A stretch of 64,000 bases of DNA, from the IMG/VR virus record IMGVR_UViG_3300022699_000224, positions 1 to 64,000 of that record. One strand, given 5' to 3'. Each line of letters begins with the position of its first letter. The stretch's first letter is position 1. Position numbers and translations under genes: made by a program. Positions 1-64,000 of this stretch are shown here, piece after piece. The notes under the pieces are model-generated. The model saw only the letters and a program-made list of their open reading frames with translations. It was not told the origin of the DNA and made no database searches. The DNA comes from a virus.

Positions 1-483
1 AATTTAAAATGGCAGTGTTATAAGTATAATGAAATAAATGAATTAAATAATAGATTAGAAAAAAATAATATTATATTAGGTAATGGAGTTGAGTTAGGTG
101 ATTATGTTATATTAGGTAATGGAGTTAGATTAGGTGATTATGTTATATTAGGTAATGATGTTAAGTTAGGTAATGGAGTTGAGTTAGGTAATGGAGTTGA
201 GTTAGGTAATGATGTTGAGTTAGGTGATTATGTTAGCTTAGGTAATAATGTTGAGTTAGGTAATGGAGTTAAGTTAAATAAAACTCCTCTGCAAATTCAA
301 GGTTCTAAGCACTTAATAACTGCTGTTAATAAAGATTATATTCAAATTGGTTGTAAAATATTATCAATAAAACAATGGGAAAAGTTAGGCAGGGTAATAG
401 CAAAAAAAGCAGGGTATAATGATAAGGAAATAAAAGAATATAAAAGATATATAAAAGTTACTGAACTGCTTTTAAGTAAATAG
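1..483 (+). CDS. Hexapeptide-repeat (left-handed beta-helix) protein, 5'-truncated
   Basis: The frame is open at the left edge, so only the C-terminal 160 codons are present. After a short charged lead-in it carries eleven six-residue units of the LGNGVE / LGDYVI type (about residues 26-91), the spacing typical of left-handed beta-helix folds. A C-terminal globular part contains LQIQGSK and IKQWEK. The same C-terminal motifs occur in the protein at 29950-30609, so the two are paralogues. The lead-in resembles that of the protein at 3335-4063. Repeats of this fold occur in acyl/acetyltransferases and in structural phage proteins; no catalytic residue can be assigned, so the role is unknown. 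Confidence 0.8.
   Translation, partial: NLKWQCYKYNEINELNNRLEKNNIILGNGVELGDYVILGNGVRLGDYVILGNDVKLGNGVELGNGVELGNDVELGDYVSLGNNVELGNGVKLNKTPLQIQGSKHLITAVNKDYIQIGCKILSIKQWEKLGRVIAKKAGYNDKEIKEYKRYIKVTELLLSK
76..273 (+). repeat. Array of 18-base repeats coding hexapeptides
   Basis: Eleven in-frame 18-base units of the form TTAGGTAATGGAGTTGAG encode LGNGVE and close variants (GNDVK, GDYVI, GNNVE). The units are nearly identical in DNA, not just in protein, which allows gain or loss of units by slippage or recombination. A second array of the same unit lies at 3440-3709. Confidence 0.85.
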
Positions 484-502
484 GGAGTAATAAGTTTCAA
501 AA

Positions 503-892
503 ATGATAGTCTATAAATGGGTTATAGAAAAAAATAATAAATTTTTTCCGATAATAAATAATGGAGCATTTAAGCTATTTAATAAGTTAAATTTAGGATA
601 TTATACTTTAGGAAAAACATATAAAAATTTTATTAATCCTTATTTATTATTAAAAGACAGTTATATACATACTAAAAGACAAAGGAGTTTTCATAGAACA
701 GGTTACCATTTTTGGATTAAAAAAAATAATAATGAAGAATTAAAAAGATATAATTTATGTATGAAACGTCAAACAGGAAAAAGAATTAATTGTATATTAA
801 CTTGTTATATAAGAAATAAAGATATAATTAAAATAAGTAACAATAGAGTAATAGCTAAAAAATTTAGAATACTTAAAAAAGAGTATATTTAA
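503..892 (+). CDS. Conserved phage hypothetical protein with GYHFW motif
   Basis: A 129-residue basic protein starting 20 bases after the preceding stop. It contains GYHFWIKK near residue 67 and ends with a VIAKKFRIL-type segment. From memory, small phage proteins with a GYHFW or GWHFW core and a C-terminal strand of this kind are common and uncharacterised. There is no signal peptide or membrane segment. Function unknown. Confidence 0.6.
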   Translation: MIVYKWVIEKNNKFFPIINNGAFKLFNKLNLGYYTLGKTYKNFINPYLLLKDSYIHTKRQRSFHRTGYHFWIKKNNNEELKRYNLCMKRQTGKRINCILTCYIRNKDIIKISNNRVIAKKFRILKKEYI

Positions 893-905
893 AACAGGAT
901 TAAAA

Positions 906-1292
906 ATGTATAATAATGACTACGATATTAGTTGGGATTATGAATTAGATGATAAATTAAATAAAAATTTTATTACTCTTATTAACAAAGCAATTAAATG
1001 GATTAAAAAAGAAAAATTAAATTTAAGAATTAATTTTAATGTATTTCCTATTTTATTATCAAATAATCAATTAGGAATATATTGTAATGGAACTTATAAA
1101 AATGCAGTTATTGGTATTGATATAAGAAATATAATATCTGCTTGTAAAGAATATAGTATAGGTTTAAATTTAGCAATAAAGACTACAATATTACACGAAA
1201 TAAGGCATGCTTGGCAAGAAAGGAATAAATTAGAGTTTGATGAAATAGACGCAGAAGATTATGCTTACTATTCTTCACTTGACAAAGTTTGA
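906..1292 (+). CDS. Putative zinc metallopeptidase-like protein (HEIRH)
   Basis: A 128-residue protein with an HExxH zinc motif, ILHEIRHAWQ, at about residues 95-104, and a downstream acidic cluster (DAEDYA) that could supply a third ligand. Such minimal HExxH proteins are frequent in phages and have no demonstrated substrate. The C-terminal codons overlap the -35 box of the promoter at 1279-1307. A second, unrelated HExxH protein is at 14834-15286. The metal-binding fold is likely; proteolytic activity is inferred only from the motif. Confidence 0.6.
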   Translation: MYNNDYDISWDYELDDKLNKNFITLINKAIKWIKKEKLNLRINFNVFPILLSNNQLGIYCNGTYKNAVIGIDIRNIISACKEYSIGLNLAIKTTILHEIRHAWQERNKLEFDEIDAEDYAYYSSLDKV

Positions 1293-1307
1293 AAAATATG
1301 TTATACT
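1279..1307 (+). promoter_or_regulatory. Sigma70-type promoter with extended -10
   Basis: TTGACA (1279-1284), 17-base spacer, TATACT (1302-1307) preceded by TGT, giving an extended -10. It is one of three elements in the window with the same -10 and the same 17-base spacing (others at 6100-6128 and 15854-15882). It reads into the leader ORF at 1337 and the genes beyond. Confidence 0.75.
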
Positions 1308-1336
1308 TATAACAAGAAATAAAAATAGGAGAATAT

Positions 1337-1372
1337 ATGAAATTATGGACTAATTTTAAGGAGGTAAAATAA
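1337..1372 (+). CDS. Possible 11-residue leader peptide
   Basis: ATG at 1337 follows a good ribosome binding site (TAGGAGA) and opens an 11-codon frame. Its TAA overlaps the ATG at 1372 by one base, and the next gene's AAGGAGG lies inside it. Placement directly after the promoter at 1279-1307 suggests a leader or translational-coupling peptide. It could be chance. Confidence 0.35.
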   Translation: MKLWTNFKEVK

Positions 1373-1554
1373 TGAAAAAAAATCTAAAAAATATATTAGC
1401 CATAGCAGATAGTTATAAGGAAATAGCTGATATTTTATATGATGTTGCTAATAGCAGGTTTACTAAAAAAGAAGCTTTAAATAGAGCAAGTCCGTATAAT
1501 GAATTAGATATCAAAACTGCTTTAGATGAAACAGAGAGTTTTTGTAAAAATTAA
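1372..1554 (+). CDS. Small hypothetical protein (60 residues)
   Basis: It has a strong AAGGAGG ribosome binding site ending 5 bases before the ATG. The protein is predicted helical, with no motif recognised. The same reading frame stays open for another 58 codons after its TAA (see 1558-1731), so a longer ancestral gene or a second small gene is possible. Confidence 0.55.
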   Translation: MKKNLKNILAIADSYKEIADILYDVANSRFTKKEALNRASPYNELDIKTALDETESFCKN

Positions 1555-1557
1555 TTT

Positions 1558-1731
1558 ATTCTATTAGAATATGAATTTAATCATTTACAAAATAAATTAC
1601 ATAATAGAAATTTAAGAAAATTTAGAGATAATAAATTAGAAACAAACGATTTTAGAGATAATATAAAACCTCGCCCTTTATTTAAAGTAATACAAGGAGA
1701 TATTGAAAAATGGGAAAGGATAAAGAAATAA
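1558..1731 (+). CDS. Possible small gene lacking a standard start codon
   Basis: An open frame from 1555 to TAA at 1729-1731, in phase with the gene before it, encodes a charged peptide ending KPRPLFKVIQGDIEKW and a few more residues. That ending looks like real coding sequence. No ATG, GTG or TTG start is present after the upstream TAA; ATT at 1558 is the only candidate near the 5' end. It overlaps the start of the GGDEF gene. It may be read from a rare start or be the tail of an interrupted gene. Confidence 0.3.
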   Translation: MLLEYEFNHLQNKLHNRNLRKFRDNKLETNDFRDNIKPRPLFKVIQGDIEKWERIKK

Positions 1732-2189
1732 GAAAATTAAAACAACAATTAGCAAGATATAAAAATCTTTCGTATAAAGACTCTCTAACTAATTTATGGA
1801 ATAGAAGAAAATTAAAACAAGATATAAAAAGATATAAAAGTTTAAGAAGAAGATTTGGAATAAAATTTTTATTAATAATGATAGATATAAATAAATTTAA
1901 AGAAATTAATGATACTAAAGGACATAAATTTGGTGATAATATTCTAAAAAAAATAGCAAAAAAACTAATAAAAAATATAAGAAATTATGAAAATGTATAT
2001 AGAATTTCTGGTGATGAATTTGTGATGATTATTTCTCATTATAAAAATTATGAAATAATTATTAGAAGAATTAAACGTATATTAAAACATATAAATATTA
2101 ACGCAAGTATAGGTATTTGTAAAATAGAGAAAAACAATTGTTTAGATATTGCAGATAAAAATATGTATAAAAACAAGAGGAAAAAATGA
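1710..2189 (+). CDS. GGDEF-domain protein, diguanylate cyclase-like
   Basis: A 159-residue protein that is almost entirely one GGDEF domain. DSLTNLWNRR (residues 24-33) is the conserved entry of the fold. IDINKFKEIND (58-68) carries the metal-binding aspartate and GHKFGDNIL (71-79) the nucleotide-contact segment. The signature at 100-104 is SGDEF instead of GGDEF. Family members make cyclic di-GMP from two GTP; some variants with S or A in the first position remain active. No sensor domain or membrane segment precedes it, only a short N-terminal helix. The stop overlaps the start of the RuvB-like gene (ATGA). Domain assignment is firm; activity is open. Confidence 0.85.
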   Translation: MGKDKEIRKLKQQLARYKNLSYKDSLTNLWNRRKLKQDIKRYKSLRRRFGIKFLLIMIDINKFKEINDTKGHKFGDNILKKIAKKLIKNIRNYENVYRISGDEFVMIISHYKNYEIIIRRIKRILKHININASIGICKIEKNNCLDIADKNMYKNKRKK

Positions 2190-3325
2190 TTATTATTTTA
2201 ACCTTATTCATTATAACTATAATCGTGTTAGGTGCAAATAAAGGAATTAGAAACATATCAAATAATATAAATAATTTAAATAATGAACGTTACGATAATA
2301 CTGAAAATATGGATAATTATCCTTTACAAGTAGAAGTTGTAAATACAAATAAAAATTTAGAAAAATATGATTTCTTTGTAGATAGAAAAGAAGATAAATT
2401 AGATACTGAACCTAAAAATTGGGAAGAATATATAGGACAGGAAGAAACTAAATCTACTATAAGAGAAACATTACAAGCAGTTAATAACGATAAAACTATT
2501 CCTTATCCTCATTTATTAATAAGTGGAAATGCAGGTTACGGAAAAAGTGCATTAATACATTTATTATCTAAAAAAAGTCAATTTCCGTTAATAGAAACTG
2601 TTGCAGGGAATTTAAAAGAAAAAGAAGATATATATGAATTACTTGCTAAACTTACAAAAGAATTTCCATTTAGTATAATTTTTATTGATGAAATTCATGG
2701 ATTAAAAAAGGAAATAGGAGAAATTTTATTACCAATAACTCAAACTTTTAAAGTTAATAATAGACCTATACCTTATTTTACCCTTGCAGGTGCTACTACT
2801 GATTTAGGTGCATTAGCAAAAAAATTAAGTCCTTTGGTAGATAGATGTAAACAAAAATTTATTTTAAGACCTTATACCAATAAAGAATTAGCAAAAATTA
2901 TAAAAAATCAAGCTATAAAAAGAGATTTAGAATTTACTAAAGATACTTTACTTGAAATAGCATCAAGAAGCAGAGAAACTCCAAGATTAGCATTAAGTTT
3001 ATTAGATAATATTTATTATTATGCTAAATTTAAACGAATAAATAAAACAAGCAAAGGGGTGGCTATAAAGAAAATGAATAATTTAAGAATATATGAAAAT
3101 GGTGTAACAGATAAAGATATTAATTTGTTATCTTATCTTAGTAATCAAAAAAATCCAGTTGGATTAGATACTATTATTCAAGTATTAAATACTGATAAAT
3201 TAACTTATCAATATTATATAGAACCGTTTTTAGTTAGAAAAAGATTTATTAGTAAAACTCCAAGAGGAAGGATTATAGGCAAAGAAGGAGAAATATATTT
3301 AAAAACTCATAAAATAAAAATATAA
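2186..3325 (+). CDS. ruvB: RuvB-like Holliday junction branch-migration ATPase with N-terminal membrane anchor
   Basis: A 379-residue AAA+ protein. Residues 1-17 form a hydrophobic helix, followed by a roughly 60-residue low-complexity linker absent from cellular RuvB. The ATPase core starts with WEEYIGQEE (79-87). Walker A is GNAGYGKSA (114-122), Walker B FIDEIH (166-171), sensor 1 AGATTD (201-206) and sensor 2 ETPR (264-267). A C-terminal winged-helix part contains KTPRGR, as in RuvB. A RuvC-like nuclease is encoded at 22427-23011, so branch migration and resolution may be phage-encoded. No RuvA was seen. The membrane anchor is unusual for this family. Confidence 0.85.
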   Translation: MIIILTLFIITIIVLGANKGIRNISNNINNLNNERYDNTENMDNYPLQVEVVNTNKNLEKYDFFVDRKEDKLDTEPKNWEEYIGQEETKSTIRETLQAVNNDKTIPYPHLLISGNAGYGKSALIHLLSKKSQFPLIETVAGNLKEKEDIYELLAKLTKEFPFSIIFIDEIHGLKKEIGEILLPITQTFKVNNRPIPYFTLAGATTDLGALAKKLSPLVDRCKQKFILRPYTNKELAKIIKNQAIKRDLEFTKDTLLEIASRSRETPRLALSLLDNIYYYAKFKRINKTSKGVAIKKMNNLRIYENGVTDKDINLLSYLSNQKNPVGLDTIIQVLNTDKLTYQYYIEPFLVRKRFISKTPRGRIIGKEGEIYLKTHKIKI

Positions 3326-3334
3326 GGAGATAAA

Positions 3335-4063
3335 ATGAAAAAATGTATATATTTATTAGGTGATAATTATAATTTAAAACGTTATGAATATGAGCAAATA
3401 AAGGAATTAAAAGATAAATTAGAAAAAAATAATATTATATTAGGTAATGGAGTTAGGTTAGGTAATAATGTTGAGTTAGGTAATAGAGTTAGGTTAGGTA
3501 ATTATGTTATATTAGGTAATAATGTTGAGTTAGGTAATAGAGTTAGGTTAGGTAATTATGTTAAGTTAGGTAATAATGTTGAGTTAGGTAATAGAGTTGA
3601 GTTAGGTAATGGAGTTGAGTTAGGTAATTATGTTATATTAGGTAATGATGTTGAGTTAGGTAATAATATTGAGTTAGGTGATTATGTTAGGTTAGGTAAT
3701 GGAGTTGAATTAAACAAAAATTATACGTTAAAGCAATTAATATTAGGAAGTTTGAATATTATACCTGATAAAAATGGAAATTATTTGTTATATAAAAGGG
3801 TAAATAAAATAGTTAAGGGTAAATATGCTTCTATATATGATAAATCATTTATATATGAAAATAATAAAATAGCAAAAGCGAAAAAAATAAATGAGAATAT
3901 TAATAATCCCTGTGCAGAAAGTTTACATGTATCTACACCTAATTATTGGAATACAGGAGATACTTTAATAGAAGTAAAAGTTAATATTAAGGATATTATT
4001 ACATGTAGGTTAGGGAAATTAAGAGTTAGAAAATTAAAAGTATTAAGAGAGGTAAAAATATAA
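3335..4063 (+). CDS. Hexapeptide-repeat protein with C-terminal phage domain
   Basis: A 242-residue protein with a good AAGGAGAT ribosome binding site. Residues 36-125 are fifteen LGNxVx hexapeptides, predicted to form a left-handed beta-helix. The C-terminal domain contains CAESLHVSTPNYWNTGDT followed by an alternating valine/isoleucine strand region. That resembles a DUF7666-like domain (CxxGLH-type) found at the end of phage repeat proteins. Its N-terminal half matches the truncated protein at 1-483, but the C-terminal domains differ, so repeat arms seem to be combined with different heads. Role unknown. Confidence 0.8.
   Translation: MKKCIYLLGDNYNLKRYEYEQIKELKDKLEKNNIILGNGVRLGNNVELGNRVRLGNYVILGNNVELGNRVRLGNYVKLGNNVELGNRVELGNGVELGNYVILGNDVELGNNIELGDYVRLGNGVELNKNYTLKQLILGSLNIIPDKNGNYLLYKRVNKIVKGKYASIYDKSFIYENNKIAKAKKINENINNPCAESLHVSTPNYWNTGDTLIEVKVNIKDIITCRLGKLRVRKLKVLREVKI
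3440..3709 (+). repeat. Second array of 18-base hexapeptide-coding repeats
   Basis: Fifteen in-frame 18-base units encode LGNGVR, LGNNVE, LGNRVR, LGNYVI and variants. The order NNVE-NRVR-NYV recurs as a three-unit block, consistent with duplication of 54-base segments. The unit is the same as in the array at 76-273. Confidence 0.85.
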
Positions 4064-4245
4064 TGAATTGGTTAGAAAATAAAAAATATGGTGAAATAAT
4101 AATTAAAACTCCATTAAAAGAATTAAAAAAATGGATAAAATTAATAGAAAAAAGTAAATTGAAAAGATATGAAATAAAACTTTATAAAACTCATTTTGTA
4201 AAATATTTAGAAAGGAGTGATATATATAATGACAAAACTATCTGA
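4063..4245 (+). CDS. Small hypothetical protein
   Basis: A 60-residue lysine-rich protein whose ATG overlaps the last base of the preceding TAA (TAATG), so translation is probably coupled. No motif recognised. Its 3' end overlaps the start of the next gene. Confidence 0.5.
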   Translation: MNWLENKKYGEIIIKTPLKELKKWIKLIEKSKLKRYEIKLYKTHFVKYLERSDIYNDKTI

Positions 4246-4573
4246 AAGACTAAAAAATAGAAGTATTAATTCTTTAAAGAATTTTATTTCTAAATCTCGC
4301 AAAAGAAAATTAAGCAAAAATAAACTTAATCTTATAAAAAACTTGATAAAAGAAAAGGAAAAATACAACAAATTATTAGCTAAAAAAATTATTAATTCTC
4401 CATTAGCTAAACTTGCAAAAATAAAAATAATAGCACAGAAAAAAATAAATATTAATAAAAAAATAAATGCAAGTGATTTATTATTAACTATGTGGCAAAT
4501 CATAATAGAAGCAGAAAAAAGTAAGCCAAAATATAAAAAATTAAAAGAATATATAGAGGATTATAATGATTAA
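4229..4573 (+). CDS. Basic helical hypothetical protein
   Basis: A 114-residue, strongly basic, helix-rich protein. The ATG at 4229 was chosen over a GTG at 4217 because AAAGGAG (4211-4217) is at normal distance from it. The stop overlaps the integrase start by 8 bases, suggesting co-expression with the recombinase. It could be a DNA-binding accessory protein; that is inference from charge and position. Confidence 0.5.
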   Translation: MTKLSERLKNRSINSLKNFISKSRKRKLSKNKLNLIKNLIKEKEKYNKLLAKKIINSPLAKLAKIKIIAQKKININKKINASDLLLTMWQIIIEAEKSKPKYKKLKEYIEDYND

Positions 4574-5357
4574 TGAATTTAAAGAGTATTTAATAATAAA
4601 TGGATATTCAAAATCTACTATTACAGATTATCTCTATCGTGTAAATATTTTATTAAAAGAAAACAAAATAGAAGATTTAAACGAAGAAAATATTAGAAAT
4701 TTTTTCTTTAAACTTAAAGACAAATATAATCCAATAACTATAAATCTTTTTAGAAGTGCTATTAAATTATTTTTAGAGTTTTTAGATAAGAATATAAGAC
4801 TTCCTAAAAGTATAAAAATAGAAGATAAATTACCAGATAGTATAGAAGAAAAATTTTTTAGAAAGAAAATAATTCCAACAGTTGAGAAATATTGCGATAA
4901 ACCTTTAAAAAACAAAGCAATACTATACTTTATGTTTTATACTGGAATAAGAGTAAGCGAATTTGAATTTATTTACAGAAAAAATATAGATTTTGAAAAA
5001 CGCAGAGTCAAAATATATATACCAAAAACAAAAGAAGAAAGAATTATACCATTTACAAAAGAAGTAGCAATTATTTTAAAAAGTTTTTTTATTACAGAAC
5101 CAGAAGATAAAAATGCTTTTAATATTACTAAAAGTGGTGTGCAAAGATTATGTGATAGACTAAAAAAATATTTTCCAGATATTAAATTGAGACCTCATCT
5201 ATTTAGACATTCTTATGCTACTATGATGTTAGAAAGAGGTTTAGACGTAAGCAAAGTAAGTAAATTGTTAGGACATAAAAATATAAATACTACTCTTAAA
5301 TATTTAAGATTAGATATAGATACTTTACAGAAAGGATATGATAAAGCATTTGAATAA
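4566..5357 (+). CDS. Tyrosine recombinase / phage integrase (XerC/D-like)
   Basis: A 263-residue protein with the N-terminal SAM-like core-binding domain (residues 1-75) and a C-terminal catalytic domain. The catalytic set is visible: R129 (GIRVSE), K154, H211 and R214 (HLFRH), H237 (LLGHKN) and Y246. The length is close to compact XerC/D-type enzymes. It may integrate the genome or resolve concatemers. No attachment site is recognisable beside it and no tRNA gene flanks it. Small membrane-protein genes follow. Confidence 0.9.
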   Translation: MINEFKEYLIINGYSKSTITDYLYRVNILLKENKIEDLNEENIRNFFFKLKDKYNPITINLFRSAIKLFLEFLDKNIRLPKSIKIEDKLPDSIEEKFFRKKIIPTVEKYCDKPLKNKAILYFMFYTGIRVSEFEFIYRKNIDFEKRRVKIYIPKTKEERIIPFTKEVAIILKSFFITEPEDKNAFNITKSGVQRLCDRLKKYFPDIKLRPHLFRHSYATMMLERGLDVSKVSKLLGHKNINTTLKYLRLDIDTLQKGYDKAFE

Positions 5358-5373
5358 AATTAAAGGAGATAAA

Positions 5374-5505
5374 GTGATTTATAATTTATATTATTATTTA
5401 ATGTTAATAGGTTATTTAGGATTAGTCTTTTATGCAAATAATTTAAAAAATAAAATTATTGGTATATTATTATTAATAGTAAATGCATTAATATTTAAAA
5501 GATGA
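5374..5505 (+). CDS. Small membrane protein, GTG start
   Basis: GTG at 5374 sits after AAAGGAGAT. The 43-codon frame encodes a peptide with two hydrophobic segments (about residues 9-20 and 28-40). Its TGA overlaps the ATG of the next small membrane protein (ATGA). Function unknown. Confidence 0.5.
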   Translation: MIYNLYYYLMLIGYLGLVFYANNLKNKIIGILLLIVNALIFKR

Positions 5506-5654
5506 ATAAAAATTTTTTCATAGAATTTATTAAGGATATTATAGGATTTTTTAAAGCATTGTGGTATGTTATTGCTTTTTCTATATTAAGAAATATTTTT
5601 ATTATATTATTTATTAGTGTGATATTTCTATTTATCAATATAGTATTTAATTAA
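5502..5654 (+). CDS. Small membrane protein
   Basis: A 50-residue product starting inside the stop of the previous gene. Residues 20-48 are almost continuously hydrophobic, long enough for a transmembrane hairpin or one long helix. Two adjacent tiny membrane proteins in a phage can be holin-like, but nothing else here supports lysis. Confidence 0.5.
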   Translation: MNKNFFIEFIKDIIGFFKALWYVIAFSILRNIFIILFISVIFLFINIVFN

Positions 5655-5678
5655 AATAACAAATTAAAGGAGGGATAA

Positions 5679-5873
5679 ATGAAATATATTGAATACGGAA
5701 GAAGTAGGATTGAAGTAAAGCAAATTGAATTTAAGGATAGAAAATTTATTGATGTAAGAAAATATTATCCTGATAATGAAACAGATGAATGGAAACCTAC
5801 AAGAAAAGGTATTGCTATTCCATTAGACCAAGCTAATAAAATAGCTAATTTTATTAAAGAAGTTAATAAATAA
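5679..5873 (+). CDS. PC4-like single-stranded DNA-binding protein
   Basis: A 64-residue protein with an AAAGGAGGGA ribosome binding site. The pattern FIDVRKYYPDN...WKPTRKGIAIPL and a closing amphipathic helix match the PC4 / YdbC fold. That fold is a small homodimeric ssDNA-binding domain found in some phages and bacteria, with a role in replication or transcription. It lies directly before the palindromic AT-rich stretch at 5874-6169. Confidence 0.75.
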   Translation: MKYIEYGRSRIEVKQIEFKDRKFIDVRKYYPDNETDEWKPTRKGIAIPLDQANKIANFIKEVNK

Positions 5874-6099
5874 TTAATTATTATTATATTTATACGTAAC
5901 GTATACGTATACTAATAAGTATAATTATACGTATAATAATACTTTATAAATTACGTATATACTTACGTTACTACTTATTAACATAAGTAGAGATATATCC
6001 AAAAAAAATTACTATAATTGCTTAATTTAACGTAAGTATATGTAATATAGTAAGTTATAATGATTTAATAAAAAAAAATTTAAAAATGTCATTAAAACC
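5874..6099. other. Gene-free AT-rich stretch with TACGTA/GTATAC palindromes
   Basis: There is no credible gene. Between about 5890 and 5990 the pentamer TACGT, its complement and GTATAC recur many times, forming overlapping palindromes such as TTATACGTATAA. The segment 5913-5930 (TAATAAGTATAATTATAC) is repeated exactly at 21596-21613. Possible roles are a replication origin or a regulator-binding region. No DnaA-box array was recognised. Confidence 0.45.
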
Positions 6100-6128
6100 T
6101 TGTATATTTAGTATTTATATGTTATACT
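6100..6128 (+). promoter_or_regulatory. Sigma70-type promoter, paired with 15854-15882
   Basis: TTGTAT (6100-6105), 17-base spacer, TATACT (6123-6128) with TGT before it. Upstream, ATGTCATTAAAACCTTGT is nearly identical to the sequence before the promoter at 15854, so the two are copies or share an activator site. It drives the gene at 6170. Confidence 0.7.
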
Positions 6129-6169
6129 TTAAGTGAGAATAATAATTGTATTATTAATGTGAGGATAGT

Positions 6170-6430
6170 ATGGGTAGAACAAAAAATAATAAAGTTGAAA
6201 GAGGTAAGGGAAGAAAAGGTCGTTCAGCTATAACTTTTCAACTTAAACTTAATAGATTAGAAAAAACTTATAAAAGACTATTTAAAAAATCAAATCAATC
6301 AAAGAATAAAAATACTCGTTCTACTGGAAATTCTAATTCTAAGAAACGAGTATTTTTTTGTGATAAATATAAAACTTTTGATAGTTTTTTAAAAGTCAAT
6401 TCTATTAAAAAATCTAATAAACAAAAATGA
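6170..6430 (+). CDS. Basic hypothetical protein with internal terminator-like hairpin
   Basis: An 86-residue, lysine/arginine- and serine/asparagine-rich protein, first after the promoter at 6100-6128, with GAGGATAG before the ATG. No fold recognised. A strong inverted repeat plus T-run lies inside the coding region (6311-6360), so part of the transcription may stop within the gene. Confidence 0.55.
   Translation: MGRTKNNKVERGKGRKGRSAITFQLKLNRLEKTYKRLFKKSNQSKNKNTRSTGNSNSKKRVFFCDKYKTFDSFLKVNSIKKSNKQK
6309..6360 (+). terminator. Intrinsic terminator-like hairpin inside the 6170 gene
   Basis: AATACTCGTT (6311-6320) pairs perfectly with AACGAGTATT (6345-6354) around a 24-base loop. Flanking A and T runs extend the stem and a T-run follows at once. 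About 185 bases after the promoter's -10, it could act as an attenuator for the GNAT/M14 genes. Confidence 0.5.
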
Positions 6431-7146
6431 TTAATTTTTATTATATAACTAATCCATTTGATATTCAAGAAAAAGATTTTAAGAAAACTATAAATTTGAT
6501 GATGCAAATATTTCCATTTGATTGGGATTTTATTAATAAATTAAAACTTTCTATTGCTTCTTCTTGTTCTAATGGAAAAAAATATTCTAGATTTCTTTTG
6601 GTAGTAAAAATTAAAAAAAATATAGTAGGGTTTTGTATATTTAAAATTTGGTTAAATTATAATATAGCTATTTTAGAATATTTAGGAGTAGATAAAAATT
6701 ATCAAAATAAAGGACTAGGCTCTGCTTTATATGTTTATATGAAAAATTTTTTAAATATACGAAAACGTAAATGTTTATTATTTAATGCAGATAGAGATAC
6801 TGATTTTAAAAATAAATTACCTACGAAAGAAATTAATAGAAGAGAAGCATTATTAGAATTTTACGAAAAATTAGGTGCAAGACCTATTGAAGGAATTGTG
6901 TATGAACATCCATTAGAAATTACTAGAGAACGAAAAAATTACGAACACCCATATTTATTGATGGATACTATTTTTCCTTATGGAAAAGGAATATCAGGTA
7001 AAATATTGAGATATATTATAGAAATAGAAATGATAAATTATTATGATATATCTCCTATTAATCCTGTTTTATTGAAAATAACTAATTCTATAGATAAAAA
7101 TAAAATTTATAAAGTAAGAAAAAAATTATATACTTATGAAAAATAA
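6427..7146 (+). CDS. GNAT-family N-acetyltransferase
   Basis: A 239-residue protein. The acetyl-CoA pyrophosphate-binding motif is YQNKGLGSALY (92-102), after the usual beta strand (ILEYLGVD, 82-89), with an FYEKLGARP segment as in many GNATs. The fold normally takes about 150 residues; the extra C-terminal 90 residues are unassigned. The ATG overlaps the preceding stop and its own 3' end overlaps the M14 peptidase gene, so the two are translated together. The substrate is unknown and may be the same peptide or amino-group compound handled by the M14 enzyme. Confidence 0.75.
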   Translation: MINFYYITNPFDIQEKDFKKTINLMMQIFPFDWDFINKLKLSIASSCSNGKKYSRFLLVVKIKKNIVGFCIFKIWLNYNIAILEYLGVDKNYQNKGLGSALYVYMKNFLNIRKRKCLLFNADRDTDFKNKLPTKEINRREALLEFYEKLGARPIEGIVYEHPLEITRERKNYEHPYLLMDTIFPYGKGISGKILRYIIEIEMINYYDISPINPVLLKITNSIDKNKIYKVRKKLYTYEK

Positions 7147-7903
7147 AAAAATAAAAAGAAATTATTTAAGACTTATTAATTCTTTTCTCAATTTAAATAT
7201 ACCATTTGAGAAAGAAATAATAGGCACTGTTATATATGATAATATTTGTTATCCTATTTTAAAATTTATTAATAAAGAATATAATAGTAAATATCAAGTA
7301 ATTATACAAGCAGGTATTCATGGAGAAGAAGCTATAAGTATAAGAGTGTTATATAAATTTTTAAAAGAATTAACTCCTAAATATATTAAAGCATATAATT
7401 TTATTATTTTCCCTTGCCTAAATCCTTATGGATATACTTATAATGTAAGATATAATAGGTTTGGACAAAGTATTAATGATAGTAGTTTTAGTGAAAAAAT
7501 TAAAGAACTAAAAATAGTTAAAAAACATTATCCTATTGATGTAGATTTATTTATTGATATTCATGGAGACTGTGGTAAATATGGAAAACATCGTATATAT
7601 GCTTATGAAAGAGTAAGACCTGAAATGAAATCTATTGTTGAACAGGCATTTAAAGAGAATAAAAAAATAATTCCTTATATTACTAATGAAACTATATATG
7701 GCGAATATTGTAAAAATGGAGTTATATTTAATCCAGAGAGAGATAATTCGATACAAGATTATATGAGTGATATAGGTTGCGATTGTTCAATTACTTTAGA
7801 AATTCCTGGAAATTTGAAAGGACTTAATAGAATAATAGGCGGAATTAGAGTTTTGAAAAGTATTTTAAGAAATTTTTTAAAATATAAAGGGAGAAATGAC
7901 TAA
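7136..7903 (+). CDS. M14-family zinc carboxypeptidase / deacylase-like
   Basis: A 255-residue protein with the M14 zinc set: H62 and E65 in IHGEEA, H143 in FIDIHGD, and the general-base glutamate E222 in TLEIPG. NPYGYTYNVRYN with SIND (about 96-115) matches the substrate-binding arginine region. The family removes C-terminal residues from peptides or deacylates amino acids (succinylglutamate desuccinylase / aspartoacylase branch). There is no signal peptide, so it acts in the cytoplasm. It is coupled to the GNAT gene by an 11-base overlap. Confidence 0.8.
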   Translation: MKNKKIKRNYLRLINSFLNLNIPFEKEIIGTVIYDNICYPILKFINKEYNSKYQVIIQAGIHGEEAISIRVLYKFLKELTPKYIKAYNFIIFPCLNPYGYTYNVRYNRFGQSINDSSFSEKIKELKIVKKHYPIDVDLFIDIHGDCGKYGKHRIYAYERVRPEMKSIVEQAFKENKKIIPYITNETIYGEYCKNGVIFNPERDNSIQDYMSDIGCDCSITLEIPGNLKGLNRIIGGIRVLKSILRNFLKYKGRND

Positions 7904-8402
7904 GAAACCAGAGAAAAGAGAAATAGACGAGATGACTTGTGGAGGTTGTAATCCAGATTACAATAGAGGACGCAATGATGGCATAGATGAATTTCAAGCC
8001 TACCACAATTATGAGATGGGGAAGTTGAGAAAAGAAATAGAAAAAGATAAACTTCAAGAAATATCATTAGAAAGAATAAAGAATATGGAATGGAACGGTA
8101 ATCCCAATCATTTTAAAAAAAATATTGCTATTGCCATAAGTCAAGCCATAGTCGACTATCTCCACTCTCAAGAGCGGAAGAAGGAAGAAAAATCGAGTCC
8201 ATTTATTGCTAACCTTAAAAAAGCTGATAAAGAATATAAAGAATTTTTAAATAACAATAAACCCATCAAACAAGAAAATAGATGTAAGTATTACAAGATA
8301 AAAGACGGATTGAAACACTTTTGCACTAAACATCAGCAGTTGATAGCAGGTTGGGGGTTGACTTGTGAACGATGTCCAGATAAACAGGAAAATAAAGATT
8401 AA
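7896..8402 (+). CDS. Hypothetical protein, atypical base composition
   Basis: A 168-residue charged protein. CGGCNPDYNRGRNDG is near the N terminus, a coiled-coil-like middle follows, and the C-terminal part has CKYY...FCTKH...CERCP, which could bind zinc. The first 300 bases are clearly richer in G+C and in codons such as GCC, CTC and CGG than the neighbours, suggesting recent transfer. It overlaps the M14 gene by 8 bases. No function recognised. Confidence 0.55.
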   Translation: MTKKPEKREIDEMTCGGCNPDYNRGRNDGIDEFQAYHNYEMGKLRKEIEKDKLQEISLERIKNMEWNGNPNHFKKNIAIAISQAIVDYLHSQERKKEEKSSPFIANLKKADKEYKEFLNNNKPIKQENRCKYYKIKDGLKHFCTKHQQLIAGWGLTCERCPDKQENKD

Positions 8403-8411
8403 GGTGAAGAT

Positions 8412-9164
8412 ATGTATATAATAAAACAAATTTTAATATTAGGTTCTATATTTTTGGCAGGGGTTGTATTTATGTATGTCAGAAATAAAATCAAAAATAG
8501 AACTATAAATGTAATTAAAGATAAAATCCAAACTAATTGCACTATTGGAAAGGTATATAGGAAAGACGGTAAAGAAATATTTAGTTCTAATAAATTTAAA
8601 AAAATGTTTTCTTTATTTGACGGTGTAGAATGGATAAAATCTATAAAAGAAATTTTAGATGGTAGAAAAATAATTATTTATGGATTAGTTATTATGACTA
8701 TGTTTGCATATGGTTGGTATAAAGGCAAGCAAAATACTCCAGTAAAAATTGATATAGGTTATGGAAAATCTGCAATATTAGATTTAGATAAAAATAGTCA
8801 ATTACATATAGATAAAAAAGGTAATGTGTTTTTAGAAGATAAAAAAGGAAAGGTATTGAAACAATTAAGCGTTAAAGATATTCCTAAATTGAAAAGAGAT
8901 TTAGCTCCTATAGGATTTACTTTTGAACCTATTGGTATTTTAGGTGGAGGATTAGGAGAAAAAGGAACTAATTTTGAGGCAGGAGCAGGTTTATCTTATC
9001 TTAGATATTGGAATTGGAATTTAGATACTTTTCTTACAAATAAAGGAATATATCCATTTGCTACTTCTTATGATTTAACTCAAAATTCTGCTATAGGATT
9101 AGGTGTAGGTAAAGGATGGAGAGGAGATAATAGAATAATTACTTATTATAGATGGTTATTTTAA
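8412..9164 (+). CDS. Membrane protein with C-terminal beta-rich domain
   Basis: A 250-residue protein with hydrophobic helices at about residues 4-22 and 88-102, an apparently soluble loop between them, and a C-terminal 100 residues rich in glycine and aromatic residues (for example GAGLSYLRYWNWNLD, then an ending with alternating aromatic residues). The C-terminal part has the alternating pattern of membrane beta-hairpins. I recall similar two-helix plus beta-domain proteins in other phages, of unknown role. Membrane topology is inferred; function unknown. Confidence 0.6.
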   Translation: MYIIKQILILGSIFLAGVVFMYVRNKIKNRTINVIKDKIQTNCTIGKVYRKDGKEIFSSNKFKKMFSLFDGVEWIKSIKEILDGRKIIIYGLVIMTMFAYGWYKGKQNTPVKIDIGYGKSAILDLDKNSQLHIDKKGNVFLEDKKGKVLKQLSVKDIPKLKRDLAPIGFTFEPIGILGGGLGEKGTNFEAGAGLSYLRYWNWNLDTFLTNKGIYPFATSYDLTQNSAIGLGVGKGWRGDNRIITYYRWLF

Positions 9165-9179
9165 TAGGAGTTATGTTTA

Positions 9180-9464
9180 ATGAATAAGTCTTTAAAAGAA
9201 ATAATTAAAAGTATTATAAAACAAAATAGAATTGGAAAAGAATTTATATTAAATCATGATAAAAATTTACCCACTACTTTTATGATAAATAATTTAACTG
9301 ATGAGATTTTGTTTAGTATCATAAAATATATTAAACAGTTTAAACAAGATTATAAGAAAGTTCCTACAGATAGATTTTTATTACTGTGTCAAGAACGTAA
9401 TGAGTTAATTAATGAAATTATAAATGATTTAAGACCTAAAAGAAAAGGAACAAATGAAAAATAA
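9180..9464 (+). CDS. Hypothetical protein
   Basis: A 94-residue, predicted helical protein with ILNHDKNLPTTFMINNLTDE near the middle. TAGGAGTTATGTTTA precedes the ATG. It overlaps the zinc-finger gene at 9454. No family recognised. Confidence 0.5.
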   Translation: MNKSLKEIIKSIIKQNRIGKEFILNHDKNLPTTFMINNLTDEILFSIIKYIKQFKQDYKKVPTDRFLLLCQERNELINEIINDLRPKRKGTNEK

Positions 9465-9603
9465 AGAAAATATAATTGTTAAAAGAGTTAAGAAAGGTAA
9501 TTGTCCTATTTGTAATAAATTAATTAAAGATAATGATGATACTATTTTAAAAGATTATAACGGTATTAACTGTATTTGTCATCAATTTCATATTAAGGAG
9601 TAA
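9454..9603 (+). CDS. Small zinc-binding protein
   Basis: A 49-residue protein overlapping the preceding gene by 11 bases. Cys-Pro-x-Cys (CPIC) followed by CICHQFH gives a plausible four-ligand zinc site. It is one of many such proteins in this window. Function unknown. Confidence 0.5.
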   Translation: MKNKENIIVKRVKKGNCPICNKLIKDNDDTILKDYNGINCICHQFHIKE

Positions 9604-9608
9604 ATATA

Positions 9609-9761
9609 ATGAATTTTACTGAATGTAATTCATGTAAATTTAGTCTACCAAAACATAGATTAAGTCCAATTGTAGTTAGATTAAAAAATGGACAAAGAAA
9701 AAGATTATTATTATGTTCTAATTGTAAAGCTAAATTAAATAGACAATTTAAAGGACAATAA
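9609..9761 (+). CDS. Small zinc-ribbon protein
   Basis: A 50-residue protein with two CxxC pairs (CNSC near the N terminus, CSNC near the C terminus), a typical zinc ribbon. AAGGAG lies upstream of the ATG. Its TAA overlaps the next ATG. Function unknown. Confidence 0.5.
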   Translation: MNFTECNSCKFSLPKHRLSPIVVRLKNGQRKRLLLCSNCKAKLNRQFKGQ

Positions 9762-9979
9762 TGAAAGATGAAAATATTAAATTATTTAATAAGACTATTC
9801 ACGAAATAAAAATTATTATGAAAGATTTAATAGATGAAAGAAAAATATATCATACAAAAATTAAGGAATTAACAACTACCCACGATGCTAAAATTGATAA
9901 AATATTTAAAGAAGCTAAAGATACATTAAATGAAATGTATGAATTATATGATGATTTGACAGATAAAACAAAAGATTAA
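9761..9979 (+). CDS. Coiled-coil hypothetical protein
   Basis: A 72-residue, almost entirely helical, charged protein with heptad-like spacing. Its start overlaps the previous stop (TAATG). No motif beyond the coiled coil. Confidence 0.5.
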   Translation: MKDENIKLFNKTIHEIKIIMKDLIDERKIYHTKIKELTTTHDAKIDKIFKEAKDTLNEMYELYDDLTDKTKD

Positions 9980-9991
9980 AGGAGAGTAATT

Positions 9992-10264
9992 ATGCCATAT
10001 ATCGAAAATAAAGTTACTAGATTAAATGGAAAACCTCGTCGAGAAGAAATGGATAAAATTGTAGATTTAATGTTAAAACAAGGAGTAAAAGTAAATGGAG
10101 ATTTAAATTATATTCTCTATAAATTTGCTAAAAGTATTATACCAAGTTATAATAATTATAAAAATATTATCGGAGAATTGAATTGTTGTGCAAAGGAGAT
10201 TTATAGAAGATTAGTTGTTCCTTATGAAGATTCTAAAATTAAAGAGAATGGAGATGTGAAATAA
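9992..10264 (+). CDS. Conserved phage protein (DUF6899-like)
   Basis: A 90-residue protein with AAAGGAGAG before the ATG. The pattern GDLNYILYKF...IIGELNCCAKEIYRRLVVPYED and the ending KENGDV match a widespread small phage family that I recall as DUF6899. Its function is unknown in the family. The gene sits in a block of nucleotide-metabolism genes. Confidence 0.65.
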   Translation: MPYIENKVTRLNGKPRREEMDKIVDLMLKQGVKVNGDLNYILYKFAKSIIPSYNNYKNIIGELNCCAKEIYRRLVVPYEDSKIKENGDVK

Positions 10265-10266
10265 TT

Positions 10267-10899
10267 ATGATAAAAAAAGATAAATATAAATATACTACTT
10301 ATTTAGCAGGTGCAATAGAAGCAGTATCAAAAAAAGTTATGAAAAGTTGGAGAGATGAAATTTCTCAAAAATTAGATAGTAATGATTTATTGATTTATGA
10401 CCCTGTTAAACAGGAAAATTATAAAGTAGGTAAAACTTCTCATGACCAAGTAGATTATATTAAAGGTTTGAAGAAGTCAGGTAATTATGATTTATTTTTT
10501 AAAAATATGTGGAGAATTTGGTTTGGTGCTATTTCTCCCAATACAGATTTAACACAATTACTTACTAATTTACGAATGAGAAAACATATAGATGGTAATA
10601 GATTAGAAGATATAAAACATTGGGGAGATGCAGAGGCAGTTGTGCGTAGTGATTTTATTGTTGTTTATATGCCTAAAAAAGTTAAGACAGTTGGAACTAT
10701 TTATGAATTAACTTTAGCTTTTTTATATAGAATACCAGTTTATTTAATTTTGCCTGATGCACCTAAAACCGAAACTAATTCTTCTCTTTTATTTGGAGTG
10801 CAAATATCTGGTGGAGAAATATTTTATACTGTTAATGATTGTATAGATTTTGTAAAAGATAGATATAATTTAAAGATTAAAGAAAAAAAAGGAGAATAA
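10267..10899 (+). CDS. Nucleoside 2-deoxyribosyltransferase-like protein
   Basis: A 210-residue protein. The N terminus TYLAGAIEAV and a W-R residue pair match the nucleoside 2-deoxyribosyltransferase fold. DAEAVVRSDFIVVYMP (about 121-136) and GTIYELTLAFLYRIPVYLI carry the acidic pocket and the likely catalytic glutamate. The family exchanges bases on deoxynucleosides or hydrolyses the N-glycosidic bond. It is longer than typical enzymes because of an insert at about 60-110. With the DUF5664-type gene nearby it suggests adjustment of the nucleotide pool. Confidence 0.7.
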   Translation: MIKKDKYKYTTYLAGAIEAVSKKVMKSWRDEISQKLDSNDLLIYDPVKQENYKVGKTSHDQVDYIKGLKKSGNYDLFFKNMWRIWFGAISPNTDLTQLLTNLRMRKHIDGNRLEDIKHWGDAEAVVRSDFIVVYMPKKVKTVGTIYELTLAFLYRIPVYLILPDAPKTETNSSLLFGVQISGGEIFYTVNDCIDFVKDRYNLKIKEKKGE

Positions 10900-11216
10900 T
10901 GCAAGTATTACATTGTGATTTTTGTGGTCAAGTAATATCAGATAGGGAAAGTATATTTTATTTTGGTGTATTAGAAATAACAAATAAAGATAAACATCAA
11001 CCAACAACTAAAACCTTAGATTTAATGGACTATTTACATCAACAGAGTAAACAACAAAAATATCTTTCAGATAAATTATTACGTTATGAAATATGTGAAA
11101 ATTGTAAAAAGGTATTTGACTATTTATTAAATACTAGAAAGAAAGAATTATTAAAAATGCATAAAGAATTAAATAAGATTAATAAAAAGACTTATCATAA
11201 TAGGAAAGGAGAATAA
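10899..11216 (+). CDS. Zinc-binding hypothetical protein
   Basis: A 105-residue protein with CDFCGQ at residues 6-11 and CENCKKVFDYLL later, a pair of CxxC knuckles around a beta-rich middle. It starts one base into the previous stop. I do not recognise a family. Confidence 0.55.
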   Translation: MQVLHCDFCGQVISDRESIFYFGVLEITNKDKHQPTTKTLDLMDYLHQQSKQQKYLSDKLLRYEICENCKKVFDYLLNTRKKELLKMHKELNKINKKTYHNRKGE

Positions 11217-11217
11217 T

Positions 11218-11586
11218 ATGACCAAGAAAGATAAAATAAGAAAATTTAAAACAGGCGCAACTAGAGATACGAATGAAAATAAATACGATTATGAAGGTTT
11301 TTTAAGTCCTATTGTTTTAAAAAGATTTGCAAAATATATGAATAAACATAGAATACAATCAGATGGTAGTTTAAGAGATTCGGATAATTGGCAAAAAGGA
11401 ATTCCTAAAGATGCATATATTAAATCTACATTTAGACATTTTTTAGATTTGTGGTTAGAACATAGAGGTTTTAAAAGTAGAGAAAATATTGAAGAGGCAT
11501 TATGTGCAATAATATTTAATATACAGGGTTATTTACATGAAGAAATAAAAGAAAAGGAAAAAAGAAATGGAAGAAAAAAGAATTAA
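11218..11586 (+). CDS. DUF5664-type protein (dATP/dGTP diphosphohydrolase N-terminal domain-like)
   Basis: A 122-residue protein with the recognisable pattern FKTGATRDTNENKYDYEGF followed by SDGSLRDSDNWQKGIPKDAY and a helical end EEALCAIIFNIQGYLHE. I know this as DUF5664, annotated as the N-terminal part of dATP/dGTP diphosphohydrolases and common in phages. No MazG-type helical partner is fused here; a MazG protein is at 37843. The role in nucleotide-pool control is inferred. Confidence 0.75.
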   Translation: MTKKDKIRKFKTGATRDTNENKYDYEGFLSPIVLKRFAKYMNKHRIQSDGSLRDSDNWQKGIPKDAYIKSTFRHFLDLWLEHRGFKSRENIEEALCAIIFNIQGYLHEEIKEKEKRNGRKKN

Positions 11587-11713
11587 TACATGGTGCGGTT
11601 ATTGCAAAGACCCTATTTATGATGATGATGATTATGTTATATATAATGATAAGAGTTATCATGTGGAATGTTTTAAACAAATGACAACTTATCCTAGTTT
11701 TGATGATGAATAA
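11567..11713 (+). CDS. Small zinc-finger protein
   Basis: A 48-residue protein with WCGYCKD...SYHVECF, the Cys-x2-Cys...His-x2-Cys ligand set of LIM-like or treble-clef knuckles. It overlaps the genes on both sides. Function unknown. Confidence 0.5.
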   Translation: MEEKRINTWCGYCKDPIYDDDDYVIYNDKSYHVECFKQMTTYPSFDDE

Positions 11714-12545
11714 TAAAGTTATAATATTAGATTATGGAATGTTTTTACATAGGGCTATATTCTCTTGGAGAAATAGAAAAAATATACCAATGGAATATAC
11801 TTTATTAAGTATGATAGTATCTTCTTTATCTAAAATAGGGTTAGAACCTTATGATATAGTTATTGTTGCTGTAGATGGTAGACATAGTTGGAGAAAAGAT
11901 ATAGAGGAAGAATATAAAGCTAATAGAAAAGCATATAGAGATAGTTTTGATGATATTAATTGGCAAGATATGTATAAGAAATCTGATATTTTATTGGATA
12001 AAATTAATAAGGGAACTGATTGGCATATTATTAAAGAAAATGGATTAGAAGCAGATGATATAATGGCAGTTGGTTGTAGATATTTTAATAATAAAGAAAT
12101 AATATTATGCACTTTTGATTCTGATTTGGAACAATGCTTTATTTATGATAATGTAAAAATATTTTCTCCATTGAAAAAAGCTAAAGGAAGTAAAGGAGCG
12201 TATAAAGTAAAACCAAAAAATTTTAATGTATATAAATTAATTTCTAAAAAAATAGAAAAAGAAGTTTCTGATAATTTAGTTAATCCTATTTTAAATGAAG
12301 AAGATTATGAAAAAAGAAAACAATGTGTATCTTTAATAGAGTTACCAGAAATTATAGAGAATAAAATAATAAATATATTTGATAATTTAAAAGAAAAAGA
12401 GAAAATAGATATTAACTATATTCCATTTATTACAATAAGAAAACGTATTAATAAGTTATATAATGATAAGAATAAAAAAATAGATTATGATTATTGTGTT
12501 AAATTGGAAACTAAAAGAAGAAAGAGAAAAAGGAGGAAAAAATGA
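11703..12545 (+). CDS. 5'-3' exonuclease / flap endonuclease (RNase H-like, T4 Rnh type)
   Basis: About 280 residues. ATG at 11703 is used; a TTG at 11700 and an ATG at 11706 are also possible. The FEN/PIN-like metal-binding acidic residues are in ILDYGMF (N terminus), DGRHSWRKDI, ENGLEADDIM (centre) and TFDSDLEQ. YKANRK after the first acidic cluster matches the helical arch region. The family removes RNA primers and flaps during replication. The very basic C terminus may bind DNA. It overlaps the membrane-protein gene at 12542. Confidence 0.85.
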   Translation: MMNNKVIILDYGMFLHRAIFSWRNRKNIPMEYTLLSMIVSSLSKIGLEPYDIVIVAVDGRHSWRKDIEEEYKANRKAYRDSFDDINWQDMYKKSDILLDKINKGTDWHIIKENGLEADDIMAVGCRYFNNKEIILCTFDSDLEQCFIYDNVKIFSPLKKAKGSKGAYKVKPKNFNVYKLISKKIEKEVSDNLVNPILNEEDYEKRKQCVSLIELPEIIENKIINIFDNLKEKEKIDINYIPFITIRKRINKLYNDKNKKIDYDYCVKLETKRRKRKRRKK

Positions 12546-12781
12546 ATAAAGTTTTAGGTTGGTTTATATTATTATCTAGTATAGTAATAGGTTTATATTT
12601 AGGCGTTTATGTAATGTTTATTGGTGGTATAATTCAAATAGTTGAAAGTATTACACCTGAAATATATATTTCAGGTATATTATTAGGGTTATTACGTGTA
12701 ATATGTAGTTCTTTTGTTGGATGGTTATCATTTTATATTCTGTTTTCAATAGGTATGACATTACAATTTAATAGGAAATAA
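12542..12781 (+). CDS. Small membrane protein
   Basis: A 79-residue protein with three hydrophobic stretches (about residues 5-30, 40-52 and 58-74), likely three membrane helices. AGGAGG lies before the ATG inside the previous gene. No family recognised. Confidence 0.55.
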   Translation: MNKVLGWFILLSSIVIGLYLGVYVMFIGGIIQIVESITPEIYISGILLGLLRVICSSFVGWLSFYILFSIGMTLQFNRK

Positions 12782-12826
12782 TATGAATAGAAGAAACATA
12801 AATTAGAAATATTAAGGAGGAATAAG

Positions 12827-13306
12827 ATGAAATTTTTAGTAGCATTTAAAAGAGGCGATAAAAACTTATTAAAAATAGATTTTGGTGGAGATGAAGGAGA
12901 AAAATGGTGCGAAACTTCTGCTAAAGTAGTTAATTATGCTAAGGCTCAAATTAAAGAAGGTGATGAAGTAGATTTAGATTATGTTTTAGATGATGGCAAA
13001 TATAAAGTTAATAAGATTATGAAAAAAGGTAGTAAAACTTCTACATCTACAAGCAGTCAAAATGTTTGTTCTGATTGTGGTAAAGAATTAAAGAGTGATA
13101 AATATGATAAATGTTATAATTGTAATAAAAAGAATAAAAATTCTAATACAACAAAATCTTCTAATTTCGATGCAGATTTAAGTAGAAAACAAACGATAGC
13201 CCATGCAGTTTCAAGAAGTTTAATAGCTTTACAGGGTCATATAGAACCTAATAATATTGGAGAAATTATAGATACACTTTATCAAAAATACAACGAATTG
13301 ATTTAA
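12827..13306 (+). CDS. OB-fold-like protein with zinc ribbon, possible SSB-like
   Basis: A 159-residue protein with an AAGGAGG ribosome binding site. The N-terminal 65 residues look like a small beta-barrel (VDLDYVLDDGKYKVNKI). A Ser/Thr linker and a CSDCGKEL...CYNCNK zinc ribbon follow, then a C-terminal helical part. The layout suits a nucleic-acid-binding protein, and it lies among replication genes. The single-stranded DNA-binding role is inference from layout and position. Confidence 0.5.
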   Translation: MKFLVAFKRGDKNLLKIDFGGDEGEKWCETSAKVVNYAKAQIKEGDEVDLDYVLDDGKYKVNKIMKKGSKTSTSTSSQNVCSDCGKELKSDKYDKCYNCNKKNKNSNTTKSSNFDADLSRKQTIAHAVSRSLIALQGHIEPNNIGEIIDTLYQKYNELI

Positions 13307-13315
13307 AGGAGAAAA

Positions 13316-13897
13316 ATGAGCAGGAAAAAGAAAATGAAAGAGATTAAAATTGACCAAATTCTTCTAAATGCTAGACAAATATTTTTGTTTAAAGAAATAA
13401 ATGAAAAATCTTCATTAGATATAGTTAATAAATTAGTAAGTTTAGATAATATAAAAACTGATGAAATTTGTTTATATATAAATTCACCAGGTGGTGATAT
13501 AGATTATGGTTTTGCTATTATAGATGCAATAAAAGCTATAAAATCTCATGTAATTACTATTATATCAGGTCATGCATGTTCTATGGCAGGGGTGGTTTCT
13601 ATTGCAGGGGATAAAAGATTAATAACAGAAAATAGCGTATGGATGTCTCATGATATGTCGGGAGGTATTCATGGAGATTATACTACTAAAATTTTAGATA
13701 GAAGTGATTATTTAAAAAGAGAACAGAGACGTTTATTTGATTTTTTGAAAATTCATACTAAATTATCTAATAAAGAATTACAAATTGCTCAACATGGAGA
13801 GTTATGGTTATATCCTGAAGAATGTAAAGAAAAAGGAATTGTAGATAAAATTATTAAAGTTAATAAAGTTAGTGCAAAAAGGAGAAGAAAAAAATGA
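13316..13897 (+). CDS. clpP: ClpP-like serine protease
   Basis: A 193-residue protein with the ClpP fold. INSPGGDIDYG (56-66) is the substrate-strand region, GHACSMAG (85-92) carries the nucleophile S89, and WMSHDMSGG (109-117) the catalytic H112. The length is that of cellular ClpP. In phages, ClpP-like proteins are often head-maturation proteases, but this gene is beside a secreted protease and replication genes, not capsid genes. No ClpX/A partner is seen. It overlaps the trypsin-like gene by 4 bases. Confidence 0.85.
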   Translation: MSRKKKMKEIKIDQILLNARQIFLFKEINEKSSLDIVNKLVSLDNIKTDEICLYINSPGGDIDYGFAIIDAIKAIKSHVITIISGHACSMAGVVSIAGDKRLITENSVWMSHDMSGGIHGDYTTKILDRSDYLKREQRRLFDFLKIHTKLSNKELQIAQHGELWLYPEECKEKGIVDKIIKVNKVSAKRRRKK

Positions 13898-14547
13898 TTA
13901 AAAATGTATTTATATGGCTGTTAACTATTATATTTATGATGTTTATTACATGTATTTCTTTAGCGCATGCTAGAGGTTCTAATATTAAAGATTATTTAAC
14001 AGGTGATGTTAAAGTTTACGATAATATAGAATCTCATGCAGTTGCTATTTTTTCTTTAGGAGGTCTAGGTATTTCTAAATGTTCAGGTATAGTTGTTAAG
14101 GAAGATAAAACTAATACATATATATTAACAGCTAAACATTGTGTAGCGCCTACAGAGGAAGTTTATGTGGAAAATAAATTAGTAGATTTAATTATTTCGC
14201 CTATAAATGATGATATAAGTATGATGATAATTAAAGGAAAGATTAAAGATAAAACTCCTGTCAAATTTGCTTCTAAAAATTCTGAAATAGGCGAAGTTGT
14301 TTATCATGTAAGTTATCCTAAATTTACAGGCAGATATGCAATTAAAGGAGAAATTTTAAAATATACAGAAGATTGGGTTTTTGTAGCATTTAAAACTATA
14401 GGTGGTTGTTCTGGTGGTGGTGTTTATAATAAAAATGCAGAATTAGTAGGGATATTATGGGGAGGATTTACCTTTGAACCTGTAAGTATATTTGAATCAT
14501 TAGAAGATATAAAAAGTTTTTTAAATAAAATAGATATTATAGATTAG
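13894..14547 (+). CDS. Secreted trypsin-like serine protease
   Basis: A 217-residue protein. Residues 1-27 form a Sec signal peptide (basic start, long hydrophobic core, AHA-R cleavage region). The catalytic triad is visible: H82 in TAKHC, an aspartate at 106-107 in NDDISMM, and S173 in GGCSGGG. C83 and the GGCSGG cysteine could matter for disulfides. The product is expected outside the cytoplasmic membrane, which is uncommon for a phage non-virion enzyme. It may cleave host envelope proteins or protect against an external factor. Confidence 0.8.
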   Translation: MIKNVFIWLLTIIFMMFITCISLAHARGSNIKDYLTGDVKVYDNIESHAVAIFSLGGLGISKCSGIVVKEDKTNTYILTAKHCVAPTEEVYVENKLVDLIISPINDDISMMIIKGKIKDKTPVKFASKNSEIGEVVYHVSYPKFTGRYAIKGEILKYTEDWVFVAFKTIGGCSGGGVYNKNAELVGILWGGFTFEPVSIFESLEDIKSFLNKIDIID

Positions 14548-14555
14548 GAGGAAAT

Positions 14556-14711
14556 ATGGGTTATAAATCAAGAAGTAATTATCATATGGGTTTATGTATG
14601 AAATTTGATTGTAAAAATAGAAATAAAAAATGTAAAGAGTGTATAAATTTTAGTTTATATGAAACTAATAATAATAAAAAAATAAAAAGAAATCATAAGT
14701 ATGATATATAA
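14556..14711 (+). CDS. Small cysteine-rich protein
   Basis: A 51-residue protein after TTAGGAGGAAAT. CMKFDCKN...CKECINF gives four clustered cysteines, probably zinc-binding. The end is basic. Function unknown. Confidence 0.5.
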   Translation: MGYKSRSNYHMGLCMKFDCKNRNKKCKECINFSLYETNNNKKIKRNHKYDI

Positions 14712-14720
14712 AGGGAATAT

Positions 14721-14825
14721 ATGAGTAATTTAAGAAAAAAACGTAGAAAACGAGTAAGAAGACATTGGTATAAGAAAAGAAGAAGAAAGAATAGACATAA
14801 GAAAAAGAGATATAAGAATAAATAA
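14721..14825 (+). CDS. Extremely basic 34-residue peptide
   Basis: ATG at 14721 follows AAAGGGAATAT. The 34-residue product is about two-thirds arginine and lysine, resembling a ribosomal-protein tail or a nucleic-acid-binding peptide. Nothing else can be said. Confidence 0.45.
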   Translation: MSNLRKKRRKRVRRHWYKKRRRKNRHKKKRYKNK

Positions 14826-14833
14826 ATTAAATA

Positions 14834-15286
14834 ATGGATATAATTACATTTTTAGAAAATTATATTTTAAGATTTAAAAAAGAATTTAAAATAAAAAAAT
14901 CTATTAAAATAATTATAGAAGAAAATTTAGGTAATAGATTAATGGGCGTTAATTTATATAAATATACAGATAATGATGAATTATTTTATCTTATAAAATG
15001 TAATATAAATTTATTACAAAAAATGTCTAATTATCAAGTTATTCATACGTTATTACATGAATTTGGTCATATTAAATCAAAACATGTAGATTTGACTGAT
15101 AAAGTTATGTTACCTGATTATGTTAAAGAATATCAAGCAGAGAGGTTTGCTTTAAAATATATAAAGAAAAATTTTTCTTCTTATTATATTGACGCAATAA
15201 AAGAATTAAATACATATAAAGATAATTCTCATTATAATAAAGCATATACTAAATTATATGAAGAATTAAAAGGGAAAAATGAATAA
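14834..15286 (+). CDS. Putative zinc metallopeptidase-like protein (HEFGH)
   Basis: A 150-residue protein with LLHEFGHIKSKH at about 75-86 and a downstream EYQAERFALKY, the arrangement HExxH...E seen in minimal gluzincin-like proteins (ImmA/IrrE-like and phage families). There is no signal peptide. Family members of this type often cleave regulators; no partner repressor is visible here. It overlaps the next gene by 8 bases. Confidence 0.6.
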   Translation: MDIITFLENYILRFKKEFKIKKSIKIIIEENLGNRLMGVNLYKYTDNDELFYLIKCNINLLQKMSNYQVIHTLLHEFGHIKSKHVDLTDKVMLPDYVKEYQAERFALKYIKKNFSSYYIDAIKELNTYKDNSHYNKAYTKLYEELKGKNE

Positions 15287-15788
15287 GAATTCTATTGATA
15301 AACAATTAAAAAAGATAAAAAAATGGAGAAAAAATCATCCAGTATTATTTAAGTTGAAATTTATATATTATAAAATTAGTGATTTTATTTTAGGTATACC
15401 TTTAAATATTGAATCTTTTATTCAGAGAGGTAAAAGAGGGTTTTCTGATAGAGATACTTGGTGTTTATATAGTTATTTATCAGACGTTATATATAATAGT
15501 ATTAAGCATTTAAAGAAAAATATAAATGGTCATCCTTCTGATTTAACGGAAGGGCGATGGGTAGATATTTTAAATAATATTATATATACTTTTTTTATTG
15601 CTAAAAAGTTAGGTAGTAGCGTTTTTATAATTAAAGATAAGAAAGAGAGAAAAAAATGGGAGAAAGTATTTAAAGATTGTAATAAAAAATATAATGCTAA
15701 TGATAGATGCTTAACAGATAAAGAAATAAGAAAGTATATGAAAGGTTGGAAATTATTTATTAAATATTTTGAACATTTATGGGATTAA
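15279..15788 (+). CDS. Conserved phage hypothetical protein
   Basis: A 169-residue protein. The pattern FIQRGKRGFSDRDTWCLYSYLSDV followed by a GHPSDLTEGRWVDIL segment is familiar from many phage genomes as an uncharacterised family. It is helical, cytoplasmic and soluble. It is the last gene before the promoter at 15854. Confidence 0.6.
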   Translation: MNKNSIDKQLKKIKKWRKNHPVLFKLKFIYYKISDFILGIPLNIESFIQRGKRGFSDRDTWCLYSYLSDVIYNSIKHLKKNINGHPSDLTEGRWVDILNNIIYTFFIAKKLGSSVFIIKDKKERKKWEKVFKDCNKKYNANDRCLTDKEIRKYMKGWKLFIKYFEHLWD

Positions 15789-15853
15789 TTTAATTTTTTT
15801 TATAAGTTATTGATATAAAAGGAGTTATAAATTATATAAATGTTATTGAAACC

Positions 15854-15882
15854 TTGTGGTCAGATTATTAATATGTTATACT
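15854..15882 (+). promoter_or_regulatory. Sigma70-type promoter, paired with 6100-6128
   Basis: TTGTGG (15854-15859), 17-base spacer, TATACT (15877-15882) with TGT before it. The upstream block ATGTTATTGAAACCTTGT matches that of the promoter at 6100 at all but two positions. It drives the small ORF at 15903 and mgtC. Confidence 0.7.
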
Positions 15883-15902
15883 TATAGTAGAGAGAGGAAA
15901 GT

Positions 15903-16001
15903 ATGGTTTTAATCAATAAAACTTATCAGGAATTAGTAAGAAAATCATTTAAATTTTTATCATTAATAATTAAACCTTTTAATAGTTATGCAATTAATTA
16001 A
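15903..16001 (+). CDS. Small ORF upstream of mgtC
   Basis: ATG at 15903 follows AGAGGAAAGT. The 32-residue product is partly hydrophobic, and its 3' end overlaps the mgtC start by 14 bases. By position it may act as a leader controlling mgtC translation. The evidence is only the ribosome binding site and placement. Confidence 0.4.
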   Translation: MVLINKTYQELVRKSFKFLSLIIKPFNSYAIN

Positions 16002-16440
16002 TTTAGATTTGATTTTAAAACTCGGTTTAGCTTTATTATTTAGTTTCTTAATTGGTTATGAGAGAGAAAATCAAGATAAACCAGCAGGTTTAAGAGATAT
16101 TATGCTTGTAACATTAGGTTCTACACTTTTAACTTTAATTGCATATAAAATAGCTAGTCTAAATCCTAACAATGATTTAGGCAGAATAATATCCTATACT
16201 GTAGCAAGTATAGGATTTTTAGGTAGTGGGGTAATTATAAGAGATAAACATACAGTAGAGGGTATTACAACTGCTACATTATTATGGGTTATGGTATCTA
16301 TAGGTATTCTTTGTGGTTCAGGTGAATTATTTTTAGCAGGGGTTTCGTCTATAATTATTTATCTTATTCTTAAATTAAAATATTTTAGAGTTAAAATACA
16401 AATCATAAAAAACAAATGCCTAAACAAAACAGAAAAATAG
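15988..16440 (+). CDS. mgtC: MgtC/SapB-family membrane protein
   Basis: A 150-residue protein with four hydrophobic helices and the MgtC signature GYERENQDKPAGLRD near residues 24-38, then LVTLGSTL and SIGFLGSGVIIRD, TVEGITTATLLW. These match the N-terminal MgtC domain; the C-terminal ACT-like domain of Salmonella MgtC is absent. In pathogens MgtC lowers F1Fo-ATPase activity and helps survival at low magnesium. In a phage it could change host energetics. It has its own promoter, and the start overlaps the upstream small ORF. Confidence 0.9.
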   Translation: MQLINLDLILKLGLALLFSFLIGYERENQDKPAGLRDIMLVTLGSTLLTLIAYKIASLNPNNDLGRIISYTVASIGFLGSGVIIRDKHTVEGITTATLLWVMVSIGILCGSGELFLAGVSSIIIYLILKLKYFRVKIQIIKNKCLNKTEK

Positions 16441-16631
16441 AATTCATACCTAATCATGTTCCTATGAAATGTTGGGGATGTAGTGGAACAGGGATTATAA
16501 AAAAGAAAGGTAAGATATTGGAATGTTCTACTTGTGAGGGAACTGGTATATATATTGAAAAACATTATTATGCAATTCTTACACTAGAAAATGGTAAAAA
16601 AATATCTTTTGATGTTGATAGTATAAAATAA
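16416..16631 (+). CDS. DnaJ-type zinc-finger small protein
   Basis: A 71-residue protein with two CxxCxGxG knuckles (CWGCSGTG and CSTCEGTG), the DnaJ central zinc finger, and a short beta-strand end. It overlaps the mgtC 3' end by 25 bases. No J domain. A second copy of this knuckle is inserted in the MazG protein at 37843. Confidence 0.65.
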   Translation: MPKQNRKIEFIPNHVPMKCWGCSGTGIIKKKGKILECSTCEGTGIYIEKHYYAILTLENGKKISFDVDSIK

Positions 16632-16641
16632 AGAGGATAAA

Positions 16642-17235
16642 ATGATTCTAAAGAAATATGAAATACATAAAATTGTAAATATTATAAAAAATGAAGAATT
16701 AAAATATTTTGTAGAATATTTTTTAGAACATGATGTTCCAAAACAATTCTTTACTGCAAGTTCAAGTTCTACAGGAAGATACCATCCTCCAGAAGATAAT
16801 GGTAAAGGTGGAAGTTTAAGACATACTCTTAAAGCAATACAAGTAGGAATTGATTTATCATATCTTTATAATCTTAGTAATTATAATAAAGATATAATCA
16901 TTTCTGCACTCTTATTACATGATACTTTTAAAAATTGGAAAAATGGAATATGGGATAAATATACTAATTACGAACATGGCAAAATAGGCGCAGATAAAAT
17001 TAGACATAGAACTAAAGATATGTATTATTTTGTTTTGGGTAATCTTTTTTCTGTTAAAACTTATCGTCAACTTTTGAAAATAGCACATTTAGTTGAAATC
17101 CATATGGGAAGATGGGCTAAACCTAAAGCGTATTTAAATAGATTTAGGAAAAGACTAGAACAAATTGTAATAGAGGCAGATTATATTGCAAGTAGAAAAG
17201 GAATTTCATTTACAGTTGATAAAATAGTAGGATAA
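16642..17235 (+). CDS. HD-domain phosphohydrolase
   Basis: A 197-residue protein. H61 in GGSLRHTLKA, the HD doublet at 93-94 in ALLLHDTFKN, later histidines and a closing EADYIASR aspartate fit the metal-binding HD fold. HD proteins hydrolyse nucleotides or cyclic nucleotides. Lying directly before the primase-helicase it may be a dNTPase or nucleotidase. Confidence 0.75.
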   Translation: MILKKYEIHKIVNIIKNEELKYFVEYFLEHDVPKQFFTASSSSTGRYHPPEDNGKGGSLRHTLKAIQVGIDLSYLYNLSNYNKDIIISALLLHDTFKNWKNGIWDKYTNYEHGKIGADKIRHRTKDMYYFVLGNLFSVKTYRQLLKIAHLVEIHMGRWAKPKAYLNRFRKRLEQIVIEADYIASRKGISFTVDKIVG

Positions 17236-17242
17236 ATAAAAA

Positions 17243-20200
17243 ATGGAAAAACAAATAATATTAAGCAATTTAATTAAATATTTAAAATTAAAAGATATAC
17301 CTATTAAGAAATCTGGTAAAATAATTATGTTAGAATGTCCTTTATGTAATTCACAACCAAATTCTGCTAATGTAATTCCAAATACTAATATAATTAATTG
17401 TTTTAAATGTAAAAAGAAATATAACTTATTAGATATTGCTGATAAATTAGAAAAAGATTTTCCTAATAAAGAAAAAGACCAATTACATTTTTTAAAAAAA
17501 TTATTGAAAATTAACATAAAAACGGAAGTAGATATAGATAATATTAATCAATATTTAGATTTCTATGAAAAAAATCATTTTGATTTAGTGCCTATAATAG
17601 CAAATGGCAAAAGACCAATAGAAAAAAATTGGACTAATAAATCTCATAAAAATAGACAAGAGTGGCAAACTTGGATTGCTAATAATCATAATATAGGAGT
17701 TAAAACTGGTAAAATATCTAATATAACAGTAATAGATATAGATGCAATGCCTTCTGATATGAAAGATAAATGGTATAAGGGTAAATTAACTAAAGAAGAA
17801 AAAAAAGAAGCAATTAAAATTAGAGATACAAAAATAAAGATGATATTAGATGATTTAGAACATCCTGAAAATGACACTTTATATCAAACTAATTTAGGTG
17901 GTATGCATTTATTTTATAAATATATTTCTGAATTCCCCAAAACTAGTATTGATTATAAAGAAATTAAAATTGATGTAGAAAATGATGGCGGTCAGGTAGT
18001 GATATATCCATCTTCAGTTTTTAAAACTAATAGAATATTTAAATTGAATCCTATCAAAACAATGCCTAAAAAAATAAAAAAATTTTTTACAGATAAAATA
18101 ACTACTCCTAAGAAAACTCATAGTGAAGATATAAAAGAAGCAATAGAAACAGAAAATTTTCAAATAGACCCTTCTAAGTTCTTATTAAAGAATAATAATC
18201 TAGAAGGAGTCTGTAATAATGAGTTTATTAAATTAGGTGGTATTTTAAGAAAACGATTAAATTTGAAACAGACAGAATATGTTTTAAACATGCTTAATCA
18301 GCATATGTTAGAAAATCCTATGCAATCTAAAACTATTAGGTCTATGATGAGAGAATTAGATAAATATCAGTTATTTGATGAAGATGAATTAGCTAATAAA
18401 ATTCAAGAATATTTAAAAGACGTAGAAGAGGCTAGTAGAACGGAAATAGCACTAGCTGTTGTAGGAACTAATAGAGGAGAAGATAAAAAAAGAGTAGATA
18501 AAGTATTAAAACATTTAGTGAAAGAGAGTTATATTATTAAAAAAGGAAGAAGTTATTTAACAAGAAAAAAAGTAGAATGGAGAGAAGAATTAATTAATAT
18601 AGGAACTCCTATAGATTTCCAAATGCCTTATTTTAATGATGTAATGACTTTTAATTATGGTGATTTAGTATTAATCGGTTCTAAAAATGCACATGGAAAA
18701 ACTCATATAGCTATGAATATAGTTAAACAACTAGTAGACCAAAAGATTATTCCTTACTATTTATCTTTAGAGGGTGGATGTTTTGATGAGCAAACAGAAA
18801 TACTTACAGAGCAAGGGTGGAAATATTTTAAAGATTTAAATAGGAAAGAAAAAGTAATGACATTAAATCCAGATACTGAAGAAATAGAATATCAGAAACC
18901 TACAAAATATTTTGAATATAATTATGATGGGAACTTAATCAATATAAATACTAGATATTTGGATTTATTAATAACTCCTAACCATAAACAACCTAGTAGA
19001 GTGAGAACTACAGGAAAAATAAGATTATATAATGCTCTTGATTTACCATATCATAATCCAATTCCTAAAACTGGAAACTGGAAAGGAGAAAATCAAAAAT
19101 ATTTTATATTACCTGGAATTACCTGGAATAAATATCTTGGAAAACATAAAAAATATTATAAGATTAAAGAAAAAAGTTTAAAAATAAAGATGGAAGATTG
19201 GGTAAAATTTTTTGGATTATTTTTAGCAGAAGGCTCTGTCGAAAAATATAGAGTTTCTATCTCACAATTTAGAAACAATAAAAAATTTATAGAAGTAAAA
19301 AATATTATGGATAAATTTCCATTTAGTTATACATATTCAAATCATCAGTTTAGGATTATAGATAAAAGACTAGGCATCTTTCTTAAAAAATTTGGAAAAT
19401 CTAACGAAAAATATATCCCTGATGAGTTGAAAAAATTAAATCCTAAGCTATTGAGTGAATTTCTTTATGGATATTATTTGGGAGATGGCTGTTATAAGAA
19501 CAAAAGAAGGGAATTTTATACAGTATCAAAAAAATTAGCAGGGGATTTACAAGAGATTATAACAAAAACTTCCAATTTTGCTAATATAAGTGTAAGAAAA
19601 TGTAAAAATACTAAAATGACTATAAATGGAAAATCTTATACTAGAAAACATAATTTATATATTGTAAGTGAAATAACAACGGTTAAAGATGTATATGCTA
19701 AAAGACAGAATAGACGAAATGTTTATTATAAAGGAAAAATATATGATGTAGAAGTTCCTAAACACCATATACTTCTAGTTAGAAGAAATGGAAAAAATTG
19801 CTGGTCTGGAAATTCAAGATGGGCTAAAATTGCATTACAATTAGGATTAAAAGAGGGAGATTTTAAGTGGCATGAAACTTCTAATCCTCATGATGTAGAA
19901 TTAGAAAAAAATTCTGTTACTATAATAGATTGGTTATGTCCTAAAAATTATGCAGAAACAGATAAAATACTACAATCTTTAAATGATGAAGTAAGAGACA
20001 AAAATGGAATATTGATAGTATTTATGCAATTAAGAGATAATAACGAATGGTTAGCTAAAGATTTAGTTAAACAATTCCCATCTTTTGCTTGTAGATATAT
20101 TTATGATAATGAAAGTAGTGGCGAATATGGAAAATTTAAAATAGATAAAATAAGAGAAGCTAAAATCAGAATAAAATCTTATGAACTACCTGCTAGATAT

Positions 20201-20287
20201 AATTGGGAAACTAAAAAATTATCTAGAATAGATAAATCAAAAGATGAAGAAATAGATAATATAGAAGATGAGGTTTTAGATGAATAG
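17243..20287 (+). CDS. Primase-polymerase / replicative helicase, interrupted by an intein
   Basis: A 1014-residue precursor. An N-terminal zinc knuckle (C32, C35, C53, C56) is followed by an archaeo-eukaryotic primase/PrimPol domain. That domain has the DxD pair D165/D167 in VIDIDAM, NLGGMHLFYKY and NDGGQVVIYPSS. A linker leads to a RecA-like helicase core with Walker A GSKNAHGKT (479-487) and, after the intein, a Walker B-like TIIDWL and FMQLR. The intein occupies residues 513-857, leaving a mature protein of 669 residues. It would make primers and unwind DNA at the fork. The nuclease gene at 20280 overlaps its end. Confidence 0.85.
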   Translation: MEKQIILSNLIKYLKLKDIPIKKSGKIIMLECPLCNSQPNSANVIPNTNIINCFKCKKKYNLLDIADKLEKDFPNKEKDQLHFLKKLLKINIKTEVDIDNINQYLDFYEKNHFDLVPIIANGKRPIEKNWTNKSHKNRQEWQTWIANNHNIGVKTGKISNITVIDIDAMPSDMKDKWYKGKLTKEEKKEAIKIRDTKIKMILDDLEHPENDTLYQTNLGGMHLFYKYISEFPKTSIDYKEIKIDVENDGGQVVIYPSSVFKTNRIFKLNPIKTMPKKIKKFFTDKITTPKKTHSEDIKEAIETENFQIDPSKFLLKNNNLEGVCNNEFIKLGGILRKRLNLKQTEYVLNMLNQHMLENPMQSKTIRSMMRELDKYQLFDEDELANKIQEYLKDVEEASRTEIALAVVGTNRGEDKKRVDKVLKHLVKESYIIKKGRSYLTRKKVEWREELINIGTPIDFQMPYFNDVMTFNYGDLVLIGSKNAHGKTHIAMNIVKQLVDQKIIPYYLSLEGGCFDEQTEILTEQGWKYFKDLNRKEKVMTLNPDTEEIEYQKPTKYFEYNYDGNLININTRYLDLLITPNHKQPSRVRTTGKIRLYNALDLPYHNPIPKTGNWKGENQKYFILPGITWNKYLGKHKKYYKIKEKSLKIKMEDWVKFFGLFLAEGSVEKYRVSISQFRNNKKFIEVKNIMDKFPFSYTYSNHQFRIIDKRLGIFLKKFGKSNEKYIPDELKKLNPKLLSEFLYGYYLGDGCYKNKRREFYTVSKKLAGDLQEIITKTSNFANISVRKCKNTKMTINGKSYTRKHNLYIVSEITTVKDVYAKRQNRRNVYYKGKIYDVEVPKHHILLVRRNGKNCWSGNSRWAKIALQLGLKEGDFKWHETSNPHDVELEKNSVTIIDWLCPKNYAETDKILQSLNDEVRDKNGILIVFMQLRDNNEWLAKDLVKQFPSFACRYIYDNESSGEYGKFKIDKIREAKIRIKSYELPARYNWETKKLSRIDKSKDEEIDNIEDEVLDE
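18779..19813 (+). mobile_element. Intein with LAGLIDADG homing endonuclease in the primase-helicase
   Basis: 345 residues from C513 to N857 of the host protein, followed by Ser +1. Block A is CFDEQTEILTEQGWKYFKDL, block B is TPNHKQ, and the endonuclease motifs are FFGLFLAEGSV and LYGYYLGDGCY. Block F is YDVEVPKHHILLV, and the C-terminal splice junction reads GN-S. The penultimate residue is Gly instead of the usual His. It sits in the ATPase core, shortly after Walker A, a typical conserved insertion point. Confidence 0.9.
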
Positions 20288-20555
20288 AAAAAAAGGAAAT
20301 AAATTTGAAGATAAATTTATTAAAACTCTTAATAGCGGTGCATTTTATTTTGATAAAGCAGATGCAAGAAATGCAGAGTTTTTAGTAGAAATTAAAGGCA
20401 CTAATAAAAAAAGTTATCGTATTGATACTAAGAAATTACAGAAAATTTGGAATGATGCATTTGATGCACAGAAGTTACCTATTTTCGGGATAGTAATAGA
20501 AAATAATGGAATAAGATGGTTATTAAATATTCAATTAAAAAGAGAGGTTATTTAA
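20280..20555 (+). CDS. Putative PD-(D/E)XK-type nuclease / resolvase-like
   Basis: A 91-residue protein overlapping the primase-helicase by 8 bases. FEDKF near the N terminus, then DARNAEFLVEIKGT, give the acidic residues and E-x-K of a minimal PD-(D/E)XK nuclease, like small phage Holliday-junction or VRR-type nucleases. KSYRIDTKKL and a helical end follow. The catalytic set is inferred by eye. Confidence 0.55.
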   Translation: MNRKKGNKFEDKFIKTLNSGAFYFDKADARNAEFLVEIKGTNKKSYRIDTKKLQKIWNDAFDAQKLPIFGIVIENNGIRWLLNIQLKREVI

Positions 20556-21584
20556 ATGAGGAGAAAAAAGTTTAATAAAAAATTATTTATGGAATTATAT
20601 AATTCTGGTAAATCAGATTATGAAATTTCTCAATTATTAGGTATAGGAGAAAGAACTGTATCTCGTCATGGACAAAGATTAAGAAAACAAGGAAAAATTA
20701 AACCTAGAAAAGATTTGCAAATAGAAGAAAAATTAAGTATAAAAAATTTAAAAGACGTAAATGTAAATGATGTTCTTAAAAATGCTAAAGCAACTTGGAA
20801 AATACCTCAAGGCAGAACTGCTAAAAAAGCAAATAAAAACTTTAAAATTTATTTATATATTGCAGACCATCATGTTCCAGAATATAATATTCCAGCCAAT
20901 AAAGCTATTTTTAAATTGATGCAAGATATAAAATTTGACGGTTTTCGTATTGTAGGAGATTTTATGGATATGTCTCCTATTAGTCATTGGAATGAGCATA
21001 AAAGAAAAACATTAGAAACTCAAAGATTAAAAAAAGATTATACAGTTGGTAACGTTTTATTGGATGAATATGATAAAAGATTGCCTAAGAATTGCGATAA
21101 AGCATATTTTTGGGGTAATCATGAAGATTGGTATAATCAGCTTTTAGAAAAATTACCTGTATTAGAGGGTTTATTGAACCCTACAGAAGAATTACATCTT
21201 ATTAAAAGAGGTTATAAAACATATGAAAATATAAATCATATCGAGAGAATAGGTAGATTATCAGTATGCCATGGGATGTATTCTACTATTTATGCAGTTA
21301 GAAAACATATACAAGAATTTAAAACTAATGTATTGTTTTTTCATACTCATAGAATAGGGTCTAGGTCTGAAAGTTCACCTGCAAAAGAAATATCTATTAT
21401 AGGTTATAATGGCGGTTGTTTATGTAATAAAAATCCTGATTATCGTAAAAACAGACCTAGTAAATGGTCGCATGGATTTGCAGTTGTTTATTATATGTCA
21501 AATGGATATTTTTATGTAGATAATGTAAGAATAATTAAAGGTAAATTTATTTATAATAATAAGTTATATGATGGTAATGAATAA
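20556..21584 (+). CDS. Helix-turn-helix plus metallophosphoesterase protein
   Basis: A 342-residue protein. Residues 1-50 hold a helix-turn-helix (SDYEISQLLGIGERTVSRHG). The rest is a calcineurin-like phosphoesterase: ADHHVP (D-x-H), GDFMDM, WGNHEDW (GNHE), SVCHG and FFHTHR supply the metal ligands in family order. I recall this combination in phages, usually unannotated. The nuclease or nucleotidase substrate is unknown. Confidence 0.75.
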   Translation: MRRKKFNKKLFMELYNSGKSDYEISQLLGIGERTVSRHGQRLRKQGKIKPRKDLQIEEKLSIKNLKDVNVNDVLKNAKATWKIPQGRTAKKANKNFKIYLYIADHHVPEYNIPANKAIFKLMQDIKFDGFRIVGDFMDMSPISHWNEHKRKTLETQRLKKDYTVGNVLLDEYDKRLPKNCDKAYFWGNHEDWYNQLLEKLPVLEGLLNPTEELHLIKRGYKTYENINHIERIGRLSVCHGMYSTIYAVRKHIQEFKTNVLFFHTHRIGSRSESSPAKEISIIGYNGGCLCNKNPDYRKNRPSKWSHGFAVVYYMSNGYFYVDNVRIIKGKFIYNNKLYDGNE

Positions 21585-21593
21585 TACACCCTT

Positions 21594-21621
21594 AATAATA
21601 AGTATAATTATACTTATTATT
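21594..21621. terminator. Perfect 28-base AT palindrome, terminator or operator
   Basis: Two 14-base arms form a perfect inverted repeat centred on TAATTA, followed by TTTG. It lies in the 63-base gap after the phosphoesterase gene. 18 of its bases recur exactly at 5913-5930. It could be a weak bidirectional terminator or a binding site for a dimeric regulator. Confidence 0.4.
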
Positions 21622-21647
21622 TTGATATTAATTACATTGGATATTAT

Positions 21648-21893
21648 ATGATAGCAGAAATTACTAAAATAAAAAAGAAACCATCAAGATATGGCGGTTA
21701 TTTCTATTACGTATTTTTTAAAAGTAATAAGGGTAAAAGTTATTATTCTTGTCTTTATCCTAAAATGCGAAATTTTATAAGATGGCGTAAAGTTTTAAAA
21801 GTAGGAACATTACTTAAAAATTTACATTTAGTAAGAGGTCATAAAAATATCATAGATGCAGATAGTAAATTTAAGGTTATAAATAATGACTAA
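21648..21893 (+). CDS. Small conserved phage hypothetical protein
   Basis: An 81-residue basic beta-rich protein (RYGGYFYYVFFKSNKGKSYY, then VGTLLKNLHLV), possibly OB-like. Its ATG has no clear ribosome binding site and follows the palindrome at 21594-21621, so expression may be regulated there. Function unknown. Confidence 0.5.
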   Translation: MIAEITKIKKKPSRYGGYFYYVFFKSNKGKSYYSCLYPKMRNFIRWRKVLKVGTLLKNLHLVRGHKNIIDADSKFKVINND

Positions 21894-22014
21894 AGAACAT
21901 ATATTAAAAAAAGTAATAGAGATATATAATAATAAAACAAGACCTTTAGGTCGTTATGCAGATTATAAAAATTTAAGAACGAATTTTGCAAAAGTTTTTT
22001 TGGAGAAAAATTAA
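21886..22014 (+). CDS. Small hypothetical protein
   Basis: A 42-residue charged protein starting inside the 3' end of the previous gene. Its TAA overlaps the ATG of the interrupted frame at 22014. No motif. Confidence 0.4.
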   Translation: MTKEHILKKVIEIYNNKTRPLGRYADYKNLRTNFAKVFLEKN

Positions 22015-22136
22015 TGCAAATAAAACCTACACCAGGTGGTATTGATTATATTCCTAAATGACAATATCATATTAAACAAATGGTAGTAGAAAAAGAACCT
22101 TTAAAATATTTGGAGGATATTTTAGATGAAAAATAA
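22014..22136 (+). pseudogene. Small reading frame interrupted by an in-frame TGA
   Basis: ATG at 22014 opens 15 codons ending IDYIPK, then TGA. The frame then continues for 24 more codons (beginning QYHIKQMVVEKEPLKYLED) to TAA at 22134, overlapping the next gene in the usual way. Reading TGA as tryptophan gives a continuous 40-residue protein with plausible coding character. TGA is a normal stop elsewhere in the window, so a recent TGG-to-TGA nonsense change is the simplest reading. Confidence 0.4.
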
Positions 22137-22410
22137 AGATAATAAAGTTAGATATTATGTAACAGGTAATGTAAAATGTCCTAGATGTAATATTTCCATC
22201 CCTGCTAATACTTGGCATACTTGTCATAAAGTTAAGATAGGAAGAAAGAATAAAATACTAAAAGAGATAAATGGATATATTTATAAAAAAGATTTAAATA
22301 ATAAAAATGCTCTTACTGTTATGCCTATTGTTTATACTTCTGTGCCTAAAGAAATGAAAAATAAATTTCATGAAGTTAAAATTATTATTAAAGAAATTGA
22401 AAAAAAGTGA
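22126..22410 (+). CDS. Zinc-knuckle hypothetical protein
   Basis: A 94-residue protein with CPRCNISIP and WHTCH (CxxC plus H-x2-C-H), a probable zinc site, then a basic, beta-rich remainder. TTGGAGG precedes the ATG. Unknown function. Confidence 0.5.
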   Translation: MKNKDNKVRYYVTGNVKCPRCNISIPANTWHTCHKVKIGRKNKILKEINGYIYKKDLNNKNALTVMPIVYTSVPKEMKNKFHEVKIIIKEIEKK

Positions 22411-22426
22411 GAGAAAAAAAATATAA

Positions 22427-23011
22427 ATGAATAAATATATTAAAAAAATTAAAATTAATACAGTAGAAGATTTTTTAGGAAAATCTTTAAAATTTAATAA
22501 AATCGTTATAGGATTTGATGTGGCTCAACATATTACAGGTATAGCAATTATAAGAACTACTAATAATTATTTTATATTAGAAAAAATAAATAAAATAGAA
22601 ACTCCTAAGTTACCTAAGAAAGCTACGTCAAGACAAGTGTTAGATAATATTGATTTATTTATTTCTCAATTAGATGAATTCAAAAACGAAATAAGCAAAA
22701 ATTATAAATTAGATATTAATAGAATTGAAGATTGTTTTTTTGGTAAAAATGTTAGAACTTTAAAATCATTAGCACGAGCTAGTGTATTAGTTTATGATAG
22801 ATTTAGGAATATATCTACCGATATTGATTTTATCTTACCTAATTCTGCTAGAAGTAAAATTAATTATAAAAAGAGTAAAAAGAAGTTATCAGGAATATAT
22901 TTAAAAAAAGATATTTTAAATTATATTAATACTGCATTAGATACAAAATTAAAAGATTATGATATTGCAGACGGAATTGTATTAGCACTTTCTGGATTAG
23001 TGGAGGAATAA
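22427..23011 (+). CDS. RuvC-like Holliday junction resolvase
   Basis: A 194-residue RNase H-fold nuclease. GFDVAQHITGIAII (about 26-39) carries the first aspartate, IEDCFFGKNVRTLKSLARAS the catalytic glutamate and helix, LPNSARSKI the next strand, and DYDIADGIVLAL the C-terminal aspartates. The pattern is that of RuvC and of phage RuvC-like resolvases. With the RuvB-like motor at 2186 it would process recombination junctions or branched DNA before packaging. Confidence 0.75.
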   Translation: MNKYIKKIKINTVEDFLGKSLKFNKIVIGFDVAQHITGIAIIRTTNNYFILEKINKIETPKLPKKATSRQVLDNIDLFISQLDEFKNEISKNYKLDINRIEDCFFGKNVRTLKSLARASVLVYDRFRNISTDIDFILPNSARSKINYKKSKKKLSGIYLKKDILNYINTALDTKLKDYDIADGIVLALSGLVEE

Positions 23012-23012
23012 T

Positions 23013-23270
23013 ATGTTTATTTGTGATAAATGTAAAAAAAGTAGTAATCCTAAAGAAAAACAAAATAAAGTTACAATTAAAACACGTGAAAAATATTATC
23101 ATTACTATAAAGTAAAATATAAAGATTTTCGTAGATTTAAAATAATTATAACTGAAAATAAACACTTTGCTAAAGATAAAGATAATAAAATTTTAAAAGA
23201 ATGGAAATCAAATGGAAAAGAAATAATAAAAGAAATAAATTTATGTAATAAATGTTATAATAAGGAATAA
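23013..23270 (+). CDS. Zinc-binding hypothetical protein
   Basis: An 85-residue protein with CDKCKKSS at residues 4-11 and CNKCYNKE at the C terminus, two CxxC knuckles around a basic beta-rich middle. The start is one base after the RuvC-like stop. Function unknown. Confidence 0.5.
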   Translation: MFICDKCKKSSNPKEKQNKVTIKTREKYYHYYKVKYKDFRRFKIIITENKHFAKDKDNKILKEWKSNGKEIIKEINLCNKCYNKE

Positions 23271-23283
23271 TTATTAGATAAAA

Positions 23284-23520
23284 ATGCTTACATATTTAAT
23301 CCCTAAAAATTGTCAAATAGTAAAACATGAATGTCCTATTTATCATGAAAAAGATTATTTATTGCAAAATTTATATTCATTAGATTTAGAAATGAAAATA
23401 GTAGAGGTAACTGTTAATAGCATTAGTTTAACTGAAGATGGAGAAATTATCAAATATAGTGTTTGTCCAAGATGCGAAACTAAATTTATTAGAAAATTAG
23501 GAGAAAAAATAAATGTCTAA
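23284..23520 (+). CDS. Zinc-ribbon hypothetical protein
   Basis: A 78-residue protein with an early Cys/His pair (VKHECPIYH) and a C-terminal CPRCETKF knuckle. It overlaps the recA start by 8 bases. Function unknown. Confidence 0.5.
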   Translation: MLTYLIPKNCQIVKHECPIYHEKDYLLQNLYSLDLEMKIVEVTVNSISLTEDGEIIKYSVCPRCETKFIRKLGEKINV

Positions 23521-25735
23521 AAAAGATTTAAATGATAAATTATCTCAACTAGAAAAAAATTTTGGATTAAAAAGAGCTTCCTCTCAAAAAAATGTAGAAT
23601 TTATTAGGACTGGTATATATTCGTTAGATTATGTATTAGATGGAGGTTTACAATTAGTAGAAGGAGGTCATAAAATAGAATTTTATGGCAAAGAAAGTTC
23701 TGGTAAGACTACTTTTGCTCAAAAGGTGGTAGCTAAATATCAAAAATTAGATAAAGTATGCGTATGGGTAGTTTCAGAGAGTTTTCATAAAGATTGGGCT
23801 AAAAAATTAGGAGTAAATACTGATAAATTATTATTATCTTATCCTGATTCTGTTGAAGATGCTACAGAAACTATTTTAAAGATAGTGCCAGAAGTAGATT
23901 TAATTGTAGTAGATAGTGTTGCAAGTTTGATTCCTGAAGTTGAAATAGAAAAATCAATGCATGAACAAACTAGAGGAGTTCAAGCTAAGGCTTATTCTCA
24001 ATTTTGTCGTAAATTATATAAAAAAATACTTAATCAAAAAGTTTCGTTAATTTTTATTAATCAATTAAGAGAAAAGATGGGAGTGCTTTATGGCAATCCA
24101 GAAATTACTCCTTGTGGTAGAGCATTAAAACATATGTATGATTGTTTAGGAGCAGATACTATAATTTATAACGGTAAAAAATTTATACCTTTAAAATATT
24201 TAAAAAGTAAAGTAACAAGTTATAATTTTAAGCATAAAAAATTCCAAAATAATAAATTATTACAAAAAAAAGCACAAAAATTTAAAAATTATTTAGAATT
24301 AGATTTAGGTATAACAAGAATAGATGCTTCGGAAAATCATAAATTTTATAATATTTCTTCTGATGGAACTTTACAGTTAAAAAGAGTTAAAAATCTCAAG
24401 AAAGGAGATATGCTATTATTATCGAAAGGGAAAAATTTTAAAATTAAAAATCCTTCATTTACTGACAATAAATTTGTAAGATTATTAGGATATTATGTTG
24501 GAGATGGATATAAAATAAATAAAGAAAATCATATAATTATAGCGGATAAAAATAGAAATTTCTTAAAATATTATCAAGATTTACTTAAAGAAAAGAGCTT
24601 TAAAATTAATAAATCAAGAAACACTAATTTATTACACATTAAAACAAAATTTAGTAATCATTTATTTGAGACTATTAGACAATATAAATTAGATGTAAAA
24701 GCTTCCAAAAAAAAGTTACCCTTTCTTTTTTATAATTTTTCAGATAACTGTCTTAAAGATTTTATAGCGGGATTTTATGATGCAGAGGGAAATGATAATA
24801 CAAATTTACCTACATTTCATTCCTCATCCGAGAAATTGTTAAGAAATATTCAATTTATGCTTTGGAGATTAGGAATAAGGTCAAATATTAATAAAAGAAA
24901 ATCGCAATCTTTAAAAAAATTACGAAATGATAAAAAATACTATACAATGTATGCTTTGTATGTATCTGATTCAAAAAGTATTATTAAATTTAAACGAGTT
25001 ATACCCACATTGAAAAATATTAAACTACCAAAATATAATTCAAAAATGCAATATAATTTTGTAGAATTAATAAAGGAATATCATAATATATTATTAAAAC
25101 GAAAGGAAATATCAAGATATTTGGGAAGAAATAATTCATTACAGCATTTAATTAAACAAAAGACTATTTCTTTAGATAGATTAAAAAATATCTATAGTAA
25201 GACTAAAAATTTAAGTTTTTTAAATGAACAAAACACAAAATATGAGAGAATATTAAAATTAAAACAAAATTTCGATTTTGTAAAAATAAAAAAAATCACT
25301 AAAAAAGCAACAAATTTTAAATATTTAGGCTTTAAAAAGAAATTAATAGATATTCAAGTTGAAAATGATGAAAATTTTATAGCAAACGGTATATTGTCTC
25401 ATAACTCAAGAATTGAATTTAGAACTAAAAAACCTATTGAAGTTGGCACTAAAAATAAAAAAGAAAGAATTGGAACGGAAATTCATTTATATGCTAAAAA
25501 AAATAAATTAGGAAAACCTCAAAGAAAAATTATAACCGATTTTTATTTTGATGGAACTATTGATAATGCTAAATCGTTATTACATGCAGGAATTAAATAT
25601 GACGTTATAGATTTTAGTGGAAAAACATATAAATTTGAAGATGTTAAAGCGGTTGGTAAAGTTAATTTTATTGAAGCAATGACTGAAAAAGAATGGAAAA
25701 AAGTGGAAAAAGAAATATGGCGAAGAATAAAATAG
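23513..25735 (+). CDS. recA: RecA/UvsX-type recombinase interrupted by an intein
   Basis: A 740-residue precursor. Walker A is GKESSGKTT (59-67). VVDSVASLIP is Walker B, and INQLREKMGVLYGNPEITPCG is the L2 region with the RecA-type QLR. The intein fills residues 211-631, so the mature recombinase is 319 residues, short but normal for phage RecA. The C-terminal extein has IEFRTKKPIEVG and a basic end. It would drive strand exchange together with RuvB, RuvC and the Mre11/Rad50 pair. Confidence 0.9.
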   Translation: MSKKDLNDKLSQLEKNFGLKRASSQKNVEFIRTGIYSLDYVLDGGLQLVEGGHKIEFYGKESSGKTTFAQKVVAKYQKLDKVCVWVVSESFHKDWAKKLGVNTDKLLLSYPDSVEDATETILKIVPEVDLIVVDSVASLIPEVEIEKSMHEQTRGVQAKAYSQFCRKLYKKILNQKVSLIFINQLREKMGVLYGNPEITPCGRALKHMYDCLGADTIIYNGKKFIPLKYLKSKVTSYNFKHKKFQNNKLLQKKAQKFKNYLELDLGITRIDASENHKFYNISSDGTLQLKRVKNLKKGDMLLLSKGKNFKIKNPSFTDNKFVRLLGYYVGDGYKINKENHIIIADKNRNFLKYYQDLLKEKSFKINKSRNTNLLHIKTKFSNHLFETIRQYKLDVKASKKKLPFLFYNFSDNCLKDFIAGFYDAEGNDNTNLPTFHSSSEKLLRNIQFMLWRLGIRSNINKRKSQSLKKLRNDKKYYTMYALYVSDSKSIIKFKRVIPTLKNIKLPKYNSKMQYNFVELIKEYHNILLKRKEISRYLGRNNSLQHLIKQKTISLDRLKNIYSKTKNLSFLNEQNTKYERILKLKQNFDFVKIKKITKKATNFKYLGFKKKLIDIQVENDENFIANGILSHNSRIEFRTKKPIEVGTKNKKERIGTEIHLYAKKNKLGKPQRKIITDFYFDGTIDNAKSLLHAGIKYDVIDFSGKTYKFEDVKAVGKVNFIEAMTEKEWKKVEKEIWRRIK
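24143..25405 (+). mobile_element. Intein with LAGLIDADG homing endonuclease in RecA
   Basis: 421 residues from C211 to N631, followed by Ser +1. It starts CLGADTIIYNGKKFIPL. Block B is near ENHKFY, the endonuclease motifs are LLGYYVGDGYK and FIAGFYDAEGN, and block F/G is LIDIQVENDENFIANGILSHN, with the canonical HN-S junction (the last residues are SHN). It is inserted after the L2 region of RecA. Confidence 0.9.
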
Positions 25736-26016
25736 AAAGAAAATTAATTTGCGAATGCGGATATGTAGTTAATAATAAGAAAGAATATTTTAATCATTTA
25801 GAAAAATGCGGATTAAAACTAAATAGGAAATTAAAGGACAAAGAGGAAAAGAATAAAATGAGAATTACAATAGAATCGTTAGATAATAAAAGAAAAGCGA
25901 TTATTGAAACTCATGAATATATAGATATTTATGAAATAGCAGAGGAGTTACGAGGTTTATTAATTGCTTGGGGTTATCATTCTAATACTGTTAAAGAAAT
26001 ATTACCAGAGGAATAA
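25717..26016 (+). CDS. Zinc-knuckle protein with conserved C-terminal segment
   Basis: 99 residues from ATG 25717; an ATG at 25693 inside recA is less likely. CECGYVV...HLEKCG is a C2HC-type knuckle. The second half, from MRITIESLD onward with LRGLLIAWGYH and a VKEILPEE end, looks like a separate small phage family that can stand alone, so this may be a fusion or contain an internal start at 25858. Function unknown. Confidence 0.5.
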   Translation: MAKNKIERKLICECGYVVNNKKEYFNHLEKCGLKLNRKLKDKEEKNKMRITIESLDNKRKAIIETHEYIDIYEIAEELRGLLIAWGYHSNTVKEILPEE

Positions 26017-26017
26017 T

Positions 26018-26929
26018 ATGCAATCTCTTCCAAAATATACAAAAATATTAACTCTTGGGTCAGCTTATACCCAAAATGCTTTAAAAGGAGAAATTATTAT
26101 ACAAGAAAAAGTTGATGGTAGTCAATTTCGTTTTGGAATAAATAAGAATAAAGAATTAGTTATAGGAACTCATAGAACTATAGTAACTTGTCCAGAAGAA
26201 AATAAAATGTTTGCAAAAGGTATTAAATATGTGCAAAGCATTGAAAAAATTTTAAAATCATTTCCAGTAAATACATATTTTTTTGGCGAATATTTAAAAA
26301 CATCTAAACATAATATATTAGAATATGATAGAATTCCTAATAATCATATCATATTATTTGATATTTTCTCCAACAATAAATGGATAACAAAAAGACAAGA
26401 ATTATTAAATTATGCTAATAAATTAAATTTAGAAATAGTGCCAGAATTATATAAAGGAATTATTAATTTAGAAAATTTAAAAAAGTTATTAAATACTTCA
26501 AGTTGTTTAGGAAAAGAATTAGTTGAGGGAATAGTAATTAAGAATTATAATCAAACTATATTATTAGGTGGTAAAGTATTTCCATTATTTACTAAATATG
26601 TAAGAGATAAATTTAAAGAAAGACATAATACTCAATGGAAGAAACAATCTAAAAAGAATTCAATAGAAAAGTTTATTCATAGTTTTAATACTAAAGCTAG
26701 ATGGAATAAAGCATTACAATACTTGAAAGAAAATAATCAATTAGAAAATAAACCTAGAGATATAGGAAAGCTAATTAAAAGAGTTAAAGATGATATTATA
26801 GAAGAAGAAACTGAAAATATTAAAGATTTTTTGTTTAAAAAATTCAGTTGTGATATTTTACGTAAATCTACTTATGGATTACCTGAATGGTATAAAAATA
26901 AGTTATTGGAAAATATAAAGGGAGAATAA
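26018..26929 (+). CDS. RNA ligase (Rnl2-like nucleotidyltransferase)
   Basis: 304 residues from ATG 26018, which has GAGGAAT before it; an upstream in-frame ATG at 25964 would overlap the previous gene. Motif I is IIIQEKVDGSQFRFG with the AMP-accepting K31. Downstream are TYFFGEYLKT (motif III region) and ELVEGIVIKNY (motif IV). This is the Rnl2/RNA-editing-ligase pattern. With the polynucleotide kinase at 29226 it forms an RNA break-repair pair of the kind T4 uses against tRNA cleavage. Confidence 0.85.
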   Translation: MQSLPKYTKILTLGSAYTQNALKGEIIIQEKVDGSQFRFGINKNKELVIGTHRTIVTCPEENKMFAKGIKYVQSIEKILKSFPVNTYFFGEYLKTSKHNILEYDRIPNNHIILFDIFSNNKWITKRQELLNYANKLNLEIVPELYKGIINLENLKKLLNTSSCLGKELVEGIVIKNYNQTILLGGKVFPLFTKYVRDKFKERHNTQWKKQSKKNSIEKFIHSFNTKARWNKALQYLKENNQLENKPRDIGKLIKRVKDDIIEEETENIKDFLFKKFSCDILRKSTYGLPEWYKNKLLENIKGE

Positions 26930-27652
26930 ATGTTAGGAATTATTATGTTATTAGGATTATTAATGTTGATTACGATAATTCATGAATTAGGGCATTTAGT
27001 AGTTGCAAAACTTAGTGGAGTAAAAGTAGAAATATTTAGTATAGGATTTGGATTAAAATTATTTGGATTTAAAATAGGAGAAACTGAATATAGAATATCA
27101 TTAATACCCTTTGGAGGATATTGCGAAATAAAAGAATATAGTAATTCTAATAAAGAAGAAAATAATACTTTATATAGTAAAAGATATTTAATAAAAGTAG
27201 CAATAGCATTAGCAGGGGTAATAGCTAATTTGCTAACTGCTTTTGGTATATTATTTATGGTATCTTATTTTATAAGTAAATCTTTTATTCTAGCTTTTGA
27301 ATATAGTATAAATTTTATATATGATATTATATTAGTAACTATAATAAGTTTAAAATTATTATTTACAGGAAAACTTGTATTTAAAGGATATTTATTAAAT
27401 ACAGTTAATATAATAGGACAATATAATAATATTATATATTGGCTATTATTTTTTGTTATTTTCAGTATTACAGTAGCAATATTTAATTTGATACCTTTTC
27501 CATCTTTGGATGGTTCATTGCCTTTTTTATCTAGTTTAGAAAAAATATTTGATAAGAAAAAAGCTATTAAAATAAATAATATTATATGTAAAATAGGATT
27601 TATTATTTTAATAATTTTAACTGTTCTATGCGTTATTATAGGAGTTTTATAA
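26930..27652 (+). CDS. Site-2 protease-like membrane metalloprotease (M50)
   Basis: A 240-residue protein. HELGH at 18-22 in a membrane helix is the zinc site, and NLIPFPSLDG (186-195) is the second conserved M50 motif with its aspartate at 194. At least four hydrophobic helices are present. Families of this type (RseP, SpoIVFB) cut transmembrane anti-sigma factors or signal peptides inside the membrane. No PDZ domain. It is rare in phages and could rewire host envelope-stress or sigma-factor control. Confidence 0.85.
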   Translation: MLGIIMLLGLLMLITIIHELGHLVVAKLSGVKVEIFSIGFGLKLFGFKIGETEYRISLIPFGGYCEIKEYSNSNKEENNTLYSKRYLIKVAIALAGVIANLLTAFGILFMVSYFISKSFILAFEYSINFIYDIILVTIISLKLLFTGKLVFKGYLLNTVNIIGQYNNIIYWLLFFVIFSITVAIFNLIPFPSLDGSLPFLSSLEKIFDKKKAIKINNIICKIGFIILIILTVLCVIIGVL

Positions 27653-27918
27653 TGAGTAAAAGAAAGAATAAATATATAAGAAAGTTAAGAAAATTAAATA
27701 AGTCATGGCAATTATTAAATAGAGGTTTAAGTTTAATTAAAAAGGTTTTTCCTAAAGATAAAGATATAGATTATTATTATTGGAAGATTGATAAATTAAG
27801 TAATAAATTGGTTATTCTAATAAGAAATAAATTAGAAAGTAAATATGTGAACGAAGAATGGAAAAAAATGGTCAAGAGATTAACAGATAATAAAGGTGAT
27901 AACAAATGGGAAGTATAA
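27652..27918 (+). CDS. Basic hypothetical protein
   Basis: 88 residues from ATG 27652, overlapping the protease stop; an earlier ATG at 27628 is inside that gene. Lysine- and arginine-rich, helical, no motif. Confidence 0.45.
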   Translation: MSKRKNKYIRKLRKLNKSWQLLNRGLSLIKKVFPKDKDIDYYYWKIDKLSNKLVILIRNKLESKYVNEEWKKMVKRLTDNKGDNKWEV

Positions 27919-28079
27919 GAGCATTTGAATGTCAAAAATGCGGAATATATATATCTTATAAACAAATAGGAACATTACAATATAATAAAGTATATATAAA
28001 GAAATGTTCTAAGTGTAATTATATAAATAAAGTGATTTTGAATAAATATAATGATGATAAAAATAAGGAGAAATCATGA
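27906..28079 (+). CDS. Small zinc-ribbon protein
   Basis: A 57-residue protein with CQKCGIYI and CSKCNYIN, a two-knuckle zinc ribbon. It overlaps both neighbours (ATGA at its end). Function unknown. Confidence 0.5.
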   Translation: MGSIRAFECQKCGIYISYKQIGTLQYNKVYIKKCSKCNYINKVILNKYNDDKNKEKS

Positions 28080-28525
28080 GAGTAAGAGAATTAGAAAAAT
28101 TATTTAAATCTGAAGATACTTTAGAAGAAGTATTAGATAAATGTAAAGAAGATTTTGAATTAATAGATTATAATGCTAATACAGTATTAAAAATGAATTT
28201 ATCATCTAATCCTGAAGAAGTTAAAAAAACATTAAATGAATTGTCAGGAGCTTCTATGAATTTAAGACCTATTTTGGCTATAGCCAAAACTATTAAAAAG
28301 AATAAAGAATTAGTTAAATATCATAATTTAAAGACTGATATAGTAAATAATGGAAAAAAATTTGTATCTGCTTCCGTAGAAAGAGAGGCAAGTGCTTATG
28401 TTAAATCTTATAGAAGAGTTAGAAATATTATAGAAGCATATGTGGAAAGTGCTGATAAAGGTATAAGTTCTTTACAAAGTATATTAAAGGAATTAATTAC
28501 TGAAAAAAATAGTGAAAAGGAATAA
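28076..28525 (+). CDS. Conserved helical phage protein
   Basis: A 149-residue, helical protein. The stretch SASVEREASAYVKSYRRVRNI followed by EAYVESADKGISSLQS resembles an uncharacterised phage family often found near recombination genes. No catalytic motif. Coupled by overlap to the preceding zinc protein. Confidence 0.55.
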   Translation: MRVRELEKLFKSEDTLEEVLDKCKEDFELIDYNANTVLKMNLSSNPEEVKKTLNELSGASMNLRPILAIAKTIKKNKELVKYHNLKTDIVNNGKKFVSASVEREASAYVKSYRRVRNIIEAYVESADKGISSLQSILKELITEKNSEKE

Positions 28526-28544
28526 TAATTGATAGAGGTAACAA

Positions 28545-28946
28545 ATGGATAATTCTAATATTTTTAAAATTTGGGGAGAACGTAGAAGATTATTATTAAC
28601 GGATAAATCTGAAATAGATTTATTATATTTAAAAAAAGATTGTTTTTGTTCTACACATAGACATGATAAAAAAATTAATAGATTTGTAGTTGTAGACGGA
28701 AGAGTAAAAATAGAAACTGAATTTGGTAGTAAAATACTATATAAAAATGATACATGGGAAGTTAATCCTAAAACTATACATAGATTTATTGCTTTAAAAA
28801 ATAGTATTATGATAGAATTGGCATACGTTAATAAAGGTAAAATAAATCCTAAAGATATTAAGAGATTTTATCAAGGTGGTAAAATTATTAATAATGAATA
28901 TATTAGTGAAAATGAACTTAGAAAAAAAGGATTATTAGAATTATGA
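28545..28946 (+). CDS. Cupin-domain protein
   Basis: A 133-residue single cupin barrel. THRHDKKINRF (about 37-47) is cupin motif 1, and NPKTIHRFIAL (about 77-87) is motif 2 with its histidine. WGERRRLLL at the start resembles the mannose-6-phosphate isomerase type II C-terminal cupin. That could link it to sugar-nucleotide supply for the later glycan genes, but small cupins have many roles. Confidence 0.65.
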   Translation: MDNSNIFKIWGERRRLLLTDKSEIDLLYLKKDCFCSTHRHDKKINRFVVVDGRVKIETEFGSKILYKNDTWEVNPKTIHRFIALKNSIMIELAYVNKGKINPKDIKRFYQGGKIINNEYISENELRKKGLLEL

Positions 28947-29224
28947 AAACTTTAGCGTTATATGAGAATATTAAAAAATTCAAACTTAATATTACATCTG
29001 CGGATTTACAGTCATTTAATACTTGTGAAAAGTTAGCTGATTATATTTATAATAAAGTAATAGATAAAGAAAATATAGATGATATTTTAAATCGTGTTAT
29101 TATAAAACAAATTAAAATTGAACCTAATCAAGATAAAATGAGTTCTATTTATATAATATATTATTTATTAGAAGAGATACTAGATGCTAAAGAGTGTTAT
29201 GAACGATTAAAAATAGGATTATAA
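28943..29224 (+). CDS. Hypothetical protein
   Basis: A 93-residue, mostly helical acidic protein overlapping the cupin by 4 bases. No motif recognised. Confidence 0.5.
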   Translation: MKTLALYENIKKFKLNITSADLQSFNTCEKLADYIYNKVIDKENIDDILNRVIIKQIKIEPNQDKMSSIYIIYYLLEEILDAKECYERLKIGL

Positions 29225-29225
29225 T

Positions 29226-29714
29226 ATGGATTCTAGACATCTTATTATTTTAGTTGGAAATATAGGAACAGGTAAAACTACACTAGTTAAAAAATATCAA
29301 AAAAAGGGATATGTAGTTATTGCTAGAGACCAATTACGATATACTATAGGTAATGGAGAATATATTTTTAATCATAATTATGAACCTATTATTTGGGATT
29401 CCGAATTATATATGTTTGAAAGATTTATAGAATTAGGCGTTGATGTTATAATTGATGAAGTAGGATTAAATAAAAAAATGAGAAATAGATATATTTCTAA
29501 AGCAAAATATTACAATTATTTTATAACTGTTATAGTATTTCCAAAATTAACTATGAAAGAATCTGTTGATAGAAGATTAAATAATCCACATGGACAACCT
29601 GATAGAAATTTATGGGAAAGAGTATGGAAAAATTTTGATGAAATATATGAAGAACCTACTAAAGATGAAGGTATTGATGAAATTATAAGGTTAAAAAGGG
29701 AGGATGTTATATGA
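29226..29714 (+). CDS. Polynucleotide kinase-like P-loop kinase
   Basis: A 162-residue protein. P-loop GNIGTGKTT at 11-19; VIARDQLRYTIG matches the acceptor-binding D-x-x-R of T4 Pnk kinase-type domains; DVIIDEVGL and a lid region with RRLNNPHG follow. No phosphatase domain is fused. It likely phosphorylates 5'-OH RNA ends, partnering the RNA ligase at 26018. A zeta-toxin-like or small-molecule kinase is the alternative. Confidence 0.75.
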   Translation: MDSRHLIILVGNIGTGKTTLVKKYQKKGYVVIARDQLRYTIGNGEYIFNHNYEPIIWDSELYMFERFIELGVDVIIDEVGLNKKMRNRYISKAKYYNYFITVIVFPKLTMKESVDRRLNNPHGQPDRNLWERVWKNFDEIYEEPTKDEGIDEIIRLKREDVI

Positions 29715-29926
29715 GTATGCATAAATCTTTAAAAATTAAAAAGTTTAATAAAAAGAAAAAAAGAAATGTTAGAAAAAAACATGAAAGATTTTTAAAATAT
29801 ATGGAAAATGTGGGTAAAAAGAAAGCATATAAAAACGTATTTAATCTTCCTAAAGAGAAAGTTATTAAGTTTAAAGTTAAGAAAAAAGAAGAAAAAGATA
29901 CAGAAGAAACTGATAATATTGTTTGA
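29711..29926 (+). CDS. Very basic hypothetical protein
   Basis: A 71-residue lysine-rich protein starting within the kinase stop (ATGA). It is likely nucleic-acid binding by charge alone. Confidence 0.45.
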   Translation: MSMHKSLKIKKFNKKKKRNVRKKHERFLKYMENVGKKKAYKNVFNLPKEKVIKFKVKKKEEKDTEETDNIV

Positions 29927-29949
29927 TTTAATAAAAAAGGAATAGTTAT

Positions 29950-30609
29950 ATGTATTTAATAAAAAGAGTTTTAGAATGGAATAAAGATAATAATGGTTGG
30001 AGTATTTGTCCTAATGATAATTCTATTAAAATTAAAATAGGCGATGAAGTAAATGTTAGCCCACGTGCTGTAATAGATAAAGAAGCTATAATTGGAAACA
30101 GAGTTATAATTGGAGATGATACAGAAATAGGCGATACTACATATATAGATGATGATGTTGAAATTGGTAATAATGTTGATATTGGCTCTGATGTAATAAT
30201 TAGCAGTCATACTAAAATTGGTAATCAAGTTATAATTGGTAGTATGACTCAAATGGGTTTTTATACTAAAATTGGCAATCAAGTTACCATAGGCAAATGC
30301 ACAGGATTAGGATTAGGAACTACTATAGGCGATGGAACTAAAATAAGCAGTGGGGTAAATCTATATGCAGGAATTGAAATTGGAGATAATGCTAAGATTT
30401 TAAAAACTCCTTTACAAATTCAAGGTTCTAAAGATTTGGTTATATATGCTGAAGATTTAATTCAGATAGGTATGGATAGTAATAATAGAATGAGTATAAA
30501 AGAATGGGAAGAAAAAGCAGATAATATATTAAAAAAATGTAATTATACTTCAAAACAGATAAAAGAATATAAACAATATTTAAATTTTATAAAAGGATTT
30601 AATAAGTAA
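29950..30609 (+). CDS. Left-handed beta-helix (hexapeptide) protein, diverged repeats
   Basis: A 219-residue protein. Residues 29-150 form many hexapeptide turns (IGNRVI, IGDDTE, IGNNVD, IGNQVT) that have diverged in sequence, unlike the near-identical arrays at 76 and 3440. The C-terminal part (LQIQGSK, SIKEWEEKA, KEYKQYL) matches that of the protein at 1-483, so these are paralogues with one shared head domain. N-terminal WNKDNNGWSICP is unique. No acyl-CoA or active-site histidine pattern is evident. Confidence 0.75.
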   Translation: MYLIKRVLEWNKDNNGWSICPNDNSIKIKIGDEVNVSPRAVIDKEAIIGNRVIIGDDTEIGDTTYIDDDVEIGNNVDIGSDVIISSHTKIGNQVIIGSMTQMGFYTKIGNQVTIGKCTGLGLGTTIGDGTKISSGVNLYAGIEIGDNAKILKTPLQIQGSKDLVIYAEDLIQIGMDSNNRMSIKEWEEKADNILKKCNYTSKQIKEYKQYLNFIKGFNK

Positions 30610-30625
30610 AATAGGAGGTATATTT

Positions 30626-30823
30626 ATGGGTGATGTTATTAGAGCAACTGCAATAAATTATTTAAACTTTTTTAAAAAAGCATATAAGAAATATAAAGCA
30701 ACTGATAAGGATACTCGTATGAAAACCGCTTTAAATAGGATAGAGAAATTTATTAAAAAACAACCTACAATAGAAAATTTTATGCGAGAAGAAATAAAGA
30801 AAATTAAAAATGAAATTAATTAA
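30626..30823 (+). CDS. Small hypothetical protein before polB
   Basis: A 65-residue basic helical protein with AGGAGG before the ATG. It overlaps the polymerase start by 14 bases, suggesting coupled translation. Unknown. Confidence 0.5.
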   Translation: MGDVIRATAINYLNFFKKAYKKYKATDKDTRMKTALNRIEKFIKKQPTIENFMREEIKKIKNEIN

Positions 30824-33800
30824 TATACATAGTAATGGAAGAACTATATATTTATTTTGGAGAGATAACGAAAATAAATTACATGTAAAACGTAAAAAAG
30901 ATTTTTTTCCTTATTATTATGAAATATCTCCAAATGAAGAAGGGAAATATAAAGGATATGATAATTCTCCATTGAAAAAAATATATGTATCTAAACCAAA
31001 CGAAGTCAGAAAATTAAGAAGCTCTAACGCATATGAGGCAGATATAATATTTACTAAACGATTCTTAATAGATAAAATAGATAAAATAGAGCCTTGTCCT
31101 ATAAAAATTGCTTATATAGATATAGAAGTTAAAGCTCCTGAATTTCCTAATCCTGATAACGCACAATATCCAGTTTCATGTATTAGCGTCGGTAACTCTT
31201 TTAAAAAAGAAATTAAAACTTTTTGGATAAAAAATTTTGATACTGAATTTGATTTAATAGAAACATTTATAAAATATATGAGAAAAGAAAAGTATGACCT
31301 TTTTTGTAGTTGGCATGTAGATTTTGATTATAATTATTTATATAATCGTTATCCTGATTTTGCAAAAAAACTTAGTCCAATAAATGAAACTAGATATGGT
31401 AACGATAAAGTCTTATATCCTGCTGGAATATCTATTATAGATTATTTAAGCTGGTTTAAAGCATTTACAAGAAATAAATATAGAGTATATAGTTTAGACG
31501 CAGTTGCTCAAAAAGATTTACAAGAAAAAACATGGGGTAATACTGATTTTGATTCTTTAAATGATGAAATTAAAAAAAAGAATATTAATGATGTTAAAAG
31601 AATGATTAAATTGGAAAATAAATATAATATAGTTTCATTATTTGATGAAATTCGTAGATTTTCTAAAGTAGAATGGGAAGATTTAGGAACTTATAATTCT
31701 AGAGTTATAGATATGTTAGTATTACAAGAAGCAAAAAATCAAAAAATAGTTTTACCTATGAAACCAAGAGATAAGATAAAAGAAGAATTCGAAGGAGCAT
31801 ATAGAGATACTTATGAAACAGGTAGATTTTTTAATGTAGGCAAATATGATTTAAGCGGTGCTTATATGTATGCTATTATAGATTTAGCTTTAGATTCTGC
31901 TAATATTAAAGAAAATTCTAATAATAATACTATACCTGTTAATATTACAGATAGAAAAACTCATAAAATTTTGAATACGTATAATGTAGAACAAAATAAA
32001 AACGGTATATTACCATTAGTAGCAAAAAAATTAATTGATGAAAAGAATAAATTAAAAAAAGAACGAGCTTTATTAGACCCTAATTCAGAAGAATATAAAA
32101 TATTAGATAAACGATATGATGCTTTAAAGGTTATAGTGCTTAGTTGTTGGGGAGTTATAGGTAATCAGTATTTCAGATTATTTGATTCTAGAGTAGCAGG
32201 GATGATTACTTCTGTAGTTAGAAGTCTTATTTGGTATGTAGATGATAAATTGAAAGAATTAGGATATAAAGTCTTATATGTTGATACAGATGGGTTAATA
32301 ATAGATGATAAAGGGGAAACTATTACAGATTTATTAAATGATTTAATAACTAAATGGGCTAAAGAAAAATTTAATAAAAAGGTATCTATAAGATTTGATT
32401 GTGAAGGACATTTTGAGAAATTATATATTGCTACTAAATGCAGATATAAAGGTTATTTAAAAACAGATACAGGTATTAAAGAAGAAACTAAAGGATTAGA
32501 AATTAAAAGAAAGGACTCAACTAAGTATATACAGAAATTTCAGGATAAATTGATTGATAAAATTTTAAATAAAGAATCAGAAGAAATAGTTATTAAATGG
32601 ATTAATAACAAAATTAATAATTTTAAAAATAATAAATTAACTGATATTGCATTTCCTTGTAAATTATCTAGGAAACCTAATGATTATAAAAATATTCCTA
32701 TATTTTTAAGAGCATTAAATAATACTGAAAATTTTAATAAAAAAGTAGGGGAATTATATTATTATATTTATGTTAAGCCTAATAAAGAGAGAAAACGTAA
32801 AACAATTATAAAAGTAAAAGAAAAAGAAAATATAATATTAAATAAAGATTTATCTAGAAAGGAAGGTATAGTATACGCAAGAAAAACTTATGAGAATTCT
32901 AATTTGAAAACATCAGATATAAGTGTATTACATAAAAGAGAAAAAGCTAAAGATGTAGTAGCATTTGATAAAGATAACTATGACCATATAAATAAAGAAG
33001 ATATTGATTGGAAAAAAATGATTGATAGAAATATAATGATGAAAATAGATTCTATATTTAAATCTATGAAATGGGATATAAAAAAATTAAATTTTGCGGA
33101 GGAAGTGTCGAAAGAGACACATCGAAATACCATTTCGAAAAGTAAGGTGCAAGTCCTTAACTCCGCTCCAAAATCTAATAATAAAAAATATCCTAATGAT
33201 TATCCAATAGAAAAAGGTAAAACTTTATCTAAAGAAGAATTAAAAAAATTAAATTTAAAGTGTAAACCAAAAATAAAAAATAGAGATAAAATAGAAGAAT
33301 TTTTAAAAATAAATAATAATAAACAAATAAAAGCATTAAAAAATAATTTTAATCCTGAACCTTATATAGAAGAATATAATTTAGATTTTCAATGGGTTAG
33401 TTTCATTAATACTATTAGTTCTACTATGTTTAAAAATAGACCTGGAAGAAGTATTAAATTATTAGTAAAAGATAAAAATTATGATTTTATATATGGAATT
33501 ATTTCTTTAAGTAGTCCTATGATTAATAAAAAAATTAATAAATACTTTAAAGATAATAATAAAATGCCTAAAGTAGATTTTAATTTTATAAATAGACATA
33601 TTATAGATATAAATGTATGTGTAGGAACAGGAATATTAACTAAATATTTAACAGGTAAATTGTTAACATATATTGCATTATCCGAAGAAATTAAAAATAT
33701 GTGGGATAAAAAATATAATACTGATATAAAATATATAATGACTACTTCTATTTATGGAAAATCATCTATTTATAATAGAATTAAATCATTTAAATTTTTA

Positions 33801-34109
33801 GGATTATCTGAAGGTTGGAATGTAACTTTTACTCAAAAACAAATAGATTGGTTAAAAAAAGAACATAAAAAACTATATCCTCATCATAAACTTTCAATTT
33901 CAGGAAAATCGTCTCATTTGTTCCGTAGATGGAATCAAGTTTGGAGAAAATACCATGATAAAATGCCATTTTTTCCTTATAAATTAAGAAGAGGAACTTA
34001 TTTATTTGATATTAATAAAACTCCTTTTTTAAGTATAAAAGATAATATAAAATATTGGAAAAAAAGATGGTATTATCCTAGAAAGGAAAGATTAAAGAAT
34101 GAAAAATAA
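30810..34109 (+). CDS. Family B DNA polymerase fused in frame to a DUF4338 (DruA-like) domain
   Basis: 1099 residues. The 3'-5' exonuclease has D104/E106 in YIDIEVK, Exo II near SWHVDFDYNY and Exo III in YNSRVIDM. The polymerase motifs are A YDLSGAYMY (D347), B KVIVLSCWGVIGNQ, and C YVDTDG (D492, D494). The thumb ends at about residue 760 (SIFKSMKWDIKKL), where family B enzymes normally stop. The frame then runs through a tRNA-shaped RNA element (33096-33170) and about 310 more residues. Those include GRSIKLLV, GIISLSSPMI, LTGKLLTYIALS and TTSIYGKSSIYNRIK, the pattern of DUF4338/DruA. No in-frame ATG with a ribosome binding site opens the DUF4338 part separately. Confidence 0.85.
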   Translation: MKLINIHSNGRTIYLFWRDNENKLHVKRKKDFFPYYYEISPNEEGKYKGYDNSPLKKIYVSKPNEVRKLRSSNAYEADIIFTKRFLIDKIDKIEPCPIKIAYIDIEVKAPEFPNPDNAQYPVSCISVGNSFKKEIKTFWIKNFDTEFDLIETFIKYMRKEKYDLFCSWHVDFDYNYLYNRYPDFAKKLSPINETRYGNDKVLYPAGISIIDYLSWFKAFTRNKYRVYSLDAVAQKDLQEKTWGNTDFDSLNDEIKKKNINDVKRMIKLENKYNIVSLFDEIRRFSKVEWEDLGTYNSRVIDMLVLQEAKNQKIVLPMKPRDKIKEEFEGAYRDTYETGRFFNVGKYDLSGAYMYAIIDLALDSANIKENSNNNTIPVNITDRKTHKILNTYNVEQNKNGILPLVAKKLIDEKNKLKKERALLDPNSEEYKILDKRYDALKVIVLSCWGVIGNQYFRLFDSRVAGMITSVVRSLIWYVDDKLKELGYKVLYVDTDGLIIDDKGETITDLLNDLITKWAKEKFNKKVSIRFDCEGHFEKLYIATKCRYKGYLKTDTGIKEETKGLEIKRKDSTKYIQKFQDKLIDKILNKESEEIVIKWINNKINNFKNNKLTDIAFPCKLSRKPNDYKNIPIFLRALNNTENFNKKVGELYYYIYVKPNKERKRKTIIKVKEKENIILNKDLSRKEGIVYARKTYENSNLKTSDISVLHKREKAKDVVAFDKDNYDHINKEDIDWKKMIDRNIMMKIDSIFKSMKWDIKKLNFAEEVSKETHRNTISKSKVQVLNSAPKSNNKKYPNDYPIEKGKTLSKEELKKLNLKCKPKIKNRDKIEEFLKINNNKQIKALKNNFNPEPYIEEYNLDFQWVSFINTISSTMFKNRPGRSIKLLVKDKNYDFIYGIISLSSPMINKKINKYFKDNNKMPKVDFNFINRHIIDINVCVGTGILTKYLTGKLLTYIALSEEIKNMWDKKYNTDIKYIMTTSIYGKSSIYNRIKSFKFLGLSEGWNVTFTQKQIDWLKKEHKKLYPHHKLSISGKSSHLFRRWNQVWRKYHDKMPFFPYKLRRGTYLFDINKTPFLSIKDNIKYWKKRWYYPRKERLKNEK
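33096..33170 (+). ncRNA. tRNA-shaped structured RNA element inside the polymerase reading frame
   Basis: The layout matches a tRNA. Acceptor GCGGAG pairs with CTCCGC (33161-33166). AA is at positions 8-9. The D-arm-like hairpin is GTGTC/GACAC. One base follows, then anticodon-like arm TCGAA/TTCGA with loop ATACCAT (U33 present, nominal anticodon ACC). AAAG is the variable loop. T-arm TAAGG/CCTTA has loop TGCAAGT, and T plus CCA close the element. The D-loop lacks GG and pair 7 is G-A, so it is not a standard tRNA. It is far more G+C-rich than its surroundings and starts at a codon boundary. Confidence 0.6.
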
Positions 34110-34311
34110 ATGTAAGTGTAAAAAACCAGATAGAGTAATAAGTATTCTTAATGGAATAGGTTTTAAATGTGCAAAGTGTAATAAGTGGATAAAAATATTT
34201 CATAAAAAGTTTCATAAACCTACTAAAATAAGAAAATCTAAGAAGAAATATAATAGAAGAAAAGCAAAAAAGAAATTAAGACAAAAATTAAGAGAGGAGG
34301 ATATTTCATGA
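34099..34311 (+). CDS. Basic zinc-ribbon protein
   Basis: A 70-residue protein with CKCKKPDR near the start and CAKCNKW, then a lysine/arginine-rich tail. It overlaps the polymerase end by 11 bases. Probably nucleic-acid binding. Confidence 0.5.
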   Translation: MKNKCKCKKPDRVISILNGIGFKCAKCNKWIKIFHKKFHKPTKIRKSKKKYNRRKAKKKLRQKLREEDIS

Positions 34312-34439
34312 TTTATTTGATTATATTAGCAATGTTAATATTAGTTGCTTTTATTGCAGGTATGTTTGTTCAAAGAAATAATTATATTCTAAAACCAAAA
34401 AAACCTAAAGATATGCATTATGGTAAAATTAATAACTAG
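34308..34439 (+). CDS. Small single-pass membrane protein
   Basis: ATG at 34308 follows AGAGGAGGATA inside the previous gene. The 43-residue product has one hydrophobic helix (residues 2-20) and a basic tail with KPKKPKD. Function unknown. Confidence 0.55.
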   Translation: MIYLIILAMLILVAFIAGMFVQRNNYILKPKKPKDMHYGKINN

Positions 34440-34451
34440 GAGGTGAGGTAA

Positions 34452-34691
34452 ATGATTAAAGGTCAAGATTTAAATATTGAACTTAAAAAATTAGATTTAA
34501 AAATCAGTAAATCTAGCATTACCAATTCTGATGTAGTTAAAGCTATAACTTTACTTATTAAATTAGCTAGAGATATTAGACAAAATCAAGTTTTGATGAT
34601 GAAAGAGAGGGGTATAGATTTGATAAAGCCTCCAAAAGAAAAAAGAGATAAAGATAATACAGAACCTACTAAATCAGATACTAAAAAATAA
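34452..34691 (+). CDS. Small hypothetical protein
   Basis: A 79-residue helical protein with a charged, probably disordered C terminus, after a strong TAGGAGGTGAGG ribosome binding site. No family recognised. Its stop is 8 bases before the candidate RNA at 34700. Confidence 0.5.
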   Translation: MIKGQDLNIELKKLDLKISKSSITNSDVVKAITLLIKLARDIRQNQVLMMKERGIDLIKPPKEKRDKDNTEPTKSDTKK

Positions 34692-34699
34692 TTAATTTC

Positions 34700-34774
34700 G
34701 GGGCTTGTGGTTTAATAGCCTGATAACTTACTAGGGATTCCTGGTGAGAAATTGTAGATTAACTACCAAGCCCC
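34700..34774 (+). ncRNA. Candidate four-way-junction structured RNA
   Basis: GGGGCTTG (34700-34707) pairs with CAAGCCCC (34767-34774). Inside are three hairpins: GGTT/AGCC (34709-34720), CTTACTAGG/CCTGGTGAG with GATT loop (34727-34748), and GTAG/CTAC (34754-34766). The size and topology resemble a tRNA but the arms do not fit one. It sits 15 bases before the gene at 34790, so it could be a 5'-leader element or part of a mobile unit. Confidence 0.5.
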
Positions 34775-34789
34775 TTTACGGAGTAAGAG

Positions 34790-35224
34790 ATGAAATTAGA
34801 ACAGCAAGTATGTAGTTTAGAATTAGCCAAGAAACTTAAAGAGTTAGGAGTTAAGCAAGAGAGTTTGTTTTATTGGCAGAGATATACAGAAAAAAAGACA
34901 GGTATTGAAGAATGGGATTTAGCCCTAAGAGGTAAACATACAAGAGATAACGCTTGGAGTTGTTTAACAGGTAATTACCACGATGGGAGACAATGGATAA
35001 GTCATTGGGTAGAAAAAGATGAGGAATACTCCGCCTTCACAGTTGCAGAGCTTGGGGAGATGTTGCCTAAGGGAACTCAATCATATCATACTTCGTTTGA
35101 CTGGTGTTTAACAAATCCTAAATGGGCAACTTCTTATATACAACCAAATTCAACCTTTCTAACATATACCGACACCGAAGCCAACGCCAGAGCCAAGATG
35201 CTTATATATTTAATTGAGGAATAA
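34790..35224 (+). CDS. Conserved phage/prophage hypothetical protein, foreign composition
   Basis: A 144-residue protein starting LEQQVCSLELAKKLKELGV and containing YSAFTVAELGEMLPKG and TEANARAKMLIYLIEE. I recognise this as a very common uncharacterised phage/prophage family. Its DNA is visibly richer in G+C and uses codons such as GCC, GGG and GAC that neighbours avoid. Two candidate structured RNAs flank it. It was probably acquired recently. Confidence 0.7.
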   Translation: MKLEQQVCSLELAKKLKELGVKQESLFYWQRYTEKKTGIEEWDLALRGKHTRDNAWSCLTGNYHDGRQWISHWVEKDEEYSAFTVAELGEMLPKGTQSYHTSFDWCLTNPKWATSYIQPNSTFLTYTDTEANARAKMLIYLIEE

Positions 35225-35229
35225 AAAAA

Positions 35230-35497
35230 TGACTAACCCCAATTGCCTTATGTGGCGTGGTAGCCTACTGATAGTTTTTTAGTGTTTAACTTGCAAAAAT
35301 AACACTACGTTACAATAATTCGTTTCGTGAAATTAATCAACAGAGCAGACCAACTGCCCTATGGCAAAAGGGGTAATGGGGGCTAGATTGGAAAATCAAA
35401 ATAAGTTATTAAAAGGTTCTTTCTGGTTGAAAAAATCCACTAAGAATGATATTTAAATTGCCCCAAGCCCTCTGCAACGCTAAAGAGAGAACAGTCA
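35230..35497 (+). ncRNA. Candidate large structured RNA in a gene-free stretch
   Basis: The 328 bases between stop 35224 and ATG 35553 hold no gene but several matched segments. TGACT (35230-35234) matches AGTCA (35493-35497). Perfect TAGTGTT/AACACTA forms a hairpin (35280-35307). CAGAG (35341) matches CTCTG (35470). GGGGTAAT (35370) matches ATTGCCCC (35457). GGGCT (35380) matches AGCCC (35466), competing with the previous pairing. A TTCTT/AAGAA hairpin lies at about 35418-35446. G+C is well above the surroundings. No known class recognised. Confidence 0.4.
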
Positions 35498-35552
35498 AGG
35501 TAAAAGATACCTAAAAAAGATAAAAAATATTTAAATAAACGATTAATTTATT

Positions 35553-36413
35553 ATGAAAATACTTATTTTTGGCGATACACATATAAGAGAAGAAAATATA
35601 GAAGAGTTAAAATTAATATTTAATGAAATTTTATCTATAAATGCAGATAAAGTAATTCATTTAGGTGATTATTATGATAGAAATAGACCAACTCCTAAAG
35701 AATTATATTTTGGCACTAAAATAGCTAAACGATTTTATAATAAATATAAAGATGTTACTATAATTTCTGGTAACGGTCAACATGATATATTAAATAATTA
35801 TAGTATTATTCAATATTTAGAAAATATTGGTATTAATACAATAAAAGGAGATTATATTTATAATAATATGCTTTTTGGTCATTTTATGTTAAATGAATCT
35901 AAATTAGAATATGGTAGTGGTAGATGTGGTATTAAGGATTTAAAAAAATATCATAAAGTATTTTTGGGGCATCAGCATGAATTTGAAGAGTTAAAAAGGA
36001 ATACAATTTATCATATAGGTTCAGTTAGGTTTTGTAATTTTAATGAAGTAAATGATTCTTATAAACGAATTGCGATATTAGAAAATAATAATATTAAATT
36101 CATTAAATTAAAAAGTCCTTATAAAATGTTAGATATTACTAATATAGAAAAATTAAATGATTTAGATAAAAATACTAAAGTAAGACTAATATATTCTAAT
36201 TATAATAATTTTAAATCAGATATAAATAATATACCTAAATATAAATCTAAATTTGCTAATTTCAAGTTAAAATTAAGTTTTGATAATACGTTAAATACTT
36301 CTAATATTAAAATTTCTAATAAGAAAAAAAAGTTAATTGATATTTTAAATGAGGGAATAAACAAGATTAATGATAATGAAGTAAAAAATTTATTAAAAGA
36401 AATTATTAAATAA
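35553..36413 (+). CDS. Mre11/SbcD-like nuclease (T4 gp47 type)
   Basis: A 286-residue metallophosphoesterase. D8/H10 in FGDTHI, HLGDYYDR, ISGNGQHD (here GNGQHD where GNHD is usual) and FLGHQHE are the metal-binding motifs in order. The compact size fits phage gp47. It forms a nuclease complex with the Rad50-like protein encoded 3 bases later, for DNA end processing in recombination-dependent replication. Confidence 0.85.
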   Translation: MKILIFGDTHIREENIEELKLIFNEILSINADKVIHLGDYYDRNRPTPKELYFGTKIAKRFYNKYKDVTIISGNGQHDILNNYSIIQYLENIGINTIKGDYIYNNMLFGHFMLNESKLEYGSGRCGIKDLKKYHKVFLGHQHEFEELKRNTIYHIGSVRFCNFNEVNDSYKRIAILENNNIKFIKLKSPYKMLDITNIEKLNDLDKNTKVRLIYSNYNNFKSDINNIPKYKSKFANFKLKLSFDNTLNTSNIKISNKKKKLIDILNEGINKINDNEVKNLLKEIIK

Positions 36414-36415
36414 TT

Positions 36416-37846
36416 ATGAAAATATTAAAAATAAAATTAAAGAACTTTAAAAACTTTTCTACCGAAAAAGAATTTTATTTTGGTAAACTTAATTTTATTA
36501 AAGGTAATAACGGAACAGGTAAAACTACTTTAGCATTAGAAAGTATATTATTTTGTCTTTATGGTTATACCTTTAAGAATTCATTAGCAGGGTTACCTAC
36601 AAGAGAAAAATCTAAATCATGTAACGTAGAAATAACAGTTAAAGATAAAAATAATAAATATATAATTTTTAGGTCTTATCCTACTAAAATAAAAATACAA
36701 AAAGATAATGAAGAATTAAAATTTTCTAATAATTTAGAAGCTCAAAGATTTATAGATAAATTATTTGGTAATAGAATTAATTTTATTAAGTTTAGAACTA
36801 TAGATGCATATAGAAAAGAATCTAACTTTTTAGAAGAAGGTAATACTGCGTTTAAACGTATTTTATTTTCTTCTTCAGATGAAATTTTTAGTAAAATAAA
36901 GGATAAACTTAATAATTTAAAACACGAAAGAGAAATATTTAATAAAGAAACTGCATCAGTAAATAATCATTATCCATCATTAAAAAGACTAAGTGTTCTT
37001 AATAATAATATAAATAAATTAGATAAGAATATAAAAAATACCCAAAGAGAAATAAAGTTTATAAATAAAGATTATATTAAAAATGAGAGACAAAAGTCTA
37101 AGTTAGCAGAAAGAAAACAACGTTATGCTTCACAACAAACTAGATTAAAACAAACTAAAAAGTGTTATACTTGTGGACAAGAATTATCTAAAGAAAAACA
37201 AAAGAAAATATTAGAAAATTTAAAAAAAGAAATAAATATATTAGAATCAACAATGCCTAAAGTAAATAATCAGTTAGATATAACAAAAACAATGCTTAAA
37301 GAATTAGAAATAGAATTAAATAGTCAACGTAATAAAAAAGATATTATTAATAATTTAAAATATAAACTACAAGAAAGAATAAAACAAAAAGATTATAAAT
37401 GGACTAATAAAGATGTATTAGTAGTTAAAAAAGCAATTAAAGAAATAGATAATTTATCAACATATTATTTAACTGAAAGTATTAAAATATTAAAACCTAT
37501 TATTAATTCTGTATTAGAGAAAATAAATTTTAAAGTGAATTTTGAAATAAATGATAAAGGAAAATTTATAATTACATTAAAAAAAGATAATATAAAATAT
37601 AATTACAAAGATTTGTCTACAGGACAAAAACTTATATTACAAATAGCTTTTAAATTAGCATTATTAATTGAAAAAAATGAAAGTGGAATAATAATAGCAG
37701 ATGAAGGATTAAGTTCATTGGATGAAATTAATTTATTACATATTATTCATATATTTGAAAATTATCCGTTTCAATTATTTTTAGTATTGCATAATGCTCC
37801 TGTAATGCCAGAGTCAATTAAAATAATTAATTTGGAGGAAAAATGA
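36416..37846 (+). CDS. Rad50/SbcC-like ATPase (T4 gp46 type)
   Basis: A 476-residue SMC-type ATPase. Walker A GNNGTGKTT at 30-38; coiled-coil arms flank the zinc hook CYTCG (C250, C253). The signature motif is LSTGQKLILQ, and Walker B is IIIADEGLSSLDE near the C terminus. The arms are short compared with cellular Rad50. It pairs with the Mre11-like gene upstream and overlaps the MazG gene by 4 bases. Confidence 0.9.
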   Translation: MKILKIKLKNFKNFSTEKEFYFGKLNFIKGNNGTGKTTLALESILFCLYGYTFKNSLAGLPTREKSKSCNVEITVKDKNNKYIIFRSYPTKIKIQKDNEELKFSNNLEAQRFIDKLFGNRINFIKFRTIDAYRKESNFLEEGNTAFKRILFSSSDEIFSKIKDKLNNLKHEREIFNKETASVNNHYPSLKRLSVLNNNINKLDKNIKNTQREIKFINKDYIKNERQKSKLAERKQRYASQQTRLKQTKKCYTCGQELSKEKQKKILENLKKEINILESTMPKVNNQLDITKTMLKELEIELNSQRNKKDIINNLKYKLQERIKQKDYKWTNKDVLVVKKAIKEIDNLSTYYLTESIKILKPIINSVLEKINFKVNFEINDKGKFIITLKKDNIKYNYKDLSTGQKLILQIAFKLALLIEKNESGIIIADEGLSSLDEINLLHIIHIFENYPFQLFLVLHNAPVMPESIKIINLEEK

Positions 37847-38343
37847 AACAATGTCAACATAAATTAATAAAAACAATTACTTTAGCAGATGGAGTTTATA
37901 ATATATGCAAAGATTGTTTAAAAATTATATCAGAAACAAAGAGATACAAAACTATCCCTGAATTACAAATTATTTGTCATAATATTGCAGTTAAAAAAGG
38001 TTTTTGGGATTGTCCAGAATGTAATGGAACAGGTAAGAAGAAATCTTTATTTTTACAATTCATAAATAGCGAATATAATTATGATGAATGTAATAATTGT
38101 AATGGAAACGGTCATATTAATAGAAACAATGGAGAATTAATTGCTTTAATGCATGCAGAATTATCTGAAGCTTTAGAAGATTTAAGAAAAGGTAATGATA
38201 AACATGTAGGGGAAGAATTAGCTGATTGTGTTATAAGAATTTTAGATTTTTGTCAAGGAAGAGATATTGATTTAGCACATGAAATAGAAAATAAAATAAA
38301 GAAAAATAAAAAAAGACCTTATAAACATAATAAAAAATTTTAG
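37843..38343 (+). CDS. MazG-like nucleotide pyrophosphohydrolase with inserted zinc finger
   Basis: A 166-residue protein. The MazG helices are visible as LQIICHNIAVKKGFWD, then LMHAELSEALEDLRKG and HVGEELADCVIRILDF with the E-x-x-E...E-x-x-D magnesium residues. It ends KKNKKRPYKH as in phage MazG. Between the first and second helices is a DnaJ-like pair CPECNGTGK...CNNCNGNG, and an additional N-terminal CQHKL...CKDC segment precedes it. The enzyme hydrolyses NTPs or (p)ppGpp-like nucleotides in other phages. Confidence 0.8.
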   Translation: MKQCQHKLIKTITLADGVYNICKDCLKIISETKRYKTIPELQIICHNIAVKKGFWDCPECNGTGKKKSLFLQFINSEYNYDECNNCNGNGHINRNNGELIALMHAELSEALEDLRKGNDKHVGEELADCVIRILDFCQGRDIDLAHEIENKIKKNKKRPYKHNKKF

Positions 38344-38355
38344 ATAGGAGGTAAA

Positions 38356-38607
38356 ATGGAACTTTTATCAGATTTAGAAAATAAATTATATGATTATATT
38401 AAAAAGAATAAAGAAGTTACTTATGATGCAATAAGAAAGAATTTAGGGCTTAATTATATGGGAGCTATTGGTAAATTACTTAATTTAAAATTAATAGAAA
38501 AAGGAAAACGCAAAACAAATGAAACTATATCAACAGGATTTGATAGATATGGAACTAAATTAGTAAAAATTTTAAAATTAAAAGATAAAAAGGAGAATAA
38601 TGTCTAA
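38356..38607 (+). CDS. Small winged-helix-like DNA-binding protein
   Basis: An 83-residue protein. ENKLYDYIKKNKEVTYDAIRK and a following GAIGKLLNLKLIEKGKR helix-strand pattern fit a winged helix-turn-helix. TAGGAGGTAAA precedes the ATG. A possible transcriptional regulator. Confidence 0.55.
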   Translation: MELLSDLENKLYDYIKKNKEVTYDAIRKNLGLNYMGAIGKLLNLKLIEKGKRKTNETISTGFDRYGTKLVKILKLKDKKENNV

Positions 38608-38794
38608 TAAAAAAAGTAAATTTTATTATGAAATTAGAAAATTAGTAACTTCTTTGCATGGAGTGAAATACGAAGAATTATCAAGAGGAATTAGGAGAGA
38701 TATAGATAAAACTACGAATAAAATAATTAATTTATTTATTGATACTACTATAGTAGAATTAAAATCGTTATTAAGAAATACAATAATTAATTAA
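38600..38794 (+). CDS. Small hypothetical protein
   Basis: A 64-residue basic helical protein overlapping the previous gene by 8 bases. No motif. Confidence 0.45.
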   Translation: MSNKKSKFYYEIRKLVTSLHGVKYEELSRGIRRDIDKTTNKIINLFIDTTIVELKSLLRNTIIN

Positions 38795-38806
38795 GGAGGT
38801 AAAAAC

Positions 38807-39136
38807 ATGTCAAGACCTAATAATGAAAAACAAAAACCTAATACTGTAAAAGAACAGATTCCAGAAAAACAATTAAGAGATGTTAAAAAAAGATTAGATA
38901 AAAAACAACAATTATTACAAGAGTTTTTACAATTATCTATCACAGCTACTAAAATAAGACAAAAGATAGATGATATTTATGAAAGAATTAACGATAATGG
39001 TCAAAAAATAAGAACATCTATCCAACATGCTTATAAAAAAATGAAATTAGGTAAAAAGAAGAATTATCAATGGAGATTTGATGGTAGAGATTCTTTTATC
39101 GGTATAGAAATGCCTTTAGAGAAACCTAAAAAATAA
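38807..39136 (+). CDS. Coiled-coil hypothetical protein
   Basis: A 109-residue protein with an AAGGAGG ribosome binding site. The first 80 residues are charged heptad-like helix (KKRLDKKQQLLQEFLQ), then a short beta end with WRFDGRDSF. Unknown. Confidence 0.5.
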   Translation: MSRPNNEKQKPNTVKEQIPEKQLRDVKKRLDKKQQLLQEFLQLSITATKIRQKIDDIYERINDNGQKIRTSIQHAYKKMKLGKKKNYQWRFDGRDSFIGIEMPLEKPKK

Positions 39137-39137
39137 A

Positions 39138-39641
39138 ATGTTAACAATAATAAACAAATTAATTTGGGATATACATAAATTATTAGCTTATATTAGAAGA
39201 GAAAAATTTAGCGCTTTAAGATTTCTAAATAAGTATAATAAAATAGAAATTAAATATAAAGGTTATTTATCATTTGATTTTGATTCTGTCATTGCAACAT
39301 ATAAAAGACCTTTTAAATATGATATTTTAGGGAAACCTAATAAAGAAATAATTAAAGTTATGAGATATTATTATGAAAAAGGTTATCATATTAATATTTT
39401 TACAGGGCGTATACTTACTCCTAAAATGAAAAAATGGTTAAGTAAATACAAAGTGCCTTATCATACTTTTAATGTAAATCCTAAAGTCTTTGATAATGCT
39501 TGTAGATTTAAACCATATTATGATTGTATAATTGATGATAAAGGTTTAAATTATCATTTTAAATATAATGCAAAATCTAAAAAGCAATTAATTAAAGAAA
39601 TAGATGAAATAATTAAATGGAGCAAAGAGGGTAAAAAATGA
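39138..39641 (+). CDS. HAD-like hydrolase
   Basis: A 167-residue protein. LSFDFDSVIA is HAD motif I (D-x-D). NIFTGRILTP carries motif II (T) and CIIDDKGLN motif IV (DD). The size fits small phage HAD phosphatases related to 5'-nucleotidases or Pnk phosphatase domains. It overlaps the adenylyltransferase-like gene by 4 bases. A 3'-phosphatase role beside the RNA-repair enzymes is possible but unproven. Confidence 0.7.
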   Translation: MLTIINKLIWDIHKLLAYIRREKFSALRFLNKYNKIEIKYKGYLSFDFDSVIATYKRPFKYDILGKPNKEIIKVMRYYYEKGYHINIFTGRILTPKMKKWLSKYKVPYHTFNVNPKVFDNACRFKPYYDCIIDDKGLNYHFKYNAKSKKQLIKEIDEIIKWSKEGKK

Positions 39642-40120
39642 AAATTATAGATATAATGTATGAACCAGAAAAGAATAAGTATTCTTTATTAGAAGAAAAT
39701 TCAAAAAGAAAAGAAATATCTAAAAAAGAATTTTATGATATTCTTCATTTCAAAGAAAAAAAAGCAGAATTTACTGGTAAATATTCTTTAATGATAGGAA
39801 GGTGGCAACCTTTACATAAAGGTCATATTAAATTAATTAGAAAAGTATTAAATCAAGGAAATAAAGTATGTATAGGTATAAGAGATAGTAAAAAAGATAA
39901 TAAAAACCCTTATTCAATTGAAGAAAGAATTGATATGATAAAGCAAGAATTCGGTCAAGAAATAATAAATGAAACAATTAAATATGTAGCATTACCTGAT
40001 ATTAAAGAAGTAGTATATGGTAGAAAAGTAGGATGGGGAATTAGAGAAATAAGGTTAGATGAAAAAATAGAAAATATTTCAGCTACTAATATAAGGAGAA
40101 AATTAAATAATGAAATTTAA
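39638..40120 (+). CDS. Nucleotidyltransferase of the NMNAT/cytidylyltransferase fold
   Basis: A 160-residue protein. The H-x-G-H motif is HKGH at 60-63 in GRWQPLHKGH. NPYSIEERIDMIKQEF and a final ISATNIRRKL (the ISxTxxR motif) complete the pattern of NMN/NaMN adenylyltransferases, closest by eye to NadM/NadR-type. An N-terminal 45-residue extension is unassigned. With the NAD synthetase at 48691 it could form an NAD pathway; pantetheine-phosphate or FAD adenylyltransferase are alternatives. Confidence 0.75.
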   Translation: MKIIDIMYEPEKNKYSLLEENSKRKEISKKEFYDILHFKEKKAEFTGKYSLMIGRWQPLHKGHIKLIRKVLNQGNKVCIGIRDSKKDNKNPYSIEERIDMIKQEFGQEIINETIKYVALPDIKEVVYGRKVGWGIREIRLDEKIENISATNIRRKLNNEI

Positions 40121-40313
40121 ATATACTAGAGAAGAATTACAAGAAGCATTAAAAGATGTTAAACAATTTATTTTAATGACTAAAGATACTCCTAATGGAA
40201 CTCCAAAACGTTTATTGATTTTTCGGGATTTATTGAAAAAAGAATTGATAATAAAAAACCATACTCCTCATAAATTGGAAGAATTAAAACATTTCAAAGA
40301 AAAAGAGAGATAA
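40110..40313 (+). CDS. Small hypothetical protein
   Basis: A 67-residue protein overlapping the previous gene by 11 bases; helical, charged. Its TAA overlaps or abuts the start of the LamG gene (TAAATG). No motif. Confidence 0.45.
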   Translation: MKFKYTREELQEALKDVKQFILMTKDTPNGTPKRLLIFRDLLKKELIIKNHTPHKLEELKHFKEKER

Positions 40314-41795
40314 ATGAATAATAAATATAAAAAAATATTGAATCCCTTTATAAGTTCTCTACAATACGTTTTAAATGATGATAATATAGATGTTTATAAG
40401 AACGAACAATATATTAAAGATAGTTTAGCTAATGGAAAAATTTGGGATATTAGTCATTCAGAAGATAATGATTTTAAAAGAATAATACAAATTTTTCATC
40501 AAACTACCCAATTAGAGAATAGTCTTGATTTTGATTTGGGAGATGAAAATTTATTCGTGCAAGAAAACGAAGATAAAACTGAATTTACTAATCAAGGTGA
40601 ATTACAATTACAATTTTCTCCTTGGGCATCAACTTATGCAGGTTGGCACTTAAATGAATCATCTGGAAATATAGCATATGATTTTTCTGATAACGAAAGA
40701 AATGCAATTACTGTAAATAATCCTTTATGGATAGAAGGTAAATTAAATAATTGTTTACAATTTAATGGAATTAATCAATATGTAAATTGTGGAGATATAG
40801 CTAATTTTGATTATGATGAATCATTTAGTTTAGAATGTTGGTTTAAAACTAAAAGTAAAAATCAAATTATACTTAGTCGTATGGATAATAATTTAGTAAG
40901 AGGATGGCAATTAGTGCTTCATAAATCTACTTCGATTTATTTTGGATTATATCATACAACAGTCCCTACAAATGCTTTAGTTGTTTATACTGATTCTACA
41001 GGTTGGAATGATGATGAATGGCATCATATAATTATGACTTATGATGGAACTAATAGTCCTTCTGGAATTTGTATTTATATAGATAGAGAAAAACAATCTT
41101 TGATTACATATGGTAATACTTTAACAAGTTCTATAAAAAACCCTGCTAATTGTCAAATTTCAGGAAGAGATGGAGATACTCTTCTTTGGAAAGGAAATAT
41201 AGATGAAACTATTATTTATGATAAAACATTAACTGTTGATGAAGTAGCAAATAGATGGAATTCAGGACAAGGAATTGAATTAACAGGATATGATATTTCT
41301 CAAGGTTGGTATGTTCATACTAATGAAAATCAAATAGATACTTCATTATGGAAAAATATAATCAATATAGGATTTACAGAAACTAAACCAACTGAAACAG
41401 AAATAAGATATTATATATCAACTGATAATAGAAATACTTGGAAATATTGGGATAATGACCATTGGAAGAGTGAAAATAATTTAGATAATATAGATATACT
41501 AGGCAATAGTTCAAGTGAATTAGAATCTTTAAATGAAAATAATTGGATAGATATTGGTTTAACAGATACCTTTGATATTGCTATGAGTTTAAAGACTATA
41601 AATGCAGAAAATACTCCTAGTTTAAGTCAAATTGATATTGCGTATAGATTTCCAGGTAAAATTAAATGTAAAGATTCTCAAATAAGAATAGAATTAATTT
41701 CCCCAACTCTTACTAGAATTACTAATATTTCAGGTGTATTAACTAGTCCTTTAACAGATTTAAGAGCAAATATATTAATTGAAAAAAAATTATAA
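40314..41795 (+). CDS. LamG (concanavalin A-like) domain protein, probable fibre or appendage
   Basis: A 493-residue protein. Residues 105-320 form a LamG/pentraxin-like beta-sandwich: WHLNESSGNIAYDFS at the start, LQFNGINQYVNCG, FSLECWFKTK, and WHHIIMTYDGT later. The tail half is beta-rich (IRYYISTDNRNTWKYW). Such domains bind glycans in virion fibres. It is encoded on the plus strand directly before the APS-kinase operon, away from the tail genes, so it may be the decorated or glycan-binding partner. Confidence 0.65.
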   Translation: MNNKYKKILNPFISSLQYVLNDDNIDVYKNEQYIKDSLANGKIWDISHSEDNDFKRIIQIFHQTTQLENSLDFDLGDENLFVQENEDKTEFTNQGELQLQFSPWASTYAGWHLNESSGNIAYDFSDNERNAITVNNPLWIEGKLNNCLQFNGINQYVNCGDIANFDYDESFSLECWFKTKSKNQIILSRMDNNLVRGWQLVLHKSTSIYFGLYHTTVPTNALVVYTDSTGWNDDEWHHIIMTYDGTNSPSGICIYIDREKQSLITYGNTLTSSIKNPANCQISGRDGDTLLWKGNIDETIIYDKTLTVDEVANRWNSGQGIELTGYDISQGWYVHTNENQIDTSLWKNIINIGFTETKPTETEIRYYISTDNRNTWKYWDNDHWKSENNLDNIDILGNSSSELESLNENNWIDIGLTDTFDIAMSLKTINAENTPSLSQIDIAYRFPGKIKCKDSQIRIELISPTLTRITNISGVLTSPLTDLRANILIEKKL

Positions 41796-41806
41796 CTTAA
41801 CTAATT

Positions 41807-42547
41807 ATGAAATCAATAAGAAAAATAAGTGTAAAAACAGTAGCTTTAAAAACTATTATATATAGAATTTTTATAATTTTAGTGCAAGCATTTTTTACTT
41901 TTCTTTATATTAAAAATTTTTCTAAAGCATTAAATATAAGTATAGGATGGAATGTAATTAATATAGGATTATATTTTATTTATGAATATTTATTTGCTAA
42001 AAAGTGGGATATGACTATTCAAACTAAAGGAGCTGTTATATGGTTAACAGGTTTGCCTTGTAGCGGTAAGACTACTATAGGTAATAAATTAGCTACTATA
42101 TTAAAAAGAAAAGGATTAAATGTAGAAAGACTTGATGGAGACATAGTAAGAAAAGGTAAATTAAGTGATGATTTAGGATTTTCTAAAGAAGATAGAGATA
42201 AAAATATTAATAGAATTACATTTGTAAGTAAATTATTATCTAGAAATAAAACAATAGTAATAGCATCTTTTGTTTCCCCCTATATATATACACGAAATAA
42301 TATAAGAAATAATGTTACAAATTTTATAGAAGTTTATGTAAAAGCTTCATCTGAAATATGTGCTAAAAGAGATGTAAAAGGAATGTGGGCTAAAGCAAAA
42401 AAAGGAATAATAAAAGGATTTACAGGATATGATGACCCTTATCAAAAGCCTAATAATCCAGAAATTATATGTAATACCGAAAAAGAAAATTTAAGTAATA
42501 GTGTTAATAAAATATTAGTCTATTTAGAGAATAAAAAAATTATATAG
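41807..42547 (+). CDS. cysC: Membrane-anchored adenylylsulfate (APS) kinase, DUF2061-CysC fusion
   Basis: A 246-residue protein. Residues 1-68 look like a DUF2061 membrane domain (LKTIIYRIFIILVQAFFTF and a closing YEYLFAKKWD). From about 75 it is APS kinase: P-loop GLPCSGKTT (82-90), VERLDGDIVRKG, LGFSKEDRDKNINRI, FVSPY, VYVKAS and GYDDPYQKP. These are the CysC motifs for ATP, APS and the lid. It makes PAPS, the universal sulfate donor. No ATP sulfurylase is in the window, so APS must come from the host or from outside the window. It heads the sulfotransferase block. Confidence 0.9.
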   Translation: MKSIRKISVKTVALKTIIYRIFIILVQAFFTFLYIKNFSKALNISIGWNVINIGLYFIYEYLFAKKWDMTIQTKGAVIWLTGLPCSGKTTIGNKLATILKRKGLNVERLDGDIVRKGKLSDDLGFSKEDRDKNINRITFVSKLLSRNKTIVIASFVSPYIYTRNNIRNNVTNFIEVYVKASSEICAKRDVKGMWAKAKKGIIKGFTGYDDPYQKPNNPEIICNTEKENLSNSVNKILVYLENKKII

Positions 42548-42557
42548 GAGACTGAAT

Positions 42558-43826
42558 ATGAAAATAGGAGTAATAGGTTGCGGATATATAGGATTAAATA
42601 CTTCATTATTTTTTGCTAAAAAGGGTATAGAAGTTATAGGTATAGATATTGATAGAACTAAAGTAGAAGCTATTAATAGAGGAGAAATTATTATTAAAGA
42701 ATTAAAAGATTGGCTTCCTTTCGATAGCAAACCTTTATTTAATAATTATATAAAAGCATATACTGATAGTATTAATTTATTAAATAGAGGAGATATAGAC
42801 GTAATCTTTATAGCAGTGCCTACTGAAAAAAATGGAAAGCCTTATTTTAAATGTTTAGAACCTGTTATAAATGATATAATGATGTCTCCATGTAGAAAAT
42901 CTTTAGTAATTATTGAGTCTACTTTAATGCCAGGAGTATCTGATAAATATATTAAACCTTATATAAAAAATTTTGTTGTAGCTCCTCGTAGGGATTGGTT
43001 TGATATGGAAGGTAGGAATATCGAAAATATACCAAGAATAGTAGGAGGAAATACTAAAGAAAATACTAAAAAAGCTATTGATATTTTAAAGTTAGTATGT
43101 AAAAAATTAATTCCTTGCACTTATAAAGAAGCAGAATTAGTTAAAGCAACGGAAAATTCAATAAGACATATAGGAGCAGTTTATGCTCAAGAATTAACTT
43201 TAGCTCATCCTGATATAGATATTAGAAAAGTATTAAAATTAGCATCTACGAAATGGAATGTGCCTTTTTATTATCCAAATGTATTGGGGTCTGGAGGCTA
43301 CTGTATTCCGTTAAGTAGTAGATATGTAAAACAGTCAGCAAAAAATCCAAAGGATTTAACAATATTAGATAGTGTAATAAATAGAGATGATAACGTTTCA
43401 GAAATTATTGCTAATTATGTTAAACAAAGTAATACTAATTTCCCTTTAGCTTTATTAGGAATTAGCTATTTAGGAAATTTAAAAGTGGCTATATTATCAG
43501 GTAGTTTACGATTTTTAAAACACTTTAATAAATTAGATAATATTTATGTTAATGACCCTTTATACTCAAATAATGAACTTAAAGACTATACTGGATTTTC
43601 TAAAATAGAATTAAATGAATTAAATAAAACTAAAGTGATTATTATAGGAGTAAATCACGATTTTTATAAACAAAATGTAAAAAAGATAATAGCACAAACC
43701 CAAAATGCTAAAGTAATATTAGATATTTTTGGGGTTTTAGAACAATATCAGGAATCTTTTAAATGTCCTTATATAGTTCCAGGTAGGACTAATTGGAGAA
43801 TAGATTTAAAAATATTATTAAAATAG
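42558..43826 (+). CDS. UDP-glucose/GDP-mannose-type nucleotide-sugar dehydrogenase
   Basis: A 422-residue protein. Rossmann motif GCGYIGLNT at 7-15 and VPTEKNGKP, then IESTLMPGVS. KATENSIRHIGAVYAQEL is the central helix, and GSGGYCIP carries the catalytic Cys249. The C-terminal UDP-binding domain follows (LLGISYLG). The family oxidises a nucleotide sugar twice, by NAD+, to the uronic acid. The product would suit an acidic glycan to be sulfated. GGAGACT precedes its ATG. Confidence 0.85.
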   Translation: MKIGVIGCGYIGLNTSLFFAKKGIEVIGIDIDRTKVEAINRGEIIIKELKDWLPFDSKPLFNNYIKAYTDSINLLNRGDIDVIFIAVPTEKNGKPYFKCLEPVINDIMMSPCRKSLVIIESTLMPGVSDKYIKPYIKNFVVAPRRDWFDMEGRNIENIPRIVGGNTKENTKKAIDILKLVCKKLIPCTYKEAELVKATENSIRHIGAVYAQELTLAHPDIDIRKVLKLASTKWNVPFYYPNVLGSGGYCIPLSSRYVKQSAKNPKDLTILDSVINRDDNVSEIIANYVKQSNTNFPLALLGISYLGNLKVAILSGSLRFLKHFNKLDNIYVNDPLYSNNELKDYTGFSKIELNELNKTKVIIIGVNHDFYKQNVKKIIAQTQNAKVILDIFGVLEQYQESFKCPYIVPGRTNWRIDLKILLK

Positions 43827-43834
43827 GAATAAAT

Positions 43835-44890
43835 ATGAAAATAAAATTAGCTATTTTTTGCGGTTGTTATGGTAAACATCCTTTTGGAGGTCCTGCTATT
43901 CGTATGCGTAATATAGCCGAAATGTTATCGGAACATAATATAGATTTTAATATCTTTCATAATCATGATTGTCATGAAGATTATTATAGACCTGAAGCAA
44001 TTAAAATAAGTAGAAATATAAATAAAGTAGATTTAAATAAGTTTAATGTTTTTTGGGTTGAACAAGATTTTAGATATGTTACATTATTAAATAATAAAGG
44101 TATAGAACCAATTATAGGAACTAATATAATACCTAATTCTTGCCCTCAACATGCAATTCCATATATGGATGATTTAGCTAGAAGTAAACAAAGAATTAAA
44201 TTAATTAATGAAACAAAACGAATAAAAACGTTAAGAGGCAAATTCTGGCTAGCTCAATCTGATTTTCAAACTAAAGAATTTAGAAAAATGGGTTTAGATG
44301 ATACTATATCTATATATCAAGCAAGTAATCCAGTAAATATAAAACAATTTAAATCTTCATACGTAGATAAATCAAAAATAATTATAGGATGGACAGGTAA
44401 AAATGTATGGCAAAAAAAACCTGAATTTTTAAAAGAAATAGCTTCTGAATTAGAAAACACTATATTTTATTATTTAAGTGAAAGAATGAATGAGATAACT
44501 TATTTTCCAGATAACGTTAAACAGATAACAGGTAATACAAATATCCAAATGCCTGAAATTTTAAATGAATTATCAATATTTATGTCTACAAGTGTAACTG
44601 AATTACAACCTTTAGGAGTTTTAGAAGCAATGGCATGCGGATTACCAGTAATGGCTTTTAGAACTAGTAGTTTACCTGAATTAGTTAAACATAATGAAAA
44701 TGGTATATTAATAGATTTAGCTAATAGAGAACATTATGTAGTAGAAATAAAAAGATTACTTAAAAACCCTGATAAAATAAAAAAATTAGGTAAAAATGCT
44801 AGAAAATTTATTGTAAATAATTTTTCATATAAAGCATTATTTCCTAAATATAAGAAATTTTTAGAAAAATATGTAAGGATAAACTCATGA
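43835..44890 (+). CDS. GT4-like glycosyltransferase (GT-B fold)
   Basis: 351 residues from ATG 43835, which has TAGGAAT upstream; an ATG at 43793 lies inside the dehydrogenase. IGWTGKNVWQKKPEFL is the middle hinge. STSVTELQPLGVLEAMACGLPV and LPELVKHNENGIL are the nucleotide-sugar-binding E-x7-E region of GT4 enzymes. N-terminal GGPAIRMRNIAEML matches the acceptor-side loop. It transfers a sugar from a nucleotide donor. Its stop overlaps the first sulfotransferase start (ATGA). Confidence 0.85.
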   Translation: MKIKLAIFCGCYGKHPFGGPAIRMRNIAEMLSEHNIDFNIFHNHDCHEDYYRPEAIKISRNINKVDLNKFNVFWVEQDFRYVTLLNNKGIEPIIGTNIIPNSCPQHAIPYMDDLARSKQRIKLINETKRIKTLRGKFWLAQSDFQTKEFRKMGLDDTISIYQASNPVNIKQFKSSYVDKSKIIIGWTGKNVWQKKPEFLKEIASELENTIFYYLSERMNEITYFPDNVKQITGNTNIQMPEILNELSIFMSTSVTELQPLGVLEAMACGLPVMAFRTSSLPELVKHNENGILIDLANREHYVVEIKRLLKNPDKIKKLGKNARKFIVNNFSYKALFPKYKKFLEKYVRINS

Positions 44891-45489
44891 AATATAATAA
44901 AAAATTTTTAATAATAGGACATGGAAATTGCGGAACAGGTTTTATGAGTAAAATTTTACAATCAATAGGGTTTGATATAGGACATGAATATATGGGTAAA
45001 GATGGAATGAGTTGTTGGTGTTGGTCAGTTACCGATAAGGATAATGATTATCCATTTGGTATAAAATATAAGGATAGATATAAGTTTGCTAATATTATTA
45101 TAGCAATTAGAAATCCATTAGATGCAATACAAACTATAAATTATAGGGCTAATAAATCTAGATTAAGTAGGAAATTTAGAGAAAAACATTTAAAAATTAA
45201 ATTTTTTCCAGATGATTATAATAGTTCGGCTATTTCTTACTTAAAATGGTATGAATTAATATTTAAAAATCATCCAGATGCAATAAAAATTCATGTTGAA
45301 CAAGCAGAAAAAGAATTAGCTAAAAAATTAGATTTAAGTTTTAAATATAGAATTCCTCATGATATAAATTCAAATAAAAATAAATCAGGATATAAGAAAA
45401 TTTCGCATAGGCAACTTATAAAAAAAATAAAACCTGAAATAGTAAAAGAAGTAATATTATTTGCTATGAAAGAAGGATATATAAAATGA
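44887..45489 (+). CDS. Sulfotransferase-like protein 1
   Basis: A 200-residue protein. The PAPS 5'-phosphosulfate loop is GHGNCGTGFMS (11-21) after strand KKFLII. The 3'-phosphate-binding strand-helix IIAIRNPLDAIQT (about 72-84) has R and N-P as in sulfotransferases, but no serine after the aspartate. Compact. It overlaps neighbours by 4 bases on both sides. A role using PAPS from the CysC protein is inferred. Confidence 0.7.
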   Translation: MKYNKKFLIIGHGNCGTGFMSKILQSIGFDIGHEYMGKDGMSCWCWSVTDKDNDYPFGIKYKDRYKFANIIIAIRNPLDAIQTINYRANKSRLSRKFREKHLKIKFFPDDYNSSAISYLKWYELIFKNHPDAIKIHVEQAEKELAKKLDLSFKYRIPHDINSNKNKSGYKKISHRQLIKKIKPEIVKEVILFAMKEGYIK

Positions 45490-46085
45490 ATAAATTATTA
45501 TTTATTATAGGAATGAGACGTTCAGGAACTAGTATTTTACGAAAATTAATACTTAAAAATCCTGAAGTTGATTGGATAGATTTTGAACCTCAAGAGTTAT
45601 TATTAGCAACTGATATAATAAATATAAATAGATATAAAAATAATGAATATTTTAATAAAGTCATACAAAGATATAAACAAGAAAATAATAGATATATTGG
45701 ATGTAAATTAGCATTAAATCCAGGTATTATGGCAATGAGATGGAAATGTTTATATAGAGAATTTCCTAAAGCTAAATTTATTTTTATTACAAGAAATTGG
45801 TATGATAGTTATCAATCATGGTTAAGCGTAGATATGGATAATATAAGAGGAGTATGTAATTATAAAATGTATAAGGATTGGGCGAAAAAAATAAAAGATA
45901 GTTTTAGAGTATTTTGTAATGAAAATAGTAATTCAATTTTAATTAAATACGAATTTTTACTTAATAATGCTGATAATGAAATGTCTAAAATATGGAAACT
46001 ATTAAAAATTCTTAAAATAGAAAATTTACAAAAGTTGATTAAAATACCTGAATATATACTAGGAAAAAAAATAGGACTAAGATGA
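45486..46085 (+). CDS. Sulfotransferase-like protein 2
   Basis: A 199-residue protein. FIIGMRRSGTSIL (6-18) is the PAPS loop (R-x-G-T/S), and FIFITRNWYDSYQSW (about 98-112) is the 3'-phosphate-binding segment with R and S. IDFEPQELL could hold the catalytic acid or base. It is the clearest member of the four, close in pattern to bacterial carbohydrate sulfotransferases. Overlaps both neighbours by 4 bases. Confidence 0.8.
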   Translation: MNKLLFIIGMRRSGTSILRKLILKNPEVDWIDFEPQELLLATDIININRYKNNEYFNKVIQRYKQENNRYIGCKLALNPGIMAMRWKCLYREFPKAKFIFITRNWYDSYQSWLSVDMDNIRGVCNYKMYKDWAKKIKDSFRVFCNENSNSILIKYEFLLNNADNEMSKIWKLLKILKIENLQKLIKIPEYILGKKIGLR

Positions 46086-46876
46086 AATCAATATATAAAA
46101 ATCTAAAATATTTTGTATTATTTATAGGATATGAAAGAAGCGGTCATTCTTTAGTAGGTGCATTGTTAGATGCACATAAGAATGTTATTATTCCTCATGA
46201 ATATCATGTTTTGAAGAAATTAAAAGAAAGAGATTTCGAGACCAGAGAAGAATTATTTGATAAATTAATAAAAAGGTCAAAGTGGCAAAAAAATTGTCAA
46301 GAGGGAGGAAGAAGTCAAGGGCAAATTCGTATTAGAAATGAGAGAAAATATAGAGAAATAATTTATAAATATAATGTTCCTAATCAGTATCAAGGAGATT
46401 TTACAGAATTAAATATAATAGGAGATAAAAAAGGTGATGGAATTTGTATTGAATATGAAAATAATCCATCTTTACTAACACAATTAATGGATATAATTAA
46501 AATACCTATTAAGTATATTCATGTTATTAGGAATCCTTTTGATAATATAGGTAGAATGGGATTAAATAGAATAGATGAATATTTTACAAGAGTTAAAACT
46601 GTAGAAAATATTAAAAGAATACATAGTATGGATGTTATAGATATATATCATGAAAATATTATTAAAAATCCAACTAAAGAATTACTAAAATTAACTAATT
46701 TTTTAAAAATAGAAACTGATGAAAAGTGGATTCAAGATTGTGCATCTATTATATTTGATAAACCTCATCGAAGTAGATATACAAAAAAATGGACAAGAAG
46801 AAAAAAGAATAAAGTTTTAAATAATATGAAGAAATATAGTTTTTTTGAACCTTATTTACAGGAGAATTATGAATAA
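46082..46876 (+). CDS. Sulfotransferase-like protein 3
   Basis: A 264-residue protein. FIGYERSGHSLVGALLDAH (14-32) is the PAPS loop with an H in place of T. YIHVIRNPFDNIGRM (about 151-165) is the 3'-phosphate-binding strand. IPHEYHVL after the loop holds a candidate catalytic residue, and a C-terminal basic segment with KPHRSRYTKKW fits the PAPS-capping end. Overlaps neighbours. Confidence 0.8.
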   Translation: MKSIYKNLKYFVLFIGYERSGHSLVGALLDAHKNVIIPHEYHVLKKLKERDFETREELFDKLIKRSKWQKNCQEGGRSQGQIRIRNERKYREIIYKYNVPNQYQGDFTELNIIGDKKGDGICIEYENNPSLLTQLMDIIKIPIKYIHVIRNPFDNIGRMGLNRIDEYFTRVKTVENIKRIHSMDVIDIYHENIIKNPTKELLKLTNFLKIETDEKWIQDCASIIFDKPHRSRYTKKWTRRKKNKVLNNMKKYSFFEPYLQENYE

Positions 46877-47801
46877 TTATAAATTAATTATTTTAGGTTA
46901 TCCAGTTAATAATCCAAAGGAAATTACATATTGTTTTCAAATGTTAACCTACGGATTATATAAATATTTTAGTAAACTATCTCATGTGAAAGTTATACAA
47001 AAATCTGTTAAAGAAGATTTGACAATTTTGCCTAATGCAGATTTTATTATAGTTAGTGATATAAGAGAATTTTTTAATAAAAAAAATTTAGCATTGTTAA
47101 GAACTAAATGCAAAAAAGTAATATCCTTTTTAGAAAATAGAATTCAAAGTGATTATTCTTTTTGTTTTAAAGATGCAGGTAGTAAATTTCAGCCAAAAGA
47201 AAAATCTAAGATTATACATGCTCCCTATTTACCTGATTTAGTGAAAATACCAAAATCTCGTCATAGAAACACTATTTTATTAGACCATATATGGTTATAT
47301 TGGTGGAAACAAAACAAAAATGATTGGGAAATAAGTAAAGATATTTATAAATGGTTATATGAAATTAAAGATAAATACGAAATAGCATGTCTTGTTAAAG
47401 AACATAAAGACCATGCAGGGGATTGGTCTAAAGAACATTTAAAAGTATTACCATCATTTATAAAACCTATTTTTTCAAGTAATTATGTAGATTATTTAAA
47501 AGCGACAGAAAAATATGAATATTTTATTTTAACCCATGCAGGTAGTTATAATTATAGTATTATAGATATGATAGCAAGGGGTATAAAAGTTTTAGTGCCA
47601 AAAATTAATAGACATTTATATGCGCCAATAGATTTAGTAAAAAGATTTAATTTTCAAATATTTAAAAATAAACACCAATTATTAAATATATTAAAAAATA
47701 GACGCAGAGAACCATGCGCAGAATGTATTAGAGGTTATTTTTGCACTCCTATGAACGAAGTAGTTGAAATAATTGATAAAAAATTAAGGAGCTGGTTATG
47801 A
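46869..47801 (+). CDS. Putative GT-B glycosyltransferase-like protein
   Basis: 310 residues from ATG 46869 (CAGGAGAAT upstream); an earlier ATG at 46845 lies in the previous gene. Two Rossmann-like halves can be read: an N-terminal YKLIILGYPV with ADFIIVSD, and a C-terminal FILTHAGSYNYSIIDMIARG with KVLVPKIN, the nucleotide-binding end of GT-B enzymes. CAECIRGYFC near the C terminus has four cysteines, perhaps zinc. Glycosyltransferase by fold pattern and place, not by a specific family. Confidence 0.5.
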   Translation: MNNYKLIILGYPVNNPKEITYCFQMLTYGLYKYFSKLSHVKVIQKSVKEDLTILPNADFIIVSDIREFFNKKNLALLRTKCKKVISFLENRIQSDYSFCFKDAGSKFQPKEKSKIIHAPYLPDLVKIPKSRHRNTILLDHIWLYWWKQNKNDWEISKDIYKWLYEIKDKYEIACLVKEHKDHAGDWSKEHLKVLPSFIKPIFSSNYVDYLKATEKYEYFILTHAGSYNYSIIDMIARGIKVLVPKINRHLYAPIDLVKRFNFQIFKNKHQLLNILKNRRREPCAECIRGYFCTPMNEVVEIIDKKLRSWL

Positions 47802-48691
47802 AACCTTGTGATGTAAAAATATATAGCATATGGGGTATTAGTTTTTGCGGTTCTACTTTATTATCATATTGTTTAGGTAAATCTCCTGATTTATTTAGTG
47901 TAGGGGAATCTCATTGGTTAAAAAATGATATAAATAAAGCTATATGCAAAATTCATGGAGTTAATTGTAATTTTTGGGATAAAAATTTCAGAAAAAATAT
48001 AGATAATAGACGTAATCCTTATCCTATGATAAGAAATAAAGCATTTCATGAATATAATATAAAAGCCTTATTATTATCAGATAAAAATGCAGATATTTAT
48101 GAAACTATTATGGCTCCTAAAGGATATGAAAGAATTGATAAAGCTATTTTATTATGTAAAAATCCATATAATCATTTGGCTAGTGTATTAAGAAAACCTA
48201 ATAAGAGTATGGGATTTTCTAAAGATATGACTAAAATAGAGTTAGTAAAAAAATCTTTATATAAATATAAAGTTCATTATAAAAAGGCATATGGATTATT
48301 AATATTAAAAGATATTCCGTTTATGATAATAGATTTTGATAATTTTACGAATGACCCTAATTTTTGGCTATATCGAATGTGTCAATTTTTAGATATAAAA
48401 TATACAAATGATATGTCTAAATATTGGAAATTAAATGATAAATCTCATCAATTAGGTGGGAATAGACTAGTATCTTGTAATTTTGATTCAGAACCTATGA
48501 AAGATGTTTTTTTAGATTTACAATATAATTCTAAAGCACAAGAATGGTATAGAAAGGCACAAAGACATATAAAAACAGATAATAGATGGATAAAAGAGTT
48601 AACAAATGAACAGAAAATAATTGTTTCGCAATCAGATGCATTAAAGACATTTAAATTATTCAAAAAATCAGCAGGCGAGGTGATTAATTAA
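47798..48691 (+). CDS. Sulfotransferase-like protein 4
   Basis: A 297-residue protein. YSIWGISFCGSTLLSYCLG (9-27) is the PAPS loop (C-G-S-T), VGESHWLK a probable active-site segment, and AILLCKNPYNHLASVLR (about 112-128) the 3'-phosphate site with K in place of R. FMIIDFDNFTNDPNFWL matches the later strand-helix of the sulfotransferase fold. It overlaps both neighbours. Confidence 0.75.
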   Translation: MKPCDVKIYSIWGISFCGSTLLSYCLGKSPDLFSVGESHWLKNDINKAICKIHGVNCNFWDKNFRKNIDNRRNPYPMIRNKAFHEYNIKALLLSDKNADIYETIMAPKGYERIDKAILLCKNPYNHLASVLRKPNKSMGFSKDMTKIELVKKSLYKYKVHYKKAYGLLILKDIPFMIIDFDNFTNDPNFWLYRMCQFLDIKYTNDMSKYWKLNDKSHQLGGNRLVSCNFDSEPMKDVFLDLQYNSKAQEWYRKAQRHIKTDNRWIKELTNEQKIIVSQSDALKTFKLFKKSAGEVIN

Positions 48692-49389
48692 TGAAGAGTA
48701 TAGAAAATAAAATAATGAATTGGATTGGAGATAAAGTTAAAGATACTAAGACTAATGGAATAGTTATAGGTTTATCAGGTGGTATAGATTCTTCTGTATC
48801 TGCTGTTTTATGTAGAAAAATATTGGATAAATTAAAAGTATTTGGAATAATATTACCTTGTTATTCTAATAATAATGATTTAAGAGATGCAGAATTACTT
48901 ACTAATAAATTTGATATTCAGTATATAATATATCCCTTAAATGATATGTATGATAGTTTTAAATCCCATAATCCCTTATCAGATAATTTAACCGATGCTA
49001 ATTTAAAATCCAGACTTAGAATGGCAGTGTTATATTATTATGCTAACTATTATAATTCGCTTGTAGTAGGCACTACTAATAAGACTGAATATGAAATTGG
49101 ATATTATACTAAATATGGCGATGGAGGAGTTGATATAGAGCCTATAGCAGACTTATATAAAACAGAAATAAAAAAATTAGCTAAATATTTAAAAATTCCT
49201 GACAAAATAATTAATAAAGCTCCATCAGCAGGATTATGGAAAGGTCAAACTGATGAAGATGAACTAGGTATTACTTATAGTGAATTAGACAAACAATTAA
49301 AAAGCAAAAAATATAGTAAACTAGTTAGAGATTTAATTAATAAATCAAAACACAAACGTCAAATGCCTCCTTATTGTAAATTAAAATGA
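48691..49389 (+). CDS. nadE: NH3-dependent NAD+ synthetase
   Basis: A 232-residue N-type ATP pyrophosphatase. SGGIDSSV (29-36) is the PP-loop. VVGTTNKTEYEIGYYTKYGDGGVDIEPI (about 126-153) and ADLYKTEIKKLAKYL are diagnostic for NadE, as is PSAGLWKGQTDEDELG. No glutaminase domain, so it uses ammonia. It sits inside the glycan block, one base from the last sulfotransferase. It may refill NAD+ for the dehydrogenase or counter host NAD depletion. Confidence 0.9.
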   Translation: MKSIENKIMNWIGDKVKDTKTNGIVIGLSGGIDSSVSAVLCRKILDKLKVFGIILPCYSNNNDLRDAELLTNKFDIQYIIYPLNDMYDSFKSHNPLSDNLTDANLKSRLRMAVLYYYANYYNSLVVGTTNKTEYEIGYYTKYGDGGVDIEPIADLYKTEIKKLAKYLKIPDKIINKAPSAGLWKGQTDEDELGITYSELDKQLKSKKYSKLVRDLINKSKHKRQMPPYCKLK

Positions 49390-49997
49390 AATTTATAACC
49401 TTTTATACAGAAGATACTATTTACGAAAAAGGGTTTAAAAAGTTATTAGAACCTTCTCTAAAAAAATTTGCGTTACCTTACTATGTAATAAAAATAAAAG
49501 ATAGAGGGGGATGGGCTAAAAATACTTGTCAAAAACCAAAAATTATTTTAGATTGTTTGAATTTATTTGATGAAGATTTGTGTTATATTGATTCTGATGC
49601 CAAAATTATTAAATATCCTGAAAAACTATTTATGATACCTAAACATTTTGATATAGCAGTGCATTATTTATCTTGGGAAAATTTTTATGGCAGGGATTCA
49701 GATAAAGGGAAATACGAATTAATAGATGGCACTATTTGGATTAAAAATAATAATAAAATGAAAAGATTTATTAAAAATTGGAAAGAACAAACAACAGATA
49801 GAGAATTAAATCATCAAAAACGATTACATAAAATGTTAGCTAATAAAAAAACTATTAATGTTTATGATTTTGGTAGAGAATATTGTTATATTATAAATAC
49901 TAGTTTTGGTAAAAAACCAGCAAAAAAATTAAAAAATCCTGTTATAGTTCATTATCAATATAGTAGAAAAGCTAAAAAAGGTAAATTATATGGCTAA
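49386..49997 (+). CDS. Glycosyltransferase-like protein (GT-A, DxD)
   Basis: A 203-residue protein. LCYIDSDAKI carries the DxD metal motif (D69, D71) of GT-A enzymes. KNTCQKPKIILDCL before it and LIDGTIWIKNN after it match nucleotide-diphospho-sugar transferases such as the GT77-like phage proteins. Overlaps nadE by 4 bases. Donor sugar unknown. Confidence 0.65.
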   Translation: MKFITFYTEDTIYEKGFKKLLEPSLKKFALPYYVIKIKDRGGWAKNTCQKPKIILDCLNLFDEDLCYIDSDAKIIKYPEKLFMIPKHFDIAVHYLSWENFYGRDSDKGKYELIDGTIWIKNNNKMKRFIKNWKEQTTDRELNHQKRLHKMLANKKTINVYDFGREYCYIINTSFGKKPAKKLKNPVIVHYQYSRKAKKGKLYG

Positions 49998-50017
49998 ATA
50001 GTATTAAGGAGATTCAA

Positions 50018-50911
50018 ATGTTAAAAAATAGTAAAGTATTAGTTACAGGCGGTGCAGGGTTTATAGGTTCACATATAGTAGATGAATTAGTAAAAAATAA
50101 TAATAAAGTAATAGTGATAGATAATTTTAGTAACGGTAGATTATTTAATCTGATAAATAATATTAAAGATATAAAAATATATTGGAATGATATTAGAAAC
50201 ATAGATATAGTAGATAAAGCGTGTGAAGAAGTAGATTATGTAATTCATCAAGGTGCGTTAGCTAATGTAACCGAATCTATTAAATCTCCTGAAAAATATT
50301 TTAGTATTAATGTATTAGGAACTAGAAATATATTACATAGCGCATTAAAAAATAATGTAAAGAAGATAGTTTTAGCTTCTTCTTCTGCTGTAGAATATTT
50401 AACTTCTCCTTATGCTTATAATAAAAAAAATAATGAAAATGATACTTTATCATATATAAAAAATTTTAATTTTCCTATAGTAGCATTAAGATATTATAAT
50501 GTATACGGAGCAAGGCAAAAAGTTAAAACTGATGGTGCAGTTATACCAAATTTTATGAATAAAATATTGAGTAATGATTTTCCTTTTATATACGGAGATG
50601 GAACTCAAAAAAGAGATTTTGTATATGTTAAAGATGTAGTTAACGCTAATCTCTATGCATTAACTTCTAATAATATAGGAATATATAGCGTTGGTTTTGG
50701 AACAGCATATTCAATAAATTATTTATGTAATACTATTAAAAAATTAGCATTTAAAAATATGAAAACTGTATATATGGAAGCTAGAAAAGGAGATGTAAAA
50801 TTATCTCAGTCTAATTGTCGTGAATATTTAACGAATTGGAAACCTAAATTTAATTTAAAAAAAGGATTAAAAGAAACTATTAAATATTATAAGGAGACAA
50901 TCAAATGTTGA
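50018..50911 (+). CDS. NAD-dependent sugar epimerase/dehydratase (extended SDR)
   Basis: A 297-residue protein. TGGAGFIGSH at 10-19 is the NAD loop. VIDNFSNGR follows, ASSSAVEY gives the catalytic serine, and SPYAYNKK the Y-x3-K pair. The 15-20 residues usually found between SSSAVYG and SPYG are missing, so the substrate loop is short. LRYYNVYGARQ and YGDGTQKRDFVYVKDV are the usual substrate-binding motifs. It probably epimerises a UDP-sugar (GalE-like). TAAGGAGATTC precedes the ATG. Confidence 0.85.
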   Translation: MLKNSKVLVTGGAGFIGSHIVDELVKNNNKVIVIDNFSNGRLFNLINNIKDIKIYWNDIRNIDIVDKACEEVDYVIHQGALANVTESIKSPEKYFSINVLGTRNILHSALKNNVKKIVLASSSAVEYLTSPYAYNKKNNENDTLSYIKNFNFPIVALRYYNVYGARQKVKTDGAVIPNFMNKILSNDFPFIYGDGTQKRDFVYVKDVVNANLYALTSNNIGIYSVGFGTAYSINYLCNTIKKLAFKNMKTVYMEARKGDVKLSQSNCREYLTNWKPKFNLKKGLKETIKYYKETIKC

Positions 50912-51426
50912 ATAAAATTATAAGTTTGATATTATTAAGTATCTTAGGTGGTATATTAGGAACATATGCAGGAGCAGATGAAACTTCAAAAGGAATACGT
51001 AGATTTGGAATTCCAGGTATATTAATGATAATAGCTTGGTTAAATTTACATAATTGGTTAGTTTTATTTGTAATGCTGTTATCATTTGGTCTTAGTTTAG
51101 GATATGGTATTCCATGTGGAACAGATAAAGGTTCTACTCTTGGTAGATTTTGGTATAAAATATTTAGAGGAAATAAAAAATTATCTAATATTTTTACTAG
51201 AGGCGCTATTGCTTTAGTATTAAATATAGGTTTATTAATTATTCCTATTATAAAAGGAAATTGGTTTATATATATGATTACTGGTATAACTATATTATTA
51301 AATCATAGTTTATTATCATGGAGAAATTGGGGAACTTTTAAGTTTTTAAATAAAAATTTAAATTGGATAGACTTTGTAGTATATATTATTTTTACTGGAA
51401 GTGCATTATGTTTGATATTAATATAA
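50905..51426 (+). CDS. Multi-pass membrane protein
   Basis: A 173-residue protein with about five hydrophobic helices and a conserved-looking loop YGIPCGTDKGSTLGRFWYK. It overlaps the epimerase by 7 bases. No transporter family recognised. By place it may anchor or move the glycan intermediate. Confidence 0.55.
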   Translation: MLNKIISLILLSILGGILGTYAGADETSKGIRRFGIPGILMIIAWLNLHNWLVLFVMLLSFGLSLGYGIPCGTDKGSTLGRFWYKIFRGNKKLSNIFTRGAIALVLNIGLLIIPIIKGNWFIYMITGITILLNHSLLSWRNWGTFKFLNKNLNWIDFVVYIIFTGSALCLILI

Positions 51427-52196
51427 AATCTAATCAAGCAATTATTATAGGGGGAGGCTATAGTATTAAAAAAGGTATTAAAAAAGGTCTCTTTAATAAA
51501 ATTAAAGATAAATTTACTATAGGTTGTAATTATAGTTATAAATATTTTAATTCTACTATATTATGTTATGTAGATAAACCTTTTTATGAAAAACAAAGTA
51601 AAATAAATAAATTTAAAAAGATTCCTTTAGTTATAGGAAAATATTTTCCAGATATTAATATTAATTCCAATACTATTCCATTAAAAGTTACTCATAAATA
51701 TAATAGAGATTTATCTAAAGGAGTATACAAAAGTAGTTTAGTAGGTTATTTTGCTCTAAGTTTAGCTATACATTTATTAGATAAAGGCGAAATTTTTCTA
51801 TTAGGATTTGATTTTGGAGAAATTAGAAGAACTGATTATGACAAATTACTTAAATCTAAGAAACAAATAAACGAATTAGTATTGAGAGATAATAAAAATA
51901 GACCATTAACTCATTTTTATCAAAATAATATAGAACATAGAGGAATAGGTAAAATTAATTTTTATAATGGAAAAGATAGAGCTAAAAAAGATTTTTCTGT
52001 TTATTTAAATGAGAAAAAAGTTAAAATTTATAACGTTTCTTTAATCAGTAAAATACCAGATAATATTTTTCAGAAAATTAGTTATGATAAATTTTTTAAA
52101 AAATTAAATAATAAACAATATAATCAAAATAAAGTTAGGGCTTATATTAAAAATAAATGTTTAAAATTAAAAAAAATACATGAAATAAATAAATAA
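51408..52196 (+). CDS. Rossmann-like protein of the DUF115 / glycan-modifying type
   Basis: 262 residues from ATG 51408; an upstream ATG at 51363 lies within the membrane-protein gene. NQAIIIGGGYSIKKGI at the start, then TIGCNYSYKYF and KGEIFLLGFDFGE, match MptE/DUF115-like phage and flagellin-glycosylation proteins. Function not settled. The position in the glycan block supports a sugar-transfer role. Confidence 0.55.
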   Translation: MFDINIKSNQAIIIGGGYSIKKGIKKGLFNKIKDKFTIGCNYSYKYFNSTILCYVDKPFYEKQSKINKFKKIPLVIGKYFPDININSNTIPLKVTHKYNRDLSKGVYKSSLVGYFALSLAIHLLDKGEIFLLGFDFGEIRRTDYDKLLKSKKQINELVLRDNKNRPLTHFYQNNIEHRGIGKINFYNGKDRAKKDFSVYLNEKKVKIYNVSLISKIPDNIFQKISYDKFFKKLNNKQYNQNKVRAYIKNKCLKLKKIHEINK

Positions 52197-52206
52197 GGAG
52201 GACTTA

Positions 52207-52818
52207 ATGAAATATTTTTTTACTTCGGATTTACATTTAGGTCATGCAAATATAATAAAATATTGCGGAAGAACTATATTTATGACAAAAAAAGATAAAA
52301 ATATTTATAAATCTTTACGATATACTAGCAAAGACAAACAACGATTATTTAAAATAAGTAATCTTTCTTTAAATAAAATGAATAAAGGACTTATAAGAAA
52401 TTGGAACGAAAGAGTAAAAAAAGAAGATATTATTTTTCATATAGGAGATTTTTGTTTTAAAAAAGTTTCATCTAAGAAATCTATAGAATGGGAAAAGTTA
52501 TTAAATGGTAAAGTTATTCATATAGAGGGAAATCATGATTCTAATAATAGCACTAAAACTATTATAAAAAATTTAGTAATTAAATACAGTAATAAAAAAA
52601 TAAATTTAGTTCATAACCCTACCCACGCTGATTATTATTATAATATAAATTTTGTTGGTCATGTTCATAATCTTTGGAAATTTAAAAGAATTAAAACTCA
52701 TTATGGTTTTACTGATTTAATAAATGTAGGAACAGATGTATGGAATTATTATCCTGTAACATTTAATGAGATAATGAAAGAATATAATCAATGGTTAAAT
52801 AAGGAGATTAAGACATGA
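52207..52818 (+). CDS. Calcineurin-like metallophosphoesterase
   Basis: A 203-residue protein. FTSDLHLGHANII (D-x-H), IGDFCFKK, IEGNHDSNN and FVGHVHNLW are the metal-binding motifs. Small phage phosphoesterases of this kind are common; substrate unknown. It could act on PAP, the by-product of sulfotransfer, but nothing in the sequence shows that. AAGGAGGACTT precedes the ATG. Confidence 0.8.
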   Translation: MKYFFTSDLHLGHANIIKYCGRTIFMTKKDKNIYKSLRYTSKDKQRLFKISNLSLNKMNKGLIRNWNERVKKEDIIFHIGDFCFKKVSSKKSIEWEKLLNGKVIHIEGNHDSNNSTKTIIKNLVIKYSNKKINLVHNPTHADYYYNINFVGHVHNLWKFKRIKTHYGFTDLINVGTDVWNYYPVTFNEIMKEYNQWLNKEIKT

Positions 52819-53075
52819 ATAAATCTATAAATGATATACCAAAAGGCTTTTACTGTTACACTAGATTAAAAAATGGTAAATTAAAAATTTGTCCTTATTG
52901 GAGTAAAAATAATAGTAAACCGAAACAAAACAACGGTTATTGTGCTTATTTAGAAAAAGGAGATTGGGAATATAGTAAAGGTATTACATTATTATGGGAT
53001 ATGTGCAAGATGTGTGGTATAAATGAATACACAGATAAAGAATTGGATGAAATGTGGGAACAAGGAGAATTATAA
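52815..53075 (+). CDS. Small cysteine-rich hypothetical protein
   Basis: An 86-residue protein. Cysteines in GFYCYTRL, LKICPYW, GYCAYLE and DMCKMCGINE could bind zinc, and the IPKGFYCYT start is familiar in phage proteins. Overlaps the phosphoesterase by 4 bases. Function unknown. Confidence 0.55.
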   Translation: MNKSINDIPKGFYCYTRLKNGKLKICPYWSKNNSKPKQNNGYCAYLEKGDWEYSKGITLLWDMCKMCGINEYTDKELDEMWEQGEL

Positions 53076-53543
53076 ATGATAAAAAAAGGAGATATATTAT
53101 TGGTTAAATATAATTTAGACCCTATAGGTTGGTTAATTCGTAAATTTACTAAATCTAATTGGAATCATGTAGCATGGGTGTTAAATAAATATACTGTTAT
53201 AGAATCATGTCGAAAAGGAATAATATTAACTCCTATTTCAAAATATAAAAATAAAATTTTATATGAAACTAAACTTAAAAGAATAAAAAATATATCTAAA
53301 AAAGACTTAGATATAGCAATTAATATAGCTTTAAAATTTAAACGAAAAAGAAATTATTTTAAATTATTACTTACTTTTATTAATGTATATTTAAAAATCA
53401 ATAATAAACTCCCTGACGTAACTTGTTCAGGGCTAATTTCTTATTGTTTAAGTAAAGTAAGTTTTTATTTTAACAAAAATAAACATCCATTAATGACAGT
53501 GCCTGAAGATATTAATAAATGTAGGAGACTGTATAATGTGTAA
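53076..53543 (+). CDS. YiiX/NlpC-P60-like cysteine hydrolase
   Basis: A 155-residue protein. KKGDILLVKY at the start, NWNHVAWVLN with H31, and a later VTCSGLISYCL with the candidate nucleophile cysteine match the permuted papain-like YiiX/NlpC-P60 fold. Members cleave peptidoglycan peptides or act on acyl groups. No signal peptide. An endolysin-like use is possible. It overlaps the next gene by 8 bases. Confidence 0.65.
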   Translation: MIKKGDILLVKYNLDPIGWLIRKFTKSNWNHVAWVLNKYTVIESCRKGIILTPISKYKNKILYETKLKRIKNISKKDLDIAINIALKFKRKRNYFKLLLTFINVYLKINNKLPDVTCSGLISYCLSKVSFYFNKNKHPLMTVPEDINKCRRLYNV

Positions 53544-54237
53544 TAAAGAATTAAATTTTACTATTTTAGTTCCAATTTATAATGAATCCAAAACTTTATA
53601 TTCAATGTTAAAAAAATTAAAAGATTGTAATTATAATTATTTAATAGTAGATGATGGGTCTAATGATGGAACTAAAACTATTTTACATCAATCTAAAACT
53701 AATTTTATAAATTATAAATATAATAGAGGTAAAGGTTATGCTATTAAAGTAGGAGCTAAATTAATATTAGAATCTACTAATAATGATTATATCTTAATTA
53801 TAGATGGAGACGGTCAAATGAGCTTTGAGGACATTAAATATTTTATTATGAGTGCTTACAGTTATCCTAAAGCTAAAATATTTATAGGAGATAGATTACA
53901 TAATCGTTCTTCTATACCGTTATTTAGATATTATATTAATAAAGTTATGAGCTTTTTATTATCTAAAATATCAGGACAAAGAATAAATGACAGTCAATGC
54001 GGATTTCGCTTAATACATAAAGATATATTTAAACTTAAACTTAATTCTAATAATTTTGAATTTGAAAGTGAAATGTTAATTAAGGCAAGTAAAATGGGAT
54101 ATAAAATAAAAAATGTTCCAATAAGATGTATTTATAAACCAAATAGAATAAGTAAAATAAATCCTATAAAAGATACTATAAGATTTATTAAACTTCTATT
54201 TAATTTATTGAAAAAAGGAGGGAATACATGTATATAA
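53536..54237 (+). CDS. GT2 glycosyltransferase (dolichol-phosphate-mannose synthase-like)
   Basis: A 233-residue protein. LVPIYNESKTLYSML, LIVDDGSNDGTK, NRGKGYAIKVG and LIIDGDGQMS (D-x-D) are the GT-A/GT2 motifs, and DSQCGFRLIHKD is the family's later motif. It likely moves a sugar to a polyprenyl-phosphate carrier or a glycan, as part of the block starting at 41807. No membrane domain is fused. Overlaps the next gene by 10 bases. Confidence 0.85.
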   Translation: MCNKELNFTILVPIYNESKTLYSMLKKLKDCNYNYLIVDDGSNDGTKTILHQSKTNFINYKYNRGKGYAIKVGAKLILESTNNDYILIIDGDGQMSFEDIKYFIMSAYSYPKAKIFIGDRLHNRSSIPLFRYYINKVMSFLLSKISGQRINDSQCGFRLIHKDIFKLKLNSNNFEFESEMLIKASKMGYKIKNVPIRCIYKPNRISKINPIKDTIRFIKLLFNLLKKGGNTCI

Positions 54238-54617
54238 TTACTTTTACTGACGGAACTACTTTTAAAGGAGAAAGTCCTAATAATTCTAAATGGAATACAA
54301 TGCCAAATAAGGCTATAAAAAGATTACGATACAAAATATTAGGTCATAAAATATTATTTGAAAATTTTGAAGCATATAATCATATAGTAGAAAGAATTGC
54401 TAATATTTCTATACCTACAGGAGAAAAGATAAGTAGAGTAATATTAATGACTAAATATAATAAAGTAGTTCGTAAATTAATTTTTGATTATATTAATAAA
54501 AAAGTTCATATAGAATTTGCTACTTGGAGTCAAGAATTTAATGGTAGGAAAGTTACAGGTTGGAAAAAAGGTATTGAATATAATACTAATTTAAATCCTA
54601 TATGGAAAGTTAACTAA
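54228..54617 (+). CDS. Conserved phage hypothetical protein, last plus-strand gene
   Basis: A 129-residue protein. YIITFTDGTTFKGES at the start and KRLRYKILGHKI match an uncharacterised phage family (beta-rich). Its stop overlaps the stop of the first minus-strand tail gene by 8 bases, so the two transcription units converge here. Confidence 0.6.
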   Translation: MYIITFTDGTTFKGESPNNSKWNTMPNKAIKRLRYKILGHKILFENFEAYNHIVERIANISIPTGEKISRVILMTKYNKVVRKLIFDYINKKVHIEFATWSQEFNGRKVTGWKKGIEYNTNLNPIWKVN

Positions 54618-55131
54618 GATATTTGTAAGGATTATCAAAATCTATATAAAGTCTAACTTTTGTATCTGGTAAATTTTTACTATTATGACTAGTATAAAAT
54701 CCTATATTTAAAGTAACTTTCTTAATATTATCATTTTCTTCATCTTCTATATCTTCAATAAAAATAAAATCGCTTTGATAAATATCAAAATCACTAGTAT
54801 CATCTCTAACAAATGTCCTATAGTCAAAATCTTCGCCTTGATATATTAAAGCATAATTAATAAAAGGCACAAAGTTAACATTCATTCTAGAAAATTCTAT
54901 TTCCCAATTCTTATATAAAACTTGACTATTTGAATAATTTTTAAAATCGAAATAAATCCATCCAGAGTCGTATTCAAAGCCACTTTTAAATAAATGTTTT
55001 CTTACCTTAACTTTTTCTACATTATCCTTTAAACTAGTAATATCTTCTTTTTCTCGGTCAATAGAATTAGATACTTTTTTATGGTTAGACCATAATTTTT
55101 TAATTTTGTGCGGAGTATTTTTGTATTTCAT
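54610..55131 (-). CDS. Tail-tip or fibre protein, MKYK module
   Basis: A 173-residue protein. The N terminus MKYKNTPHKIKKLW matches those of the genes at 55100-56593 and 56879-57067, a shared module of about 20 residues followed by a beta-rich body with many aromatic residues. It is the most distal gene of the minus-strand tail block. Its start overlaps the end of the upstream gene by 32 bases. A virion role is inferred from place and beta content. Confidence 0.5.
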   Translation of the reverse strand: MKYKNTPHKIKKLWSNHKKVSNSIDREKEDITSLKDNVEKVKVRKHLFKSGFEYDSGWIYFDFKNYSNSQVLYKNWEIEFSRMNVNFVPFINYALIYQGEDFDYRTFVRDDTSDFDIYQSDFIFIEDIEDEENDNIKKVTLNIGFYTSHNSKNLPDTKVRLYIDFDNPYKYLS

Positions 55132-56593
55132 GATATTCTAAAGGATTTTTTATTTTTACGATAAATTTTAAGGATATAGGTATGCTCTCTGAAGTATATA
55201 ATACCCTTTCTTTAAAAGTATGATTTTTATTTTCTGTCCAATTTGGTATAGATGGGTATACGTTAGTGTAAGTATCATTATATTCTACATATTCATATTC
55301 TTGATATATTTTTTTAGCTTTAACCGTTTTCAGTATTTTTCCATCCATTATTAATCTATACTTTGTTCTATCTTCTTCTGTTTCAGGAGATACTCTAAAA
55401 AATCTTTTTCTATTAGAACCTCCGTAACCTGATTCTATAGAAGTAGATAATATTTTTTTTACTGGATAAGGGTCAGGATTACGTTTTATAGTTACAGTTG
55501 AAATTGATACTTCTTCTGCTGGTGGAAGATAACAATTCCATTTATCAGAATCTCCTTCATCTTCACCTGTATCATACATTTCTATTTTATATCTTAAATT
55601 AGTATCATAAAAAACCCAATAATTATTTTTTTCAAAATCAGGTAAAATTATATCAGTATCTATATCAGTATCTACATAAACAAATCCACTAGAGTAACTT
55701 TGCCACGTATCTCCTACTTTTCTTTGCATTACACCATTTAAAACTATCTCATAATTATTACCATAAGTGCCATTATATGTAACACCATCTTGATAGTGAG
55801 TTACATAATCATAAATAGGGTCGTCATCTTCATCATATCCTGTTAATTCATATACAGTATATTCTCTTAAAGCTCTCATATTTATGGTAGTAGAATTCAT
55901 AGAATAAATTTGTAATTTATTACCATATTCATTTCCCTCATTACCTTCATAAGTTCCATGCATGAAACATCTATAAAGTTCAGTAGGTTGCGGTGCTGGA
56001 TTAGTAGTAACTGTAACAGTTACTACATCACCTTTAATTCTATATTGAGTTCCATATTTTGTAAAATATATCCAAGTCTGATTTCCATCTTCATCATAAG
56101 CAGTTCTCCAGTTATCTTTATAATGTTTTACAGTGCCATCATCAATATATTCTTGAGTAGTAATGCCATCAGGTAAACCTATTCCTTTATATATAATAGT
56201 GCCATCAGTATAAACTTCTACATAATCTTCTTCCCATCTTGACATTTCCCATTCAGGAGAAATAGCCACTGGTTTTTCTTTAGTATCATGAGTTTTTACC
56301 AATACCGCTACATCAACAAAAGGAATTAAATTTTCTGGTAAATAAAAATCTAGATACTTTTCATATAATACTTGTTCAGGAATTAGAGTTCCTTTATCAG
56401 TAACTCTATTATAATTAGTAGAAGGGTCAAAATTTTCCCATTCTGTTTCTTTTAAAGTAACAGCAGGGGTTATTTTATCTCCTCTAAGAAAATAATTTTT
56501 TACTGTATTATCTAGATTAGTTAACTTTACTTTATTACTTTTTATCTTATCATAGATTTTTCTTATTTTATTCTTTTTTTGTTTGTATTTCAT
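55100..56593 (-). CDS. Large tail fibre/baseplate-like protein, MKYK module
   Basis: A 497-residue beta-rich protein starting MKYKQKKNKIRKIYDKI, then long stretches with alternating Y/T/D/G residues (for example YVEVYTDGTIIYKG) typical of phage fibre or receptor-binding proteins. No catalytic motif. The start overlaps the previous gene's end by 26 bases through the same ATGAAATACAAA-type junction used at 55100-55131. Confidence 0.55.
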   Translation of the reverse strand: MKYKQKKNKIRKIYDKIKSNKVKLTNLDNTVKNYFLRGDKITPAVTLKETEWENFDPSTNYNRVTDKGTLIPEQVLYEKYLDFYLPENLIPFVDVAVLVKTHDTKEKPVAISPEWEMSRWEEDYVEVYTDGTIIYKGIGLPDGITTQEYIDDGTVKHYKDNWRTAYDEDGNQTWIYFTKYGTQYRIKGDVVTVTVTTNPAPQPTELYRCFMHGTYEGNEGNEYGNKLQIYSMNSTTINMRALREYTVYELTGYDEDDDPIYDYVTHYQDGVTYNGTYGNNYEIVLNGVMQRKVGDTWQSYSSGFVYVDTDIDTDIILPDFEKNNYWVFYDTNLRYKIEMYDTGEDEGDSDKWNCYLPPAEEVSISTVTIKRNPDPYPVKKILSTSIESGYGGSNRKRFFRVSPETEEDRTKYRLIMDGKILKTVKAKKIYQEYEYVEYNDTYTNVYPSIPNWTENKNHTFKERVLYTSESIPISLKFIVKIKNPLEYHEIQKYSAQN

Positions 56594-56879
56594 AAAATGC
56601 TCTTTTATTTGTTATATATAATTTAACATCTACATACATAGGAACTGCATAATATCCAGTTGCTCGCAACCACGATTCTACATATCCTTTCAATTTATAA
56701 TGATTATCATCTACTTTTTCAAAGACATAATCAAAAGCAGAATAATAATAATTCTTATTAAAATCATCACTAGTAAATTCTTCTAAATAATAATCTTCTG
56801 TATAAAAAATAGGAACTACCTTTAAATAAGGTAATACCCATTCAGGATAACCTTCCAAGTCTTTTTCAAAATATATCAT
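56568..56879 (-). CDS. Small tail-associated protein
   Basis: A 103-residue aromatic-rich beta protein ending FYEIQTKKE. That end is read in another frame as the MKYK start of the next gene. It begins one base into the stop of the gene upstream. Probably a virion component by place. Confidence 0.45.
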   Translation of the reverse strand: MIYFEKDLEGYPEWVLPYLKVVPIFYTEDYYLEEFTSDDFNKNYYYSAFDYVFEKVDDNHYKLKGYVESWLRATGYYAVPMYVDVKLYITNKRAFYEIQTKKE

Positions 56880-57067
56880 TATACATCCACTCTGTCAAAA
56901 GAAGGTAAGACTTCTCCTGTATACAAAATAATTTCGTATCTTTTATTTACTATTGAATTAACAGGAGATACTACTTTCCAATTTTTTAAATCATTAATAG
57001 TATTTCTATTGATTTCAGTTAATCTATAAAGTTTTTTTATCTTATGACTAATATTTATATATTTCAT
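56879..57067 (-). CDS. Small protein with MKY N-terminal module
   Basis: A 62-residue protein whose first 20 residues (MKYINISHKIKKLYRLTEIN) match the N-terminal modules of the two larger tail proteins downstream. It may be the remnant of a third fibre, with the module attached to only a short body. TAATG overlap with the 764-residue gene. Confidence 0.45.
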   Translation of the reverse strand: MKYINISHKIKKLYRLTEINRNTINDLKNWKVVSPVNSIVNKRYEIILYTGEVLPSFDRVDV

Positions 57068-59361
57068 TATACCACATACTCATCGTTTGCAGGGTCGTAT
57101 TTTATAGCTATTTTTCTACGATAAGATGGAATAATATACGTAGGGTCATCTTCATCAGGATAATCTTCATCTAATAAATCCATTTCATAAGAAGATAATT
57201 TATTATCACATGTTAAAGTTACCTGCATTTGACTTGAACTAATATTTACCTGCTTAACTGCAACAGGAAATCCACTATTATTTTTATATATATTATCTTG
57301 AGTAGTATTAGTAATATTAAGTCTAGTTAATAACTCTATTCCATAATATAAATATCCATCTATCATTAATTTAACATTTGCGGAAGTTACAGGTAAAATA
57401 TCACCATTAATATTTTTTAGTTTCTCATATTCTACGCTTGCAACTTCTTTAGCATAATCTACATAATCATAGCCTTCATTTCTTTCTTTATATAATCCAC
57501 TTTCTTCATCTACCCATCTAGATTTAGGAAAATGTTGTCCATTTTTAGAACTAATTTCTCTATATGGAGCACTTCCTAAAGTATAATATCCTAAATCTAT
57601 TTCAATGTCAGATAATTCCCTCTGCCTAAAATATCTTGCGTAATAAATATCCCACACATCTGCACTTAAACTACTCAAACTAGTTCCAACATAAATACCG
57701 CTACCGCCATAAGGAATAAAACTTGTAGGTGTATAATAATTTTCAAAAAAATGATATGCTCTAACAAACCAGAAATAAGTCCAATTTTGTTTAGGAACAA
57801 ATTCTCCTAAAGATAATTCTGTAGACACTTCATTAAAACCAAAATGATTATGCCTTATCACGTTTTCTATAGTTTTAGTGCCTAAATCTATTTTTATACC
57901 TTTATATATTTCAGGATTTTCGTCATTAGGGTCTATAACAGGGTTATCTATAACAATATCATCTACAATAACATCATATAAATTTCTTTTAGCAGTTTTT
58001 AAAGTTAAAGGTAAATCAATAGTATTAAAATTCTTAGTATATTCATCACCTTTGGCAGAAACTTGAATTCTTTCACTAGAACCCATAAAATTTAAACTAT
58101 TTATATTACCAGAAAATACAGTTATAGATTTTATTTTTATTACTATTGTATTTTGATTAGTAATTTGATTATAATTACCATCTACTGTATAATCTGGTTT
58201 ATCATGATACCTACCAAGAATAAAAGTAGCAGTTGATTCAGTATCAATAGTATGATTAATACTTATAGATTCTAAATCTAAATCGGTTACTTCAGTTCCA
58301 TCGATATATACATGAAAATCAGTTCTTGCTATAGGATTTAAAGCTATTTCATCAAAAGTATATTTAATAAAACGCAAATCGGTATTTAATATATTCTCTT
58401 CAGTTACATTAAATCTAAAATCACTTATAATTTTATTAGCATATAAAGTATCTATTTGAGATTCTAAAGTCTTAGTTACCTGTAAATTAAATCTGAAATC
58501 TGAATCTAATTTACTTATTTGACTTTCGTCAATAACAATAATTTCACCGTTAGAATCATTAGTTCCGCAATAAGTATAATTCCATTCATCATAACTATCT
58601 ATATTTTCTACATTATCAGTATCACCTGTATCTATTTGAGTTCTATCTGTTAAATTATTTATATTTAATTTCATAACTTGACCTTCAGAGCAACCTACAT
58701 AAATTTGATTTGTAGTATCATTAATAGTTAAATCTTTAGCATTTTTAGCAGTTTCACCTGTATTATTAAAATCAAAAGTTACCCATGAAGGAATACCTCC
58801 GCTACTTATAGTTACTTTAACTATCTTAGCAGGGTCAGAATCGCAAACTATAAATAATTCGGAGTTTCTTGCTTTTAATTTAGTAGCATATGAAACAGTT
58901 GTTTGTTCTTGAGCTATAATCTCATCAGATAAATATATATCATCAGACTTTTCTAATTCTTCTTGAGTTAAATTTAATTGAATAGTATCTGATAGATAAA
59001 TTTGTTCAGAAAGATTAAGATTCTCTTGAGGGATATTTAACTCTATATTATCAGACAAATATATAGAATCTGATGATTCTTGCACTTTATCTGTAGTTAT
59101 AAATATATTATCTGATAAATAAAGATTATCTGATAATTCTTGTTTTTGTAGAGTTAAATTTAACTCTATTTCATCAGATAAATAAAGACTATCTGATAAA
59201 TTAATATCTTCTTGAGGAATATTTAATAAAATACTATCAGAAATATAAATAGTATCAGAAGATTCTTGTTGAGGAGTGCTTGTAGTTATAAAATTAAAAT
59301 TTCTAAAAACATCTCCAGCAGAAGAAGATATTGTATTAAATTTTCTTATATTTTCTGCCAC
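57067..59361 (-). CDS. Large tail/baseplate protein with N-terminal LSD repeats
   Basis: A 764-residue protein. Residues 34-150 hold six units of the type SDxIYLSDxIxLN, about 20 residues apart. A propeller-like middle follows (VCDSDPAKIVKVTI, IYVGCSEGQVMKLN). The C-terminal half (TESTATFILGRYHDKPDY, IVIKIKSITVFSGNI) resembles tail hub or baseplate proteins. Long beta-rich body, no enzyme motif. TAA overlaps the next gene's start. Confidence 0.65.
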   Translation of the reverse strand: MAENIRKFNTISSSAGDVFRNFNFITTSTPQQESSDTIYISDSILLNIPQEDINLSDSLYLSDEIELNLTLQKQELSDNLYLSDNIFITTDKVQESSDSIYLSDNIELNIPQENLNLSEQIYLSDTIQLNLTQEELEKSDDIYLSDEIIAQEQTTVSYATKLKARNSELFIVCDSDPAKIVKVTISSGGIPSWVTFDFNNTGETAKNAKDLTINDTTNQIYVGCSEGQVMKLNINNLTDRTQIDTGDTDNVENIDSYDEWNYTYCGTNDSNGEIIVIDESQISKLDSDFRFNLQVTKTLESQIDTLYANKIISDFRFNVTEENILNTDLRFIKYTFDEIALNPIARTDFHVYIDGTEVTDLDLESISINHTIDTESTATFILGRYHDKPDYTVDGNYNQITNQNTIVIKIKSITVFSGNINSLNFMGSSERIQVSAKGDEYTKNFNTIDLPLTLKTAKRNLYDVIVDDIVIDNPVIDPNDENPEIYKGIKIDLGTKTIENVIRHNHFGFNEVSTELSLGEFVPKQNWTYFWFVRAYHFFENYYTPTSFIPYGGSGIYVGTSLSSLSADVWDIYYARYFRQRELSDIEIDLGYYTLGSAPYREISSKNGQHFPKSRWVDEESGLYKERNEGYDYVDYAKEVASVEYEKLKNINGDILPVTSANVKLMIDGYLYYGIELLTRLNITNTTQDNIYKNNSGFPVAVKQVNISSSQMQVTLTCDNKLSSYEMDLLDEDYPDEDDPTYIIPSYRRKIAIKYDPANDEYVV
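58912..59262 (-). repeat. Six 60-base-scale repeats coding SDxIYLSD units
   Basis: This is the coding region for residues 34-150 of the large tail protein: six imperfect copies of a unit of about 20 codons with core IYLSDxIxLN and variable linkers (NIPQE, LTLQK, LTQEE). The similarity is at protein and DNA level. Confidence 0.75.
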
Positions 59362-59379
59362 TTGAAATCCCTCTGTCTC

Positions 59380-60405
59380 TTATGAATTAGATTGATAAGT
59401 AACCAAAATTTTATCACTGTCTATAGAAGGTCTAAGTTCTGGAGTAACTAAAATTCCATTTGCATCAGAAGAAATTTTTAAAGGACTATCCCATGAAGAA
59501 CTATCCACATCATATTTAATTGAATAAGCTTCATCATCTGAAGGATTAGTATATACAAAATAAATATTATTACTTCCATCTACAGTAACAAAACAACTAC
59601 TAGGAGTAAAACCTAAATTATAATTAGCATTATTTATTTCTATTGTAGATAAATCATTAGTTATTCTAAAAATATGTAAATAATTAGAATAAACACAACC
59701 AACAATGATTTTATTATTATGGTCGCATACTAAATTTGTAAAATCATATTCTTGATTTCCAATACCTAGAGTTTTATATGTTCCTGTTCCGAATTTTTTA
59801 ACTAAATTATAACTTCCAGCTGAAATAGCCATACCATTATAAAATATGTTACCACTAGAATCTATACAATAACTATAACCTCTATTTCCACCATGGTGAA
59901 CACTACCAGTTGATTCATCTGAAAATCCTCCCGATAAATTAATAGTCTTTAAATAAACTATCTCATCATCAGTTCTACCATATCCTATTTTCAATTTAGA
60001 ATTAAAGCTATCCCAACGCACTTCAATTTTACATGCTGTTGCTATACTTAAACTTTCATTATCTAAATCTTTTTGACCAATATCAGTAGAAGTATTAATA
60101 AGCCAACCCCAAATATCATCATTTTTAATTAAGGTAATATAGACTTTATCTTGTCCTTTTAAATTAACTATCTGAATACTACTCATAGGAAAACTCATTC
60201 CACTACTAAAATCAGATTCAGTTAAAGTTTTTTTATGAGACCAAGTTGCTCCATCATCTTCACTTTTATGTATTTCTACATAATTAGAAGTATTATGAAA
60301 TATAGTCCAATAATTACCATCATCATCGCTACATATCCAAGAATGAGGAGTTGATAAATCAAAAACAACTATACTAGCATCGTTATCTATTTGATATTCT
60401 GCCAT
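59380..60405 (-). CDS. Sialidase-like beta-propeller tail protein
   Basis: A 341-residue protein. SEDDGATWS is an Asp-box (S-x-D-x-G-x-T-W) as in sialidase/BNR propellers, and repeated D-G-N/S-x-Y strands (DDDGNYWTIFH, DSSGNIFYNG, DGSNNIYFVY) fit a propeller. Catalytic sialidase residues cannot be assigned. A glycan-binding or virion decoration role is likely. AGGAGAG lies upstream of its start. Confidence 0.6.
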   Translation of the reverse strand: MAEYQIDNDASIVVFDLSTPHSWICSDDDGNYWTIFHNTSNYVEIHKSEDDGATWSHKKTLTESDFSSGMSFPMSSIQIVNLKGQDKVYITLIKNDDIWGWLINTSTDIGQKDLDNESLSIATACKIEVRWDSFNSKLKIGYGRTDDEIVYLKTINLSGGFSDESTGSVHHGGNRGYSYCIDSSGNIFYNGMAISAGSYNLVKKFGTGTYKTLGIGNQEYDFTNLVCDHNNKIIVGCVYSNYLHIFRITNDLSTIEINNANYNLGFTPSSCFVTVDGSNNIYFVYTNPSDDEAYSIKYDVDSSSWDSPLKISSDANGILVTPELRPSIDSDKILVTYQSNS

Positions 60406-60423
60406 AATTACTCTCTCCTAAAA

Positions 60424-60882
60424 TTAACTTCTTGCTACTGTTATGGTAATTTTTACATATAAATCAGTATCACTATCTACATTTTTAGCTGAAAATGTAA
60501 ACCTATCTAACATAGTAGATGCACTACCTGAACCATCAAACACACCTGCTTCAGTTATTGCGTAAGATTCACCTGAACCAAAAGTAAAAGTTTTTTCAAA
60601 AATCGCTTTATAATCTGCTTCATAAGAACCTCCTGTATCATCAGCCTGTTCTTTAGTTATTTCTGCTTCTAAAGCAGTATCACTATTAGTAGGTGAGGTG
60701 CTACCTGTTCCTATACCTATATAACTAAAATCAGTAGACGATACACCATTAATTAATTTAGCAACTCTTTCTAATCCGTCATTAACAATTAAATTACTAC
60801 TTTCTGCTTTATCTATAACCTTTCCATTTTTATCTCTTACTTCTACTAAATAATTACCTCGAATAACTAACTTATTATCCAT
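60424..60882 (-). CDS. Phage tail-fibre/collar-type structural protein
   Basis: 152 residues from the ATG at 60882, chosen because AAGGAGGAAAC lies just before it; an upstream ATG at 60942 adds 20 basic residues. The pattern GNYLVEVRDKNGKVIDKAES, LIVNDGLERVAKLI and IGIGTGST with ITEAGVFD is a common phage tail protein family. A virion component. Confidence 0.7.
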   Translation of the reverse strand: MDNKLVIRGNYLVEVRDKNGKVIDKAESSNLIVNDGLERVAKLINGVSSTDFSYIGIGTGSTSPTNSDTALEAEITKEQADDTGGSYEADYKAIFEKTFTFGSGESYAITEAGVFDGSGSASTMLDRFTFSAKNVDSDTDLYVKITITVARS

Positions 60883-60948
60883 GTTATGTTTCCTCCTTAA
60901 TTTTATTTTTATTTTATCTTTAATTGTAAATTTTTTTCTCATATTATT

Positions 60949-61530
60949 TTAAACTGTTATATTCCAAGAAGAAATATTCCAAATTCCTCCGCTTCCTTGA
61001 TATATTTTTACTAGCTTAGAGGGATATTGATAAGTAGCAATCCAAAAATTATCATCATTGTCCTTATCAAATGTTCTTGCATAATTAATACCTGATAAAT
61101 CAATTTTTTCTACTAAATTTCTATTAGAACCATAATATCTAATAATCTTAGCATTTTCACCACTGACTTCGCCAGGTGTCAAAATATTTACATATATATT
61201 ATCGCTAATTATAGCTTTAGGATTTTCATTTATTCCTGTAGGAATTGAAATATTGTAATTAGTGGTAAAAGGATTATTAACTGCATATACTTTAGCTATA
61301 TAAGAAGAATCTTCCACTGCACACCATAAATAATTACCAAAAATAGTCATATCTACAATATTATCTACAGATGGAGTTACTTCAAAAAAAGTTTGATTTA
61401 AATTAAATGCACTTACTTTTCTTAATACAGTTTCTCCAGATTCTCCCTTAAATGCTATCCAAAGGTAATCTCCCTGTTTAATTATAGATTTTATTTTAGT
61501 TTTGCTAAAATTATAATTCTTAAATTGCAT
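60949..61530 (-). CDS. Beta-propeller-like tail protein
   Basis: A 193-residue protein with repeated strands of the type GDYLWIAFKG, GNYLWCAVED and DDNFWIATYQ, suggesting propeller blades. It lies in the tail block between fibre-type genes. No enzyme motif. Confidence 0.55.
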   Translation of the reverse strand: MQFKNYNFSKTKIKSIIKQGDYLWIAFKGESGETVLRKVSAFNLNQTFFEVTPSVDNIVDMTIFGNYLWCAVEDSSYIAKVYAVNNPFTTNYNISIPTGINENPKAIISDNIYVNILTPGEVSGENAKIIRYYGSNRNLVEKIDLSGINYARTFDKDNDDNFWIATYQYPSKLVKIYQGSGGIWNISSWNITV

Positions 61531-61539
61531 ATTTATCCC

Positions 61540-62184
61540 TTAATTTGTTGCATATTTTATTACAAATACAGGTGTCTCTGCTCCTGCATTAGCAAAATTA
61601 GCAGGAACTATAATTTTTAATTGACAATATAATACTTTAGCTCCGCTTAATGAGCCATTTTCATTATTTAACCATAAAAAATGACCGTCTGAACTACCAG
61701 CTAATCTTGAACCTTCTGTTGGAGAAGTTCCTAACCAATTATTGCCAGGTGCTGAATCTGTAGTAGTTAAACCCCAAATCCAACTATTAGATGGAGTTCC
61801 TTCTCCTAAACTATAATCATTTGTAGAATCCATATCACTATCATCCCATACTTCTAATACGGGTTCTGATACAGTTGCTCCATCAAAAGAAAATGCAAAT
61901 ACATATTGTTTCTTTTGATTTCCTGCATTATGGATTTCTTTTAGCAGATTAGCATTTGCATCTGCAAGAAAATAGTGCGGAATAATTTGTGCTGAATCTG
62001 TAATTACAATACCTGCTTGATTTAAATCAGAAGAACTAGGTAAAGCTTCTCCATCTTTAACGACATCTGAACCATTAGAAAAAACTATATAATCATTATC
62101 TAAATCTATGTCTACCCAATCTACACCAGAACTTCCATATGCTAAATCTTGAGTATCGCAATTAACAGCTATAGTTAAAGTCAT
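61540..62184 (-). CDS. Putative virion beta-sandwich protein
   Basis: A 214-residue beta-rich protein, start preceded by AAGGAGGGAGA. Segments such as KQYVFAFSFDGATV and AKVLYCQLKIIVPA suggest a carbohydrate-binding or structural sandwich. Ends FVIKYATN. By place a tail component; no family recognised. Confidence 0.5.
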   Translation of the reverse strand: MTLTIAVNCDTQDLAYGSSGVDWVDIDLDNDYIVFSNGSDVVKDGEALPSSSDLNQAGIVITDSAQIIPHYFLADANANLLKEIHNAGNQKKQYVFAFSFDGATVSEPVLEVWDDSDMDSTNDYSLGEGTPSNSWIWGLTTTDSAPGNNWLGTSPTEGSRLAGSSDGHFLWLNNENGSLSGAKVLYCQLKIIVPANFANAGAETPVFVIKYATN

Positions 62185-62196
62185 ATTTCTCCCTCC

Positions 62197-62616
62197 TTAC
62201 CAGGAATTTACTATAAATGTTACAATATATTCTTGTAAATCTGTTCTAAGACTACTAGGATATGTTATAGGATTAATTCTTTTAACATTATATTCATAAT
62301 AAGTAGAATCTGTTTTATCTACTCTTAATACATAAGGAGTATTTAATTCAATAGCACTCTCTATTGTATCTATTTTTACTGTTATTTCTTCATATCCTTC
62401 ATCTGCATTATCTATTACAAATAAACCTCTAATTTCTAAATCCCATGTATCATTACCTCCATCAACTATAATGCTACCTTTCCCTCTTTGTCCTTTAATT
62501 TCTATAGTTTTCTTTACAGTTTGAGGTAAATTTGTAGACTGCACTATTGGAAAAGTATAAACTAAATCTGTTCCGTTAGAAGCATATAATTTGAAATAAG
62601 GTTTGGTTAAAGCCAT
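62197..62616 (-). CDS. Tail protein downstream of tape measure
   Basis: A 139-residue beta-rich protein (YFKLYASNGTDLVYTFP, then IEIKGQRGKGSIIVDGG), in the position and size of a distal tail (Dit-like) component directly after the tape measure. TAAGGAGAT precedes its start. Confidence 0.6.
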   Translation of the reverse strand: MALTKPYFKLYASNGTDLVYTFPIVQSTNLPQTVKKTIEIKGQRGKGSIIVDGGNDTWDLEIRGLFVIDNADEGYEEITVKIDTIESAIELNTPYVLRVDKTDSTYYEYNVKRINPITYPSSLRTDLQEYIVTFIVNSW

Positions 62617-62630
62617 ATTTTATAATCTCC

Positions 62631-64000
62631 TTAAAATTCCTCTATTGCATTATTAATACTTTTTCTTATATCTGAACTCTTGTCTTTAATCGCATCTCTA
62701 ACTTTTTCATTTATTTTTTCTATTATTCTATCACTATCTAAATTAACTTTAAGGTCTGATTTTACACTTATAGGGATAGTAGGGGCGATTTGCGTAAATC
62801 GTGAAATAGTTTCTCTTCTGATACCTGTAGGAGTTGGTCTTTCTTCTATAGGTATTTCTCTACCTGCTCCCTCAAAAAAGAATTTAGATGCTATTGCTCC
62901 TTGTGTAAAAGTAGGAAATGCTTTACTTATTACTCTTCTTTCTCTACCTGTTAAACCTTCAAATTCAGATATACCTTGTAAAACTTCTCCTATAGCTTTA
63001 GCAGTATTAATTCCATATTTTTGTGCTAATTTATATAATTTTACACTTTCACTAGATACTGACCTTTGTTCTTCTTTTTCTGCTGTAATAGCTCTTTCTA
63101 TTTCTAACAAATTCTTTAATACATCTAATTCGCTTTGTTCTGTAAATAATACACTCTCTAAATTAGCTTTTAATGATAATACTTGAGATTCTGATATACC
63201 CCTAGTTCTTAATAAAGCCAATTCTTGTTCTATTAATAAAGAAGTAAGTTCTCTTCTATAACTAGCTTCTTTCTCTATTACTTTATTATGTGCTTTAGTT
63301 AATTGTAAAATATATTTCTCTTCAGATAAACATTTTTTCAAACCTATTAGAGTTTTTGCTCTATATCTAGCAATATCTAATTCGCTGGCTCCCCTTTCTT
63401 TCATAAGCGAAGCTATATGTCTCAAATGTTCTTTTTTTTCTTTCAGTATACGAATATTAATTTTTCCACCTGGAGCCAAATCTTTTTGTAATTCCTCTAT
63501 CTTTTGTAATTCTTTCCTTTCCTCTGCTCGTTTTCTTTTAATTTCGTCTATTCTATTAGCATATTCAATAAATCCTTCAAATTCTAATAAACCCATATCT
63601 TCTGTATCTTTAGTAGCTGATTTTATTTCTTTTTTTAATTTTTTACTTGCTTCAATAGCTTGTGGTATTTTTAAAAGTAATGCGTTTCCTACTGTCTCTA
63701 AACCTAATCTTAAAGTCTTAGACCATCTAGATATTAATAATATACTATTAGAAAAATGTTGACTTAACCATCCTATAGTTTTACCAAATGTATCAATATA
63801 AGGTCTAGTAGAAACTAAAGCATTATTAATGTCTTTTAATGCACTAGCAAAATCACCTGAAGCATAAACTCCGCTAATTAAGTCATTACCCAAAACTGCT
63901 AATATATTCCTAAATCTATTAGCTTGTGCAATAGTAGTTCCCATTCTTATTCTAGCTACTCTTTCAGAAAAACCTTCAGCGTTTTCATCAGCATTTTTTA
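62631..64000 (-). CDS. Tail tape-measure protein, C-terminal part (5' end beyond window)
   Basis: The frame is open past the ATG at 63944 to the window edge (codons for GFSERVARIR precede that ATG), so the gene starts outside. At least 455 residues are present. RVARIRMGTTIAQANRFRNILAVLG is tape-measure-like. Long helical segments (KRAEERKELQKIEELQKDL) follow, with a hydrophobic GWLSQHFSNSILLISRW region. The basic/acidic helical end is typical of tape measures. It sets tail length and aids DNA passage. Confidence 0.7.
   Translation of the reverse strand, partial: KNADENAEGFSERVARIRMGTTIAQANRFRNILAVLGNDLISGVYASGDFASALKDINNALVSTRPYIDTFGKTIGWLSQHFSNSILLISRWSKTLRLGLETVGNALLLKIPQAIEASKKLKKEIKSATKDTEDMGLLEFEGFIEYANRIDEIKRKRAEERKELQKIEELQKDLAPGGKINIRILKEKKEHLRHIASLMKERGASELDIARYRAKTLIGLKKCLSEEKYILQLTKAHNKVIEKEASYRRELTSLLIEQELALLRTRGISESQVLSLKANLESVLFTEQSELDVLKNLLEIERAITAEKEEQRSVSSESVKLYKLAQKYGINTAKAIGEVLQGISEFEGLTGRERRVISKAFPTFTQGAIASKFFFEGAGREIPIEERPTPTGIRRETISRFTQIAPTIPISVKSDLKVNLDSDRIIEKINEKVRDAIKDKSSDIRKSINNAIEEF

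Follow-up and report, generated by a model that had tools for sequence, protein, structure and literature searches.

What does a phage do with a compact GGDEF-domain gene: does its product make cyclic di-GMP (c-di-GMP), or does it bind nucleotides for another end? The question is raised by positions 1710–2189 of the window, by which we mean the whole 64,000-nucleotide stretch analysed here. Until now, annotations of phage diguanylate cyclases have been scattered, with no known purpose.

The GGDEF gene and its product

The gene and its ribosome-binding site were located as follows:

1695–1701, + strand: AAGGAGA, Shine-Dalgarno-like, at normal spacing 5′ of the GGDEF start (sequence)
1710–2189, + strand: compact stand-alone GGDEF (diguanylate cyclase-type) protein of 159 aa, ATG start (profile, fold, and residue evidence)

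The ribosome-binding site was strong. The 159-aa protein matched Pfam PF00990 (GGDEF) at 4.6e-31, scoring 108 bits (cut-off 23.8) and covering positions 2–157 of the 161 in the profile, and NCBIfam TIGR00254 with a score of 102.5 against a cut-off of 37.4. Its relatives of solved structure were of the diguanylate cyclase/GGDEF type or contained such a domain, the best being 4urs, a diguanylate cyclase of T. maritima (2.3e-19). In the AlphaFold model (AF2, 50-row alignment; mean pLDDT 97.1), a helix at residues 2–21 was followed by the alternation typical of GGDEF domains. The model had the GGDEF palm-type fold: Foldseek against PDB gave 7e6g (SiaD) as the best match (1.0e-12), all top matches were diguanylate cyclases, and the TM value was about 0.8 with many such enzymes. 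Against BFVD, phage G gp350 and the SP-15 protein ranked first as the best viral fold matches. No sensor domain was present. The open reading frame, the PF00990 match, and the fold thus agreed with the sequence-only reading, which had proposed a phage-encoded, single compact GGDEF protein resembling a diguanylate cyclase.

The signature was R-I-S-G-D-E-F (S100-G-D-E-F104), with Ser100 in place of the first glycine of the canonical GG[DE]EF. PleD numbering was mapped without gaps: D327, N335, D344, and E370 of PleD were taken to be D59, N67, D76, and D102, and K442 to correspond to K156. The metal ligands (D59, D102), the base-binding N67 and D76, and the catalytic lysine, K156, were all present, as expected from the earlier proposal of an SGDEF signature with most catalytic residues. 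At the product-inhibition I-site, defined as RxxD five residues before the signature, the protein had R91-N-Y-E94 (RxxE). It ended at residue 159, short of the usual 'GRN' tail, which we take to be the equivalent of R446 of PleD. In Hypr GGDEF proteins (cGAMP synthases), the guanine-specificity aspartate (D344 of PleD) is replaced; here, D76 was retained.

Host contamination as the source of the gene was ruled out, as the whole virus record (89,485 bp) carried terminase-like and ClpP-like genes and a single GGDEF. The large terminase-like gene, named from its neighbourhood and sequence with no PHROGs match, was conserved across the lineage, and the ClpP-like gene was of the head-maturation-protease type. 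The phage is tailed and known from metagenomes only; no isolated relatives were found by terminase among 50,697 phage records.

A virus-only GGDEF family

A single-sequence scan for relatives of the window protein found none. Profile scans of IMG/VR retrieved homologues in contigs L014 (51% identity to the window protein), L015 and L016 (53%), L017 (45%), and L018 and L094 (49%), and two more, in L104 and L106 (both about 48%), were reached through the RuvB-like neighbour described below. L015/L016 and L018/L094 were near-identical pairs, and the family was counted as seven distinct members including the window protein. Beyond this set, identity fell to about 35% and the matches were generic GGDEF proteins. 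Pairwise identity within the family was 39–52%, and the best cellular homologue among the matches listed, from a scan of about 85,000 species genomes, was 41% identical. In a tree of 92 sequences, comprising the seven members and 85 other viral and cellular GGDEF proteins, the seven formed one virus-only clade (SH-aLRT 98). Many GenBank 'phage' GGDEF matches (e.g., the DgcM region, L013) were host-derived or unannotated fragments and were rejected as phage precedents. The member in L104 (L104:4187–5200) was fused to an upstream segment that weakly matched an HNH endonuclease.

D59, K64, N67, G101, D102, E103, F104, and K156 were invariant in all seven members, and D76 was kept in six, with N in L106. 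At such divergence, this conservation is far beyond chance. Residue 100 was S in the window, L014, L017, and L018, E in L016, G in L106, and R in L104, and in L016, L104, and L106 one or two extra residues were inserted in the signature hairpin. Since the ligands were invariant and residue 100 was variable, the metal ligands are under selection and the first glycine is free to change. The sequence-only reading had counted loss of the metal ligands in homologues as evidence against a cyclase, and the opposite was seen. Of the SGDEF signature, whose conservation in related phages it had proposed to check, DEF was kept and the first residue varied. The consensus (G/S/A)G(D/E)EF, proposed for functional enzymes (PMC3974145), includes the window signature but not those of L016 (EGDEF), L104 (RGDEF), and L106 (GADEF). 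The I-site was RxxE in four of the seven, including the window protein, and RxxD in L014, L018, and L104.

The RuvB-like neighbour and the conserved locus

Two further genes belong to the locus:

2186–3325, + strand: RuvB-like AAA+ ATPase with an N-terminal hydrophobic anchor (Pfam RuvB_N 6e-19, RuvB_C 4e-18)
4566–5357, + strand: tyrosine recombinase (Pfam), part of the conserved locus

The ATG of the RuvB-like gene and the GGDEF stop overlapped within a 4-bp ATGA. The two genes are likely co-transcribed, and their products may be linked in function. The order GGDEF, RuvB-like, integrase was found in six distinct contigs (the window, L014, L016, L017, L104, and L106). The 4-bp overlap was identical in L014; in the other four, 0.3–1.1 kb separated the GGDEF and RuvB-like genes, which shared a strand and were followed by the tyrosine recombinase. 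RuvB-like copies of the two subgroups were only 26–28% identical, whereas the GGDEF proteins shared 46–52% with that of the window, so the order of the genes has persisted although the partner has diverged strongly. Walker A and B were intact in the RuvB-like protein. Its N-terminus was hydrophobic in the window, L004, L005, L016, and L017 and more weakly so in L014, and an ATPase with this anchor was a hallmark of the lineage.

Among the 12 distinct contigs carrying the RuvB-like gene, the GGDEF gene lay just upstream of it in six and was absent from six, two of which were short fragments. The GGDEF gene is therefore dispensable, which counts against an active cyclase. Full-length terminases across the lineage were 50–57% identical. 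In L110, one of the RuvB-like contigs lacking GGDEF, a stand-alone HD-GYP gene of the c-di-GMP phosphodiesterase type (L110:3082–3744; PF13487, 1.1e-34) was directly 3′ of the RuvB-like gene, in the corresponding locus. No EAL or PilZ proteins were found in the window lineage, which also counts against the cyclase. Applied to the neighbours of the GGDEF gene, PADLOC gave only one weak partial match (0.0025), for the RuvB-like ATPase.

A C-terminal remnant of a pyrimidine-dimer glycosylase gene was seen at window positions 1555–1731, its end overlapping the GGDEF start; it was 51% identical to the intact gene in L103. In L103, the intact gene was upstream of the RuvB-like gene; in L018, it was located about 1.4 kb 5′ of the GGDEF gene.

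Riboswitches beside a homologue

The homologue in L018 was found in a different and otherwise unrelated tailed phage, which had a portal, a major head protein, a terminase, and a DNA polymerase; neither the terminase nor the RuvB-like gene of the window lineage was found in it. Two tandem c-di-GMP-I aptamers (L018:6525–6600 and 6671–6743; 50.9 and 49.3 bits, gathering score 35) were immediately 3′ of its GGDEF gene, and a consensus promoter, TTGACA-17-TATACT, was located at 6462, 5′ of the aptamers. The 3′ strand of each aptamer can pair instead into a terminator ending in a U-run (−21.9 and −23.1 kcal/mol). Promoter, aptamers, and terminators together cover L018:6462–6790. This layout suggests ON switches for the ORF at 6787–7368, which belonged to no known family and had relatives only in the same phage; a gene for a sigma-70 region-4-like protein followed. 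In the window, no Rfam element, riboswitch included, matched even at E ≤ 1, a point against an active cyclase there, and no c-di-GMP-I element was found in any other contig of the window lineage.

Enzyme or binder

The window gene probably codes for an active diguanylate cyclase without a sensor, one that has long belonged to the phage lineage and increases c-di-GMP in the course of infection. The activity, dimerisation, timing, and benefit that we infer for it are as follows. The (+)-strand gene cluster of the phage would express the protein along with the membrane-anchored RuvB-like ATPase. Using its short N-terminal helix to dimerise, the protein would condense two GTP into c-di-GMP, the level of which would rise in the infected cell. 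With no sensor domain and a weakened I-site (RxxE), control would lie mainly in the timing of expression. The host may thereby be shifted toward a sessile state, or phage and host genes may be controlled via c-di-GMP receptors, or both; riboswitches like those beside the L018 homologue are candidate receptors. Enzymes with an SGDEF signature, ECA3270 and MbaA, make c-di-GMP (PMC3974145, PMC8079147), and in VCA0965 an Ala-to-Ser change at the first signature position abolished activity (PMC3974145). The variable, non-glycine first residue, the hairpin insertions in relatives, and the missing R446-equivalent tail all count against an active cyclase.

Because of this unusual hairpin, the main rival is a catalytically dead GGDEF protein: having bound GTP or c-di-GMP, it would serve as a receptor or as an allosteric partner, perhaps of the ATPase encoded by the overlapping RuvB-like gene. 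The degenerate first residue and hairpin insertions, the absent tail, and the close linkage to the ATPase gene seen in the window and in L014 fit such a role, but the metal ligands and guanine-binding residues have been kept despite deep divergence, the I-site that a c-di-GMP receptor needs is RxxE in four of seven members, and the L018 homologue occurs in a phage lacking the RuvB-like gene. The HD-GYP gene of L110 and the riboswitches of L018, both from relatives rather than the window itself, favour real c-di-GMP metabolism, and we regard a dead binder as unlikely, though worth keeping in mind. A product other than c-di-GMP, such as hybrid cGAMP or another cyclic nucleotide serving as a decoy against host cyclic-nucleotide defence, is improbable. 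The hairpin could alter substrate handling, D76 is N in L106, and nucleotide decoys are described on the host side (Panoptes, PMC12657218); against this, six of the seven members retain the guanine-specificity aspartate, and the associated features (the c-di-GMP-I riboswitches and the HD-GYP gene) relate to c-di-GMP. PADLOC gave no match for the GGDEF protein, and interference with cyclic-nucleotide signalling, raised in the sequence-only reading, gained no support. It is more improbable still that a host GGDEF gene was picked up as transient cargo with no lasting role. GGDEF genes abound in bacteria, and this one is missing from half of the related contigs, but cellular homologues reach at most 41% among the matches listed against 45–53% among viruses, the clade is virus-only, and the family has diverged roughly as much as the terminase, as expected of a long-resident gene.

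These phages may go further and run a c-di-GMP circuit of their own, a tentative proposal that we hold to be possible rather than probable: the cyclase would write the signal, the tandem riboswitches of at least one phage would read it and switch on the next phage gene, and the HD-GYP protein of a relative would erase it. If so, c-di-GMP would serve as a signal in the phage's control of its own genes, beyond being a means to change host behaviour.

Comparison with known systems

Phage diguanylate cyclases are already known (SP-15, phage G, and a Mu-like virus from the Cariaco Basin, PMC7785012), as are prophage c-di-GMP riboswitches in C. difficile; the virus-only compact GGDEF clade and the cyclase-plus-riboswitch arrangement are new. 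The proteins of Bacillus phages SP-15 (SP15_150, 183 aa, YP_009302537) and G (gp350, 254 aa) are likewise small and phage-encoded. They are about 32–33% identical to the window protein over the domain, fall outside its clade, and, unlike it, have a canonical GGEEF/GGDEF and N-terminal membrane segments; their gene neighbourhood also differs, with glycosyltransferases in SP-15. Bacterial diguanylate cyclases (T. maritima 4urs, SiaD 7e6g, DosC, DgcZ, PleD) have the fold and active-site residues in common with the window protein, which differs in its shorter C-terminal half (no GRN tail), absent sensor, non-glycine first residue, and weakened I-site. ECA3270 (Pectobacterium) and MbaA (Vibrio cholerae) share Ser at the first signature position but are cellular, and MbaA, a large sensor of several domains, also contains an EAL-type domain (PMC8079147).

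Other mobile elements carry diguanylate cyclases, namely DgcK/DgcL of SXT/R391 ICEs and Dgc137 of a Vibrio island (PMC10672970). In the available parts of these accounts and that of the Mu-like virus, mobile-element enzymes are proposed, as here, to alter host lifestyle through c-di-GMP synthesis, but are not reported as a virus-only clade with a RuvB-like ATPase or a phage riboswitch link. In the C. difficile prophages phiCD630-1 and phiCD630-2, phage genes are controlled by c-di-GMP-I riboswitches, as in L018 (PMC3649979, PMC7699646). The accessible portions of those reports describe an OFF-type switch before an antitoxin RNA and no phage-borne cyclase beside the riboswitches, whereas the tandem riboswitches of L018 appear to be of the ON type and adjoin a phage diguanylate cyclase gene. 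In the open-access literature searched, no report of a phage cyclase with adjoining phage riboswitches was found, a limited negative. The family, with its HD-GYP and riboswitch context, offers a testable case that some phages actively set host c-di-GMP; such phages may also read c-di-GMP in their own gene control.

Other features of the window and its relatives

A phage-encoded M50 site-2-protease-like protein (26930–27652; 2.6e-44) and a trypsin-like protease (13894–14547; 2.2e-11) were seen in the window. Long near-perfect hexapeptide repeats of the left-handed beta-helix type were present at 1–483, 3335–4063, and 29950–30609, among which Pfam Hexapep was confirmed for 3335–4063 only. Intein-like insertions, recognised by eye from the translations, were noted in primase/helicase-like, RecA-like, and tape-measure-like genes (window 17243–20287 and 23513–25735; L002 2631–6095).
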